Source of the DNA: a virus
Strand: one strand, 5' to 3'
Virus record (IMG/VR): IMGVR_UViG_3300035034_001119
Span: 1 to 43,432 of that record
DNA: 43,432 nt
Part shown: in pieces, positions 1-43,432 of the stretch
Numbering within the stretch: the stretch's first letter is position 1
Layout of the letters: the number at the start of each line of letters is the position of its first letter
Position numbers and translations under genes: made by a program
The notes under the pieces: generated by a model
Databases searched by the model: none
Seen by the model: only the letters and a program-made list of their open reading frames with translations
Told to the model about the DNA's origin: nothing

Positions 1-127
1 ATAAATGATGCGTGCAGGTGCTTGGCCGAACTTAAATTTAACTGTGTAATACAAAAACATTGCTTGAATGAATTTTGCAAAATCATCAACTTCGCCATCT
101 GTATATCTGCTAACGAATTTGTGATCA
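1..127. repeat. Terminal direct repeat, copy 1 (contig circularity)
   Basis: Bases 1-127 are identical to 43306-43432. A perfect repeat of exactly 127 bases at the two ends is the usual trace of an assembler closing a circular path, so the genome is circular or circularly permuted with 43,305 unique bases. The repeat lies inside one continuous reading frame on the minus strand, as expected for an assembly overlap and not for a packaged terminal repeat. Confidence 0.95.
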
Positions 128-585
128 ATGACTTCAATTTCGCCAAGCTCATTTTTTACAATTAAATCGCTGTATGATTTAGCCGGCAATGATAATTTTT
201 CGCCATCAAGTGTTTCAATCGGTGCAACAATCTTTAATTCAACACCAAGTATTTTTTCAAATGGTTTGACTTCTTCAAGATACGAATTGAATCCAAAATT
301 GAATTTTTTAATGACTTCTTCAACTGATCCAGTTTTGCCCCAATCAACCTGACTAGATGGCGTATTGTTTATGTGATCAAGCCCGAGTTCTTTCGCTTCA
401 TCTGGCGATTTGCCATTGTAAAACGCTTCAAGTGCTTTGTGCGCGGCTTGACCTGCTAATGCAGATGGCGACGTCTGATCATCGTAAACTTTCATGATGT
501 ACTTTTTTCTAAATGCAAATGGATTGCTTAGAAATGAGACCATACTAGAATATGACCAATAATCAATTAATGTTTGTTTAGGCAT
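1..585 (-). CDS. PD-(D/E)XK nuclease-FtsK fusion, N-terminal part (continues at 43305)
   Basis: First 195 codons of a 672-residue protein that crosses the contig join. ATG at 585 follows AAAGGAAACC, a good ribosome site. This part is a RecB/Cas4-superfamily nuclease domain: H49 in GQAAHKA, E116 in GVELKI, D140 in SYSDLIV, then EVIDHK with D154 and K156, and the QxxxxY motif (Q174, Y179). No cysteine cluster is visible, so it is not an iron-sulphur Cas4. In this family these residues bind metal and cut DNA from ends. The rest of the protein is an FtsK-type motor (41872-43432). It lies downstream of recT in the same transcription direction, so a role in end resection for RecT annealing is inferred. 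Confidence 0.9.
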   Translation of the reverse strand, partial: MPKQTLIDYWSYSSMVSFLSNPFAFRKKYIMKVYDDQTSPSALAGQAAHKALEAFYNGKSPDEAKELGLDHINNTPSSQVDWGKTGSVEEVIKKFNFGFNSYLEEVKPFEKILGVELKIVAPIETLDGEKLSLPAKSYSDLIVKNELGEIEVIDHKFVSRYTDGEVDDFAKFIQAMFLYYTVKFKFGQAPARIIY

Positions 586-618
586 TGCGTGGTTTCCTTT
601 GCTTAATTTGTTGTTTTA

Positions 619-647
619 ATATTATCAAACGTGTTCCGTTTTGTCAA
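619..647 (-). promoter_or_regulatory. Early promoter P1 with conserved spacer
   Basis: Minus strand TTGACA (647-642), a 17-base spacer, then TAATAT (624-619). The spacer reads AAACGGAACACGTTTGA and belongs to a family of six promoters. It drives the nuclease-FtsK gene starting at 585. The -35 box overlaps the stop codon of the upstream gene (644). Confidence 0.85.
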
Positions 648-955
648 CGATAAACCCAAAGTGGTTTTGATCCTTTTTTATTTGCATATTGATCAGTCAT
701 TGGTGTATCACCGCCATCATTACTGAAACTGCGCCACCATGTGTTTATAAATTCATCTTCATAAAATTCGCCGTGAAAATGTGCAAATTCTCTGCTTAGT
801 TCCAAACCACTTATGGTTTGCCCTATGTGCAAAGAAATCAATTCAGCCGCTTTTGTCGCACTATATAACTCTGCACTAATACAAATTGATCCGCCGTCCA
901 TGTCTTGAACTGGCTCGTTGTAGGCAAGATTGAATTTTGTGTTTTGCAACTTCAT
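644..955 (-). CDS. Hypothetical protein, 103 aa
   Basis: I do not recognise this protein. It is mixed alpha/beta in composition, with a central helix-like stretch (ATKAAELISLHIG) and an aromatic C-terminus (NTWWRSF, then LWVYR). No signal peptide or membrane segment is visible. Its start overlaps the stop of the upstream gene as ATGA, so it is probably translationally coupled in the recT operon. Its stop codon lies inside the -35 box of promoter P1. Confidence 0.7.
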   Translation of the reverse strand: MKLQNTKFNLAYNEPVQDMDGGSICISAELYSATKAAELISLHIGQTISGLELSREFAHFHGEFYEDEFINTWWRSFSNDGGDTPMTDQYANKKGSKPLWVYR

Positions 956-1302
956 GATTCGTCAAATCCATATTTTTCACGTTCTTTTTCAGTTAGTAGC
1001 ATTTTGTAGTCAATATCTGACCATTCGCAAAGATCAACAATGTCAACTACAATGCTTGATCCATTTAAATGAGCTTGCAATGCACCATCGTCAAATGTTG
1101 ATTTTGGTAAAAATTTCACAAAATCTTCAAGCCATGACATCGGCACAAATATCAAAAATTGATTATATCTATACTTTGCTTGGCGATCATTTTCATCGCC
1201 TTTTACAAAGTTGTATTCGATGCCGCTCAATGTCATATCTTCTGTTGGATCACCGTGTATGTATAGCCATAAGTTGTGTTGATTGAATTCGTAGTTTTCC
1301 AT
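952..1302 (-). CDS. Hypothetical protein, 116 aa
   Basis: Unrecognised acidic soluble protein with features such as WLYIHGDP and FVPMSWLEDFVKFLP. I chose the ATG at 1302 because it follows the upstream stop (1304-1306) at once. In-frame ATGs at 1323 and 1347 would give longer forms overlapping the upstream gene. It overlaps the next gene by ATGA at 952-955. It sits between recT and the nuclease-FtsK gene and is probably co-transcribed with them. Confidence 0.65.
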   Translation of the reverse strand: MENYEFNQHNLWLYIHGDPTEDMTLSGIEYNFVKGDENDRQAKYRYNQFLIFVPMSWLEDFVKFLPKSTFDDGALQAHLNGSSIVVDIVDLCEWSDIDYKMLLTEKEREKYGFDES

Positions 1303-1303
1303 T

Positions 1304-1525
1304 TTATTTTTTTGTACTTTCATTATTAGCTTTTTCAAGAACAGCACGCATTACATCAGACATTTCAACCATGTATCTTTTGCCTCTGTATTTAATTATC
1401 AGTGATTTTGATGGTATTGCAGTGATTGCATCAAATTTTTCACCACCAAATTCACCTTTGCCAAATTCTTCATTCAAAAACATTGCTGAATCATCAAGCG
1501 TTTTAACTTCAATATTAATTTTCAT
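1304..1525 (-). CDS. Hypothetical protein, 73 aa
   Basis: Small unrecognised protein starting two bases after the recT stop, with a GAGGCG ribosome site inside the recT 3' end. It has a Gly-rich middle (GKGEFGGEKF) and a basic strand (IIKYRGKRYMVEM). The position directly after recT suggests a recombination or early accessory role, but nothing in the sequence proves it. Confidence 0.65.
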   Translation of the reverse strand: MKINIEVKTLDDSAMFLNEEFGKGEFGGEKFDAITAIPSKSLIIKYRGKRYMVEMSDVMRAVLEKANNESTKK

Positions 1526-1527
1526 GA

Positions 1528-2379
1528 TTACGCCTCATCTTTCGCCGGCTCATCAACACCATCAGATGCATCAGATTTTGAATTTGTTTGGTCGCCATCG
1601 TCATTGTCAACATAATCGTATGTATCATCTGAATTAACAGCAGCTTGATCAGCACGAATTGCAACTTGCAATTGAGTGCTTGTGATTCCATCAGCCGCCA
1701 ATAGCAATTTCATAACAGTTTTGCGCGACATGTGATCAAATCCAGTTCTGAGCTTGCTTGGGTGCTTATCAGACCATTGACCACCGCCATTTTTGTATTG
1801 CTTTGAATATTTTGCAGCATGTGCTTCAAGTTCTTCAACAGTCATATACAACGCTTTGTGAAATCCGTTCATCAATTTCAAATAACCTACATACCCAATG
1901 ATTTCTTTTTTAGCACGAATTTTATCAGACTTGAGCCACTTAAAATCGTACTCACCAGTTAAATGATCTTTTCCTTTGTATTCGCCTTTTCTAACTTCGC
2001 TCACATTAACTAATTCGTAATGGCCTGATCTCAATGCAAGCTGTTTCAAACCTTTTGCACGCATTTGAAATTGTGCTTTTTGGATTGATCGCCCACCATT
2101 AGCATCTTTTGCTTTTTGTGAATTGTCCCAATACGGCAATATATCTGCATAGCCAAGTGATGGTTCAATCGGCAAATCTAATGATGCAGCAGTGATTGCA
2201 GCGGTCAAAACTGACCAAGGTTCACAATCTTGCAGCATCACATTCTGATTAATAACTGACATCAATGATGTTGTGAATTGCGGTGCGCGTGTTTTTAATA
2301 ATTCATCGATTCTGCGTTGCACTTCACCGCTTCGCATAAATGCTTGCAATGATGCTGGTTTGTGTACTATTTCGCTCAT
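1528..2379 (-). CDS. recT: RecT-family single-strand annealing protein, 283 aa
   Basis: Phage recombinase that anneals complementary single strands, usually working with a 5'-3' exonuclease. The RecT core is clear: LDLPIEPSLGYA, the FQMRAKGLKQLALRSG stretch, and a conserved helix near DHMSRKTVMKLLLA. The last ~40 residues (DDTYDYVDNDDGD onward) form an acidic disordered tail, common in annealing proteins that dock on partners. Start ATG at 2379 is preceded by GAAAGG. A nuclease fused to an FtsK motor lies four genes downstream and is the likely partner. A stable hairpin at 2413-2438 sits just upstream and may attenuate transcription into this gene. Confidence 0.92.
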   Translation of the reverse strand: MSEIVHKPASLQAFMRSGEVQRRIDELLKTRAPQFTTSLMSVINQNVMLQDCEPWSVLTAAITAASLDLPIEPSLGYADILPYWDNSQKAKDANGGRSIQKAQFQMRAKGLKQLALRSGHYELVNVSEVRKGEYKGKDHLTGEYDFKWLKSDKIRAKKEIIGYVGYLKLMNGFHKALYMTVEELEAHAAKYSKQYKNGGGQWSDKHPSKLRTGFDHMSRKTVMKLLLAADGITSTQLQVAIRADQAAVNSDDTYDYVDNDDGDQTNSKSDASDGVDEPAKDEA

Positions 2380-2412
2380 TTAAAATGACCTTTCGTGATT
2401 GCTTTTTAAAAT

Positions 2413-2438
2413 GTGGCGCACCATATTTGGCACGCCAC
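2413..2438 (-). terminator. Hairpin terminator or attenuator upstream of recT
   Basis: An 11-bp stem (2413-2423 with 2428-2438, two G-U pairs in the minus-strand RNA) closes a 4-base loop and is followed on the minus strand by ATTTTAAAAAG. It lies between the small gene at 2445-2630 and recT. The short U tract suggests partial termination or a processing hairpin. Confidence 0.6.
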
Positions 2439-2444
2439 GATTAT

Positions 2445-2630
2445 TTATTGAAGTTGTTTTGCAGTGTCTTTATGTGTCAATCGACCGAGTTTTGCATAAG
2501 CGCTTGTGCTATGTGCGTAACCTCGACCATCTGCGATCCAACCACAATCTTTTGTGAACTGGCATACTACGTATAAGCCATCAATTCTTTCAACTTTTCT
2601 TATTGGTAATTTTATTGTTTCGTCAGACAT
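2445..2630 (-). CDS. Hypothetical protein, 61 aa
   Basis: First gene after promoter P2. ATG at 2630 follows AAAGGACGCACCA, a good ribosome site. The short protein begins with a basic strand (IKLPIRKVERI), continues YVVCQFTKDCGW and ends in a polar helix. It is not recognised. It leads the recT operon and is separated from recT by the hairpin at 2413-2438. Confidence 0.7.
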   Translation of the reverse strand: MSDETIKLPIRKVERIDGLYVVCQFTKDCGWIADGRGYAHSTSAYAKLGRLTHKDTAKQLQ

Positions 2631-2663
2631 TGGTGCGTCCTTTCGTTAATTTAATGTAATTAT

Positions 2664-2705
2664 ATTGTATCAAAGCTGTTTCGTTATGTCAACGCTGTTT
2701 CGTTA
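2664..2705 (-). promoter_or_regulatory. Early promoter P2 with tandem conserved elements
   Basis: Minus strand TTGACA (2692-2687), 17-base spacer TAACGAAACAGCTTTGA, then TACAAT (2669-2664). A second copy of the element, TAACGAAACAGCG, lies upstream of the -35 at 2705-2693, 19 bp from the first. It drives the 2445-2630 gene and recT. Confidence 0.85.
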
Positions 2706-2750
2706 GGTTCGCTTAAAGTTTCGTGTGCATAGCTGACGGTACACGAACCT
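2706..2750 (-). terminator. Inverted repeat after the membrane-protein gene
   Basis: TTCGTGT (2720-2726) can pair with ACACGAA (2741-2747), and GGTTCG (2706-2711) offers a competing partner for CGAACC (2744-2749). It lies directly after the stop of 2749-3195 on the minus strand. The following bases (ACTTTAAG) lack a clear U tract, so this may be a weak terminator or a switchable hairpin. Confidence 0.4.
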
Positions 2751-3195
2751 ATTTGCAACCACCATTTGCAGTTGGTTGTGCATATCCAGGTGATTCAATC
2801 TGTTCTTCATGTGCATCGACTGGCGTTAAACCGTCTTTTTGAGCCGAACTCGTCTCGTTAATCGGATTGCATACTGTAAAATCTGCATTGCATTCAATGT
2901 CTGCAGGTGGCACACATTTTGGTGAATCAAGAGGTATTGAATCGCCGAATGGGCAACCAGTTGGTTCTAATTTGCATATGTGCTCGCCATTCTTCTCAAT
3001 TCCTATTGAATATGAACCTGCAGGGCAATCGGTAGTTTGTGCGCTTGCACGTTGAGCAGGAAATATCATATTAGACATGTACATTCGATATGTGATGTAT
3101 AGACCACCTAAAATCAATGCCAATATTGTGTAAAGTATAATTACACCTCTGAATTCGCTGCTTAATTTTGTTTTGTTGTTGATATTATATTGCAT
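2749..3195 (-). CDS. Membrane-anchored Cys-rich protein, 148 aa
   Basis: One N-terminal membrane segment (about residues 15-38, GVIILYTILALILGGLYI) is followed by an external region of ~100 residues with seven or so cysteines (DCPAG, HICKLEP, GCPFGD, KCVPP, IECNADFTVCNP) and a C-terminal NGGCK. The pattern suggests disulphide bonds outside the cell. I chose ATG at 3195 because AAGGAG lies eight bases upstream; longer in-frame starts lack this. It is the last gene of the Fic operon and overlaps nothing downstream. Surface modification or superinfection exclusion is possible but unproven. Confidence 0.7.
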   Translation of the reverse strand: MQYNINNKTKLSSEFRGVIILYTILALILGGLYITYRMYMSNMIFPAQRASAQTTDCPAGSYSIGIEKNGEHICKLEPTGCPFGDSIPLDSPKCVPPADIECNADFTVCNPINETSSAQKDGLTPVDAHEEQIESPGYAQPTANGGCK

Positions 3196-3214
3196 ATTTT
3201 TCTCCTTATTATTT

Positions 3215-3670
3215 TTACTTAAACCACTCATAATATTTTTGCCTTTCATTGAATTTAATTAACGTCGGTCTCTTTTTTAATTGCAATTCATGCCACCACA
3301 TCAGCATTCGTCCAGTTCTGCCGTTGCCATCAACAAACGGGTGTATTTTTTCAAATCGCACGTGCATTTCTTTCGGGTCCAATGTTTCTTTGTGATCGAT
3401 CATATCAAGCAGCCAATTATAAGCCATTTGTTGCGCTAAAAACGGCTCGGGGCATAATCTACCGCCTACAGTTACATCAACGGTTCTATATGCACCAGAT
3501 TCGCCCGCACCAAGTTGTTTTCGTGTGATCATGTGATGAAGTTTCAGCAAATCAGCAATTGCAATATCGTGCAGCGTTTCAAGAAAAAGCCACGCCTTAA
3601 ATGAATCTTCACATGCGACATGATCATCAATATCTTCTATTAAATTGCTTTGATGTATGTGATCGATCAT
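3215..3670 (-). CDS. Fic-domain protein (putative AMP-transferase), 151 aa
   Basis: Fic enzymes transfer AMP or similar groups to protein hydroxyls. The catalytic motif HPFVDGNGRTGR (residues 110-121, H110 catalytic) is canonical. Near the N-terminus SNLIED (residues 8-13) resembles the SxxxE[G/N] inhibitory helix of class II Fic proteins, with D in place of G/N; the Glu would block ATP binding until relieved. The length is close to a minimal Fic core. Its ATG overlaps the stop of the tiny upstream gene (3667-3670, ATGA). It may be a host-takeover or anti-defence enzyme or a toxin; the target is unknown. Confidence 0.88.
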   Translation of the reverse strand: MIDHIHQSNLIEDIDDHVACEDSFKAWLFLETLHDIAIADLLKLHHMITRKQLGAGESGAYRTVDVTVGGRLCPEPFLAQQMAYNWLLDMIDHKETLDPKEMHVRFEKIHPFVDGNGRTGRMLMWWHELQLKKRPTLIKFNERQKYYEWFK

Positions 3671-3798
3671 GATTTTTCTTCTTCTGTTATTTTTATGCCG
3701 TGCGTTTTTGCATGACGTTTCAACGATGATATCAGATTTCTACCTTCATGAATTTTCTGATCGATGCGATTTGATTCTTTTTCAGCTTCTTCAATCAT
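3667..3798 (-). CDS. Small helical protein upstream of fic, 43 aa
   Basis: A tiny gene fitted between two ATGA overlaps: its ATG (3798) overlaps the stop of the 48-aa gene and its stop overlaps the fic start. The product is charged and helical (MIEEAEKESNRIDQKIHEG, then a basic stretch and an acidic tail). Tight coupling to fic suggests a partner or regulator. Alternatively it is the second half of a gene split from 3795-3941 by a frameshift, since the two frames join without a gap. Confidence 0.55.
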   Translation of the reverse strand: MIEEAEKESNRIDQKIHEGRNLISSLKRHAKTHGIKITEEEKS

Positions 3799-3941
3799 AT
3801 CTTTTGCCGGTTCACGATCACAGAGTAATCACAATCGCATTCATGGCCCCAATCAATATTCCATTTATCTCTTGTATGTTTTTCAATTTGCTGTTCAACT
3901 TGTTTAAGTTTTTCAGGTATTGAATCTTCAAATGCACCCAT
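3795..3941 (-). CDS. Small Cys-containing protein, 48 aa
   Basis: Starts at ATG 3941, overlapping the upstream stop by one base (TAATG), and ends with TGA overlapping the next ATG. The product is a polar helix (IPEKLKQVEQQIEKH) followed by WGHECDCDY, a possible metal-binding His/Cys cluster. Not recognised. It may be an independent small protein or the N-terminal half of a frameshifted gene with 3667-3798. Confidence 0.5.
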   Translation of the reverse strand: MGAFEDSIPEKLKQVEQQIEKHTRDKWNIDWGHECDCDYSVIVNRQKI

Positions 3942-4501
3942 TAGATTAACCTCTGCTGATTATTTTCAGTTGGCAATGTTGGTCGCAATGCAACCATTTG
4001 GCCGTGTTCATCAAAATATTCAAATGTGGTGTGCAATTCTTCTGCACCTTTGTAAACATCGACAATGGATATTTTAGAGCCCATCGGCAAATCTTGGCGA
4101 ATATGATTGTCTTGAATCATTTTGAATTTATCAAGATTGCGAGCGCCGCGCAAAAATTCCCAACCATAACGAGTGATTAGCCATTCGCCTTTTATTGGTT
4201 TTTCTGATTCTTTGTCGATCACTTTTGCAATGACACCGTGATAACGTAATGCACCAAAATTTCCATATGCAGACTGACCGAAATCAATCAAATTCAAATC
4301 TGCTTTTCTAAACTGATTCACGCCTGTTTCAACAACGTGATCTGCTGCACGTCGCAACATTTTAGCTTTGCGTTTGTCAATTGATTCTTTGTGAATCGGT
4401 TTGAATATTGCGAATATATCATCGGTTGCTTGAACCAGTTGATCATTGTTTAATCCAGTTGATTTTAATGCTTCATAAATTGCATCTTTTTGTTTACTCA
4501 T
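3941..4501 (-). CDS. Hypothetical protein, 186 aa
   Basis: Unrecognised soluble protein. The N-terminal half is helical (DAIYEALKSTGLN; DKRKAKMLRRAADHVV). The middle shows GNFGALRYHGVIAKV and EWLITRYGWEFLRG, reminiscent of a winged-helix-like DNA-binding fold seen in phage proteins of unknown role; that is only a guess. Its start overlaps the upstream stop (4498-4501, ATGA). It heads the segment leading to fic. Confidence 0.7.
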   Translation of the reverse strand: MSKQKDAIYEALKSTGLNNDQLVQATDDIFAIFKPIHKESIDKRKAKMLRRAADHVVETGVNQFRKADLNLIDFGQSAYGNFGALRYHGVIAKVIDKESEKPIKGEWLITRYGWEFLRGARNLDKFKMIQDNHIRQDLPMGSKISIVDVYKGAEELHTTFEYFDEHGQMVALRPTLPTENNQQRLI

Positions 4502-4815
4502 GATTTTGACCTCAATTTTTTATCTTGCACTTCTAAATATGAATATAGTCGTTCATTAAAAGCACGTATTGCATCGCCAAATGTATGACCTGATGCAAAC
4601 ACATTAAATGTCATTTCTGTGAAATCGTGCTTGCTGTAATGCTTGTATTCGCCTTTGGCTTCAAATAATCGTGGGTTTTTGTTTGTGCCGCCGAAATCAT
4701 TGCTGAATAAAGTCGCTTCACACTCGAATTCAATCAACATAAATTCAATTCCGTAGTATGCACAATATTCAGTTGGCACATATTTTTGCATTTCTTTGAA
4801 TTGTTTGTCTGTCAT
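4498..4815 (-). CDS. Hypothetical protein, 105 aa
   Basis: Unrecognised. It has an aromatic beta-rich centre (AYYGIEFMLIEFECEATLF) and a helical C-terminus (GDAIRAFNERLYSYLEVQ). Both ends are coupled by ATGA overlaps to neighbours (4812-4815 and 4498-4501), so it is part of the early operon from promoter P3. Confidence 0.7.
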   Translation of the reverse strand: MTDKQFKEMQKYVPTEYCAYYGIEFMLIEFECEATLFSNDFGGTNKNPRLFEAKGEYKHYSKHDFTEMTFNVFASGHTFGDAIRAFNERLYSYLEVQDKKLRSKS

Positions 4816-5219
4816 AGTCGCACCATTTCTGCATTGTCAGGCAATACGTTTTTAAATGATTCAGGAATAGCACCTTGATGCCATAAATCGTTTGTGATCA
4901 CATGACGTCCATCATTGAAACGAATTACAACTTTATTGCCACCCATTCCAAGCGATGCACGTTTTTTCGGCGCCCAGCCGTCCACAATAGCTTTCAGGCT
5001 GTCTTTTGCATTGATAACATATTCACGCAAATGATCGCCGAACATGTAATGCTGACCGCCTATGCGTGCAACATTTTCATTATTTCGTGATTGCCACAAT
5101 TCAATCCATCGATCACACTCAGGGCAAATGCCGACTGATTCAAGGCGTTCACGATGGCTTTCAGCGTAACCGTGAGCACCAATGATCTTTCCATCAATTT
5201 TGCAAATTAGATCGCTCAT
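4812..5219 (-). CDS. Hypothetical protein with one CxxC, 135 aa
   Basis: Unrecognised. ICPECDRW (about residues 31-38) is a possible half of a zinc site together with Cys6 and nearby His residues. The C-terminal half (NKVVIRFNDGRHVITNDLW) looks like a beta-rich small domain. Start at 5219 is two bases after the LPD29-like gene stop. Likely an early accessory protein. Confidence 0.68.
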   Translation of the reverse strand: MSDLICKIDGKIIGAHGYAESHRERLESVGICPECDRWIELWQSRNNENVARIGGQHYMFGDHLREYVINAKDSLKAIVDGWAPKKRASLGMGGNKVVIRFNDGRHVITNDLWHQGAIPESFKNVLPDNAEMVRL

Positions 5220-5221
5220 GA

Positions 5222-5560
5222 TTAATCCTCGATCCTGACATCGCCATGAAATCGAACATTGTAATAATCAGTCATTGAATCGATATCATCGTAGTTGTAT
5301 TGATCAACAATTTTTTTAAGTTCATCACGCATTTGATCATTCATTGTTGTGCGTCGTGCGAATCCGGTATTTGAAATTCTGATTGCCATTGATTGGCCCA
5401 TTGAATATCGTTCGATGCGTACGCTTATTTTTACGCCTTTCATTTCTGAATAAAACTCTTTAATTTCTTTACGGACCAGCTTTGCAATTTCTGCAATGTC
5501 CATATCTTTAGTTTCAGCATATTTGCTGCCGATTGTGTGATAGTTGATTGTGTTTGTCAT
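5222..5560 (-). CDS. LPD29-like domain protein, 112 aa
   Basis: The arrangement of a helix (AEIAKLVRKEIKEFYSE) followed by GVKISVRIERYSMGQSMAIR resembles LPD29, a domain found alone or in large polyvalent proteins of phages and mobile elements. Its biochemical role is not established. It is the first gene after promoter P3, with leader GAAAGAAGCAACCACATG. Assignment rests on pattern memory, so moderate confidence. Confidence 0.6.
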   Translation of the reverse strand: MTNTINYHTIGSKYAETKDMDIAEIAKLVRKEIKEFYSEMKGVKISVRIERYSMGQSMAIRISNTGFARRTTMNDQMRDELKKIVDQYNYDDIDSMTDYYNVRFHGDVRIED

Positions 5561-5596
5561 GTGGTTGCTTCTTTCGTGGTTGATTTGTATATATAC

Positions 5597-5625
5597 ATAT
5601 TATCAAGGGTGTTCCGTTTTGTCAA
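5597..5625 (-). promoter_or_regulatory. Early promoter P3 with conserved spacer
   Basis: Minus strand TTGACA (5625-5620), 17-base spacer AAACGGAACACCCTTGA, TAATAT (5602-5597). Drives the operon beginning at 5560. Same family as P1, P2, P4, P5 and P6. Confidence 0.85.
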
Positions 5626-5630
5626 CAGCT

Positions 5631-5915
5631 TTATTTAACTAATTCTGCATATATTTTCTGTACTGGATCACCAATCTTTGTAAAGTGCTGACCGCCTGAA
5701 ATTGATAGCATCACGCCATTTTCTGATTCTGAAAATTCATCAGCTCGGTTATATGCGTATTCAAACATGCTTTCAATTTCTGCTGCATGATCATTAGATA
5801 CGATCAATTCATCACCGATCAGATCACTTGTAATTGTAATCATTGATCCGGCAACTGTTATTGTTTTGCTAACTGCATCACGTACGTGCAGCACATCTTG
5901 CTTCAAGTGGCTCAT
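5631..5915 (-). CDS. Hypothetical protein, 94 aa
   Basis: Unrecognised small soluble protein. ATG at 5915 overlaps the upstream stop by one base (TAATG). Composition is acidic with a helix around HAAEIESMFEYAYNRADEF and a short Gly/Ser turn (LSISGGQHF). It is the second gene from promoter P4. The stop is a few bases upstream of promoter P3. Confidence 0.68.
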   Translation of the reverse strand: MSHLKQDVLHVRDAVSKTITVAGSMITITSDLIGDELIVSNDHAAEIESMFEYAYNRADEFSESENGVMLSISGGQHFTKIGDPVQKIYAELVK

Positions 5916-6181
5916 TATAGAACCGCCTGATACTGTTTGACGATGCCAGTTGCAAGATGATTGATGTAATTTGTGATATCAGTATTATTGAAATCTAAGA
6001 TTGTTAAAACTTGCTTTATTTGTTTTCGCATTTGTGGTTCTGATTTAGTAACTTCAACTAAATCTTCAATGAATTCGTTATATTCGTAAATGTGAACTGA
6101 ATCATTCATATCTACAATGAATGTTTCTTGCAGATCGATTCCTTTTTCTTCTAGTAGTGTTGTGATGTAATTCTTGAACAT
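5915..6181 (-). CDS. Hypothetical protein, 88 aa
   Basis: First gene of the leftward block, just after promoter P4. The product is acidic and mostly helical (KSEPQMRKQIKQVLTIL; YINHLATGIVKQYQAVL). Not recognised. As the gene nearest the divergent control region it could be an early regulator, which is inference from position only. Confidence 0.7.
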   Translation of the reverse strand: MFKNYITTLLEEKGIDLQETFIVDMNDSVHIYEYNEFIEDLVEVTKSEPQMRKQIKQVLTILDFNNTDITNYINHLATGIVKQYQAVL

Positions 6182-6214
6182 TTGTGGTTGCTTTCGTTGA
6201 TTTGTTATACATAT

Positions 6215-6256
6215 ATAATATCAAAGCTGTTCCGTTATGTCAACGCTGTTTGCTTA
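6215..6256 (-). promoter_or_regulatory. Early promoter P4 with tandem conserved elements
   Basis: Minus strand TTGACA (6243-6238), 17-base spacer TAACGGAACAGCTTTGA, TATTAT (6220-6215). An upstream second element TAAGCAAACAGCG lies at 6256-6244, again 19 bp away, as at P2. This is the first promoter of the leftward block. Confidence 0.85.
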
Positions 6257-6323
6257 AAATAACGCTACTTTATTTACAGCGTTTATGTTTATTAAATTCA
6301 TTCATGCCCAACAGATAATGCAA

Positions 6324-6332
6324 TGCTATAAT
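6324..6332 (+). promoter_or_regulatory. Extended -10 promoter of the large structured RNA
   Basis: TGC followed by TATAAT (6327-6332) forms an extended -10 box; no good -35 is seen. Predicted start near G6339, which is exactly the first base of the first stem (GGCTGAGG). Confidence 0.65.
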
Positions 6333-6338
6333 CAAGAC

Positions 6339-6856
6339 GGCTGAGGGTTTGCGTGGTTGCACCTCAGCCAATCTAGTTATTGAAATAACCATGCAATTCG
6401 TTTATGATTAATGCACGGCAGTTATACGTCAGAACTATAATTGCCTGATGAAAATTCAATCACAAGTGAGGGTATCTCTTGTATTTTTCTGCATGGCACG
6501 ATATAATTATTATATTCTGACGTATAGCTAAATCTCGATGAAACACCCACATTTGCAGGGTGTTTTTTCATTTAAGCGTTGGGAGCCGATCACCGGTAAA
6601 GGGGCGCTATAAAGAACCTGGATCAATTCGTTGATCAATTAACAACTTGAATGCATTTTGCTGATAAAAGCGAAAACGAAATATTTGGCACAACTAGCGG
6701 CGATGTGGAAACCCGAAGATCATTGTGATCAGGCAAATCATTAAATTCTAGAATAATGAACCATCACCAAATACTAGGAGTAATTTTTATCAGCGATATG
6801 CATTCAATAGTTGAGCACAAGTGATATGTTGGCTAGTCGTACGGCCCGTTGTACGA
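6339..6856 (+). ncRNA. Large structured non-coding RNA candidate (3' end uncertain, to ~7104)
   Basis: This part of the 970-bp divergent gap has no sizeable reading frame but dense base pairing. Helices seen: 6339-6346/6362-6369; 6376-6380/6385-6389 with loop TGAA; 6420-6434/6515-6529 (15 bp, one G-U) continuing past one bulge with 6436-6441/6509-6514; 6621-6626/6631-6636 closed by TTCG; 6643-6669/6785-6813 (about 26 bp, one mismatch, one 2-base bulge) enclosing 6682-6688/6767-6773, 6702-6705/6762-6765, 6718-6722/6726-6730 and 6738-6743/6754-6759; and 6837-6842/6851-6856. The size, phage context and ornate branching recall GOLLD and ROOL RNAs, but I could not match a family by eye. More hairpins at 7021-7055 and 7071-7104 may belong to it. 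Confidence 0.7.
6541..6568 (+). terminator. Terminator-like hairpin inside the structured region
   Basis: AAACACCC (6541-6548) pairs with GGGTGTTT (6558-6565), followed by a T run to 6568. It could end a ~230-nt transcript from the 6324 promoter, or be an internal hairpin of a longer RNA. Confidence 0.55.
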
Positions 6857-6909
6857 TCTCTGCACTGCATGGCATCATGTGTACATTAAAAAATAGGTAT
6901 ACTTAAATT

Positions 6910-7002
6910 ATGGAACACACTCATATTTGGATTGTTAAACAATACCAGTATCATCAAACGAAAAAATGTAGATATTGCAAAATCATGTTGATCATAGGAT
7001 AA
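6910..7002 (+). CDS. Possible leaderless 30-aa CxxC peptide
   Basis: ATG at 6910 lies six bases after TATACT (6898-6903), the same spacing as other leaderless genes here. The peptide begins MEHTHIWIVKQY and contains KCRYCK, a possible half zinc finger, with TAA at 7000-7002. There is no ribosome site. It may be a real small gene or a chance frame within the structured RNA region. Confidence 0.4.
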   Translation: MEHTHIWIVKQYQYHQTKKCRYCKIMLIIG

Positions 7003-7113
7003 GGAACCCAATATAAAGCACTCAGACCGCATGAATCAAATCTATGCAGGTAGAGCGCGCATCATGAGGTACCCTCGCAGCTAACGCATAAAAAAGTTGA
7101 GGGTTATTTGTCG

Positions 7114-7122
7114 TGGTAGAAT
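7114..7122 (+). promoter_or_regulatory. Extended -10 promoter upstream of the parB-like gene
   Basis: TGG followed by TAGAAT (7117-7122), start near 7129, giving a short leader with GAAAGG (7140-7145) before ATG 7152. The stretch 7003-7113 holds hairpins 7021-7055 and 7071-7104 and no gene. Confidence 0.5.
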
Positions 7123-7151
7123 AAAAACATAATCAAATTGAAAGGCCACGC

Positions 7152-7676
7152 ATGAGCAACAAACTCAAAATAGAATATAGAAAACTGAGTGAATTAACTG
7201 AATGGGCGTCGAATCCGCGATCAATCAACCGTGATGCATTTGATAGATTAAAAAAACAAATCACACGGCTTGGCATGTACAAACCATTGTTAGTTGATCA
7301 AAACAATACAATTCTCGGTGGTAACATGCGTTATAAAGCGCTTGTTGATCTTAAAACAACTGAAGTTGCCGTGATTGTGCGTGAATGCAAAGACGACACA
7401 GAACGGATTGAAATTGCATTATCAGACAACGATCGTGCAGGTTATTACAATGAAACTGAATTGGCTGAGCTCGTAGAATTGAACGGCATCGATGGCGAAT
7501 TATATTCAATCGATCTAACTGAATCAAAAACAATTGAAGAAATCGTGAACGCTGAGCCAACACCACTCAAAGACGACAAAGAAATCGATGCAGAAAACTT
7601 ACTGAATGATAAAACTGTTGAATGCCCAAAATGCCATTTTGAGTTCGATCCAAAATCAAACGACATAGAGCAATAA
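7152..7676 (+). CDS. ParB/Srx-fold protein with C-terminal zinc-ribbon motif, 174 aa
   Basis: The N-terminal ~95 residues match the ParB N-terminal (ParB/Srx nuclease-like) fold: LSELTEWASNPRSI, GMYKPLLVDQNNTILGG and NMRYKALVDL. Near the C-terminus VECPKCHFEFDP carries CxxC, a small zinc-ribbon-like tip. ParB-like proteins next to DNA methyltransferases are common in phages and are thought to help target or regulate modification. The gene ends one base before the methyltransferase ATG, so the two are co-expressed. The ATG is preceded by GAAAGG. Confidence 0.85.
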   Translation: MSNKLKIEYRKLSELTEWASNPRSINRDAFDRLKKQITRLGMYKPLLVDQNNTILGGNMRYKALVDLKTTEVAVIVRECKDDTERIEIALSDNDRAGYYNETELAELVELNGIDGELYSIDLTESKTIEEIVNAEPTPLKDDKEIDAENLLNDKTVECPKCHFEFDPKSNDIEQ

Positions 7677-7677
7677 A

Positions 7678-8712
7678 ATGTCAAAACATTTGTTTCCGTA
7701 CGAATGGAGAATAAAAGACGGCTACCCAAGCAAATCAATTGGTGATCATGGTGCAAAAGTGTTTACAACATTTTCATGCGGCGGCGGATCGTCATTTGGC
7801 TATAAATTAGCCGGCTATGATGTGATTGCTGCAAACGACATTGATAAACAAATGCGTAAAGTATATTTAGCAAATCATAGTCCAAAACATTACATTTTCG
7901 GCGGTGTTGGTGATCTTCTAACAGGCGATTTGCCGAAAGATGTGTTTGATATTGATGTGCTCGATGGATCACCACCATGCAGCGTATTTTCAACGACTGG
8001 GCTTCGTGATAAAGCATGGGGCAAAAATAAGAAATTTCGTGAGGGCCAAGCAGAACAAGTTTTAGATGATTTGTTTTTTCAATTCATTGATTTAGCTGAT
8101 CGGATTAAACCAAAAATTGTAATTGCTGAAAATGTCAAAGGCATGTTAGTTGGCGATGCCAAATGGTACACACGAGAAGTTGTGCGACGTTTCAACGCAA
8201 TTGGCTATGATTGCCAGGTGTTTTTATTTAACGCTGCACGAATGGGCGTACCGCAAAAACGTGAACGTGTATTTTTCATGGCAGCAAAAACAGAATACAA
8301 TTTGCCACGATTAAAAATGACATTCAATGAACCGCCAATTTATTTCAAACAAGTTTCACGGCCTGATGCAAAACCATACAACGATTTAACAGAACTTTAT
8401 ATGAAATATTGGCATCAAGCTCCGCAAGGTGGACCTGTTGGAAAATTCCAATCAATCAAAAAAACAAAGCTGAATGATGTGCCGTTTACGATCAATGCAA
8501 CACGATCACATTTTCACCCACTAGAACCACGAGATTTAAATGCACATGAAGAAACATTAATCGGATCATTTCCGCTTGATTACAAATTTGGCAAAGTTCG
8601 TCCAACATATTTGATTGGAATGAGTGTGCCGCCTGTGATGATGGCTCAGGTTGCACATCAGGTTGCTATGCAATGGATTATGCCGCTGAAAGAGCGTGGA
8701 ATCATCAAATGA
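7678..8712 (+). CDS. C5-cytosine DNA methyltransferase, 344 aa
   Basis: Transfers methyl from SAM to cytosine C5. Motif I FSCGGGSSFG (residues 32-41), motif IV SPPCS with catalytic Cys101, motif VI AENVKG (E151), motif VIII QKRERVFF (193-200) and a late NATRSHFHP region are all visible, and the length is normal. The protein therefore looks active; its recognition sequence cannot be read from the sequence. No restriction enzyme gene is adjacent, so it is an orphan phage methylase likely guarding against host restriction. It overlaps the RusA gene by ATGA. Confidence 0.93.
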   Translation: MSKHLFPYEWRIKDGYPSKSIGDHGAKVFTTFSCGGGSSFGYKLAGYDVIAANDIDKQMRKVYLANHSPKHYIFGGVGDLLTGDLPKDVFDIDVLDGSPPCSVFSTTGLRDKAWGKNKKFREGQAEQVLDDLFFQFIDLADRIKPKIVIAENVKGMLVGDAKWYTREVVRRFNAIGYDCQVFLFNAARMGVPQKRERVFFMAAKTEYNLPRLKMTFNEPPIYFKQVSRPDAKPYNDLTELYMKYWHQAPQGGPVGKFQSIKKTKLNDVPFTINATRSHFHPLEPRDLNAHEETLIGSFPLDYKFGKVRPTYLIGMSVPPVMMAQVAHQVAMQWIMPLKERGIIK

Positions 8713-9083
8713 TGCTTGATCGTCGCTATGTGATAAAAACACAACTCGATGCATTGAACGAGCATGACAGTGCAAACAGAGCCAACAAATTCGGCGGTGC
8801 AAATCACAAAAAAATGCAAACTAATATTGTACGACTACTGTTAAATAATCAGCCGGCAATACTCAAGCCATGCAGAATCAAATTCATTTGGCACATCAGC
8901 ACAAAACATGACTACGACAACATCAGATTCGCTTGCAAATACGTTTTAGATGGCATGATAGCCGCCAAAGTGCTTAAAAATGACAACCCGACATGGATTC
9001 GCGGATTTGATGGCGATGATTTCGTCAAAGTTAAAAAAGGAATGGAAAAAATAATTGTAGAAGTGAGATATACAAATGAATGA
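8709..9083 (+). CDS. rusA: RusA-like Holliday junction resolvase, 124 aa
   Basis: RusA enzymes cut four-way junctions symmetrically as dimers. The signature is present: HDYDN (D68, D70), K77, D81 and D92 within KNDNPTW. Length matches the ~120-residue family. I placed the start at 8709 (ATGA overlap with the methyltransferase stop); ATG 8712 is an equal alternative. It stands directly upstream of the packaging genes, consistent with resolving branched DNA before terminase cutting. Confidence 0.85.
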   Translation: MMLDRRYVIKTQLDALNEHDSANRANKFGGANHKKMQTNIVRLLLNNQPAILKPCRIKFIWHISTKHDYDNIRFACKYVLDGMIAAKVLKNDNPTWIRGFDGDDFVKVKKGMEKIIVEVRYTNE

Positions 9084-9522
9084 TGAACAATACGAAAAAA
9101 CTAAAAAAAATCTGCAAAATTTTACGACACCACTTAAAAATGCAATTTTGCTGAATTGGAATATAAAAAATGTCTATGTGCGTGAACGTGCGTCAGATCG
9201 TGGCGTAATGGCTGAAACATCGGCTTTGTGGGAATACAGAACAGCAACAATCACATGGTACATTCCAGTGATTGAAGAACATTGCCCAACTCAAGATGAT
9301 GTGTTTAATTTGGTGGTTCATGAATATGTGCATTGCATTATTGATCCAATTTCGCCACGCGTTGAATCAGTCAGCGATGATCAGCGTGCAATTGTTGAAT
9401 TTGTAACACAAAACGTAACTGATGCGATAGATCACATGTTTAAAAATCCAACATTGTTAACCGATCATTATAAATCACAAAAGGCTGCACAACGGCGTGC
9501 AGCGCGAAAGAAACAACAATAA
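9076..9522 (+). CDS. Zincin-like metallopeptidase, 148 aa
   Basis: HEYVH (residues 82-86) in the hydrophobic context NLVVHEYVHCIID is a HExxH zinc-protease motif. The third ligand is not obvious. The C-terminus is basic (AAQRRAARKKQQ). It overlaps the rusA stop by eight bases. Small HExxH proteins of this size occur in many phage genomes between early and packaging genes; their targets are unknown. Confidence 0.7.
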   Translation: MNDEQYEKTKKNLQNFTTPLKNAILLNWNIKNVYVRERASDRGVMAETSALWEYRTATITWYIPVIEEHCPTQDDVFNLVVHEYVHCIIDPISPRVESVSDDQRAIVEFVTQNVTDAIDHMFKNPTLLTDHYKSQKAAQRRAARKKQQ

Positions 9523-9573
9523 CTGATATACTGAAACTACAATCAAATAATTTGCAAATAAATGGGGGAAACC

Positions 9574-9843
9574 ATGTCGCAAAACTCAAAAGCTACAAAG
9601 CCGATTAAATTAGAAACCGTATATTTAATTCATATTCGTGAAAAAGATGGTGCATTATCATTCGCATTGCCTGGTGAAACAGTCCAATTTGAAGATAACG
9701 AGCAAATCAAAACCGCCATGCTTGCTCATAAAATTAATGAATTAGTTACTGAAATGCATAAACTGCAGCGTGTTGTATTCGCTAGCAATCAAATGCTCGC
9801 GGATTTACTAAAAGGCAATAGCGATGAAAAAACAAAACAGTAA
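9574..9843 (+). CDS. Hypothetical protein, 89 aa
   Basis: I start this gene at ATG 9574 because GGGGGAAA just upstream is its ribosome site; an in-frame ATG at 9562 lies inside that site. A possible -10 box TATACT is at 9529-9534. The protein has a beta-like start (LETVYLIHIREKDG) and a helical second half (MLAHKINELVTEMHKLQ). Not recognised. It overlaps the terminase small-subunit gene by 20 bases. Confidence 0.7.
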   Translation: MSQNSKATKPIKLETVYLIHIREKDGALSFALPGETVQFEDNEQIKTAMLAHKINELVTEMHKLQRVVFASNQMLADLLKGNSDEKTKQ

Positions 9844-10609
9844 AGCCAAAAAAACCACCACAAAAAAGATCAAGAAAATTGCTATTGATCAACCACTGAG
9901 AAAAATGAATCGTGGTCAACTTGATGGCGTAGCAAAACAGCTCAAGTTAAAACCATCATCATACGCAAACATCAAAGAACTAGTAGAAGCATTAACGCCA
10001 TTAACAAAACAACCCAAAGCCGCGAAGCGTGCAGCAAGAAAAAAAGGTAGAAAATTTGATTGGAATAAAGCATTTGAATTTTATATTGCTGATCACACTA
10101 GATCATATGCAGATGTTGCAAAACAGTTTGGAGTGGTGAAAAAAACAATTGAGCAAGCCGCCAAATATGAGTACACCGACGGAAAACGCAAAGGCACATG
10201 GTGTAGCTGGGCAGAACGTAGGCAAGAACTAGGCGATATTGCTAGAAAAAAGACCGAAGAAGATTACAAAAAAACTGCACCTGCAAGATCAGAACAGCAT
10301 TTGATGCAGTATAGAAATTTGCAAATAGCCACATCACAAAAAATAACTGCATTAGCGGCAACTGGCAAAACATTGGTTGATCCGACTACTGGCCAAAAAT
10401 TCAAGATTCAAGATTTCGATGCACGCCAATTGGCTGATGTTGCAAAAGCACTCAAACTAGCAATCGATGGCGAACGTGTGATCATGGGGCTTGCGACAAG
10501 TGTTGCAACAATTAAACCAGGCTCAGATGATGAAACTGGTAAAGGTTGGGGCGAACTTCTTGCATTAGCAATGAAAGAAGCAAGCAAAGATGCCGAAACT
10601 AACGACTGA
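9824..10609 (+). CDS. Putative terminase small subunit, 261 aa
   Basis: Small terminase subunits bind the packaging site on concatemeric DNA and load the large subunit. Support is mainly position, directly upstream of and overlapping the large subunit, plus composition: a very basic N-terminus, a SAP/HeH-like helix pair (GQLDGVAKQLKLKPSS), a helix-turn-helix-like stretch (RSYADVAKQFGVVKKTIEQA) and a helical middle for oligomerisation. No specific family is certain. Confidence 0.7.
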   Translation: MKKQNSKAKKTTTKKIKKIAIDQPLRKMNRGQLDGVAKQLKLKPSSYANIKELVEALTPLTKQPKAAKRAARKKGRKFDWNKAFEFYIADHTRSYADVAKQFGVVKKTIEQAAKYEYTDGKRKGTWCSWAERRQELGDIARKKTEEDYKKTAPARSEQHLMQYRNLQIATSQKITALAATGKTLVDPTTGQKFKIQDFDARQLADVAKALKLAIDGERVIMGLATSVATIKPGSDDETGKGWGELLALAMKEASKDAETND

Positions 10610-12041
10610 GCAAATACAAGCAATTCTAAAACAACGTGTTCAATGGGCAACGCATGGCGATCAGTTCGTCAAAGATATGTTTGAAGAAGATTTGCAGCCG
10701 TATCAAACTAAGATTATGCGATCAGTGCATGATCATACTCGTACAGCCGTTAAATCGTGCCATGACAGCGGAAAATCATACACAGCATCAAGATTAGCCG
10801 GTCAATACTTATCAACACACCCTGATTCAATCGTACTAACAACAGCACCGACATTCAGACAGGTTGAAAACGTCATTTGGCGTGAAATTCGTGGTATGTA
10901 TCACAAAGCCGTTAAACCACTTGGCGGCGATGAACCATTAAAAACACGTTGGGAATATTCGCCAAACTGGTATGCAATCGGTATTGCAGCACGCGATTCA
11001 GATTCGATTCAAGGATTTCACTCAAAGTCCGGTGATATATTGATCATCGTTGATGAAGGTGCAGGTGTTTCAGAAGATGTGTTTGAAGGTATAGAAGCAT
11101 TGTTGACATCAGGAAATGCACGCTTGCTTGTGATTGGAAACCCAACATCATTATCAGGCAAGTTTTTTCGCATGTTCAAAGATCCCGAAGTCAACAAAAT
11201 ATCAATTAGTTGTTTCGACACTGGAAATTTCGTTGCAAACGGCATCAAAAACATTGAAGATTTACGCAATTTTGATTATACAAAAATGGTTATGCCATAC
11301 CCGTATTTGCTTAATCCAAAATGGGCACATCACAAATTATTTGATTGGGGCGAAGATACGCCGATGTTTCAAAGCCGTGTATTGGGCGAATTTCCTGAGC
11401 AAGATAAAAACACACTGATTCCATTAAATTGGCTCGATGCTGCATCAACAGAAGAACGCAAAGAGTTGATTCAAAAAGGCAAAACAGCATATGGACACGA
11501 TATTGCTCGTTATGGTGATGATGCATCAGTCATTCATAAACGTTACGGCGATTGGCACAATATGCCCGAAGTGTTTAGAAATGAAGATACTATGCTCACA
11601 TCTGGGCGTGCTGTAGACGCATTGCGTGATGAACTTGGCTATTATTTCATTGATATTACTGGTGGGCTTGGAACAGGTCCATATGATCGCCTGGTTGAAT
11701 TGAATTACCCAACTGTATTCGGTTTGAACATGAGCACAAAAGCACAAGAAAAAGATCAATACATCAACTTGCGTGCAGAATTAGCATGGATTGTGCGTGA
11801 AAAATGTCGTCTTGGCCAAATATATATACCCGATGATGATGATTTAAAAGCGGAATTATCGAACATTCGTTATAAACTAGCATCAGACGGTAGACGTCAG
11901 ATCGAATCAAAAGACGAAATTAAAAAACGTGTGAAGCGATCACCCGACAGAGCAGATGCATTATTCATGAGCTATGCAACGCCAGAGATGGGCGAGCGTG
12001 GTGCAAATAAACAGGGCGTTGGCACTCACAGCATTTGGTAG
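10590..12041 (+). CDS. terL: Terminase large subunit, 483 aa
   Basis: The DNA-packaging motor and nuclease. Walker A variant CHDSGKS (residues 57-63), Walker B ILIIVDEGAG (150-159), coupling motif region VIGNPTS (181-187), and nuclease acidic residues in YGHDIARYGD (D304, D310), YFIDITGG (D355) and a late SPDRADALFM. Full length for the family. It overlaps the preceding gene by 20 bases. A promoter (12035-12063) lies at its 3' end for downstream head genes. Confidence 0.93.
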   Translation: MPKLTTEQIQAILKQRVQWATHGDQFVKDMFEEDLQPYQTKIMRSVHDHTRTAVKSCHDSGKSYTASRLAGQYLSTHPDSIVLTTAPTFRQVENVIWREIRGMYHKAVKPLGGDEPLKTRWEYSPNWYAIGIAARDSDSIQGFHSKSGDILIIVDEGAGVSEDVFEGIEALLTSGNARLLVIGNPTSLSGKFFRMFKDPEVNKISISCFDTGNFVANGIKNIEDLRNFDYTKMVMPYPYLLNPKWAHHKLFDWGEDTPMFQSRVLGEFPEQDKNTLIPLNWLDAASTEERKELIQKGKTAYGHDIARYGDDASVIHKRYGDWHNMPEVFRNEDTMLTSGRAVDALRDELGYYFIDITGGLGTGPYDRLVELNYPTVFGLNMSTKAQEKDQYINLRAELAWIVREKCRLGQIYIPDDDDLKAELSNIRYKLASDGRRQIESKDEIKKRVKRSPDRADALFMSYATPEMGERGANKQGVGTHSIW

Positions 12042-12063
12042 CATTTAATGATACACTTATAAT
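12035..12063 (+). promoter_or_regulatory. Promoter upstream of the head operon
   Basis: TTGGTA (12035-12040), 17-base spacer, TATAAT (12058-12063). It is followed by an AAAGGAG ribosome site and ATG 12084. Confidence 0.55.
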
Positions 12064-12083
12064 ATTGAAAAGGAGCTAAAACC

Positions 12084-12473
12084 ATGATAGATACAACAGA
12101 TTTACGAACAGCAATCAGCAAAGTATTTGATATTAAATTGAAAGATGTACCAGAGTTCACATCATCTAAACCAGTTAATCAAGCGAAAGATTGGCTTGAA
12201 AGAAACGATCATGAATTCAACTACCACAAAGCAGAATTAAAAGCAGGAATTGTTATTTTTGCATTCGGTTCAAGCAATCCAATGATAACTATTGTTGAAA
12301 AAGATGATGATGAAATCAACGGCGCAATTGTATTCGGTACATTATCAGCCGTCAAAAAACGCAAATCAAAATCACAAAAACGACGTGAAAAAGTTGTCGA
12401 AGAATCTCAAGAGGATTCAGCAGTTGAAGCACCAATTGAAACAGAAGATAACTCAACCGACGAAAGCGAATAA
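12084..12473 (+). CDS. Hypothetical protein between terminase and portal, 129 aa
   Basis: Good ribosome site (AAAAGGAGCTAAAACC ATG). A folded N-terminal ~95 residues (with ELKAGIVIFAFGSS and GAIVFGTLSAV beta strands) is followed by a basic linker and an acidic Glu/Ser-rich tail. Not recognised. Its place between terL and portal suggests a head or packaging accessory protein. Confidence 0.68.
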   Translation: MIDTTDLRTAISKVFDIKLKDVPEFTSSKPVNQAKDWLERNDHEFNYHKAELKAGIVIFAFGSSNPMITIVEKDDDEINGAIVFGTLSAVKKRKSKSQKRREKVVEESQEDSAVEAPIETEDNSTDESE

Positions 12474-12478
12474 TTAGC

Positions 12479-14029
12479 ATGGGCAAAGTTCAAACCGCAA
12501 TAGCCGAAATGTTTGGCCGCGAAAAACCACAACAATCAATGTTTGCCAAAATGATTAATTCTTTTTGGGGTTCGAACGTAACTGCAGATTATGCCCGATC
12601 TGACTACAAGCTATTTCGTGCGATATATCACGCATCAATGATCAAAGATGGATCAGTTACCAAAGGCGAAGATTTTATATTAGGTGCAGGATTCGCAAAG
12701 CCGATCATCAATGCTGCAACGGCATTTGCTATTGGTCAAGGGTTCAACGTCAACATTGAGAATGCAGAAAAAGGCACATCGATTCAAGCAGCACAAGACG
12801 ATGTGAACCGATGGATTCAAGAACACATATCAGATTTTTATAATTTCACACGATATGCATTGCGTGAGGGCGATTCATTCATGATAATGCATGACGATCT
12901 ATCACTTGAATTCGCTGAGCCTGATACAACGACTGTGATATATGATCCAATTAGCGGCGGTGTGCAAGGCTATGATGTTGCTGAAACTGTTGAAACATCA
13001 CCAAATGTAAACACTACATTCACAAGAAAATTCAGAGAATCATCATATGTCGTAACTGAATCTGTAAATGGCGGCAAAGAAACGACATTAGTTGAACGTG
13101 TTTTTACTGTTGATGGATTAGTTGATCTGCATGAATTAGATGATGAACAGCGTGATGCATTCGCAGGGTTCGATCCAGAAGATATTATTGAAGTGCCAAT
13201 GCCAATATTCCATTTTGCGAATGAGCTTGAACCTAAAGCAGTTTATGGCATGTCTGATCTGCAAAACTCGTTGGTGTATTTCAAAGGTTATTCAAAGATT
13301 CTGCAAGAAGCAACCAAATCAAATATTTATAACAGCACACCAATTCCAGTGATCAGTGGCGATAAAAACGATGGACTGTTAGAAGCAGACAAATCAAAGA
13401 AAAATATCACTTGGGGTCGCAACATGGTTTTGTATCTCAAAGGCGAGAATGCATCAGCTAAATTCATGGACGTACCGCAAACGATGGCTGATACAGGCGA
13501 ATTATTGCAATATTATTTCTATCTAATTGTACAAGCATCTGAGACGCCTGAATTCATACTTGGAACAGCTATCAGTGGTTCAAAAGCATCAGCACAAGAG
13601 CAAATGCCAATCATGGTTAAAAAAGCTGATCGCAAGCGTGCTCAGTTGTCTAAAATATTGCGTGTTGTTGTTGATTGCTACATATACAAAAAAATCATTT
13701 CAGGTGATCCAAATTTCTATGCAATCCAAACAAATGAACTTGATTATAAATTGTCATTTCCGCCAATCGTTGATGATGATAAAAAACTAACCCTTGATAC
13801 TATTTCAATGCTTGTAGAACAGGGCATTATGTCAAATCGAACTGCACTTGAAATTCTTGCATCAGATCGTGTCAATGACGTTGACAAAGAGATTGCACGT
13901 GCGAAAGAAGATGCAGGCGAACGAGATTCACGGCTTGGATTAACACCATCAGACAACAGTAGAATAATTGACGAGCTCGATAATCTTGATGTGCCGCCAA
14001 CTGATCCAGTAATACCAGAAGAAGAATAA
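12479..14029 (+). CDS. Portal protein, 516 aa
   Basis: The dodecameric ring at the capsid vertex through which DNA passes. Identified by length, position between terL and the MuF gene, and portal-like features: GDSFMIMHDDL and an EPDTTTVIYDP strand in the N-terminal half, a long central helix region, and SETPEFILGTAISGSKASAQEQ typical of the portal stem/wing segment. The C-terminal ~60 residues are acidic. Near the N-terminus AIAEMF (residues 7-12) repeats an xAEM motif shared with protease, scaffold and capsid. Confidence 0.85.
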   Translation: MGKVQTAIAEMFGREKPQQSMFAKMINSFWGSNVTADYARSDYKLFRAIYHASMIKDGSVTKGEDFILGAGFAKPIINAATAFAIGQGFNVNIENAEKGTSIQAAQDDVNRWIQEHISDFYNFTRYALREGDSFMIMHDDLSLEFAEPDTTTVIYDPISGGVQGYDVAETVETSPNVNTTFTRKFRESSYVVTESVNGGKETTLVERVFTVDGLVDLHELDDEQRDAFAGFDPEDIIEVPMPIFHFANELEPKAVYGMSDLQNSLVYFKGYSKILQEATKSNIYNSTPIPVISGDKNDGLLEADKSKKNITWGRNMVLYLKGENASAKFMDVPQTMADTGELLQYYFYLIVQASETPEFILGTAISGSKASAQEQMPIMVKKADRKRAQLSKILRVVVDCYIYKKIISGDPNFYAIQTNELDYKLSFPPIVDDDKKLTLDTISMLVEQGIMSNRTALEILASDRVNDVDKEIARAKEDAGERDSRLGLTPSDNSRIIDELDNLDVPPTDPVIPEEE

Positions 14030-14034
14030 TCGTC

Positions 14035-14913
14035 ATGGCAACCACTGCAACAGAACTCAGACGTGAATTGCTGATCGGCATTCGTGATTATGAAGATCAA
14101 ATGGAAGCGTTAATTGCGACTTATAACAGCGATTTAGAACGTGCATCATTATTCAATGCAAACAATTTTGATAGATTTGAAATAGTTGCAGCAGGAATCA
14201 TTGCAGCATTTTTAGTTGATTTTGCTCGAATATCAGTATCAGCAAACACAACAATTGCAACTCAATATGCAACATACGTCATGAATTCAACTGGCGTGCG
14301 TTTGAGCCGTGCCGGTGCTGTTCAATCGTATTCTGCATTGAATCGGCTATCAATAAGTGTGCCACAAGCCGTTTCTGATAGCTTTTTAACACGCCGAAAC
14401 ATATATGACGGCAGAACATTCACTGGTAGATTAAAAACACTGCAAGCAGGCTCAGAACGAATCGTGCGTGGATTAATCAGTGAAGGTGTTGCATCAGGGC
14501 GATCAGTCAATGATGTTGCAAGATCAATTCAACATTATATTGATCCATCATCACAAGCTGGGCGCCGTTTCACGCGTGGCAATGGCATCAACTACACAGC
14601 CATTCAAAAAGGCAAACGATTGCCAAAAGGTTCAATCAGGTATAACGCAGTCAGAATTGCACGATCAGAAATTATGCGAACATATGATCTTGCAAGCAAC
14701 GCATTTTACAAAGATAAACCATATGCACGAGGTTGGACGTGGAATCTATCAAATACGCATCGTGGCTATGATGGTTGTGATATTTTGTCGCAGAATTCGC
14801 CGCATGATAAATTGCCCGCAAGACCACACCCACAATGCACATGTGATCCGCGTCCAGTCGTCATAACCGTTGCTGATTTAAGAAATCTTGTTAATTCTGG
14901 CTTGATAGCATAA
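14035..14913 (+). CDS. MuF-like minor head protein, 292 aa
   Basis: Phage head morphogenesis (SPP1 gp7/Mu F) family. The diagnostic C-terminal part is clear: RIARSEIMRTYDLASN, then GWTWNLSNTHRG, DGCD and HPQCTCDPRPV, matching the conserved HPxCxC ending. The N-terminal half is helical. Such proteins bind the portal and are packaged in few copies. It follows the portal gene by five bases. Its stop codon is part of a promoter -10 (TAAACT). Confidence 0.88.
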   Translation: MATTATELRRELLIGIRDYEDQMEALIATYNSDLERASLFNANNFDRFEIVAAGIIAAFLVDFARISVSANTTIATQYATYVMNSTGVRLSRAGAVQSYSALNRLSISVPQAVSDSFLTRRNIYDGRTFTGRLKTLQAGSERIVRGLISEGVASGRSVNDVARSIQHYIDPSSQAGRRFTRGNGINYTAIQKGKRLPKGSIRYNAVRIARSEIMRTYDLASNAFYKDKPYARGWTWNLSNTHRGYDGCDILSQNSPHDKLPARPHPQCTCDPRPVVITVADLRNLVNSGLIA

Positions 14914-14916
14914 ACT
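14888..14916 (+). promoter_or_regulatory. Promoter overlapping the muF stop
   Basis: TTGTTA (14888-14893), 17-base spacer, TAAACT (14911-14916). The -10 box includes the upstream TAA stop. The leader holds a four-codon frame ATG TCT AAC AAA TAG (14931-14945) ending in the ribosome site of 14954. Confidence 0.5.
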
Positions 14917-14953
14917 AGAAGTACAAATTAATGTCTAACAAATAGGAGTAACT

Positions 14954-15124
14954 ATGCAAGACACAAAGTCAAACGACAAATCTTCTGATACCAATGAACC
15001 GCCAAAGTCGCCAAAAATGGCTAAAATAGTCAAAGGCACATTTGAACAAACACGCAAGAAATTGCCACAAATGCTAAAACAAAAGCGTGCAGATGAAGCT
15101 AAACGCAAAAAGGTTGATTTATAA
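14954..15124 (+). CDS. Small basic protein, 56 aa
   Basis: ATG at 14954 follows ATAGGAGTAACT, a strong ribosome site. The product is polar then strongly basic (KIVKGTFEQTRKKLPQ, LKQKRADEAKRKKVDL). It ends one base before the next ATG (15126). Not recognised; a small head-associated or DNA-binding protein is possible. Confidence 0.65.
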   Translation: MQDTKSNDKSSDTNEPPKSPKMAKIVKGTFEQTRKKLPQMLKQKRADEAKRKKVDL

Positions 15125-15125
15125 C

Positions 15126-15485
15126 ATGGACGGCAAAATGTATGAAAAACCAAAGAAAATTCTAAACGAAGAATCTGAATCATTAGTTACTGCACATCAA
15201 GTTTCTGACAATATGATAGAACTTGTGCGATTGGATCAGAAAATAATCATCACTGGCAAAGATTTCAGTGTAATGGCTACCAGTCCAAAGCATATTAATG
15301 GCAAACCTGTTTATACGACTATCACTGCAACCGATGGCAAGATTGATGAAACAGATTTGAAATATCGTGCAGAAAAAGCAGAAGATGAACTGCCTGAGGG
15401 CAAACAATTCAAATTAGATGATGCAGGCGAAAAGATACTTGATTCAGACGGCAAACCTGAATTAGAAGATAAGCCAACAGAATAA
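15126..15485 (+). CDS. Hypothetical protein, 119 aa
   Basis: Start at ATG 15126, right after the previous stop, with AAGGTT upstream. The first ~80 residues look like a small beta domain (MIELVRLDQKIIITGKDF; PVYTTITATDG). The tail is acidic and disordered (EDELPEGK, LEDKPTE). Not recognised. It lies between the minor head protein and the protease-scaffold gene. The 90 bases after it hold the next promoter. Confidence 0.65.
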   Translation: MDGKMYEKPKKILNEESESLVTAHQVSDNMIELVRLDQKIIITGKDFSVMATSPKHINGKPVYTTITATDGKIDETDLKYRAEKAEDELPEGKQFKLDDAGEKILDSDGKPELEDKPTE

Positions 15486-15563
15486 ATTTATAGATATTTA
15501 GCCCAACGACTAAATTTGTGTTGAATGCAATTATCAAATTGTGTATTTTGTTGTGTTTTGTAG

Positions 15564-15569
15564 TAAACT
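15564..15569 (+). promoter_or_regulatory. -10 box for a leaderless protease transcript
   Basis: TAAACT at 15564-15569, six bases (AGAACT) before ATG 15576. No ribosome site lies between, so transcription probably starts at the A of the ATG. Confidence 0.55.
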
Positions 15570-15575
15570 AGAACT

Positions 15576-16643
15576 ATGAGACGTGGTTATGAAACAATGG
15601 CGGCACGAATCGCCGAAATGACAACAACAGCCGAAGGCGGTGATATTGATTTTGAAATCAATAAAGAAAAAGTGTCAAAATTGCTCGAACGCGACAAAGA
15701 TCCAATGTTCGTTACAATCCAAGTTGCTCGTGAAGGTGTTTCAAAGAACGGCAAAAACTATACAGCTGAAACGATGCAAGAAATTGCAGATCAGATCAAT
15801 TCTAAGCAGCCTGATGGTTACAAAGGTCATTTAACTGACAAAGAGCGTGAAACTAAAGCACCAGATGCAGAAACAATTTGGCTCGGTGCGAAAGTCATGA
15901 AAGACAGTGCCGGCAAAGTCGCAGTTTATGCAAAAGGCTATGTGATGCCATATGCGACAAAACGCAGAACTTATTTGCAAACAGCAAATGATCTTGGAAA
16001 GAATATCAGTGTTTCAATTTTCGGTGGTGCTAAAAAGGCTGTGTACAATGCACAGCAAAAAGCATACGACATCGTTGGGATCATCGTTGATTCTGTAGAT
16101 TGGTCAAGGCCAGGAGCAGAGGGAATTCCGAATGATGGTACACTAATATTAACCAGTGAAATGGTAACTAATAAGAAGAAAACAGGAGAAAATGATATGA
16201 CTTTACAAGAAGCATTAGCACAGGCAACCGCCGATAATCTACGTGAGCACAATCCAACATTAGTAGCTGAAATGGAAACTGCAGCAAAGAATGAAATGAT
16301 ACCGCTTGCAGAAATGAAAGCTGTACAAACTTTAGTTGGTGCTGAGAAATCAGAAGATACATCAGTGAAGATTCAGGAAATGAAAACAAAGCTGCAAGGT
16401 TTTGAATTGACTGAGCAAATTAATAGCCGTGTTCTTGCAAAATCTGCACGACCAGTTATTAAAAAAATGGCTATCGCAGAAATGAAATCTGATGAAGCAA
16501 TAACTGATACTCTTGATCGTGTCTTGCAATCTGATCAAGCAAAAGTTATTATAAAAGAGATGACGGTTACGCCAAAGGTGAACCCGACAAATGACGACAA
16601 AAGTCAGCCAACCGCACGTAAATTTACAAAAGTTACTCGCTAA
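15576..16643 (+). CDS. Capsid maturation protease fused to scaffold, 355 aa
   Basis: Prohead proteases process scaffold and capsid proteins during head assembly. The first ~200 residues look like a serine prohead protease: IQVAREGVSKNGKNYT start, the His in GYKGHL, and NISVSIFGG with the likely catalytic Ser. The C-terminal ~150 residues are helical and scaffold-like, and are probably also made alone from an internal start (16197). xxEM sites (IAEM, VAEM, LAEM, IQEM, IAEM, IKEM) recur through the protein and may be self-cleavage sites. The mRNA appears leaderless. Confidence 0.75.
   Translation: MRRGYETMAARIAEMTTTAEGGDIDFEINKEKVSKLLERDKDPMFVTIQVAREGVSKNGKNYTAETMQEIADQINSKQPDGYKGHLTDKERETKAPDAETIWLGAKVMKDSAGKVAVYAKGYVMPYATKRRTYLQTANDLGKNISVSIFGGAKKAVYNAQQKAYDIVGIIVDSVDWSRPGAEGIPNDGTLILTSEMVTNKKKTGENDMTLQEALAQATADNLREHNPTLVAEMETAAKNEMIPLAEMKAVQTLVGAEKSEDTSVKIQEMKTKLQGFELTEQINSRVLAKSARPVIKKMAIAEMKSDEAITDTLDRVLQSDQAKVIIKEMTVTPKVNPTNDDKSQPTARKFTKVTR
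16197..16643 (+). CDS. Nested scaffold protein, 148 aa (in-frame internal start)
   Basis: An in-frame ATG at 16197 is preceded by AGGAG (16184-16188) with an 8-base gap, one of the best ribosome sites in the late region. It would release the helical C-terminal part of the protease gene as a separate scaffold, as with lambda C/Nu3. The product starts MTLQEALAQATADN and ends in a basic tail (ARKFTKVTR), as capsid-binding scaffold tails often do. Confidence 0.68.
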   Translation: MTLQEALAQATADNLREHNPTLVAEMETAAKNEMIPLAEMKAVQTLVGAEKSEDTSVKIQEMKTKLQGFELTEQINSRVLAKSARPVIKKMAIAEMKSDEAITDTLDRVLQSDQAKVIIKEMTVTPKVNPTNDDKSQPTARKFTKVTR

Positions 16644-16701
16644 TTTAGTAAATAACGACAGCGTTTAATTCAATATTAATGATCTGAAAGGATTAACCAT
16701 T

Positions 16702-17070
16702 ATGAGTAATACTCGTAGAACAGACGGAAAAGCTGTGCAATTAGTTGCACCCGTTGATGTTTCAGCTGGTGAACCTGTACTGATCAACGGTTGGCATGGT
16801 GTTGCTGTAGCAGGCGCGATTGCTGATGAAACCGTTGCAGTAGAGGTAGAATCTTCTGTGCATGAGCTCGAACTAGCAACTGGTGAAACAGGTGCAAGCG
16901 TTGGTGATGTCGTTTACATTACCGGAACAACTGCTGGCGAAGATGTAGCTTTAGGGCTTGATGTCGCTGATGGTGGTGTCGCATACGCGAAAATTGTCGA
17001 AGTCGATGGCGACAATGAACTAATAGTATTAGGCCGATTGCTTGAAAATCGCCCTGATGCGGTATCTTAA
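16702..17070 (+). CDS. Capsid decoration (cement) protein, DUF2190-like, 122 aa
   Basis: An all-beta, Gly/Val-rich small protein directly before the major capsid gene. The start VQLVAPVDVSAGEPVLINGW and the later GDVVYITGTTAGEDVAL match the DUF2190/capsid-cement pattern of proteins that stud capsid faces. Ribosome site GAAAGGATTAACCATT. Length is normal for the family. Confidence 0.8.
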   Translation: MSNTRRTDGKAVQLVAPVDVSAGEPVLINGWHGVAVAGAIADETVAVEVESSVHELELATGETGASVGDVVYITGTTAGEDVALGLDVADGGVAYAKIVEVDGDNELIVLGRLLENRPDAVS

Positions 17071-17082
17071 GGGGTTTTCAAT

Positions 17083-18096
17083 ATGATTTCCATTAAAGAA
17101 ATGTCTCAAAATTCACGCGAAATGATAATCGCTGAGATGAAAAAAAGTGATAACTTTAGCCTTGCATGGGGCGACGGTGTTAATATTTCGGAAATGATCA
17201 CGTCTGATGCAGGTTCGCAAGAATTTGTTGATCAGGTAACGTATGATCTTTACGAAGGTGCCGAAGAAGTCGAACTTGTTTACAAACAGTTCTACAACAC
17301 CATAACTGATGCAAACCTACCTGAAATCGTGCCACTTCGTGATGCTGATGAAATCCAGGTTGTGTTCTTGCAGCACGTTGAAGGCGGCGAAGTTCAATTT
17401 GGTGCTATGAAAGCAGGATCAAAGAAAACTGTTGAAATTCTTACTTGGGCAGCAGGTTTGCAATTCACAGAAGAATTTGTGCTTTACAACAAGACTTGGG
17501 AAATTTCGGAAAATGCTCGTGCATTAGGCCGTGCTCACAACATTGTTCGTAACCACCTTGGATTAGGTCCAATCGTTTCTGGAACATATACAACTACTGG
17601 TGGCGGTTTACCGGCACAGCGAACAGCTCAAGAAGCTGGAACAGCACAGGCAGTTGCATATACAACTGATGCACAAACTTCATTGAAGAATGCGCTGAAA
17701 GTTCTACCAAAAGCGAACAAGATTCTATGTAACTCGTATGATTACGAAACTGTACTAGAGGCAATCGCATCTGACGTATTCGATCAGCAATCAGTGCTTA
17801 AGGGTTCTCTCTCACGAAGAATCACAGCTGATAATGTTGTTGCATACGATGGTGAAACTGTAACTGTTGGAAAACGAACATATACTTACGCAGGCGTTAC
17901 CGTCGGCCAAGCATTTGTTGTCGCAGCCAAAAGCTCAAGTTTCCGCGAATTTGTTAAACATGAATTGCTTGTCGATTCTGATAACAAAGACCTCAGCCGT
18001 TTGGTTCTTGATCAAACAGTTGCGCGTGCTCGTCTCGGTGTATTCGCAGGAATCGGCTCAAAAAGCGGTTCAGTGCGTGTAGCAATCTCAAGCTAA
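17083..18096 (+). CDS. Major capsid protein, 337 aa
   Basis: HK97-fold-type shell protein by position (after protease/scaffold and decoration), length and composition: an acidic E-loop-like region (YEGAEEVELVYKQFYNTITD), a long strand-rich core and a C-terminal VARARLGVFAGI. The N-terminus holds IKEM (4-7), IAEM (16-19) and ISEM (35-38), likely maturation cleavage sites removing ~38 residues. A strong terminator follows at 18118-18150, as expected for the most expressed gene. Confidence 0.85.
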   Translation: MISIKEMSQNSREMIIAEMKKSDNFSLAWGDGVNISEMITSDAGSQEFVDQVTYDLYEGAEEVELVYKQFYNTITDANLPEIVPLRDADEIQVVFLQHVEGGEVQFGAMKAGSKKTVEILTWAAGLQFTEEFVLYNKTWEISENARALGRAHNIVRNHLGLGPIVSGTYTTTGGGLPAQRTAQEAGTAQAVAYTTDAQTSLKNALKVLPKANKILCNSYDYETVLEAIASDVFDQQSVLKGSLSRRITADNVVAYDGETVTVGKRTYTYAGVTVGQAFVVAAKSSSFREFVKHELLVDSDNKDLSRLVLDQTVARARLGVFAGIGSKSGSVRVAISS

Positions 18097-18117
18097 GCAA
18101 CATAATTGAGATCATCA

Positions 18118-18150
18118 GAGGTACATTGAAAAATGTGCCTCTTTTGTTTT
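18118..18150 (+). terminator. Terminator after the major capsid gene
   Basis: GAGGTACAT (18118-18126) pairs with ATGTGCCTC (18133-18141) with one G-U pair; loop of six; then TTTTGTTTT. The hairpin also carries the -35 box of the next promoter. Confidence 0.85.
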
Positions 18151-18155
18151 ATACT
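18126..18155 (+). promoter_or_regulatory. Promoter embedded in the capsid terminator
   Basis: TTGAAA (18126-18131) lies at the terminator loop; an 18-base spacer runs through the 3' stem and T run to TATACT (18150-18155). Drives 18192-18596, whose ribosome site is TTGGGAG. Confidence 0.6.
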
Positions 18156-18191
18156 GCTAATACAAATTAAATAATTGGGAGTAACCAAAAT

Positions 18192-18596
18192 ATGAGTGAA
18201 TTAAATATTGAGCAACTATCAAAGAGTTCAACAAGCCGACCAGATTTAGAAAAAGTCGCAGTTGATCTTGGGCTAGTGAATGCAGGAAAATATCAAAATA
18301 AACCTGCTGTGCTAGAAGCAATCAAGCGTGTGTATGAAGCTAAAGAAGATGCTGCAACAGTTGATGCCGAATTAACACCTGCTGATGATCCGAATAGCGG
18401 TGATGATCCAACAACTGATAGCACTAATCAGCCTGTACAACCTGTTGTAACAGACGACAACGATTCAGATGATGATAGTGATGAAGATGATGCAGAAACG
18501 CAGTCAGAGAAGCCGAAAACAGCTCGAAAACCAGTGCAGAATAGAAATCAGGGCCATGCAACTCGATTTTCTGACACTGGACGTCCATTGTTTTAA
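18192..18596 (+). CDS. Hypothetical head protein with acidic linker, 134 aa
   Basis: The N-terminal ~50 residues form a SAP/HeH-like helix pair (SRPDLEKVAVDLGLVNAGKY, then KPAVLEAIKRVYEA). A long Asp/Thr-rich acidic linker follows, ending with a short basic, aromatic C-terminus (ATRFSDTGRPLF). Position between capsid and connector is typical of poorly conserved head-completion proteins. A similar helix pair occurs at the start of the putative small terminase. Function unknown. Confidence 0.65.
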   Translation: MSELNIEQLSKSSTSRPDLEKVAVDLGLVNAGKYQNKPAVLEAIKRVYEAKEDAATVDAELTPADDPNSGDDPTTDSTNQPVQPVVTDDNDSDDDSDEDDAETQSEKPKTARKPVQNRNQGHATRFSDTGRPLF

Positions 18597-18600
18597 TACA

Positions 18601-18609
18601 TGATATAAT
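18601..18609 (+). promoter_or_regulatory. Extended -10 promoter for a small RNA
   Basis: TGA followed by TATAAT (18604-18609). The predicted start, G18616, is the base of the small RNA's first stem. Confidence 0.6.
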
Positions 18610-18615
18610 CATTTT

Positions 18616-18691
18616 GGTGTTGCGGTGCCCACCCCCTCAACACCAATCTTGAGAAATTTATGTGAATGAGAAACCGCTACGGCGGTTTTTT
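18616..18691 (+). ncRNA. Small RNA with C-rich loop, ~76 nt
   Basis: Between its own extended -10 promoter and an intrinsic terminator. First stem GGTGTTG/CAACACC (18616-18622/18638-18644), extendable to nine pairs, presents a loop containing CCCACCCCC. A 26-base linker and the terminator hairpin follow. C-rich loops are typical of actinobacterial and Gram-positive small RNAs (for example 6C RNA) that pair with G-rich ribosome sites. No reading frame of note lies in it. Confidence 0.6.
18671..18691 (+). terminator. Intrinsic terminator of the small RNA
   Basis: AAACCGC (18671-18677) pairs with GCGGTTT (18682-18688), loop TACG, T run 18686-18691. Confidence 0.85.
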
Positions 18692-18697
18692 GTTTTC

Positions 18698-18706
18698 TGC
18701 TACAAT
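18698..18706 (+). promoter_or_regulatory. Extended -10 promoter, leaderless connector transcript
   Basis: TGC followed by TACAAT (18701-18706), six bases before ATG 18713, with no ribosome site. It lies immediately after the terminator T run. Confidence 0.6.
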
Positions 18707-18712
18707 AAATGT

Positions 18713-19267
18713 ATGAATGAAACAACTATACGCAATAGAATCGGCGACAAACCAAAGACAGAGATTGAACGCTATATTGGAAATGGTACATTAACAGCAT
18801 TTGATATTCACAACAAAAACCCTTTTGATTTCGTGATTACTATTGCAAATAGTCTTGTTTCTAGTGCAGATTATGAATATGATTCAGACATTGAAAAAGT
18901 GATATTTGATACAGCACCGGCAAATGAAGCGAACATGGAAATTAAATATAAATATGCTGCATTCACTGATTTAGAATTAACTCAATTTATTGCTGATGCA
19001 GATGATGATATAGACAAAGCCACATCAGAAGCATTACGGCAAACATTGGGCGATCAGGCTCGAATGGTCAGTTTTCAACACGGTGATCGATCCGTTTCAA
19101 TGTCAGATATATTCAAAAATCTTTCAACATTACTCGATAAATACGAACGCAGAATAACAAATGCCGGTGCGAATAGCGGATCATCATTTGAAATTGGAAC
19201 ACGAACAATGAGCGATGCAAAACAAACTAACGGGCGATCAACCGATATTAGTCGATTGTTTGAATAG
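18713..19267 (+). CDS. Head-tail connector (adaptor) protein, 184 aa
   Basis: First gene of the neck module. I start at ATG 18713 as a leaderless start; an upstream in-frame GTG (18662) would run through the terminator. The helical C-terminal half (ADDDIDKATSEALRQTLGD; DIFKNLSTLLDKYE) and size fit the gp6/gp15-type adaptor that binds the portal. The assignment depends on order: connector, closure, gp10-like, tail terminator, tail tube. Confidence 0.6.
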   Translation: MNETTIRNRIGDKPKTEIERYIGNGTLTAFDIHNKNPFDFVITIANSLVSSADYEYDSDIEKVIFDTAPANEANMEIKYKYAAFTDLELTQFIADADDDIDKATSEALRQTLGDQARMVSFQHGDRSVSMSDIFKNLSTLLDKYERRITNAGANSGSSFEIGTRTMSDAKQTNGRSTDISRLFE

Positions 19268-19275
19268 GTGCTGAT

Positions 19276-19617
19276 ATGTCATTATTCGATGATCTTGAAA
19301 CAGCAGCCAACAATATATTGATTGAACAAGACTGGCAAAATGCATTCTTATATCGATATGCAGGCGGTTCAGATGGTTTCAACACAGAAGTTACACATAG
19401 TGCCACTTATTCAAAAGCAATCAATATAGCGATCTCTCGTGGCCAAACTACTAATGGTTCTGAATACATTGGAACAACCGATGAAACTAATATACAGCAA
19501 GGCGACATCATCGAAGTTGTTGATGCACGATTTGAAAAACAACGATACATCGTCAAAGGTTATGAGCCAACAGAAGAACACACTTTATTAGAAATGGAAG
19601 AAACGAATGCCACGTAG
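19276..19617 (+). CDS. Head closure (stopper) protein, 113 aa
   Basis: Small beta-rich protein in the second neck position. Features such as YSKAINIAISRGQTTNGSE and GDIIEVVDARFEKQRYIVKG (a strand pair ending in a Gly turn) resemble head-tail joining proteins of the SPP1 gp16 type. It overlaps the next gene by 11 bases. Confidence 0.6.
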   Translation: MSLFDDLETAANNILIEQDWQNAFLYRYAGGSDGFNTEVTHSATYSKAINIAISRGQTTNGSEYIGTTDETNIQQGDIIEVVDARFEKQRYIVKGYEPTEEHTLLEMEETNAT

Positions 19618-19972
19618 CGGATCAATCCGAATCGATACATCACAAGTCAGGCGTAATCTGGCTATTTATGGTGCAACTGGATTAAGCCGCGCAAAAATTG
19701 GAATGCAAGTTTTATCTGCACAAAATGAGAATCGTGCCAAATCAAAAAGACGTTGGACTGATCGAACTGGCCAAGCACGCACAACGATCACCGGATCATA
19801 TGAAGATACATCAACAGACATTACAATTGGACTTGCTATCGGTGCTGATCACGGTATTTTTCTTGAAAAAGCGAATGGTGGAAAATACGACATAATTTGG
19901 CCAACTGTGAATGGTGCAAGACGTGAATTGTTGGAAATTGGGCGAATTGCAATGAAATCAGGTAAAGTATAG
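19607..19972 (+). CDS. HK97 gp10-like neck protein, 121 aa
   Basis: The pattern of an N-terminal helix, RWTDRTGQARTTITGSYE, then GADHGIFLEKANGGKYDII and a C-terminal helix is typical of HK97-gp10-like proteins in the neck cluster. Identified by both motif shape and position between closure and tail terminator genes. Confidence 0.72.
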   Translation: MPRSGSIRIDTSQVRRNLAIYGATGLSRAKIGMQVLSAQNENRAKSKRRWTDRTGQARTTITGSYEDTSTDITIGLAIGADHGIFLEKANGGKYDIIWPTVNGARRELLEIGRIAMKSGKV

Positions 19973-19974
19973 AT

Positions 19975-20439
19975 ATGTTAGCCAATACGATTCAAGTCAA
20001 TGAAATAATCAGCGGCATTTATAATGTTCTATCAGTGCGATCAGAAATAACCGATAAACTCGCATTAACGCCACCATTTGACAACGCATCAGGCACGAAA
20101 GCTCGCAAGAATTCAATTGTGCCTATGTCGCACATCATGGAAAAAACACTTGCACGGCCAACACCATTAATTGGCATTAGATCAGGAACACTGACAAAAG
20201 TTGGCAATCACACGTTTGATGCATTTATATTCATCAGGTGCTATACTGGAATAGACAAGTCTTTTGTTTTAAGTAACGAAATAATGTCGCTCGTAAACAA
20301 TTCACTTGACGGTCAATTAATTAATATGGATTCAGCAGTTTTAGCAGAAATGACATTGGAACAAATGTCAGGCGAAGAATATGATGAAGGGTATAAATTG
20401 AATTATCGTGAAGCGCAATTTAAATTAACGATTACATAA
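19975..20439 (+). CDS. Tail terminator protein, 154 aa
   Basis: Position just before the major tail protein and an alpha/beta pattern (VNEIISGIYNVLSVRSEI, then AFIFIRCYTGIDKSFVLSNE) suit the ring protein that caps the tail tube and joins it to the head. No unique motif, so the call is mostly from gene order. Contains VLAEMT near the C-terminus. Confidence 0.6.
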   Translation: MLANTIQVNEIISGIYNVLSVRSEITDKLALTPPFDNASGTKARKNSIVPMSHIMEKTLARPTPLIGIRSGTLTKVGNHTFDAFIFIRCYTGIDKSFVLSNEIMSLVNNSLDGQLINMDSAVLAEMTLEQMSGEEYDEGYKLNYREAQFKLTIT

Positions 20440-20455
20440 CAAAGGAGAAATTTTT

Positions 20456-21037
20456 ATGGACATCACAGGATTTTACGGATCAGGCGTTAGACACGCATGG
20501 GTTCGAACAGCAGAAGATGAAGCATTTGATATAGATGCGATCATTACAGTTGGTGGAGACACTGAAAACGAAGAAACAGAAATAATGGGCGACGACGCGA
20601 TCAAGGCAACTATTCGCACAGCATCTAAGATTTCTATGTCAGTTGAAGGCAACAGCCTTTCATTTGCAGCACATGCAGCATTGACAGGTAACGGCGCAAC
20701 TCAAACTGCTGCTGTTTCAAGTCCAGCATCACCACAAAGTGCAGAAATTGCCGGTGGAACTGATAGCGAATTAAATGCACCATACGTTGAAATTGGTGCC
20801 GTTACTGTTGGTAAAACATCAGACGGACGAAATGCATATCTTGTTCGAACATTCCACAAGACACAGGCAGGTCCAATCTCAACTGAGCAGGGCAACGGTT
20901 CTGAATCTACATGGTCATTCGATGCAATTGCTTATCAAACAGCAACAGATATTGCAGGCGATGCACTATCTACAAAGCGTATTGATACACGCAAGATCGT
21001 AATCGGCGATTTCGTTGATAACGGTGGCGCATACTAA
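20456..21037 (+). CDS. Major tail (tube) protein, 193 aa
   Basis: Strong ribosome site AAAGGAGAAATTTTT before ATG 20456. The protein is beta-rich with Ala/Thr/Ser loops (ITGFYGSGVRHAWVRTAEDE start; EQGNGSESTWSFDAIAYQT late), of normal tube-protein length, and precedes the tail chaperone pair. It should form the hexameric rings of the tail tube. Confidence 0.78.
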   Translation: MDITGFYGSGVRHAWVRTAEDEAFDIDAIITVGGDTENEETEIMGDDAIKATIRTASKISMSVEGNSLSFAAHAALTGNGATQTAAVSSPASPQSAEIAGGTDSELNAPYVEIGAVTVGKTSDGRNAYLVRTFHKTQAGPISTEQGNGSESTWSFDAIAYQTATDIAGDALSTKRIDTRKIVIGDFVDNGGAY

Positions 21038-21106
21038 TTTATTAGTAGCGTTTAAGAAGAATATAAACCACGTTTAACCACGTAATAATTGGGAGAAAAC
21101 CAAGCG

Positions 21107-21553
21107 ATGAATCCAAGTAATGAGAATTCAAACAACAATCAATCTCAGCCAACAAGTGCTGCTGATTTCCGCAATGCGGCTCAGCAACGCAATGAAGGCG
21201 AAATAGTTACACTTGAGTCTGGCAAATCTATGAAGATTGCTCGGCCAAGTGTTTCTGCACTTATGAAAACAGGTCAGTTGCCTAGCGAATTAGCGAATGC
21301 AGCAGTCAAAGTGCAATCAGGTGCCGTGACAACGCCAACTGATATTGTGAAGTTCACAGAATACCAAGAAAAATTGGTTATTCTATCTGCAAAAAATCCA
21401 AAAGTTGTGCATGAAAATGCTAACTACGATAATGGCGAAATTAACATCGGCGATCTGTCAGACGATGAACAGACCGAAATCATGATCTATGTGAATGGGG
21501 GACTAGATGCCCTAGCCAAATTTCGTCAAGAACGACAACGGCTATCTGCTTGA
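21107..21553 (+). CDS. Tail assembly chaperone, upstream frame (gpG-like), 148 aa
   Basis: I start at ATG 21107; its leader TTGGGAGAAAACCAAGCG holds the ribosome site, and an earlier in-frame start lies inside it. N-terminal disordered Asn/Ser stretch, then GKSMKIARPSVSALMKTGQLP typical of this family. The frame ends with TGA at 21551. Before that lies a likely +1 frameshift site that would append the 21525-21869 segment. Such chaperones coat the tape measure during tail assembly. Confidence 0.8.
   Translation: MNPSNENSNNNQSQPTSAADFRNAAQQRNEGEIVTLESGKSMKIARPSVSALMKTGQLPSELANAAVKVQSGAVTTPTDIVKFTEYQEKLVILSAKNPKVVHENANYDNGEINIGDLSDDEQTEIMIYVNGGLDALAKFRQERQRLSA
21521..21527 (+). other. Candidate +1 programmed frameshift site (TTT CGT C)
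   Basis: In the gpG frame the ribosome reads AAA TTT CGT. The tRNA-Phe on TTT can re-pair with TTC one base on, and translation continues in the frame that is open only after the TAG at 21513-21515. The heptamer TTTCGTC equals the core of the influenza PA-X +1 site. The usable overlap window is only 21516-21550. Confidence 0.6.
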
Positions 21554-21869
21554 TCAAATCTGTCGTAGATACGGCGGAAAACCAAGCGACTATTTAGATT
21601 TAGATGAATATGAATCATATCAATTTGATGCAGGTTTAGCCTTTAGATATGGCACAAGTGAGCGAGACGATATTAACGAGCGACTTTCGCACATCTTGAA
21701 CAGCATCAATGCAGTGATCCGAACTCTCGGAAACAAGAATGCAAAAAACATTCCTTATGATCGTATTGTTGAATTCAGCAAAAAAGATTCAAAATCCAAA
21801 GGCAACATAGTCGATGGTGGCGTTACAAATATGTCGGTTCTCGAAATCGTTGAAGCGCCCAAGTCGTGA
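21525..21869 (+). CDS. Tail assembly chaperone, shifted frame (gpT-like), 114 codons
   Basis: An open frame with no usable ATG of its own near its start, reading NGYLLDQICRRYGGKPSDYL and then DEYESYQFDAGLAFRYG, the typical second-frame chaperone pattern. It is expected as a gpG-T fusion of about 253 residues by a +1 shift near 21521. It ends at TGA 21867-21869, 18 bases before the tape measure. Confidence 0.75.
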   Translation, partial: VKNDNGYLLDQICRRYGGKPSDYLDLDEYESYQFDAGLAFRYGTSERDDINERLSHILNSINAVIRTLGNKNAKNIPYDRIVEFSKKDSKSKGNIVDGGVTNMSVLEIVEAPKS

Positions 21870-21872
21870 AAG

Positions 21873-21881
21873 TGATAGACT
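21873..21881 (+). promoter_or_regulatory. Extended -10 promoter, leaderless tape measure transcript
   Basis: TGA followed by TAGACT (21876-21881), then six bases, then ATG 21888; no ribosome site. Confidence 0.5.
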
Positions 21882-21887
21882 AGAAGC

Positions 21888-24800
21888 ATGGCAGGCGGAA
21901 TATTTGTAGGTAGCGTATACGCAACAATGGAACTTCGAACCGGTGGATTCGCAGGTGATATTGCTCGTGCCCAATCAACAATGCGGGCATTTGATAAAAC
22001 TGCACTCGGTTCTAGCCGTGCAACTTCTCAATGGGCTCAGAACGCAAATCAGGGGTTCAGGAGCGTTGCAGATGGAATTGCAGGCGTAACTAAAGCATTT
22101 GCAGCATTCGCCATTACAGGCGGTATTGGGCTTGCATCATTCGTCAAAACTGCATCAGGTTTGCAGACAACATCAAAACAATTTGAAGCATTAATTGGCA
22201 ACGCTGATGATGCGAATAAATTGTTTGGTGAACTTTATAATTACACGCTTGGAAAACCTATTGCATTTCCAACTGCTGCAAAAGCATCAGCAACATTACT
22301 CGGTTATGGACGAACTGCAGGCCAAGTTACTGAAGATATGAAAACGCTCAGCAAATTTTCTATTGTGAACGGCGCCGATCTGCAAGCATTGGCGCTTGTA
22401 TATGGTCAGGTTACATCTCGTGGTGCATTATTCGGTCAAGATGCATTGCAGTTGATCAACAACAAAATACCATTGACAAATATTCTTGCGAGAAAACTTG
22501 GCGTTTCAATTGAAGAAGCAGCCGGCAAAATAAATGGTGGTCAAATTTCAGCAGAACAATTTACTGCTGCAATGGACGATTACGGCAAATCACTTGATAT
22601 TGGTGCATTCACAAACACATTCGCAAACCGTATGATTTCATTGCAGGGTTCAATTAGATCATTCGGTAACACGATTCTCGGTTTGAGCATTGATCCAATA
22701 AAAGGGCTCGTGATTGAATCAGGCGGTTTGTTTGATCGTATATCTGGCGGATTAGATGGTTTGAGTCCAAAATTAAAAGCATTGGCACCTCAAGTCAAAG
22801 CAGCAGTTACATTTCTAATTGATAATGGAAAAACTGTCATTGCTGTAATTGCCGGCATTGGTGCAGCATTTGTTGCAGCGAAAATTGGTCAGGCGATCAC
22901 TGGAATAGCTATTGCAATGCAAACTGCAACTAAAGCAACAACATTTGCAATCGCATTAACAGCAATTGCAGCAACATTGGCGTTTCTTGAAGTCAGATTT
23001 GGATTAGTTAGCAAGACAATTGAAATCGTAAAAAATGCATTTTCATCAACAGTCGGATTTATACAAGAAAATAAATTTGCAGTTGCGGCATTCGCAGTTG
23101 CATTGATCGCATTAACATCATCATTAATTGCCGGTGCTGCTGCTAGTTTGGCAATGACGGTCCAGATCAAAGCAATGTACGCATGGGACAAAGTTATAAT
23201 CGTTGCTAAAAAGGGTGCTGCTGCTGCACAGTGGCTTTTAAACGCCGCAATGACAGCAAGTCCAATCGGATTGATAATCGCAGGTATAGCGGCACTTGTA
23301 GGCGTATTTGCATTATTATGGAAAAACAATGAGGGATTTCGTAATTTCTTCATCAAAATGTGGGCAGATATTCAAGCGGCTGTTAAAACTGCAGGCGAAT
23401 TCATTGAACGCAACTTTTTATCTGCTGTTAGATCAATCAAAGAAGCATTTGATTCTGCAAAAACGGCTGTAACTGATTTCATAACAGCAGGAATCGACAA
23501 AGCAACGGCGGCATTTGAAACTGCTAAACAAACGATCATTGATTATCGTGAATGGATTAAAAACACTGCAATTGTTCTTGGCGTGATATTCGGTCCATTA
23601 ATGCTAAAAATTGCAACAGAAGCCGTTATATCTTGGGCAAAAATAGCTGCATCAGCAGTTGTGAATGGTGCAAAATCTGCTGCTGCATGGATCACATCGA
23701 ACGCACAAGCAGGTGCATCGGCTGTTAAAAACGGAATCATAATGACTGCACAAGCAATAAAAACTGGTGCCGTAAACACTATTGAAGCAGTTAGAAGCGG
23801 TGCTATTTGGTTGAAAAATGCTGCAATCGCTGCACCTGGTTGGATCGCTGCACATGCAACAATGGCTGCATCAGCAATAAAAACTGGCGTTGTGAACACT
23901 GCTCAAGCGATTAAATCAGGTGCAATTTGGGCTGCAAATGGTGCAACCGCTGCTGCAACTTGGCTCGTGCAATTTGGTTTAATGATCGCAAAAGCGATTG
24001 CAGCAGGTGCGACAATGGCGGCACAAGCAGCTGCATCAGGTTATGCATGGCTTATTGCTGGACTGAGAATTGTTGCAATGAACGCAATTATGATTACTGT
24101 TCGTGCTGCTACTCTTGCATGGACTGCTGCACAATGGTTGTTGAACGTCGCATTGAATGCAAACCCAATCGGAATAATCATCGGATTGATCGTGTTATTA
24201 GTCGCAGGATTCATTGCATTATGGCAAAACTCAGAGACGTTTAGAAATATTGTTACTGGTGCATTTGAAAAAGTCCAAGCTGCTGCAACATTCGCATTTG
24301 AATGGATTAAATCAAACTGGCCGTTATTATTGGCAATATTGACTGGACCTGTTGGGCTTGCTGTTCTTGCAATATATAAAAATAGAGATAGCATCATGAA
24401 TGCATTTAGTGCCGCGTTGAATTTCGTCAAAGGCATTTGGAACTCAATAACAGGATTTTTTGGCGGTATTGGATCATCAATCAGCGGAATATTCAGCAAT
24501 GTCAAAAATGCTATTGTAAATAAATTTAGTGAAGCTGTTTCATTCGTGCGTGGCATACCTGGCAAGATTCTCGGTGCATTAGGCAACGGCGGTTCAATGC
24601 TGTACAACTACGGCAAAAACATGATTCAGGGCTTGTTAGATGGTGCAGGATCGCTATTGTCAACGATTGGTTCATTCTTCTTAGACAAAATACCTGGTTG
24701 GATTCAAGGGCCATTCAAAAAAGCACTTGGAATCAGCTCGCCATCAAAAGTTTTTGCCGGTTACGGTATGAACATTATGGAAGGTGCAATTATTGGAATT

Positions 24801-25058
24801 GAAAAGAAACAACGTGCGATTCAGCAATCAATGTTCAACGCATCACGCAACATCACAGATGCATTCAATCCAAATGTTTCAGTTGGTGCAGATTATAGCC
24901 GTGTCGGTACAAACAGCTCAAATGGTGCAGGAAATTCATCAAGTATGCAGATGTTTGGTAACATAAACATAGCTAATGATGCAGACGGTGATCGATTCCT
25001 AACTGAAATGGGAATGATCCGCGATGGCGAGTTAGCGGAAAGAGGCATGGCAATATAA
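21888..25058 (+). CDS. Tape measure protein, 1056 aa
   Basis: Sets tail length; at roughly 1.5 A per residue this predicts a tail near 160 nm. The N-terminal quarter resembles the common tape-measure domain (TTSKQFEALIGNADDANKLF). Several hydrophobic segments occur, with two copies of a module starting QWLLNxAxxAxPIG and running to LWxNxExFRN. An Ala-rich part has a ~40-residue period (IKTGAVNTIEAVRSGAIW and IKTGVVNTAQAIKSGAIW). The end has the usual SSPSKVFAGYGMNIMEGA. No peptidase domain is visible. It overlaps the next gene as TAATG. Confidence 0.92.
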   Translation: MAGGIFVGSVYATMELRTGGFAGDIARAQSTMRAFDKTALGSSRATSQWAQNANQGFRSVADGIAGVTKAFAAFAITGGIGLASFVKTASGLQTTSKQFEALIGNADDANKLFGELYNYTLGKPIAFPTAAKASATLLGYGRTAGQVTEDMKTLSKFSIVNGADLQALALVYGQVTSRGALFGQDALQLINNKIPLTNILARKLGVSIEEAAGKINGGQISAEQFTAAMDDYGKSLDIGAFTNTFANRMISLQGSIRSFGNTILGLSIDPIKGLVIESGGLFDRISGGLDGLSPKLKALAPQVKAAVTFLIDNGKTVIAVIAGIGAAFVAAKIGQAITGIAIAMQTATKATTFAIALTAIAATLAFLEVRFGLVSKTIEIVKNAFSSTVGFIQENKFAVAAFAVALIALTSSLIAGAAASLAMTVQIKAMYAWDKVIIVAKKGAAAAQWLLNAAMTASPIGLIIAGIAALVGVFALLWKNNEGFRNFFIKMWADIQAAVKTAGEFIERNFLSAVRSIKEAFDSAKTAVTDFITAGIDKATAAFETAKQTIIDYREWIKNTAIVLGVIFGPLMLKIATEAVISWAKIAASAVVNGAKSAAAWITSNAQAGASAVKNGIIMTAQAIKTGAVNTIEAVRSGAIWLKNAAIAAPGWIAAHATMAASAIKTGVVNTAQAIKSGAIWAANGATAAATWLVQFGLMIAKAIAAGATMAAQAAASGYAWLIAGLRIVAMNAIMITVRAATLAWTAAQWLLNVALNANPIGIIIGLIVLLVAGFIALWQNSETFRNIVTGAFEKVQAAATFAFEWIKSNWPLLLAILTGPVGLAVLAIYKNRDSIMNAFSAALNFVKGIWNSITGFFGGIGSSISGIFSNVKNAIVNKFSEAVSFVRGIPGKILGALGNGGSMLYNYGKNMIQGLLDGAGSLLSTIGSFFLDKIPGWIQGPFKKALGISSPSKVFAGYGMNIMEGAIIGIEKKQRAIQQSMFNASRNITDAFNPNVSVGADYSRVGTNSSNGAGNSSSMQMFGNINIANDADGDRFLTEMGMIRDGELAERGMAI

Positions 25059-25834
25059 TGAGTAGAATACCACTAATCGATAATCTTGATTTGCGTGAAA
25101 TACCGAATTTTGAATTTGATACCGTGCGACCTGATGCGATTCCTGATCGTGTTATTAATGCTGTTCGATTAGCACTTGCAGACGGCGAAAAATTTGACAG
25201 TTCAACATATGCAAATAAAAGAATCACAATCAGAGGTCATTTTTACGCATCAAGCCGTGCAGAATATGAAAAAGGGCGTGATGCATTGCTATCAGCGTTT
25301 GAATCTGATGTCGTTACAAGACTTGAATTTGAACAAAGTGATGAACAGCGTCAATATTATGGCACCTATGAAAATATAATTTTTGATTTCAAAGAATCAG
25401 GTTTTGTGCTTGTGAACATTGTCTATCGGGCAACTGATCCATTTGGTCAAAGCGTTGCATTATCAACATTCTATGATAGCAATGTAACTGATGAAATTTA
25501 TGAAGTCATTGAAACAGGTGGAAATATATATGCATTGCCGAAAATATCAATGACTGTGAATGGAATTGATGATGATGAAGCTGATCGAACATTATCAATG
25601 ACGATTGCACAAGGTTCAAAAACATACAATATTCAAATAACTCGTGCATGGTCAGCAGGCGAATCAATGGTTATAGATTCAAAAAAGCAGCGTGTTTATG
25701 TGAATGGACGTCGTGTTGACTACTCAGGGCGATTGCCGTTGCTTTATAAAACAAATACATTCAGATTTAACTTCACAGACGCAGCATCATTCGATGTTGA
25801 TTTGAACATCAGTTACAATAAAAGGTGGTTATAA
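25058..25834 (+). CDS. Distal tail protein (Dit-like), 258 aa
   Basis: Follows the tape measure with a one-base overlap. The N-terminal half contains ITIRGHFYASSRAEYEKGRD, a Dit-type pattern (hub ring with conserved 'I.i.G.i.a....ele..id.L'), and the C-terminal half ends in a beta sandwich (YVNGRRVDYSGRLPLLY). Forms the hub between the tail tube and the tip. Confidence 0.75.
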   Translation: MSRIPLIDNLDLREIPNFEFDTVRPDAIPDRVINAVRLALADGEKFDSSTYANKRITIRGHFYASSRAEYEKGRDALLSAFESDVVTRLEFEQSDEQRQYYGTYENIIFDFKESGFVLVNIVYRATDPFGQSVALSTFYDSNVTDEIYEVIETGGNIYALPKISMTVNGIDDDEADRTLSMTIAQGSKTYNIQITRAWSAGESMVIDSKKQRVYVNGRRVDYSGRLPLLYKTNTFRFNFTDAASFDVDLNISYNKRWL

Positions 25835-25835
25835 T

Positions 25836-26213
25836 ATGAAAACAAATTATCTCAGAAACAAATTGCTTGAGCACAAAACAGGCAAAACAACGTACACAAA
25901 GCCATCAAACACGTTTATTGGGCTATTTACAGGCGATCCAACAGTCGATGGCGATCAAAACGATGAAGTGGACGGCGGATCATATGCAAGAGATCAGGCG
26001 GCTTGGGAATCAGCCACAGACGGCACAATTGCAACGTCAGCATTGATTGAATTCACATCTATGCCATCATGCGTTGTTAAATATTGGGGTTATTTCGATG
26101 CATCATCAAACGGCAATTTGCTTGAGTATTTTCCATTTGAAGTGCCGATTACAGTGCCGTCAGGCGAAGATTTTTCTGTAGATGCCGGCAATTTAATTCT
26201 TCATGAGTCGTAA
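25836..26213 (+). CDS. Minor tail protein, 125 aa
   Basis: Small beta protein with TKPSNTFIGLFTGDPT and a GGSYARDQAAW stretch, a pattern of phage minor tail proteins found between Dit and tip genes (LFTxxPT then GGxYAR). Starts two bases after the Dit stop with AAGG upstream. Probably a baseplate or adhesion accessory component. Confidence 0.6.
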   Translation: MKTNYLRNKLLEHKTGKTTYTKPSNTFIGLFTGDPTVDGDQNDEVDGGSYARDQAAWESATDGTIATSALIEFTSMPSCVVKYWGYFDASSNGNLLEYFPFEVPITVPSGEDFSVDAGNLILHES

Positions 26214-26215
26214 TC

Positions 26216-28642
26216 ATGAACAGTTACACTGAATGGCAACTTGGAACCGCAGCCGCCAATGATTCGTCTATTGGCACGATTGAATTAACTGATCCGCAAA
26301 ATGTTCTAATTGATAATGCTGTTCAATACGCAGGCGATGGATTTCCATATTGGGATTTGGGCTCATACATGCGTTTTGCATTCATCAGCAACGCAGGCGA
26401 CAGTTTACGCAATCACACAGCAAAACTGATTGTTGATGGCGAAATAGTCGGCACAAATACAGCTGATGATGTATCAGTTGGTACAATTTCATCTGATCCA
26501 ACAGACTTTGAAACAATCGGCGATGATTCTGAATTATTTGGCGTTGCTGATTTAACTGCAAGGCAAGTCAGACGCAGCACATTCGGAATTGCAATGAATT
26601 TTTGCCGTCATAATAGTGGTGGAACACTTGTCAGCCAATCAAATTATCTAACCGTTACTGGATTTGATTTTAATATTCCATTAAATGCAACCATTACAGG
26701 AATTGAAGTCAAGTATATGGCTGCATTGCAAAATGTTGGTGGTGGTTTGAATGATACACGAATTCATTATGTGTTGATGCGCGTGCATTATTCATACGAT
26801 CCAGTTTTAAACGGCAAATCAAAAAGCAGAGGCTATATTCAATTCAATGAAGTTGAACAGCCTGAAATTAGCCAAGCAAAACATTATCAATATTTGTCTT
26901 ATGAAAAAAATCAGATTCGCGGTCAATGGCGTGATGTGATCAGTGTGCCGAGCATTTTGAATGCAGTAAATCAATTGCCTGGTCAATTAACAGTTGATCT
27001 TGCAAGAAATTTAGATAGTGTTGAACCTGAATACGAAGAAATTGAATTGACTGGTTATGGCGGCGAAGTTTTAGTTACTACTCAGAATAATGAAACAATT
27101 TTGGCAGGCGATGAAACATCATATGATATTGGTGCCGGTACAGATTTAGAAGTTGATCACACGATCAAAGTCAAAGAATTTTATGGCGGTTGGAAAACAC
27201 TGACACTCAGAAACGGAGAAGATTTGTTGACGTCTCAAGGCGAAGCGATAGAAGTGCCTGATGGCTACCCACGAGGTCGCATGTACTATCACGGCTATGT
27301 TAGTGATTATGGATTCGTTTATGATTCAAACATCAGCACAACGGCTGTTAAACTGCTGCATTTGAGCGATGAATTGAACAATGAGATATACAAAACAGAA
27401 GATATGTTAGAACTTGATAACATCACATTAAAGGAGCCATACACATTCATTCAATTTGGTGGCTTTTTCAAATACCCTGGCGATTCAGAATACGCAGGAT
27501 TCACATTTAGAGCACCATCAACATTCAAACTAAAAAGAATGACAATCAAAACATCTGGTTGGCGCGACAATATCATCACGATTACAATTCGTAGCGGTGC
27601 AACAATTGGTTCTGGTACATTTATTGGATCAGCAACAGCAACAATAAATGCAAGTGGAATCATAGATTTATCATATGCATTTGCACAAGCATTGTCATTG
27701 ACTAATGCAACCGATTACAATGCTGTTTTGACATCAGAATTCATCAAACAAACAGGTTCACAATCACACCCTGCAGCAATTTATGGTGGCAATGATATAG
27801 CAAATCATCTTGGGTATTATTACGATTCATCATGGAAATCAGCCGGTACAGATGTTGCATTTCAATTATGGGAAGAAGGTGGCGAAACTCGTGTGAATGA
27901 ATTATCAATTGCACCGTCAGACATTCAAAAGAAAATTCTTGATTTTAATGTTTTGAACGGCGGAATAATCACATATGCAAATGGCAGCATCATTGACACT
28001 GAAACGATTGTTAGCGCACCATTCAACGTGAACACGCTCAAAGAAGCAGGCGATTATGTTTTGAAACTAGCACCATCTGACTGGTATTACTATGTTGATC
28101 CAGGTCAATTAATTTACAATCTAAAGCCACGATCAGAAGAAGTTGATCATTGGTTCACACTCAGAAAAGACATCATTTCTCTGAAAATAAATAAAAACAT
28201 TGAAAATATATTAAATGAAGTTTACTTTACTGGCGGTGGTGATCCTGCATTGCTTAAACGTTATATTGACGTTACAAGTCAATCACAATGGCGAAAAGGA
28301 TTGGCCAAATTATCTGATGTGCGTGTTACAGATGATGACACTGCACAAATATTGATGGAATCAGAAGCGAATCGCAGAAGTCAACCAATATGGATTGGCA
28401 CATTAGAAGTTTTGCGATCAGAACACCCTAAATTTGCCGAACCTGGTCAAATTGCTGGATTCGTTGGATTCCAAAATATTATTGATTCAATAGTCGTGCA
28501 AATGATGAGCGTTGCAGTTCGTCATGATCGATTCGTTATTCAGCTTGGAACACAGCCACCAAAAACAAGCAAACGCATTGAAGATATCAAACGCAACTTG
28601 ACTAGAATTGAAATTGAGAACAATCCGAGCGCACCGGCATAA
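26216..28642 (+). CDS. Tail tip / minor tail protein, 808 aa
   Basis: Largest tip protein. The N-terminal part has repeated beta strands; around residues 270-400 it resembles hub proteins (AGDETSYDIGAGTDLEVDHT; YHGYVSDYGFVYDS). A lectin-like jelly-roll segment follows (FKLKRMTIKTSGW; GATIGSGTFIGSATATI). The C-terminal ~200 residues (EEVDHWFTLRKDIISLKI, then RSQPIWIGTLEV) are typical of siphovirus tip proteins. A role in receptor contact is inferred from position. Confidence 0.7.
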   Translation: MNSYTEWQLGTAAANDSSIGTIELTDPQNVLIDNAVQYAGDGFPYWDLGSYMRFAFISNAGDSLRNHTAKLIVDGEIVGTNTADDVSVGTISSDPTDFETIGDDSELFGVADLTARQVRRSTFGIAMNFCRHNSGGTLVSQSNYLTVTGFDFNIPLNATITGIEVKYMAALQNVGGGLNDTRIHYVLMRVHYSYDPVLNGKSKSRGYIQFNEVEQPEISQAKHYQYLSYEKNQIRGQWRDVISVPSILNAVNQLPGQLTVDLARNLDSVEPEYEEIELTGYGGEVLVTTQNNETILAGDETSYDIGAGTDLEVDHTIKVKEFYGGWKTLTLRNGEDLLTSQGEAIEVPDGYPRGRMYYHGYVSDYGFVYDSNISTTAVKLLHLSDELNNEIYKTEDMLELDNITLKEPYTFIQFGGFFKYPGDSEYAGFTFRAPSTFKLKRMTIKTSGWRDNIITITIRSGATIGSGTFIGSATATINASGIIDLSYAFAQALSLTNATDYNAVLTSEFIKQTGSQSHPAAIYGGNDIANHLGYYYDSSWKSAGTDVAFQLWEEGGETRVNELSIAPSDIQKKILDFNVLNGGIITYANGSIIDTETIVSAPFNVNTLKEAGDYVLKLAPSDWYYYVDPGQLIYNLKPRSEEVDHWFTLRKDIISLKINKNIENILNEVYFTGGGDPALLKRYIDVTSQSQWRKGLAKLSDVRVTDDDTAQILMESEANRRSQPIWIGTLEVLRSEHPKFAEPGQIAGFVGFQNIIDSIVVQMMSVAVRHDRFVIQLGTQPPKTSKRIEDIKRNLTRIEIENNPSAPA

Positions 28643-28645
28643 TTG

Positions 28646-28654
28646 TGATAAACT
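28646..28654 (+). promoter_or_regulatory. Extended -10 promoter of the fibre transcript
   Basis: TGA followed by TAAACT (28649-28654). Six bases later is ATG 28661 of a short leader frame. Confidence 0.55.
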
Positions 28655-28660
28655 AATAAT

Positions 28661-28687
28661 ATGAATATATGGACTCAAGGAGTATAA
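28661..28687 (+). CDS. Possible leaderless 8-codon leader peptide
   Basis: ATG AAT ATA TGG ACT CAA GGA GTA TAA: an eight-residue frame starting exactly at the leaderless distance from the -10 box. Its last codons contain AAGGAG, the ribosome site of the fibre gene at 28694. Translating it would put ribosomes on that site, so it may couple or tune fibre expression. Confidence 0.4.
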   Translation: MNIWTQGV

Positions 28688-28693
28688 ACAGAT

Positions 28694-29509
28694 ATGGCTC
28701 GACCAATACCCGATTTAGATGAAATGTTTGCAGCTGAAGTTGCTGCTGATGATGATCTAATAATTGATGATTTTTCTGCAAGTGAAACGAAACGCATAAA
28801 AGTTGGCGAACTTCTTGGTTTGCCAAAAATGGGCTGGACTGCATCAGGCGAGTCATGGTCATTCAGCTCATGGACTGCTGCAACACGCATTGGCGTGATA
28901 ACGGTGCCAAGTGATGCAACATTGAAATACACGCCTGGAATGCGTATTGAAATAACTCAGGTTACAGGCGGTATCAAACATGCATTAATTCATGCTGTAT
29001 CTGCTACAACACTAACCTTGTTTTTTGAATCAGGCGCAACGCTTGTAAATCAAGCTATCTCAAGCATTTACTACAGCTCATTAAAAGTGCCATTTGGATT
29101 TAAAATTAGTCCACTAAATTGGAGAATAAGAAAAATCTATCCAGGCGGTGAAGATAAAACCAGTGGATTGTCAAACTATCAATCTTTAAGTTCTTCATTG
29201 TTGACTTTAGGAAAAGGCTCATGGAAAGTTAAAGCAGCTTTTACTATTGAGTGGAAATGGTCTGGAACAACAGCAGATGGCAATCTAGCATTATCTGATA
29301 GCTCCACAACGGCATCAATTGACAGTGCAGAAGCAAGAGTAAGAATGACATCTGGCGGCGGTGCTGCAGATCATTATTTTTACACTTTTGAAGAAAATGT
29401 TGATTTAACTTCTGATAAATCTTTTAGAGTTATCGGCAAAGGATCAACAATGACAGAAATAGATCTAAGACAAAATTCAATTATTGAAGCAGTAAGTTCA
29501 TATTTATAA
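28694..29509 (+). CDS. Putative tail fibre / receptor-binding protein, 271 aa
   Basis: N-terminal PIPDLDEMF, then DDDLIIDDFSASETKRIKVG, the short tail-attachment pattern seen at the start of many phage fibres. The rest is beta-rich with Ser/Thr/Gly runs (YQSLSSSLLTLGKGSWKVKA; RMTSGGGAADHYFYTFEEN), like a TNF- or jelly-roll-type receptor-binding head. Last structural gene before the small membrane proteins. Confidence 0.7.
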   Translation: MARPIPDLDEMFAAEVAADDDLIIDDFSASETKRIKVGELLGLPKMGWTASGESWSFSSWTAATRIGVITVPSDATLKYTPGMRIEITQVTGGIKHALIHAVSATTLTLFFESGATLVNQAISSIYYSSLKVPFGFKISPLNWRIRKIYPGGEDKTSGLSNYQSLSSSLLTLGKGSWKVKAAFTIEWKWSGTTADGNLALSDSSTTASIDSAEARVRMTSGGGAADHYFYTFEENVDLTSDKSFRVIGKGSTMTEIDLRQNSIIEAVSSYL

Positions 29510-29528
29510 TAAATTGTACGATCAATTA

Positions 29529-29557
29529 CAGACAAAATGCATCAAATCTAGTATGCT
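29529..29557 (+). promoter_or_regulatory. Promoter for the lysis region, leaderless
   Basis: CAGACA (29529-29534), 17-base spacer, TATGCT (29552-29557), then seven bases to ATG 29565. No ribosome site before this ATG. Confidence 0.45.
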
Positions 29558-29564
29558 ATAGTCT

Positions 29565-29819
29565 ATGAACCCAATATTGTTTGCACAATCTGTCAGCCCT
29601 GAATCATCAGTGCAAAAATTGGCTGAATCTGGCGTTTTGGGTGCATTGATCATTGTTTTAGTGTTTGCATGTGGTTATTTGCTTAGATTGCTTTTAAAGG
29701 CTCAGAATGATCGTATAGACGACAAAGACAAAACTGGCGAAAAATTATATTCAACATTAGATAACGTAAAAGATGTACTTGAAAAAGTGCGTGAAGATTA
29801 TCGGGAGCGTTCAAAATGA
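29565..29819 (+). CDS. Holin-like small membrane protein, 84 aa
   Basis: One strong membrane segment (GALIIVLVFACGYLLRLLL, residues ~25-44) is followed by a charged helical tail (RIDDKDKTGEKL to YRERSK). The layout is that of small holins or holin-like membrane proteins. It overlaps the next small membrane gene as ATGA and lies upstream of the endolysin. Confidence 0.65.
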   Translation: MNPILFAQSVSPESSVQKLAESGVLGALIIVLVFACGYLLRLLLKAQNDRIDDKDKTGEKLYSTLDNVKDVLEKVREDYRERSK

Positions 29820-30022
29820 TGCCGTTTATAATTACACTAATCACTGGTATACTTATAGTAGTAACTATGGTTAAAATGTTTGACAAAAAACATACCACTA
29901 ATTACAAGAACGCTGATCAGAAAATTGAAAAAAATTCAAAAGAAATCAGCAGAATCACGTCTGAAATATTACAAAATGATGGATTCAACATCAATCCCAA
30001 CAAAGGAATCAAGCGTGGTTAA
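29816..30022 (+). CDS. Small membrane protein, 68 aa
   Basis: N-terminal membrane segment (PFIITLITGILIVVTMV) and a polar, coiled tail (NADQKIEKNSKEISRITSE). Coupled to the upstream holin-like gene (29816-29819). Probably part of the lysis set, for example a second holin/antiholin or spanin-like anchor. No lipobox is seen. Confidence 0.6.
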   Translation: MMPFIITLITGILIVVTMVKMFDKKHTTNYKNADQKIEKNSKEISRITSEILQNDGFNINPNKGIKRG

Positions 30023-30410
30023 AAAGTTTTTAAGAGAACTAATCTTCAACAAAGTTACAAAACGAATTGGCTACTTAACAGCAGTTTACGTTTTGTTTTT
30101 GATAATACCTGTTGATATAAATCTGAAAGAAATAATTTTACTTTGGACGTCAGTTGCCATTTTCTTCGGTGCGTTTTTGTATTACGGCACAATCATTTAT
30201 TCGCGTGTCAAACAAAATTACATGGTTGGCACACCGCTAATAGGTTTGTTTTATAACTCTTTGATTGCAACGCTTGCAGTCGGTGTGATTGCAATAGTTG
30301 CTGATCAAATTCGTGATCGAGAAATAACATTGATTTTCACTTTTGCTGCATTGGCATTTTATTACGCATGGATTTTTCTTATAGTCGCATTTGAAGGTAG
30401 TAAAGAATGA
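30015..30410 (+). CDS. Multi-pass membrane protein, 131 aa (GTG start)
   Basis: I choose GTG at 30015 because AAAGGAA (30002-30008) stands six bases upstream; longer starts overlap the previous gene heavily. About four membrane segments: YLTAVYVLFLIIPV, LLWTSVAIFFGAFLYYG, SLIATLAVGVIAIVA and FTFAALAFYYAWIFLIVA. Not recognised. It lies among lysis genes, so a holin or inner-membrane partner role is possible. It overlaps the next gene (ATGA at 30407). Confidence 0.62.
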   Translation: MVKKFLRELIFNKVTKRIGYLTAVYVLFLIIPVDINLKEIILLWTSVAIFFGAFLYYGTIIYSRVKQNYMVGTPLIGLFYNSLIATLAVGVIAIVADQIRDREITLIFTFAALAFYYAWIFLIVAFEGSKE

Positions 30411-30898
30411 TTAAAAAACTAACCTTAGAAAATAAAATATTGATGCTGATTGCCGTATTCATTGGACTTGGTGTGATTTTCGTCATAGTAAATACAGAGC
30501 GTAACCGGCAAAATGATATAGCTATTCAACAAAGAATAAATGCATATCAGCCAGTCATAATGACTGAATCTGTTGCTGAAAAAGAATCATACAAAACTGA
30601 TGATGTTGTGCAGGGTTATTTTACATTTGAAAGATTCACTGCTGCACCATCGTCATTGATACGAACAATGACATGCTCAATTTCAGGATTTCATCAAGTT
30701 GATGCTGAACCAATACCGTTAACTGGATCACCAATCGGAAAGCGTGATCGTGTTTTATCACCTATATTATCAATTGGCGGATCAATGAAAGGCAATTGCA
30801 CAATTAGATTCAGCCAAACATTCGTTGAACAAATAGAACAAATAGATGTACAAAAAACTGTGAACTTCGCTATTCCTGACATTATGATAAACTTGTAG
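30407..30898 (+). CDS. Single-pass membrane protein with external domain, 163 aa
   Basis: Membrane segment at residues ~12-28 (LMLIAVFIGLGVIFVIV), then ~130 external residues with two cysteines (MTCSISG, GNCTIRF) that could form a disulphide in a beta-sandwich-like domain. Coupled to the upstream membrane gene. Possibly a spanin-like or envelope-binding protein; unproven. Confidence 0.6.
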   Translation: MIKKLTLENKILMLIAVFIGLGVIFVIVNTERNRQNDIAIQQRINAYQPVIMTESVAEKESYKTDDVVQGYFTFERFTAAPSSLIRTMTCSISGFHQVDAEPIPLTGSPIGKRDRVLSPILSIGGSMKGNCTIRFSQTFVEQIEQIDVQKTVNFAIPDIMINL

Positions 30899-30928
30899 TA
30901 GGAATATTAATCGAAAGATATAAATCAC

Positions 30929-32395
30929 ATGGGCAAAGTACCAAAACCACGAATAGTCTGGAAAGGCGCACACCCGACCAACTTTACAAAAGGTAGGCCG
31001 AATGGACGTCGTAACGGTCAATTGACGAAGCATCACATTGTTGGATCAGAAGATTCAGCGATTGCAGTGTTTCAAAATCCAAGCAGAAATGGATCAGCAC
31101 ATTTTGTTGTTGGTGATCGTGATATCACTCAAATGGTTAGCATAGATGATACTGCATGGACTGATGGTGTTTGGGCTTCTAATCTTCGAACAATCACAAT
31201 TGAGCATGAGGGTGGTTGGCAATATATTGGCGGCAAATACGGTCCATACACAGAGGGAATGCAAAACAATGCTGCTGCATTGATTGCGTGGTTGCGTGAT
31301 CAGGGATTTGTAACACACTTTAAAGCACACCGAGAAATCAATCCTGGCACTGTTTGTTTTGGTGATCTACCTGCACAACGCATTTGGAATAAAGCAACTG
31401 CAATAATTGCGAAATACAACAAGCCAACACCGCCACCTGCACAAGCTCAATGGCAAAAAAATTTCACAACCAAAAATGCACCGCCATATGTCTATGCACA
31501 AAAAGATGGAGTGCGAATTTATAACATTGCTGATCTTGGCAATAATCATGACACAAGACGATGGGGAATCAATCAAAGATTTGATATTGGTGCAACTACA
31601 ACAATTGATGGAAAAACTTATTACATTACAAAATCAAGTGTTGATTCTGGCGCTGCATCAGGTTTGCTTAAAGGCGAAGTTGATACAACAAAATATGTTG
31701 CACCACCGCCACCGATTACGCTTGTCAAAGTTGATAAAATAACCGGCAAAGAATTCTCAGTGCTTGGCAATACGCAATTGGTGAAAATTCCAAGCGGCGA
31801 ACGATCAAAGCAACCAGGTAAAATTGATTTCACATCAGGCGAAGTTATTGAATCAATCGCTGAGTTGCGACATTACAGCAACGGCAAAAAATTCTATCGC
31901 ACAGCATATTCAATCAGCAAAAATATTGAACATGGCTTTGTATCAAGTTCATTAGCTGAAAAAACACCGCCAGTCGTCCCAGATAAGCCGCCAGTGCGTG
32001 AAATGCCTGATTGGGTGTATGACATGCAAGAAGAACCATCACGGCCAATGTATGTGCTTAGGTCAACGCCGCTGATCGATCTTGAGAATGGCCACCCGTA
32101 TTTGGATCCAAAAACCAATAAAGAGGTTTGGTTTCAAGCAGGTGATATTGTGAAAGACATTGTTGCTCAAGTAGATATTTTTGAAAACACATACCGATTG
32201 ACTAAATTCGCATTCACAAAAACCAAAGGTGGCGAATACGCCATGTTTGCAAATGGCATTGATTCAGATGATTTGTCAGTTGATCCAAAATCAGTGCCAG
32301 AAGATACACCAGGCAATCCATCAACAGACGATAATATTAATTGGATCGTCAAAGCATTAAAAGCTATATTAGCATTCTTTAAAATAACCGTTTAG
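30929..32395 (+). CDS. Endolysin, N-acetylmuramoyl-L-alanine amidase (PGRP/Amidase_2), 488 aa
   Basis: Cuts the amide bond between MurNAc and the stem peptide. The amidase domain (about residues 30-160) has the expected zinc ligands: H35/H36 in KHHIVGS, H134 in KAHREI and C143 in GTVCFGDLP, plus IEHEGGW. Proline-rich linkers (KPTPPPAQAQ, APPPPIT, PPVVPDKPPV) separate two or three repeated beta-rich C-terminal modules, probably wall-binding. No signal peptide, so it depends on a holin. The holin gene follows by eight bases. Confidence 0.88.
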   Translation: MGKVPKPRIVWKGAHPTNFTKGRPNGRRNGQLTKHHIVGSEDSAIAVFQNPSRNGSAHFVVGDRDITQMVSIDDTAWTDGVWASNLRTITIEHEGGWQYIGGKYGPYTEGMQNNAAALIAWLRDQGFVTHFKAHREINPGTVCFGDLPAQRIWNKATAIIAKYNKPTPPPAQAQWQKNFTTKNAPPYVYAQKDGVRIYNIADLGNNHDTRRWGINQRFDIGATTTIDGKTYYITKSSVDSGAASGLLKGEVDTTKYVAPPPPITLVKVDKITGKEFSVLGNTQLVKIPSGERSKQPGKIDFTSGEVIESIAELRHYSNGKKFYRTAYSISKNIEHGFVSSSLAEKTPPVVPDKPPVREMPDWVYDMQEEPSRPMYVLRSTPLIDLENGHPYLDPKTNKEVWFQAGDIVKDIVAQVDIFENTYRLTKFAFTKTKGGEYAMFANGIDSDDLSVDPKSVPEDTPGNPSTDDNINWIVKALKAILAFFKITV

Positions 32396-32403
32396 GAGAA
32401 ATC

Positions 32404-32760
32404 ATGGACCCAATACAATCAACACAAATAGCAGACGTTGTTCAACAAGTTTTTACAGTCGCGAGTGCTGCAGTTGCAAGCGGTTTCATCACAACTGCAT
32501 TGACACAACTTCTTAAATGGAAAGTATTTGCCGCGATTGGTAAAAAATATCCTGTACCATTAGCTGTTGTTCTATCATTAGTCGTTTCTGCTGCATCAAT
32601 ATTCTTGCTTGGATCAGTATTGCTGACATCAGTTGTTGGCTATGTAGTGTTTGCAGTAGCAACATTATTCGTATCTACACAGACATATGAGCTCGTTAAA
32701 AAGGCAATTCAACAAATAACTGCACCTGCACCAAAAGTAAATAACAAAGAGCAATTTTAA
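32404..32760 (+). CDS. Putative holin, 118 aa
   Basis: Ribosome site TTAGGAGAAATC before ATG. Two or three membrane segments: VFTVASAAVASGFITTALTQL (partly amphipathic), PLAVVLSLVVSAASIFLLG and SVVGYVVFAVATLFV, with a polar C-terminal tail. Directly after the endolysin, so it is the best holin candidate. Confidence 0.72.
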   Translation: MDPIQSTQIADVVQQVFTVASAAVASGFITTALTQLLKWKVFAAIGKKYPVPLAVVLSLVVSAASIFLLGSVLLTSVVGYVVFAVATLFVSTQTYELVKKAIQQITAPAPKVNNKEQF

Positions 32761-32761
32761 T

Positions 32762-32896
32762 ATGCGAAACTTCATAATCGGCATCATCATTGGTGCGATT
32801 ATGATGTATGTTGGTTTGTGGGTTTGGGCAGGGTATACGTTAGTTGAAACGTGGGAAAAGATTTGCCCAACATGTTCACAGAGCAATGAGCAATAA
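32762..32896 (+). CDS. Tiny membrane protein with CPxC, 44 aa
   Basis: Begins one base after the holin stop. A hydrophobic segment (FIIGIIIGAIMMYVGLWVW) is followed by ETWEKICPTCSQSNEQ, where CPTC could bind metal or form a disulphide. It overlaps the next gene by 11 bases. Likely an accessory lysis protein; not recognised. Confidence 0.55.
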   Translation: MRNFIIGIIIGAIMMYVGLWVWAGYTLVETWEKICPTCSQSNEQ

Positions 32897-33260
32897 ATCT
32901 GAAAATCTGCATCACATACTTCACTACAAAGACTATTGGAATGCCAACAAAGACAATGCAAAATTAAGACGATCAGTTGGAATGATCGCATTGCTCGATC
33001 TTGATGTTCACAACGCACTTCATAAAGATTTGCCAGGTGTGCCGCCATTAGATATTTATATAGCTCGTGCAGCGAATCATTTATACAAAAGACATACGAA
33101 CCCATTACAGGCCGTTGATAACGTCAGATTCGCCATTGATCAAGCCATACGGCACCCACGAGCTCATGACATTGAAATTCAATCAGGATTGATCACTATT
33201 GAAGCAATTACGCTGCAATTGCCATATTTGCGTGATGGTTTAATCAGTTATAATGAATAA
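32886..33260 (+). CDS. Hypothetical protein, 124 aa
   Basis: I start at ATG 32886 inside the end of the tiny membrane gene; a longer in-frame start (32844) is possible. Helical, His-rich protein (SENLHHILHYKDYW; DLDVHNALHKDLPG; LYKRHTNPLQAVDNVRF; RHPRAHDIEIQ). The regular spacing of His and Asp suggests a metal-binding helical fold such as an HNH-like or host-attachment protein, but I do not recognise it. Confidence 0.62.
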   Translation: MSNKSENLHHILHYKDYWNANKDNAKLRRSVGMIALLDLDVHNALHKDLPGVPPLDIYIARAANHLYKRHTNPLQAVDNVRFAIDQAIRHPRAHDIEIQSGLITIEAITLQLPYLRDGLISYNE

Positions 33261-33265
33261 TACTA

Positions 33266-33294
33266 TTGACAAATACACAATGATGTGATAATAT
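33266..33294 (+). promoter_or_regulatory. Near-consensus promoter of a small RNA
   Basis: TTGACA (33266-33271), 17-base spacer, TAATAT (33289-33294). It has the same core as the early leftward promoters but lacks the conserved AACGGAACA spacer element. Confidence 0.8.
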
Positions 33295-33300
33295 GTATAT

Positions 33301-33423
33301 ATCAATCAAGATAAAAACAAAAAGATTGAAACAAAAACAAAGCGTAAAATTTTGACACATGCATTCCTAGCGATACATGAATAACAGCTAGCCACTTGAA
33401 CCCCGCAGATATGCGGGTTTTTT
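33301..33423 (+). ncRNA. Small RNA candidate, ~123 nt
   Basis: Bounded by a near-consensus promoter and an intrinsic terminator with no gene between. Possible folds: TCAATC (33302-33307) with GATTGA (33324-33329), an A-rich single-stranded stretch, CTAGC/GCTAG (33367-33371/33387-33391), then the terminator hairpin. It could act on host or phage mRNAs, or be a decoy. It is not simply the leader of 33442, which has its own -10 after the terminator. Confidence 0.6.
33402..33423 (+). terminator. Intrinsic terminator after the lysis region and small RNA
   Basis: CCCGCA (33402-33407) pairs with TGCGGG (33412-33417), loop GATA, then six T (33418-33423). It ends both the small RNA and read-through from the late operon. 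Confidence 0.88.
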
Positions 33424-33426
33424 GTT

Positions 33427-33435
33427 TGTTATAAT
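33427..33435 (+). promoter_or_regulatory. Extended -10 promoter, leaderless transferase transcript
   Basis: TGT followed by TATAAT (33430-33435), six bases before ATG 33442. It lies directly behind the terminator, so the downstream gene is an independent unit. Confidence 0.6.
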
Positions 33436-33441
33436 AAAAAT

Positions 33442-34155
33442 ATGAACCATGCACCAGATGTTGTATATATTTTGAAAGACAAATCACAATATGAAGAATT
33501 GCGTTATTCGCTGCGATCACTGAAAAATGCACCACATAGAAACGTGATAATTGCCGGTGCAAAACCTGATTGGCTGAAAGGCTGCATTCATTTGCCTGTT
33601 AAACGATTACCACTTGAAACAAACATGCAGAATGCCGAGCGTAATTTAATGAAAGCGTGCAATTACAAAAGTTTAAGCGATGAATTTATTTCAATGAATG
33701 ACGATTTTTTCATCATGAAGCCAGTTGAATCAGTAGAGTATTTTCATGATGGTGATCTAAAAACATGCATTGATGTGCGATCTGCAATCGGTTTGAACAT
33801 TCATTATGAAGTCGCAATGCGTGCAACTCACTCATATTTGGTCAATAAATTTGGCATTGAACACCCTGTTGGCTATCTGCTGCACACTCCGATGATATTG
33901 AATAAGCACAAGCGAATTCAATTAAATGAGATGTTTCAAAAACAAATAGACAATGATCAGATTATTTTAATGCGTACTGTTTACGGCAATATTTATGAAG
34001 TTGGCGGCACATTCTCAAAAGACATTAAAATTGTTACTGATCGATCAGAGTTTGACGAAACATATTTATCGACTAATGATCCATCGTTTAAATATGAACC
34101 TATTGGCGAATTTATACGCGCATCATTTCCTGACAAATCACCATATGAAATTTAA
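33442..34155 (+). CDS. Stealth-like glycosyl/phosphotransferase, 237 aa
   Basis: DVVYILKDKSQYEELRYSLR near the start and ISMNDDFFIMKPVES in the middle match the Stealth (CR1/CR2) signatures: D(I/V)VY, ELRYSLRSL and NDDFF. Stealth proteins are sugar-phosphate transferases that build surface polysaccharides. The gene stands alone behind a terminator with its own leaderless promoter, like a moron. It may alter the host surface to block other phages, or modify virion or DNA. It ends in a 3-base tail-to-tail overlap with the leftward transglycosylase gene. Confidence 0.72.
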   Translation: MNHAPDVVYILKDKSQYEELRYSLRSLKNAPHRNVIIAGAKPDWLKGCIHLPVKRLPLETNMQNAERNLMKACNYKSLSDEFISMNDDFFIMKPVESVEYFHDGDLKTCIDVRSAIGLNIHYEVAMRATHSYLVNKFGIEHPVGYLLHTPMILNKHKRIQLNEMFQKQIDNDQIILMRTVYGNIYEVGGTFSKDIKIVTDRSEFDETYLSTNDPSFKYEPIGEFIRASFPDKSPYEI

Positions 34156-34808
34156 AGATATTTCAAATAATGACCTGCAGTATATGCACCCCAACCGCCA
34201 GATGTGCCAAATGTTCTGCCCAATGCAACATAATGATTGTATGACCATTCAACATTGATTGCAGCGTTTTTCAGTTGTGCCTCTGATGGACGCGTTCGTG
34301 CGTTTGATCCTTTGATATTGACCTGAAAACAACCGATTGAATAATCGCCAGTTGCAGGATTATCATTTACTATGCCGGCATTTCCGCTTGATTCTGCAAG
34401 CATAACTGCATTAGCAATATTTTGTGGCCAATTGTATTTTGCTATTTCAGCAGCACAACTGCCCGATCCTGAGCCACCAGACGATGCCTGTGCGACGTTT
34501 TTAGTTGCAGGTGATGTTTGTGTAGGTAAATCATGACAAGAGCCGTCAGAAGCCCAAATTTGCTGTTTAGTGAGATCACATTTATTTGGATTCTGCTTTA
34601 TTTTTTCAGAGATGCTTAATTCAGGCCATTGTTTTGGCTTTGGTTGTTCGATTGTTTTTTCAATTACTGGTTCAGATACCGTTTCAGTCATTAATTCAGG
34701 TTGCGGCGTTTGTGCGAATTTTTTGTTTAGATTAAATTGCGTGTCTAGCGTTGCATATGACAATGAGAATATGATCATTGAAGCAACTATGATTGCTAAT
34801 CGTTTCAT
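34152..34808 (-). CDS. Secreted lytic transglycosylase-like protein, 218 aa
   Basis: Signal peptide or anchor at residues 1-19 (MKRLAIIVASMIIFSLSYA), a low-complexity linker, then a C-terminal lysozyme-fold domain: IANAVMLAESSGN with likely catalytic E139, YSIGCFQVN (the GLFQIN-like strand), and WGAYTAG. Such domains cut glycan strands. It is the last gene of the leftward block, opposite to and distant from the endolysin cassette, so it may act early, for example remodelling the wall during infection. Its stop overlaps the stop of the convergent gene. Confidence 0.78.
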   Translation of the reverse strand: MKRLAIIVASMIIFSLSYATLDTQFNLNKKFAQTPQPELMTETVSEPVIEKTIEQPKPKQWPELSISEKIKQNPNKCDLTKQQIWASDGSCHDLPTQTSPATKNVAQASSGGSGSGSCAAEIAKYNWPQNIANAVMLAESSGNAGIVNDNPATGDYSIGCFQVNIKGSNARTRPSEAQLKNAAINVEWSYNHYVALGRTFGTSGGWGAYTAGHYLKYL

Positions 34809-34830
34809 TTGTTAAAATCCTTTCGATCAA

Positions 34831-35103
34831 TTATACGTTTGCATTTGTTGCAGCGTATGAAGTTGATACAAGAACTACAATACCATATGCACCGAGAACA
34901 GCACCTAATGCGAGCATGACAACATTCATCTGTTGCAACCCTGTTGCGATTAAGTATGTTGATGAACCGCCACAACCGACAATTTTGCCAACTGTGAATG
35001 AAGTATTGAATGCAAGGTTAATCCATTTTAATGCTTGCGATTCTTTGATATTGTTTATTTTTTTAACCGACTTATTGCCAGTTTTTTGCGTGGTTTTTGC
35101 CAT
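34831..35103 (-). CDS. Membrane protein, 90 aa
   Basis: Basic N-terminus (AKTTQKTGNKSVKKINN) then two hydrophobic segments (FTVGKIVGCGGSSTYLIATG and MLALGAVLGAYGIVVLV). First gene after promoter P5, with AAAGGAGCC ribosome site. It precedes the secreted transglycosylase and may work with it at the envelope; it resembles small pilin-like or TrbC-like membrane proteins only in shape. Confidence 0.65.
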   Translation of the reverse strand: MAKTTQKTGNKSVKKINNIKESQALKWINLAFNTSFTVGKIVGCGGSSTYLIATGLQQMNVVMLALGAVLGAYGIVVLVSTSYAATNANV

Positions 35104-35159
35104 TTTAGGCTCCTTTGATTTATTTTTATTTCGCTATTTGTTTTGCTTAGCGTGATTAC

Positions 35160-35188
35160 ATACTATCAAAGCTGTTCCGTTTTGTCAA
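35160..35188 (-). promoter_or_regulatory. Early promoter P5 with conserved spacer
   Basis: Minus strand TTGACA (35188-35183), spacer AAACGGAACAGCTTTGA, TAGTAT (35165-35160). Drives the membrane protein and transglycosylase genes. It overlaps the 3' end of the upstream gene. Confidence 0.85.
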
Positions 35189-35507
35189 TAGCCTTTTCAT
35201 CGCTGTAGATGCCCATTGCACGCCCAATTGCATAGAATTTATCTTTGCCGCGCAATGATTTGTCATTGATAACACGCTGCACATCTTGATTATTCAACTT
35301 TGGTTTATATGTTTTTCTGATCGGTTTGCTTATATCTGCAAATGAAATATCTTGGATCGATTGCATATATTTGCGTTTTTTCTCACGTTCTTCAACATTT
35401 TCAATTTCAGCAAGTTTCATTGGATCATCTAAAAATTGCTTAATGCTGACGGCTTTTTCATACGGCACACGAGTTGTTTTGCCATCATGATGCGTGATTA
35501 TTGGCAC
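35166..35507 (-). CDS. Hypothetical protein, 113 aa
   Basis: Polar, charged protein with a helical basic centre (VEEREKKRKYMQSIQDISF) and a C-terminal helix pair (NQDVQRVINDKSLRGKDK). Not recognised. Its 3' end is the spacer region of promoter P5. Overlaps the upstream gene by ten bases. Confidence 0.65.
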   Translation of the reverse strand: MPIITHHDGKTTRVPYEKAVSIKQFLDDPMKLAEIENVEEREKKRKYMQSIQDISFADISKPIRKTYKPKLNNQDVQRVINDKSLRGKDKFYAIGRAMGIYSDEKAIDKTEQL

Positions 35508-35821
35508 TTAATTAACCAATCATAAAGATCGCCAGAGTCTTTTAATTCCAACTTTTTGCCATTATTTTCAACAATATGCAGTTCTTTGCACTTTTTTCCA
35601 AAATCAGTTTCATACACAAACCATGAAATATTGTTGAATTTGTCGTTAAATTCAAGTTTCAATGCTTCTAGCGCCCATTGATTGAGTTTAGTTGTGAATA
35701 CAAAGCTGTTGTTGTTAATTTCGCCATCACCAATTGAATGAATTGAATCACCAGTTTTATCATCGATTTGCATTTGCACTTGGATCGAATCAATCAGCAA
35801 TATAAATGCTTCGCGTTTCAT
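35498..35821 (-). CDS. Hypothetical protein, 107 aa
   Basis: Acidic alpha/beta protein (AFILLIDSIQVQMQIDDK, then ISWFVYETDFGKKCKELHIV). Not recognised. Start overlaps the upstream stop by ATGA (35818-35821), so it is translationally coupled. Confidence 0.66.
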   Translation of the reverse strand: MKREAFILLIDSIQVQMQIDDKTGDSIHSIGDGEINNNSFVFTTKLNQWALEALKLEFNDKFNNISWFVYETDFGKKCKELHIVENNGKKLELKDSGDLYDWLIKCQ

Positions 35822-36243
35822 TCTGTTTCCATAAAATCATCAATGATGATCGTATCAGCTGTTTTTCCATGAATCGCTAACAATGATTGATCTGCACCGA
35901 GTTTTGCCGTATCAATTCCAACACTCATGTTTTGCAGCAATGCACGGTTTGCAAGAGGCAATGACTGAAATTTATCAGGATCAAATTTATATGCAGTTGC
36001 AATTTGTGCGATTGATCCAGCTACATTTGCCATAATTTTAGCAAAAGAATTAAACATTTTTCCAACACCTGATGCAACATTTTTCCATATATCTTTGAAT
36101 CGTTTAAAGAATATTCTGCGTTCACGATCAGTCATTGGTCTTGATATGCCAAGCAAATTAGCTGAATAAACCCACTTTAATGGATGATTCGATTGATACA
36201 AATTACGCAATTTTTCGACTTCTCTTTTTTGATACTTACGCAT
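35818..36243 (-). CDS. Hypothetical protein with amphipathic helices, 141 aa
   Basis: Basic N-terminus and a long Ala/Phe/Lys-rich helical centre (FKDIWKNVASGVGKMFNSFA, then IMANVAGSIAQIATAY) that could lie on a membrane. Ends acidic (IIIDDFMETE). The leader CGAAAGGCAACCACATG matches the recurrent start block of early genes. Not recognised. Confidence 0.65.
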   Translation of the reverse strand: MRKYQKREVEKLRNLYQSNHPLKWVYSANLLGISRPMTDRERRIFFKRFKDIWKNVASGVGKMFNSFAKIMANVAGSIAQIATAYKFDPDKFQSLPLANRALLQNMSVGIDTAKLGADQSLLAIHGKTADTIIIDDFMETE

Positions 36244-36261
36244 GTGGTTGCCTTTCGTTAT

Positions 36262-36516
36262 TTACCATAAATCTTCTGAATATAACACACCATGATCGTG
36301 CCAAACTTGCTGTGCAACGATTGCGATTCTGCGACTTTCATCACGGTCCCAGAATTCGCCTTTTTCATCAATGAATCCTTGATGTTTGTCTAATATTTTA
36401 TCGCGTTTCATGTCTTTGAGCACGCCAATTTGTACCATGTATTTGATTATGTGGCCATGACGATCACCAGTGAACACAACGCCATTGAATTTAATTGCTG
36501 CTGCGATTACGCGCAT
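36262..36516 (-). CDS. Hypothetical protein, 84 aa
   Basis: I start at ATG 36516 (GATGGGAAACAAT upstream), overlapping the previous gene by 26 bases. The N-terminus MRVIAAAIKFNGVVFTGDRH and the later DESRRIAIVAQQVW are typical of small phage proteins of unknown role found in replication or accessory regions. Function not recognised. Confidence 0.62.
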   Translation of the reverse strand: MRVIAAAIKFNGVVFTGDRHGHIIKYMVQIGVLKDMKRDKILDKHQGFIDEKGEFWDRDESRRIAIVAQQVWHDHGVLYSEDLW

Positions 36517-36805
36517 ATTGTTTCCCATCATACAAATATTTTGAATTATCAAGATCAGCTAAATGCCGTGTGATCCATTCAGCGGCCATACGACTACCCC
36601 AGACCGTGCTTGCTAACTTGTGATCAATCTTTGTGCCTAGCTTGTGTATATTTTCCATGTCGTCGCTTTCAGAGACACCGTTACCGATGCCCATGTAGCA
36701 TTTGAACCCTTGATGCTCATTGTAAACAAGCACGATGCCAATGTTTTGGCCTGGCAATCCTGATGTGCCGGCATCGTACCATTCAACGTCAATAAATTCG
36801 CTCAT
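36491..36805 (-). CDS. Hypothetical protein, 104 aa
   Basis: Beta-rich start (EFIDVEWYDAGTSGLPGQN; GIVLVYNEHQGFKCYMGIGN) and a helical C-terminus (SRMAAEWITRHLADL). Not recognised. Overlaps both neighbours, ATGA with the upstream gene. Confidence 0.66.
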   Translation of the reverse strand: MSEFIDVEWYDAGTSGLPGQNIGIVLVYNEHQGFKCYMGIGNGVSESDDMENIHKLGTKIDHKLASTVWGSRMAAEWITRHLADLDNSKYLYDGKQYARNRSSN

Positions 36806-37179
36806 AATTTCATTTCTCCTCTTGTTTTGTAAAAATTAATTAAATGATAGTGAAAAATGCGTGGCACAGATCGTCTATGTGGGCAATTTTCAATTATCTG
36901 GTCGTAATTGTCATATATGTGATCACGTTTCAATTGATCAAATTCAGCTTTTTCATCAGCATTTAAATCGAAATAGTCTGCACAACCGCCACGCTTTATG
37001 ATCAACATGTGTGATCGCTCATAACCAACGCAATAACAAAAATCGTTTTCAATAATTCGCCAATGCTTAAATATTTTCAATGCATCAGTTAGTTCTAGTG
37101 GTTGTGTTAATCCTTCGTCTTTTGCGTGCTGATAGTTCATTTCACAACCTGCAGTACGCAATGACATTGGCAAATTCAT
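36802..37179 (-). CDS. Hypothetical protein, 125 aa
   Basis: Contains several Cys and His (FCYCVGYERSHMLII, GGCADYFDL, ENCPHRR), perhaps a metal site. An internal in-frame ATG (MNYQHAKD) could be the true start. ATGA overlaps at both ends mark it as part of a coupled operon. Not recognised. Confidence 0.64.
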   Translation of the reverse strand: MNLPMSLRTAGCEMNYQHAKDEGLTQPLELTDALKIFKHWRIIENDFCYCVGYERSHMLIIKRGGCADYFDLNADEKAEFDQLKRDHIYDNYDQIIENCPHRRSVPRIFHYHLINFYKTRGEMKL

Positions 37180-37385
37180 GTTCTGGCGTCCAATTCAGCT
37201 TGTATTGCCGGTTCAATATGTGTTTCAAACTTGTCGCCAAAATCTTCACGCATCATGATCAATGCCCACAAATGATAATCATTCATATTGATTGTTTTAA
37301 ATAGTCGCTTGAAAAAACTCGGTTCACGTTGTTTCCAATAGCTCATTATGCTATATTTTTTGTCAATGAATTTGTAATCAAGCAT
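37176..37385 (-). CDS. Hypothetical protein, 69 aa
   Basis: Small, aromatic and basic (YWKQREPSFFKRLFKTI), then an acidic tail (FETHIEPAIQAELDART). Not recognised. Preceded by a 50-base gap that contains a short direct repeat GCATATT and no clear promoter. Confidence 0.6.
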   Translation of the reverse strand: MLDYKFIDKKYSIMSYWKQREPSFFKRLFKTINMNDYHLWALIMMREDFGDKFETHIEPAIQAELDART

Positions 37386-37435
37386 CGTTGCAACTCACTT
37401 CTTTCGGGTGTGCTGATCTGCATATTTTGCATATT

Positions 37436-38329
37436 CTAATTTTCGGCATTTATATCACCTTTCAAAATTTTATTAACATCTTTTTGAGCCCATTCGAGCC
37501 AAATCTTAGCAGAACTATCTTCTTTCGGCATTTCACGCAATATATTCGGTAGTTTATCATTCGCATATTTTACATGGCTGATCATTGATTCATATTGATT
37601 CACTAGTTCAAAACGACGTATGAGAGTTTCAACGTCCATTGATCCAATCCAAGTGTTTTTCATTTCTGCAATCCATTTCACGTATTCTCTTGGTGCTTTT
37701 GGCTTGTTGTAATTTGATTCTTTAACTTGTTTGATTTGAACCCCAAAATTCGCACTTAAAGCCGATGCGAACTTATATAAATCATCGGATTTCTTTTTTG
37801 CGAGATCATGAGCTTCAAATTTTGCATCTTTTAATTTGTCATTGTGAATATCAATCGGTATCTGTTCTTTTTCATTGTGCCGCAACAAACTTGCAACAAA
37901 CAATGGATCCATTGGTTCAGGCGTCATTTCAGGTGCTTGCTTAATAACTTTCAGTTTTTTACCTGGTCCATTCCAAACCATCATGCCCCAATCATCAGGT
38001 AATTCATCGTCTTTGACCATTGATGCATCAGATATTACTAGCCACCAATATCTGCAAAATCTTTTAACACCGTCATTTTTTCGCGGATTTTTTATTTCAT
38101 TCAACCAATCAGCTCGTGATATTTTTACTTCAATGCCAGATAATCCGCCACCTGTTGATGGCCAATCACCAAGAACCATTAAATCAGCTGTATTGGGATC
38201 ATGCCAACCAGTTGCAGCGCGAACCTGCGTTAATTTGATATAACCTTGGCCAAAATGAGTCCATGCTTTATGAGTAAGTTCACCGGTTCTAATTTTATCA
38301 TCTGAAATAATTGATTGATGATCATTCAT
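37436..38329 (-). CDS. MmcB-like PD-(D/E)XK nuclease-fold protein, 297 aa
   Basis: The N-terminal domain has TADLMVLG (D49) and GIEVKISRADWLNEI (E67, K69), then FCRYWWLVISD. This is the PD-(D/E)XK pattern of the MmcB family, associated with DNA repair and processing. The C-terminal ~140 residues are helical and charged, without recognised motif. Coupled by ATGA to the upstream gene. A role in early DNA processing alongside RecT and the nuclease-FtsK fusion is inferred. Confidence 0.75.
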   Translation of the reverse strand: MNDHQSIISDDKIRTGELTHKAWTHFGQGYIKLTQVRAATGWHDPNTADLMVLGDWPSTGGGLSGIEVKISRADWLNEIKNPRKNDGVKRFCRYWWLVISDASMVKDDELPDDWGMMVWNGPGKKLKVIKQAPEMTPEPMDPLFVASLLRHNEKEQIPIDIHNDKLKDAKFEAHDLAKKKSDDLYKFASALSANFGVQIKQVKESNYNKPKAPREYVKWIAEMKNTWIGSMDVETLIRRFELVNQYESMISHVKYANDKLPNILREMPKEDSSAKIWLEWAQKDVNKILKGDINAEN

Positions 38330-38727
38330 TTTTCAGCCGCCATTTCTGCACGAGCTCGTTCTGTTTGAATCTCGTAATATTTCCAAATTGGCATTTCAAG
38401 TCCAAGCCACAAATCTTTTAAATAAGCGATGCAGCGTTCTTTTGGTGTTGCCTGTTGATATTTTTCATTCTTTCCATCATTAACATCGTAAACATAAAAC
38501 GTGCTTGACCACATTTCTTCAAATGAATCCCAAATTTCAGTGCATTTGCCTTGATAGTTGTTCCCATGATGCCAGTTAACCAAATGACCAAATAAACAGT
38601 TTTGCTTATTGCCTTTTGTTCGAACCACATCAACAGCCCATTCAGATTCATTGGTTTCAATGCAATAATTAATGAATGATGTTAAATCAGTCAATGCATC
38701 AATTGCTTTTTGCCATTCGTCGCTCAT
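38326..38727 (-). CDS. Hypothetical protein, 133 aa
   Basis: Helical protein with NCLFGHLVNWHHGNNY and CIAYLKDLWLGLEMP; the first stretch loosely recalls the CxLGA motif of a small phage family of unknown role (DUF6197-like), a weak match. ATGA overlaps at both ends. Confidence 0.62.
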   Translation of the reverse strand: MSDEWQKAIDALTDLTSFINYCIETNESEWAVDVVRTKGNKQNCLFGHLVNWHHGNNYQGKCTEIWDSFEEMWSSTFYVYDVNDGKNEKYQQATPKERCIAYLKDLWLGLEMPIWKYYEIQTERARAEMAAEK

Positions 38728-38981
38728 GATTTAAATTCCTTGCGTTGAATTTTTAATATTTCTTCAAGTCTGCGAAGTGGCGACAATTTCAAATATGTCG
38801 GTTCATGATTTTCAAAATAATCATCAAGATCATCTATTAAAGTTTGGCACAAAACACGCTGCATCATTGGCACTGATTCGCCGATACGGTTGCAAATGTA
38901 ATTGATCTTTTCTGAATCGCCTGATTTTAGTGCAACTTCTAATGCGTAACTGACTATGCTTGTATCTACTGAAATTGTCAT
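38724..38981 (-). CDS. Hypothetical protein, 85 aa
   Basis: I start at ATG 38981, with GAAGG upstream; a TTG at 38996 is a longer alternative. Helical acidic protein (SYALEVALKSGDSEKIN; QTLIDDLDDYFENH; RRLEEILKIQRKEF). Not recognised. Confidence 0.62.
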   Translation of the reverse strand: MTISVDTSIVSYALEVALKSGDSEKINYICNRIGESVPMMQRVLCQTLIDDLDDYFENHEPTYLKLSPLRRLEEILKIQRKEFKS

Positions 38982-38982
38982 T

Positions 38983-39138
38983 TTATTTGCCTTCAATTCT
39001 TTTTAAACAGTTCAAACATGTTGTTTCTGATGTCAATTCAGTTGTCGGCACTCCTGAATATGTGTACAGGTTGCACATGGTTCTATAAGTGCCGTTCATT
39101 CGTCTAATGTTGCCATGTTGACGCTTGTGCATTTTCAT
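38983..39138 (-). CDS. Small zinc-finger-like protein, 51 aa
   Basis: ATG at 39138 overlaps the upstream stop (ATGA). The product has a basic His-rich start (MKMHKRQHGNIRRMN), YRTMCNLYT and TTCLNCLKRIEGK. Cys plus CxxC at this spacing is typical of small phage proteins with one zinc ribbon, of unknown function. The frame is clean from start to stop and closes an otherwise empty gap. Confidence 0.68.
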   Translation of the reverse strand: MKMHKRQHGNIRRMNGTYRTMCNLYTYSGVPTTELTSETTCLNCLKRIEGK

Positions 39139-39488
39139 TTCATCTTCACGATCAAATTCGCTACGTTGCCAAGTGCAGTATCTTGAATATCGTCAATCGC
39201 AATCACGTTGTATTTGTCGCACAATAGCTTGTAATCAATCTTAGACATGAATTTATCAACGTATTGATCAATGCCGAGCCGGCAACCGATCGTGCGTGCA
39301 TATTGTTCACCACCGCCAGACCAAACAACGATCGTAATATTCTTGAAACATTTGCTTAGTATTTTAAGCAGATAAACGATGTCTACATGTTCTGTTTCAT
39401 TGCTTGATACAACACCATTTTGACGCTTCGGATCATCATTTGTGATCAATGTGCCATCGACATCAAATGCAAAAACGTACATTGTCAT
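39135..39488 (-). CDS. HAD-family phosphatase, 117 aa
   Basis: Motif I FAFDVDGTLI (nucleophile D9, D11), motif II within VVWSGGG, and motif IV IDDIQDT are all present, as in small HAD phosphatases. Start at ATG 39488 places motif I near the N-terminus as usual. An in-frame ATG at 39545 would add 19 residues and overlap the upstream gene. Nucleotide or sugar-phosphate hydrolysis is likely; substrate unknown. Confidence 0.75.
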   Translation of the reverse strand: MTMYVFAFDVDGTLITNDDPKRQNGVVSSNETEHVDIVYLLKILSKCFKNITIVVWSGGGEQYARTIGCRLGIDQYVDKFMSKIDYKLLCDKYNVIAIDDIQDTALGNVANLIVKMK

Positions 39489-39528
39489 TTTATTTTGTCG
39501 CGGCAAACCAAGCAGTTCATTGGCACTT

Positions 39529-39981
39529 TTAATCGTTAGATTCATCAGATTGACCACCATCAATTGATTTATTCATGTCTACGAGCCCATCAGCCGTTCG
39601 ATTTATGAAATCTTGTGCATATGGTAGTTCACTAATCAAACGTGCAATGTTGCGTTCCTGTGCTTGCGACAAGCCATTATCATCATAGTTCCAATCAATA
39701 ACTGATGCGATTTCAAGATCGGTCATTTCGCTAACAGCTTCAATGCTGCCTTTTTGCAATAATTTTACATGTTCACGGCGAAGTTCAAATTTACCGATCA
39801 TGTCTGAATAATTACGCTTGCCAATTTCTGACATAATTGCATCTATTTTCACAGATATTGCACTGGCTTCTGATTGTGCTTCTTGAGCTTCATTCAATTT
39901 CTCGTTGCGTGATCGCTTGTAGGCCATCGCATTCTGTTCTAGTTGCTCAACTGTCATTGATTCGATTGTATCTTGATCCAT
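39529..39981 (-). CDS. Coiled-coil protein, 150 aa
   Basis: Long charged helices (TVEQLEQNAMAYKRSRNEKL, then QSEASAISVKIDAIMSEIG) and an acidic, disordered C-terminus. No catalytic motif. Follows the 39985 gene by three bases in the operon from promoter P6. Not recognised. Confidence 0.66.
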   Translation of the reverse strand: MDQDTIESMTVEQLEQNAMAYKRSRNEKLNEAQEAQSEASAISVKIDAIMSEIGKRNYSDMIGKFELRREHVKLLQKGSIEAVSEMTDLEIASVIDWNYDDNGLSQAQERNIARLISELPYAQDFINRTADGLVDMNKSIDGGQSDESND

Positions 39982-39984
39982 GAT

Positions 39985-40257
39985 TTACCTTTTTAATTTC
40001 TTTAGTTTAAATTCGCCTTTGATTTCTCTAACTGAATAATGACCATCTTCAACAGGTGCAAAACCATTGTTGCCTAAAAATTCATCTTGCAACCATTGGT
40101 GTATGTTGCATTCAAACAAATTCGGCTGGCAACGCATCGTGTGCTTCATGCTGAAATCTGCCAATCTAATTTCTGCTTCATGATATTTATTAACACGTCC
40201 ACGATTTTCTAATTCTGTGATTAGTTGATCGTCTGTGAACTCTGTGATTTTAGTCAT
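39985..40257 (-). CDS. Hypothetical protein, 90 aa
   Basis: First gene after promoter P6. Start ATG 40257 preceded by ATAGGAGAAAACCACGC. Contains MRCQPNLFECNIHQW and ends strongly basic (KGEFKLKKLKR). Not recognised. Confidence 0.67.
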   Translation of the reverse strand: MTKITEFTDDQLITELENRGRVNKYHEAEIRLADFSMKHTMRCQPNLFECNIHQWLQDEFLGNNGFAPVEDGHYSVREIKGEFKLKKLKR

Positions 40258-40278
40258 GCGTGGTTTTCTCCTATATTT

Positions 40279-40307
40279 AATATATCAAATGTGTTCCGTT
40301 ACTGCAA
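40279..40307 (-). promoter_or_regulatory. Early promoter P6 with conserved spacer
   Basis: Minus strand TTGCAG (40307-40302), spacer TAACGGAACACATTTGA, TATATT (40284-40279). Its -35 is weaker than the others, but the spacer element is intact. It overlaps the end of the HNH gene. Confidence 0.78.
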
Positions 40308-40883
40308 ACGTTCTTTCAACAGTTTATCAATAAATTCTAATTCAGTGTGCAGATCACGCAATATCGTTTCATCAGTTGCATTTGCAATCAATCCTGAGAC
40401 GTTTTCACGGCGATCATTGAGATCAGGCGTGTTCATGACGAATAACCATGCTTCTGTTTGTCTGCGACGCTGCACTTTGCCATATGAATCAAATTCATCA
40501 TCAACAGTGGATGCTTTGGATTCGTTGCATTTTGCGTGTGCCGGTTGCAAGTTGGATTGTGTAAAAATCAAATCTGGTCTGCGTGTGCGTGGCAAAATGT
40601 GATCAATCGTTATTTCTGATTCATGCACTGGCTTTTTGCAAATGCCACATATTCGATTGCCATCTTTGTCGGCTGGATTATGTTTTAGATAATGCTTGCG
40701 AGCAATTGACCATTTAGATGCTTTTTTACCACGCGCTTTAATTGGCGTACGTTTCAATGGCTTAGTTGATTGTTTAATCGGTGTTTTTTTGTTCATGAAA
40801 CAAAATGTTTTTGTATGACCTGGCGTGCCACATAATTTGCAAGGTTTGCTGTCTTTCCATGAACTTTTTTTTGTTATTTTCAT
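40299..40883 (-). CDS. HNH endonuclease with N-terminal CCHC zinc knuckle, 194 aa
   Basis: Residues 15-28 form CKLCGTPGHTKTFC, an exact CX2CX4HX4C knuckle. A basic linker follows. The HNH domain lies at ~79-125: CGIC, ITIDHILPR (D94, H95), SNLQPAHAKCN (N111, H116, C119). The combination suggests a nucleic-acid-binding knuckle guiding an HNH nicking or cutting domain. Phage HNH proteins often aid packaging or act as homing enzymes; here it lies in the early block, far from terminase. Confidence 0.85.
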   Translation of the reverse strand: MKITKKSSWKDSKPCKLCGTPGHTKTFCFMNKKTPIKQSTKPLKRTPIKARGKKASKWSIARKHYLKHNPADKDGNRICGICKKPVHESEITIDHILPRTRRPDLIFTQSNLQPAHAKCNESKASTVDDEFDSYGKVQRRRQTEAWLFVMNTPDLNDRRENVSGLIANATDETILRDLHTELEFIDKLLKERLQ

Positions 40884-40906
40884 ATACCCTCAGTTTATAC
40901 TATGTT

Positions 40907-40942
40907 GTGATGGTCGATGGCGAATGCCACCGATCACATCAC
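40907..40942 (-). terminator. Long imperfect hairpin before the HNH gene
   Basis: TGGC/GCCA around loop GAAT extends outward through GTCG/CGAT and GTGA/TCAC with one mismatch and a two-base bulge. It lies in the 71-base gap between the HTH gene and the HNH gene. It lacks a U tract, so processing or a binding site is as likely as termination. A -10-like TAAACT and GAGGG follow before the HNH ATG. Confidence 0.5.
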
Positions 40943-40954
40943 CTCACATGATTT

Positions 40955-41350
40955 TTATTTGTTTAACTTGTCGTAATCTCCTTTTTTTACTTTTCGCTTT
41001 TCTATCGCAATCCGCAAATATCTGCGTGCAGTTTTGCGAGCAACTGAAAGTTTTGTTGCAACCTCTGAAACAGGGTGATTTTCCATGAACAGTTTGATTG
41101 CGACATCTAATCTATCGTTGTATTCAGATCGTGGTGGTAGTTTATTTTCATCAAGCAATGGATTTGAAAGTTCTTCATATTCCAAATTCATGCCTGATAA
41201 CCCACCGCCATCAATTGTTGCATCTACATTTTTTGTAGCTTTTATATATTGTTTTTCGCCAATTGCAGCTTTTAATATAAGCCGTAATTCGCCAATTTCA
41301 CTGCGTAACTTTGCAGTTTCTTTGTTAAATTTATTTGATGTAATAAACAT
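40955..41350 (-). CDS. HTH DNA-binding protein, 131 aa
   Basis: Helical N-terminus, a flexible middle (DATIDGGGLSGMNLEYEEL) and a C-terminal helix-turn-helix (DVAIKLFMENHPVSEVATKL then SVARKTARRYLRIAIEK). The domain resembles resolvase- or terminase-small-subunit-like HTHs. It is the clearest DNA-binding regulator in the leftward block, so it is a candidate to bind the shared promoter spacers; no direct evidence. Confidence 0.68.
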   Translation of the reverse strand: MFITSNKFNKETAKLRSEIGELRLILKAAIGEKQYIKATKNVDATIDGGGLSGMNLEYEELSNPLLDENKLPPRSEYNDRLDVAIKLFMENHPVSEVATKLSVARKTARRYLRIAIEKRKVKKGDYDKLNK

Positions 41351-41371
41351 AGTACCCCCGTGTTTAATTAA

Positions 41372-41638
41372 TTATTCGGTTGATTCCGAAACAGATTCAG
41401 CGTGCTTTTTGCTCAGTTTGCCATAGCGTACAGCACGTTCATCGCCTGGCTTGAATTTGGTTGGCGATAGTGGACCGCCTTTTTTACCGGCATTGCTGGC
41501 AATCGCTTTGCGCTGATCAACAGTAAACCGTTCTTTGTATGTTTTGGCGGCTTTTTTACCGATTTTTTCACGCCAATCGGCTCCATATTTCTTGATCATA
41601 GTCTGTTGACGTTTTTCAGCAGGTGTTAATTCAGTCAT
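41372..41638 (-). CDS. Basic protein, 88 aa
   Basis: Lys/Ala-rich, disordered-looking protein (ADWREKIGKKAAKTYKERF; ASNAGKKGGPLSPTKFKPG). The short AGKKGG stretch recalls KGG-type stress proteins, a weak similarity. Overlaps the upstream gene by eight bases. May bind nucleic acid. Confidence 0.6.
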   Translation of the reverse strand: MTELTPAEKRQQTMIKKYGADWREKIGKKAAKTYKERFTVDQRKAIASNAGKKGGPLSPTKFKPGDERAVRYGKLSKKHAESVSESTE

Positions 41639-41879
41639 GTTTTCTCGCTTCTTTTAATTGATTCCTAGTTTCTGCAATCGTCCATACTGCATCATAAAGT
41701 GTGTATGCTTGGACGATTGCGAATGCTGCAAATAATATTGCAACGAAACTCCATTGATTATTATACGCAATGGCAATCACTGTCAAATGCAAGACCAGTA
41801 CAATGATTGATCCATCACGCACACGCCTCTGTTCAATGATCGTGTTCTGTAGCTCGCGTATTTCGTTAACGTCAGGCAT
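41631..41879 (-). CDS. Two-pass membrane protein, 82 aa
   Basis: Two hydrophobic segments (SIIVLVLHLTVIAIAY and SFVAILFAAFAIVQAY) between a charged N-terminal helix and a charged C-terminal helix. Starts within the end of the nuclease-FtsK gene (eight-base overlap). Because the fused FtsK motor lacks its usual membrane domain, this could be a separate membrane partner, which is speculation. Confidence 0.66.
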   Translation of the reverse strand: MPDVNEIRELQNTIIEQRRVRDGSIIVLVLHLTVIAIAYNNQWSFVAILFAAFAIVQAYTLYDAVWTIAETRNQLKEARKHD

Positions 41880-43432
41880 ACAAGCCCTGCAATCGTTTTA
41901 AGCTGCTTGCAGATGGATCAAGATACAACATGTCGCCTTTTCCAGTCAGTTTTTCAGCACCAGTTTCATCAAGAATTATTTTGCTGTTCACACCACTCGT
42001 TGCCATGAATGCAATCTTTGTGGGCACATTGGCTTTGATCAATCCAGTTACAACATCAGCACTTGGGCGCTGCGTTGCAATGATCAAGTGCATTCCAACT
42101 GCACGAGCTTTTTGAGCAATGCGAACAATTGAATTTTCTGCACTTGGCGGTGATGTTTCTTCAATCGTTTGTTTCAATGCATTTTTAGTCGCTTTTTGAG
42201 TCAATTTGCCGTTGCCCATTCTGATATGATTCATCAGATTATAATTAAATGCTTTCACGTCCATGCTTGCAGCACTTGGCGATATATCAGACATCATCAA
42301 ATCAGCGAACTCATCAACAACAATCACAATTTTAGACATTGGATCACCACGCTTTGCATTGTATTCATCAATAGTTCGGCAATTTCTGCGGCGCAATTGT
42401 GTATATCGTTTTTCCATTTCTTCAACCATTTCATCAAGCACATTACATGCAACATCAATTTTTGTGATGATTGGTTTCATTAAGTGTGGCAAATCTTCAA
42501 ATGATGCCAATTCAACTTGCTTTGGATCGATCAACACTAATTCTAATTCTTTAGCTGTATTTTGTGCAGACAATGCTTTCAATATTACGTTCAACATCAC
42601 TGATTTTCCTGATCCAGTTGCACCGGCAATTAACAGGTGTGGCATTTCAGACAAATCTTTATAGTGAACAGTGCCGTAAACGTCCATTCCAATAGGAATT
42701 TCCATCGTGCCAGTTTTGTAATGAATATCACTTAAATTAATTGTTGTGCGAACTTCATTCGGCACTTCAACACCAACTAATGATGTGCCGTAGATTGGCG
42801 CATCGATGCGTATACTTTTTGATTCAAGTGCTAATGCAACATCATCAGCCAATGACGCTATTTTCGACATACGTTGGCCCTTAGACGGTTTAAACGTGTA
42901 TTGCGTGATTGATGGTCCAACATGTGTATCTTCTGATTTGATTTGCACACCGAATTCAGCCAATTTAGCTTTGATTTTGCCCTCAGGTCCATATGCGTTG
43001 TCATTTGAATCATGTGCAGATGCAACGTAATTCTTTTCTGCATATGCAATCTGTTCTGTTTTGTGCTGCACTTCAGTTGGTGCATCGATGCCTGACACGC
43101 CCTGTCTAAACGCTTCAAATGATATTTGGCCATTAAACATGTCATGCGGATTCGGCAAAAATAGAAATTCTGGTAAATTCAGGTTGTTTGTTGCAGCGTT
43201 ATACAGTTTGTAGAATGTTGCATGATCGCTTGATTTGTCGAATTCCATTGAATACGGTTGCAGTTGTGGCGATCCATCACGGTTTTTTGTAACTTTACAT
43301 TCGTTATAAATGATGCGTGCAGGTGCTTGGCCGAACTTAAATTTAACTGTGTAATACAAAAACATTGCTTGAATGAATTTTGCAAAATCATCAACTTCGC
43401 CATCTGTATATCTGCTAACGAATTTGTGATCA
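41872..43432 (-). CDS. PD-(D/E)XK nuclease-FtsK fusion, C-terminal part (starts at 585)
   Basis: Continuation of the 672-residue protein beginning at 585. After the end of the nuclease domain comes a short linker and an FtsK/SpoIIIE-like beta region (QIKSEDTHVGPSITQYTFKP). The motor has Walker A GATGSGKS (residues 423-430), LVLIDPKQVEL, Walker B IVIVVDEFADL (521-531) and LIIATQRPSADVVTG. There is no membrane domain and no gamma DNA-reading domain; it stops after GDMLYLDP...RLQGLYA. About 45 extra residues lie between Walker B and RIAQKARA. Expected activity: ATP-driven movement on duplex DNA coupled to cleavage by the N-terminal nuclease. Confidence 0.92.
   Translation of the reverse strand, partial: DHKFVSRYTDGEVDDFAKFIQAMFLYYTVKFKFGQAPARIIYNECKVTKNRDGSPQLQPYSMEFDKSSDHATFYKLYNAATNNLNLPEFLFLPNPHDMFNGQISFEAFRQGVSGIDAPTEVQHKTEQIAYAEKNYVASAHDSNDNAYGPEGKIKAKLAEFGVQIKSEDTHVGPSITQYTFKPSKGQRMSKIASLADDVALALESKSIRIDAPIYGTSLVGVEVPNEVRTTINLSDIHYKTGTMEIPIGMDVYGTVHYKDLSEMPHLLIAGATGSGKSVMLNVILKALSAQNTAKELELVLIDPKQVELASFEDLPHLMKPIITKIDVACNVLDEMVEEMEKRYTQLRRRNCRTIDEYNAKRGDPMSKIVIVVDEFADLMMSDISPSAASMDVKAFNYNLMNHIRMGNGKLTQKATKNALKQTIEETSPPSAENSIVRIAQKARAVGMHLIIATQRPSADVVTGLIKANVPTKIAFMATSGVNSKIILDETGAEKLTGKGDMLYLDPSASSLKRLQGLYA
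43306..43432. repeat. Terminal direct repeat, copy 2 (contig circularity)
   Basis: Second copy of the 127-base end repeat. Joining position 43305 to position 1 restores one uninterrupted minus-strand gene (nuclease-FtsK fusion), which supports the circular join. Confidence 0.95.

Follow-up and report, generated by a model that had tools for sequence, protein, structure and literature searches.

A predicted phage antisense small RNA with a loop complementary to start codons, and a separable conserved element, in a divergent intergenic region

The window, by which we mean the whole 43,432-nucleotide stretch analyzed here, is a 43.4-kb IMG/VR phage record (IMGVR_UViG_3300035034_001119) that encodes RecT, an FtsK-family ATPase, a ParB-type protein, a C5 methylase, RusA, a large terminase, a portal and a tape measure protein. 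The record ends seem to split one minus-strand gene (1-585, 41872-43432): the ORF starting at 585 resembles the N-terminus of a 665-aa RecB-like/FtsK fusion in the relative L004 introduced below (L004 record 21416-23413), and the FtsK part lies at 41872-43365 in the window. The genome is probably circular or circularly permuted. A 970-bp region separates a leftward gene block (first gene 5915-6181, minus strand) from a rightward block that begins with parB (7152, plus strand). An initial annotation had described this region as a control region without a sizeable gene, and indeed there are no ORFs of at least 60 aa between 6181 and 7152; tRNA genes were not found in the window. The strong plus-strand pairing described there also held, in that 6330-7110 folds far below its shuffles (z -6.2), but the minus strand is strong as well (z -5.1). 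Since both strands score, folding energy by itself leaves the transcribed strand undecided. The helices that had been named, a 15 + 6 bp helix (6420-6434/6515-6529 plus an inner 6 bp), a 26-bp helix and a TTCG-capped stem, are all present.

However, the proposal that these helices belong to one ornate unit was not borne out, as folding strength differs from segment to segment: z is -5.1 for 6338-6572 (M1), -5.3 for the 26-bp-helix domain, -0.2 for M2, +1.1 for the M2-M3 gap and -1.5 for M3. Through its ParB protein we reached a syntenic relative, L004 (IMGVR_UViG_2032320007_000045; ParB 73%, terminase 77%), whose intergenic region matches that of the window in four blocks: 6183-6251 (a leftward promoter-leader), 6324-6572, 6812-6892 and ~7005-7132. 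The stretch at 6573-6811, which holds the 26-bp helix, has no counterpart in L004. When a 19-mer that is invariant in the third block was used as a search pattern, it led to a second genome, L104 (IMGVR_UViG_3300033067_000606), in which the third block is 92.5% identical and the fourth 75%. The M1 block is absent from L104, and no similarity to the window was found besides the third and fourth blocks; comparison with the window ORFs gave two short, marginal protein-level matches only (17 and 32 aa, E ~0.006), and the L104 terminase is of a different type (phrog_38). Since M1 is missing from L104 although the downstream part is there, the 970-bp region holds at least two elements that are independent of each other. 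Segment-wise folding agrees with this split, being strong for 6338-6572 and the 26-bp helix and near zero for the helix interior and the third block. The evidence for M1 therefore comes from two genomes (window and L004), and that for the downstream element, RNA2 (M2 + M3), from three (plus L104).

Wider searches added no further relatives. No homologue of the region was found by blastn against phage and plasmid records, where a weak Lak-phage match was judged an AT-rich chance match, and the RNA was not found in about 80 other viral loci that carry parB. Pattern searches of viral contigs for the M1 rod, its loops and its apical hairpin recovered L004 and otherwise gave chance matches inside genes (L012-L014, L021, L023 and L024), and scans of genome contigs returned zero matches.

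A single GOLLD/ROOL-like RNA, running from 6339 to ~7104 and forming a multimer, would account for the strong folding of the whole region, its phage origin and its conserved modules with variable linkers. Rfam returned no match to GOLLD, ROOL or other families, either at gathering or at E <= 10 (L104 gave zero matches at E <= 1). In addition, a conserved terminator-like hairpin at 6541-6568 interrupts the region, the 3' modules occur in L104 without M1, and the 26-bp helix was sought in both relatives and is absent from both. The multi-branch interior attributed to that helix also fails: the helix is there (domain z -5.3), but its interior, 6668-6787, folds like shuffled sequence (z -0.1; 84 of 200 shuffles fold as well). 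We thus consider a single molecule of the proposed 500-770 nt very unlikely. GOLLD and ROOL are large RNAs that form multimers, frequently close to tRNA islands (PMC12286853), and a homo-multimeric nanocage is one of their features. The present region resembles them in being a phage-encoded structured RNA and differs in having no Rfam match, no tRNA nearby and no contiguous large conserved unit (GOLLD is often >800 nt), its modules being separable in L104. The initial observation was partly confirmed, being real in large part although "one large ornate RNA" is unsupported, and its interpretation is partly supported: what stands is a predicted phage-encoded, structured, non-coding RNA starting at ~6339, outside Rfam, with a homologue that carries compensatory changes. 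As for homologues, M1 has a relative in L004 and the downstream modules have relatives in L004 and L104, whereas the 26-bp helix has none.

Table. Features of the intergenic region and predicted pairing sites of M1 in the window.
Feature	Position	Strand	Remarks
Extended -10 promoter TGC-TATAAT of M1, predicted +1 ~6339	6324-6332	+	TGCTATAATCA kept in L004
M1, predicted ~230-nt phage sRNA	6339-6568	+	66-71% identical to L004; fold z -5.1; compensatory changes
P1, 5' stem-loop	6339-6369	+	8/8 pairs kept in window and L004, two by double change
P1 seed loop TTGCGTGGTTGC	6349-6360	+	identical in L004; complement concentrated at start codons; opening cost 3.2 kcal/mol
Segment A, switchable rod	6420-6434	+	covaries with B and with C (two U-A pairs become C-G in either case)
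Segment B, local hairpin with 6417-6426	6436-6445	+	9/10 pairs kept in L004, 2 compensatory
Apical hairpin ACAAG/CTTGT, conserved loop GTGAGGGTA	6462-6482	+	loop as conserved as the P1 seed loop
Segment C, 15-bp helix with A	6515-6529	+	14/15 pairs kept in L004, 2 compensatory
Intrinsic-terminator-like hairpin AAACACCC/GGGTGTTT + T6, predicted M1 3' end	6541-6568	+	stem and T-run identical in L004
Variable linker, TTCG hairpin + 26-bp helix (6643-6669/6785-6813)	6573-6825	+	homologue absent from L004 and L104
M2, 6-bp hairpin + invariant CTGCACTGCATGGCATCATG	6826-6893	+	92.5% to L104 (67 nt), 81% to L004 (62 nt)
M3, two hairpins (TATGC/GCAT, ACCCTC/GAGGGT), then TTATTT	7041-7111	+	75% to L104, ~70% to L004
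Possible extended -10 of rightward late operon (TGGTAGAAT), just upstream of parB	7117-7122	+	TGGTARAAT kept in L004
Predicted site, phrog_6004 gene 5915-6181 (GCAACCAC-AAATG)	6184-6191	-	dG -13.8; orthologue has site
Two predicted sites, gene 5222-5560	5561-5582	-	complement matches
Predicted site, RecB-like/FtsK fusion gene starting 585	587-594	-	dG -16.3; orthologue has site
Predicted site, gene 39985-40257	40258-40265	-	dG -15.4; orthologue -20.5
Predicted site, gene 35818-36243	36244-36251	-	dG -14.2; orthologue without site
Predicted site, codons 3-6 of gene 34831-35103	35085-35095	-	dG -17.2; orthologue site at +11
Predicted site, codons 2-4 of gene 14035-14913 (minor head-like)	14038-14045	+	dG -17.3; orthologue -21.2
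Predicted site, parB 7152-7676 (GGCCACGC-ATG)	7146-7151	+	dG -14.7; orthologue -16.6

Upstream of M1, the extended -10 element noted at first sight, TGCTATAAT (6324-6332), is present and puts the predicted start at ~6339, where the first stem begins; conservation in L004 does not extend to the -35 region. The strands of the P1 stem read GGCTGAGG/CCTCAGCC in the window and GGCAGGGG/CCCCTGCT in L004, where the automatic alignment was off by one base. Downstream lies a rod in which the 5' part of segment A can pair with B and the whole of A with C. At two positions A has changed from U to C, and the partner bases in B and in C alike have changed from A to G, which suggests that the pairings A:B and A:C are both maintained. 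The comparison has two sequences, and for the stored rod structure 129 of 500 column shuffles reach the same level; we therefore regard the covariation as suggestive and give more weight to the conserved register, since sliding the strands leaves 33-57% paired. Of the long helices, then, the 15-bp helix passes the comparison for compensatory change in L004, whereas the 26-bp helix has no homologue to compare. The apical loop GTGAGGGTA (6462-6482) is conserved as well as the seed loop described below and has no start-site complement; it is a possible protein site or host target. A 13-codon leader peptide of the same length in L004 (TTG 6479 to TGA 6518-6520) was considered and dropped, as a coding bias of the changes was absent by eye. 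The terminator-like hairpin at 6541-6568, overlooked by the initial annotation, would end the first transcript at ~230 nt; it was called by sequence inspection, and a simple scan missed it on the window plus strand. By sequence, M1 carries a putative promoter and a terminator-like hairpin, both kept in L004. Its structure is backed by compensatory change in P1 and the rod (two sequences), as would be expected of a trans-acting antisense sRNA.

The 12-base loop of P1, UUGCGUGGUUGC, is the same in both phages and is the top-scoring seed inside M1 in both genomes. We found that 8-mers of its complement, GCAACCACGCAA, occur on the transcribed strands of the window at seven places, every one at a start codon: 5582 and 5568 (same gene), 594, 14038, 40265, 36251 and 35095, the site at 594 having been flagged as outside purely since its gene crosses the record end. 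Further sites lie at 6184-6191, before the first leftward gene, and, as a shorter match, at parB (7146). L004 shows the same enrichment, though some matches there fall outside start sites. Fisher tests of the start-codon enrichment gave p values of 1e-8 (window) and 2e-14 (L004), both optimistic, as the k-mers overlap and so do not count as independent. An 8-mer is present at 5 of 40 start sites in the window and 6 of 52 in L004, as opposed to none of 601 start sites from 0.81 Mb of unrelated phage loci (Fisher p 1e-10). As many start sites can be matched by random 12-mers if these include the complement of a start codon or of a Shine-Dalgarno sequence, and 9 of 3000 shuffled loops do so in L004; 3 of 400 shuffled loops reach the observed duplex total. 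The pattern is orientation-specific, the opposite-strand (same-sense) loop sequence having been found at 0 start sites. The 12-base loop sequence is also present in sense orientation within the endolysin gene (31284-31295), probably by chance.

Of the 60 gene pairs that are reciprocal best matches, 9 in one phage and 8 in the other have a predicted duplex of <= -13 kcal/mol, and 6 have one in both (p 4e-5), a count inflated by the likeness of orthologous start sites through descent. Predicted sites in both phages belong to the phrog_6004 gene, the RecB-like/FtsK fusion, 39985-40257, 34831-35103, the minor-head-like gene at 14035, parB and, at lower strength, recT. A tyrosine-recombinase-like gene of L004 has a strong predicted site too, just upstream of its Shine-Dalgarno sequence. 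Offsets from the start codon range from -26 to +21, so that a site may lie upstream of the Shine-Dalgarno sequence, in the gap that separates it from the start codon, or within the first codons. Such varied offsets are expected of antisense sites, not of a fixed or copied leader motif. The complementarity is short (8-12 bp), part of the seed lies within a weak inner stem, and co-change of seed and target cannot show, because the window and L004 seeds are identical. Together, these results describe a conserved seed complementary to translation-initiation regions above chance, as in trans-acting antisense sRNAs.

The same duplicated leader, CGAAAGGCAACCACATG, is found at several leftward sites, which do not count as independent. 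There is also a leftward promoter-leader element (TTGACA, 17 nt, TATTAT with a TG extension) that recurs at 6183-6251, 2640-2700 and 35157-35188; there are three copies in the window and about four in L004, and it is probably a shared early promoter/operator. At start sites, the GCAACCAC motif could be no more than a leader that was duplicated, or a translation enhancer, with the M1 loop complementary to it by descent from the antisense of the leader at 6184-6191, with no regulation involved. The leader common to several leftward genes and the threefold repetition of the element are consistent with this. However, the sites at 40257, 35103, 14035, 585 and L004 8436 lie in contexts with no relation to one another and at offsets of their own, within codons or ahead of the Shine-Dalgarno sequence, and the loop is invariant though both sides of its stem changed, so we regard this explanation as quite improbable. 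A motif that is short and repeated could also mark sites in the DNA to which a phage protein binds, with a copy in the M1 locus that arose by chance or serves as an operator, but the motif is strictly sense-oriented at start sites (0 opposite) and placed relative to start codons, not promoters, which makes this extremely improbable.

M1 could also be a cis-acting leader of the rightward late operon, with transcription ending at the hairpin until a phage factor or the RNA itself allows read-through. In the lambda pR'-tR' late leader (a short phage 6S RNA) and the HK022 put RNA, a promoter, a short structured RNA and a terminator likewise precede late genes. The position and orientation of M1 between divergent blocks, its order of promoter, terminator-like hairpin and late genes, and a switchable rod strand suited to conformational control all resemble that arrangement. 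In contrast to those systems, Q or an antiterminator was not found in the window. Moreover, the late operon has a separate, conserved candidate extended -10 beside parB, the alternative pairings leave out the terminator strands, and a leader would not explain the seed complement at start codons genome-wide. We consider such a leader unlikely, though it and an antisense sRNA are not mutually exclusive.

The explanation that we favor, and hold to be probable on the comparative evidence, is that M1 is a discrete phage antisense sRNA that represses a set of the phage's own mRNAs. M1 (~230 nt, 6339-6568) would be transcribed from its own extended -10 promoter and end at its own terminator, its 5' stem-loop would present the seed UUGCGUGGUUGC, and its rod would exchange between two pairings. 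In the cell, the seed would anneal to GCAACCACGCA-type sites over or beside the start codons of several phage mRNAs, mostly of the leftward block, plus parB and the minor-head gene. By blocking ribosome loading, pairing would bring down the levels of a group of phage proteins at once, probably during lysogeny or as early expression gives way to late. Since the predicted sites overlap the footprint of the ribosome, repression is the effect to be expected.

RNA2 appears to be a separate mobile conserved element, its core (M2 + M3) being shared with the otherwise unrelated L104. The M2 hairpin has two compensatory pairs across three sequences, followed by 20 invariant bases; the M3 hairpins are kept in three sequences, with the outermost H1 pair unpaired in two. 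The D1 stem near 6575-6608 is tentatively placed as the 5' part of RNA2. RNA2 may be an RNA or else a DNA site, three sequences being too few for certainty. A start-site seed search in RNA2 gave no peak. M2 was rejected as coding sequence, its frames not being open upstream in L004, and the likenesses of M3 to a tRNA D-arm and of M2 to 16S rRNA (CTGCATGGC) were judged chance. Two further observations concern this element: GCATCATG occurs in both M2 (6872-6879) and M3 (7059-7066), and likewise in both in L004, and the L004 linker between them (L004:5654-5866) holds a 70-aa Cys-rich ORF (MQKCSYGKCKNEVKW...) ending within M3, where the window has ORFs of at most 30 aa.

The RNAs c4, sar and OOP are well-described phage antisense RNAs, each acting on one phage gene; c4, at ~77 nt, is smaller than M1. 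Antisense RNAs at ribosome binding sites (c4, sar) and trans-acting phage sRNAs (VpdS, PreS) are already known (PMC12197685). In P1/P7 c4, sequences exposed in loops pair with a phage mRNA in the area of its ribosome binding site (PMC12197685), as predicted for M1, but c4 has one known target, ant, compared with 8-9 predicted for M1, and the Rfam C4 antisense RNA covariance model did not match the region at gathering or relaxed threshold. The small antisense RNA sar of P22 blocks phage protein synthesis by pairing with its mRNA (PMC12197685); it is 68-69 nt and targets ant, whereas M1 is longer, structured and not encoded opposite its targets. VpdS (phage VP882) and PreS (lambda) act in trans, VpdS affecting phage and host mRNAs (PMC12197685), but they are ~50 and 88 nt and Hfq-dependent, with no sequence link to M1. 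By analogy, M1 would work like c4 or sar while falling outside described families, and its predicted target set is unusual.

A bolder reading, which we offer tentatively and think somewhat doubtful as a whole, joins two claims: that M1 is a master sRNA with one seed and a genome-wide regulon (a structural gene as well as early genes for recombination and partition), with a partner-swapping rod as its gate, and that RNA2 is a new mobile class of phage RNA, with a core >90% identical between phages sharing nothing else. The case is also a warning that low folding energy over a long intergenic stretch need not mean one ornate RNA. If RNA2 is what it seems, it would open a line of inquiry of its own, as a short RNA-like element that has passed between phages with no relation to each other and hardly changed. 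For M1, one sRNA would match start sites in eight or nine genes of its own phage, a pattern kept in a relative at ~30-80% protein identity. If true, this would amount to a post-transcriptional regulon built into the phage, one that predicts which genes respond.

Follow-up and report, generated by a model that had tools for sequence, protein, structure and literature searches.

Antisense RNAs of the OOP and sar type are encoded opposite or beside their target genes. As described in a review, OOP RNA, sar RNA, and other phage antisense RNAs are small and turn down phage regulatory genes (PMC12197685). StxS, which arises from the phage promoter-terminator pair pR'-tR', was reported to block the ribosome site of a phage gene (PMC7873438). 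Small RNAs of low-GC Gram-positive bacteria have been described as directing exposed C-rich boxes against Shine-Dalgarno sequences (PMC4132741, PMC3861533), and 6C RNA, described in an actinobacterial core-genome setting, as carrying two stem-loops with approximately six C each (PMC4046766, PMC6582537). In the available parts of the review mentioned above, the main text was without the term "Gram-positive" and a table listed the Staphylococcus prophage RNA SprY (PMC12197685). A literature search for phage small RNAs in connection with a capsid gene, an intergenic location, and an intrinsic terminator gave no papers, and little seems to be known of small RNAs encoded among the virion genes of Gram-positive-type phages.

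Within the window, namely the whole 43,432-base stretch of the virus record analyzed here (GC content, 0.386), positions 18616-18691 probably represent a phage small-RNA gene, novel in its sequence and of a kind already known. A promoter and a terminator were found to enclose a short untranslated stretch, and this arrangement was conserved in a relative, G001. As far as the sources above describe the C-rich, UCCC-motif RNAs RsaE, RNAIII, SprD, FsrA, and LhrC, the phage RNA resembled them in its exposed C-rich segment (based on predicted folds), short length, and 3' terminator, but differed in being phage-borne and in having a candidate target only. The exact word UCCC was absent from the exposed segment both in the window, GCCCACCCCCU (ACCCCC), and in G001, ACCCUCC. 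Like StxS and RNAs of the lambda 6S type as reported, it is phage-encoded and delimited by a promoter with a terminator close behind it, with the difference that a separate leaderless promoter serves the gene that follows. The likeness to 6C RNA as described lay in the C-rich loop, of which there is only one here, with no covariance-model match. Unlike antisense pairing of the OOP/sar type, the phage RNA would target a distant gene in trans via a short seed. If this reading is right, it would thus work like the UCCC-motif RNAs and StxS. It is not a 6C RNA.

Anatomy of the predicted small-RNA gene

The record showed the layout of a tailed phage, its early block lying on the minus strand and its virion block on the plus strand. 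Searches with its capsid and FtsK-like proteins retrieved mainly Bacillota phages, and the search with its C5-methylase led to no genus. The features around the locus are as follows.

17083-18096: capsid gene (PF25209)
18192-18596, plus strand: upstream gene of an acidic 134-aa protein of no family, following the capsid gene
18601-18609, plus strand: extended -10 promoter TGaTATAAT (first promoter), with TG at 18601-18602 and TATAAT at 18604-18609, starting 5 nt past the upstream stop codon
18616-18691, plus strand: predicted 76-nt small RNA, its start taken from the -10 spacing (+7 = G18616) and its end from the terminator
18616-18644, plus strand: 5' hairpin of 7 bp with the 15-nt loop CGGTGCCCACCCCCT
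18668-18691, plus strand: intrinsic terminator, with the stem 18668-18677/18682-18691, a UACG loop, and the T run 18686-18691
18698-18706, plus strand: second extended -10, TGCTACAAT, whose predicted start is ATG 18713, i.e., a leaderless mRNA; spacing identical in G001
18713-19267, plus strand: downstream virion-region gene (184 aa; phrog_1732, function unassigned; 63% identical in G001)
19607-19972: Neck1-like gene (phrog_5)

As the earlier note had stated, the cassette lies between head and neck genes, with the capsid gene upstream and the Neck1-like gene downstream. From the 116-base gap between the acidic-protein gene and gene 18713 into that gene, the order of elements is TGaTATAAT, 5' hairpin, terminator, second extended -10, and ATG. 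The coordinates also bore out the extended -10 promoter, the C-rich loop, and the intrinsic terminator that the note had proposed: the hairpin was formed by pairing of GGTGTTG (18616-18622) with CAACACC (18638-18644), and the C-rich stretch CCCACCCCC was located at 18628-18636 inside its loop. As for the proposed start at G18616 opening a stem of 7-9 bp, the start agreed with the -10 spacing and a 7-bp stem was found; 9 bp would be reached only if transcription began at T18614. No -35 element was present at the usual spacing for the first promoter. A simple promoter/terminator scanner, which requires a -35 element, listed neither this promoter nor the terminator, the latter presumably being missed because part of its T run is taken up by the stem.

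The fold of 18616-18695 had an energy of -29.1 kcal/mol (z -4.0), with 0 of 200 shuffles as good, and the two hairpins folded separately gave z values of -3.1 and -5.2. This anatomy, together with the promoter and terminator kept in G001, gave good support to the prediction of a discrete RNA gene of approximately 76 nt, and judging from these sequence elements, a discrete RNA is quite likely produced from 18616-18691.

Conservation and alternative readings of the cassette

G001 (IMG/VR 2032320007_000045), whose capsid protein is 75% identical, was the sole close relative found. In its corresponding gap, an extended -10, TGGTATAAT, was located at 40459, at the same place and 3 nt past the stop codon, followed by a terminator at the same place with a wholly different stem sequence and by the second promoter, which stands at the same distance from ATG as in the window. 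The RNA body between promoter and terminator was hardly alignable between the two phages. For the predicted G001 RNA, 60 nt long, folding gave a z value of -1.67, with 15 of 200 shuffles as good, and revealed no strong hairpin at the 5' end; a conserved 5' hairpin was rejected for want of an equivalent there. Since the promoter and terminator are kept and the RNA body is not, the conserved trait would be a short RNA made at this place, with an exposed C-rich stretch in both phages, i.e., ACCCTCC in a predicted 5' single strand in G001 and CCCACCCCC in a predicted loop in the window.

In the more distant phages Youna2, BSP7, and phiCD27, the capsid gene is followed by only 14-40 nt, in which the cassette is absent. 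A wider capsid alignment comprised 80 loci, i.e., 79 besides G001; the cassette, defined as an extended -10 followed by a terminator, was found in 0 of the 12 examined out of these 79 (L021-L032), among which L024, L026, and L028 lack a downstream gap and L021 has a single one. Scans of genome contigs with proteins A1 and A3 revealed no further relatives, and those of viral contigs with single or paired proteins retrieved G001, the terminase adding five contigs at 23-28% identity. DNA-pattern scans for relatives gave none in one case and G001 alone in another, a blastn comparison of the stretch with phages yielded nothing beyond short matches at chance level, and the 18713 protein was found in no plasmid searched.

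Because the downstream gene has its own promoter past the terminator, the first promoter could serve only to make the short RNA or to allow conditional read-through. The overall explanation that we tentatively adopt from the sequence, at somewhat less than an even chance, is a stand-alone trans-acting small RNA with the early gene at 40955-41350 as its best target. A substantial possibility is that the promoter and terminator mark a transcription-unit boundary in the virion block, insulating adjacent units, with the RNA being a by-product without trans function. The lack of conservation of the RNA body is consistent with such a role, as are terminator-plus-promoter modules elsewhere in the same phages, one following the capsid gene and one ahead of the leaderless gene 33442. 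However, the terminator and the second promoter (18698) would suffice for a boundary, leaving no use for the extra promoter kept in both phages.

Conditional read-through would make the cassette a cis-acting attenuator or antitermination site, at which transcription stops at 18691 unless a phage or host factor permits its continuation into the 18713 block. The promoter followed directly by a terminator is the layout of the lambda late promoter, pR'-tR', and the base of the RNA loop contains GCGGT (18622-18626), a sequence identical to part of the terminator 3' arm (18682-18686) that could conceivably compete for ACCGC (5 bp). We nevertheless regard this role as improbable, in that in both phages a separate promoter stands immediately ahead of the ATG of the downstream gene and inspection of the G001 RNA by eye revealed no equivalent competing element.

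The motif TGNTATAAT alone was not enriched in the window (3 found versus 3.26 expected), as would suit a chance arrangement without transcription. A scan for the whole cassette (TGN-TA(T/C)AAT, then a stem and T run 30-120 nt from the predicted start), with parameters set after the site was known and hence supportive rather than blind, identified one site in the window, 18601-18691, versus 0/60 in first-order random sequences, and two in G001, one of them the orthologous gap, versus 1/60 in such sequences. These scans and the positional conservation in G001 make mere coincidence very improbable, and what exceeds chance is the combination of promoter and terminator, not the single motifs. Counting both strands, the window has just two places with at least 7 C in 9, and the C-rich stretch falls in one of them.

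A leader peptide encoded in place of RNA action is scarcely credible: an 11-codon frame does open 1 nt past the predicted start (GTG TTG CGG TGC CCA CCC CCT CAA CAC CAA TCT TGA, with three consecutive prolines), but it has no ribosome site, and this short ORF was rejected as the G001 RNA contains no counterpart. Identity with 6C RNA can practically be dismissed, in that, beyond the C-rich loop and terminator, the RNA has one C-rich loop rather than two, its second hairpin has a UACG loop, and the covariance model RF01066 gave no match at gathering, none up to E 10 in the stretch, and none in a direct search of the record. Other Rfam families gave only weak matches far below the cut-off for the stretch (istR, 16.6 of 45 bits; SNORD116; isrK) and likewise for that of G001.

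Proposed mechanism and candidate target

From the elements observed and their positional conservation in one relative, we infer transcription, timing, pairing, and target as follows. Host RNA polymerase would start at the extended -10 just past the upstream stop codon and would end at the intrinsic terminator 76 nt on, the next gene restarting from its own promoter. The stand-alone small RNA would then act in trans, its exposed C-rich loop pairing with G-rich ribosome sites and blocking translation; for action in trans through the C-rich stretch, we see nearly an even chance. The earlier suggestion of a C-rich element directed against G-rich ribosome sites stayed plausible, with CCCACCCCC and ACCCTCC in the two phages; membership in the 6C family failed. 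The target that had been suggested, GGGGG before 9574, found no support in G001, its duplex with the C-rich core ranking 2/47 by energy in the window and that of its orthologue 34/47 in G001. The best phage target would instead be the following early gene.

41354-41359, minus strand: candidate target ribosome site GGGGGT
40955-41350, minus strand: candidate target gene (131 aa; orthologue at G001 20112-20519, minus strand, 48% identical)

This gene would encode an HTH-like DNA-binding protein, such that the RNA made from the virion block would help turn down an early regulator late in infection. Its C-terminal segment was weakly similar to HTH_23, below the cut-off, and the G001 orthologue was weakly similar to a sigma-70/ECF model (E 0.0013, below the cut-off) and to phage DNA-binding families. 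The structure model was all helical and poor (pLDDT 63, pTM 0.25). That the gene encodes an early DNA-binding protein is thus no more than a reasonable guess.

Pairing was ranked over 47 non-overlapping orthologue pairs of the window and G001, which remained of 67 reciprocal best hits after overlapping frames were dropped. The candidate gene and its orthologue ranked first in both phages by core-duplex energy (-14.5 and -19.9 kcal/mol; label permutation p 0.018; shuffled cores 1/300) and also by perfect-seed energy (permutation 0.021; shuffled RNAs 0/400), in a test run after the candidate had already been noticed. The joint seed score was reached by 3.8% of random genomic segments and the joint energy in 5.1% of pairs of random C-rich segments, and chance agreement on the top gene was 1.9-2.4%. 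GGGGGT occurred in the window, on either strand, only at the ribosome site of the candidate gene and opposite the RNA itself; in G001, GGAGGGTAA was confined to the strand opposite the RNA, the orthologue, and one other early gene, which starts at 21029.

For the window alone, the best duplex was no better than those of shuffled cores (73/100 as good). With full-length RNAs, the candidate gene ranked 15 (window) and 7 (G001) of 47, and with the terminator removed, 8 and 1, respectively. Cross-pairing also worked, in that the G001 core placed the window gene first, implying that the pairing is generic C against G and not strictly matched. Furthermore, the 16S anti-SD ranked the candidate gene 4/47 in both phages, and part of the signal is therefore simply a G-rich ribosome site. 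Gene 40955-41350 is the best shared candidate with modest statistics (most controls at approximately 2-5%), a lead and not a result, and that it is indeed the target is possible but rather doubtful.

The candidate seed/site pairs are ACCCCC/GGGGGU in the window phage and UUACCCUCC/GGAGGGUAA in G001. That the virion-block RNA switches off the early DNA-binding regulator, with seed and ribosome site having changed together between the two phages, is an unlikely though attractive extension. If true, the locus would encode an RNA that exerts late-to-early feedback in trans, in a lineage of phages whose virion genes are leaderless, and would offer a compact case of an early-to-late switch tuned by an RNA in which the pairing site and the target evolve together.

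Other predicted RNAs and promoters in the two phages and in distant relatives

A conserved, strongly folded RNA of approximately 231 nt starts the plus-strand block (window 6324-6569, plus strand; G001 27809-28062), and is probably more interesting than the 76-nt RNA. It comprises an extended -10, a start hairpin whose loop, TTGCGTGGTTGC, is invariant, a long-range helix of 14 bp formed by GTTATACGTCAGAA and TTCTGACGTATAGC, and a terminator. Its minimum free energy was -71.9 (window) and -73.3 (G001) kcal/mol, 5 of 43 consensus pairs were changed on both sides between the two sequences, and a search of 6324-6569 against Rfam gave no family. A kissing interaction of the small RNA with the GUGGUU hairpin at 6339 was dropped, only 4 bp being found by eye.

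A second conserved untranslated stretch, of approximately 130 nt, was located at window 33267-33428 (plus strand) and G001 12678-12854. The two copies have AACAAAGCGTA and GCTAGCC-CTTGAAC in common, and the stretch ends in a terminator before gene 33442, which is leaderless and weakly Stealth-like; in G001, one further promoter-RNA-terminator cassette lies in between (12856-12963). At both 18698-18715 and 33427-33444, a terminator is directly followed by an extended -10 that would place the transcription start on ATG, predicting leaderless mRNAs. The pattern TGNTANAAT-N6-ATG occurred twice in the window, both times at a gene start, versus 0.37 expected, and at least two were found in 6 of 100 shuffles.

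A terminator and promoter were also found right after the capsid gene (window 18097-18191), as in several distant relatives (L021 5006-5137, L025 5006-5157, and L029 5036-5222). L021 and L025 have a hairpin with a CTACGTAG loop just 3' of the post-capsid promoter, and L029 has a structured stretch ahead of TGATATAAT and ATG in this region. A minus-strand repeat of an early promoter close to TTGACATAACGGAACAGCTTTGATA(C/T)AAT was present in both phages (window 6179-6245, 2639-2694, and 619-649), and this repeated sequence is perhaps a shared repressor operator.
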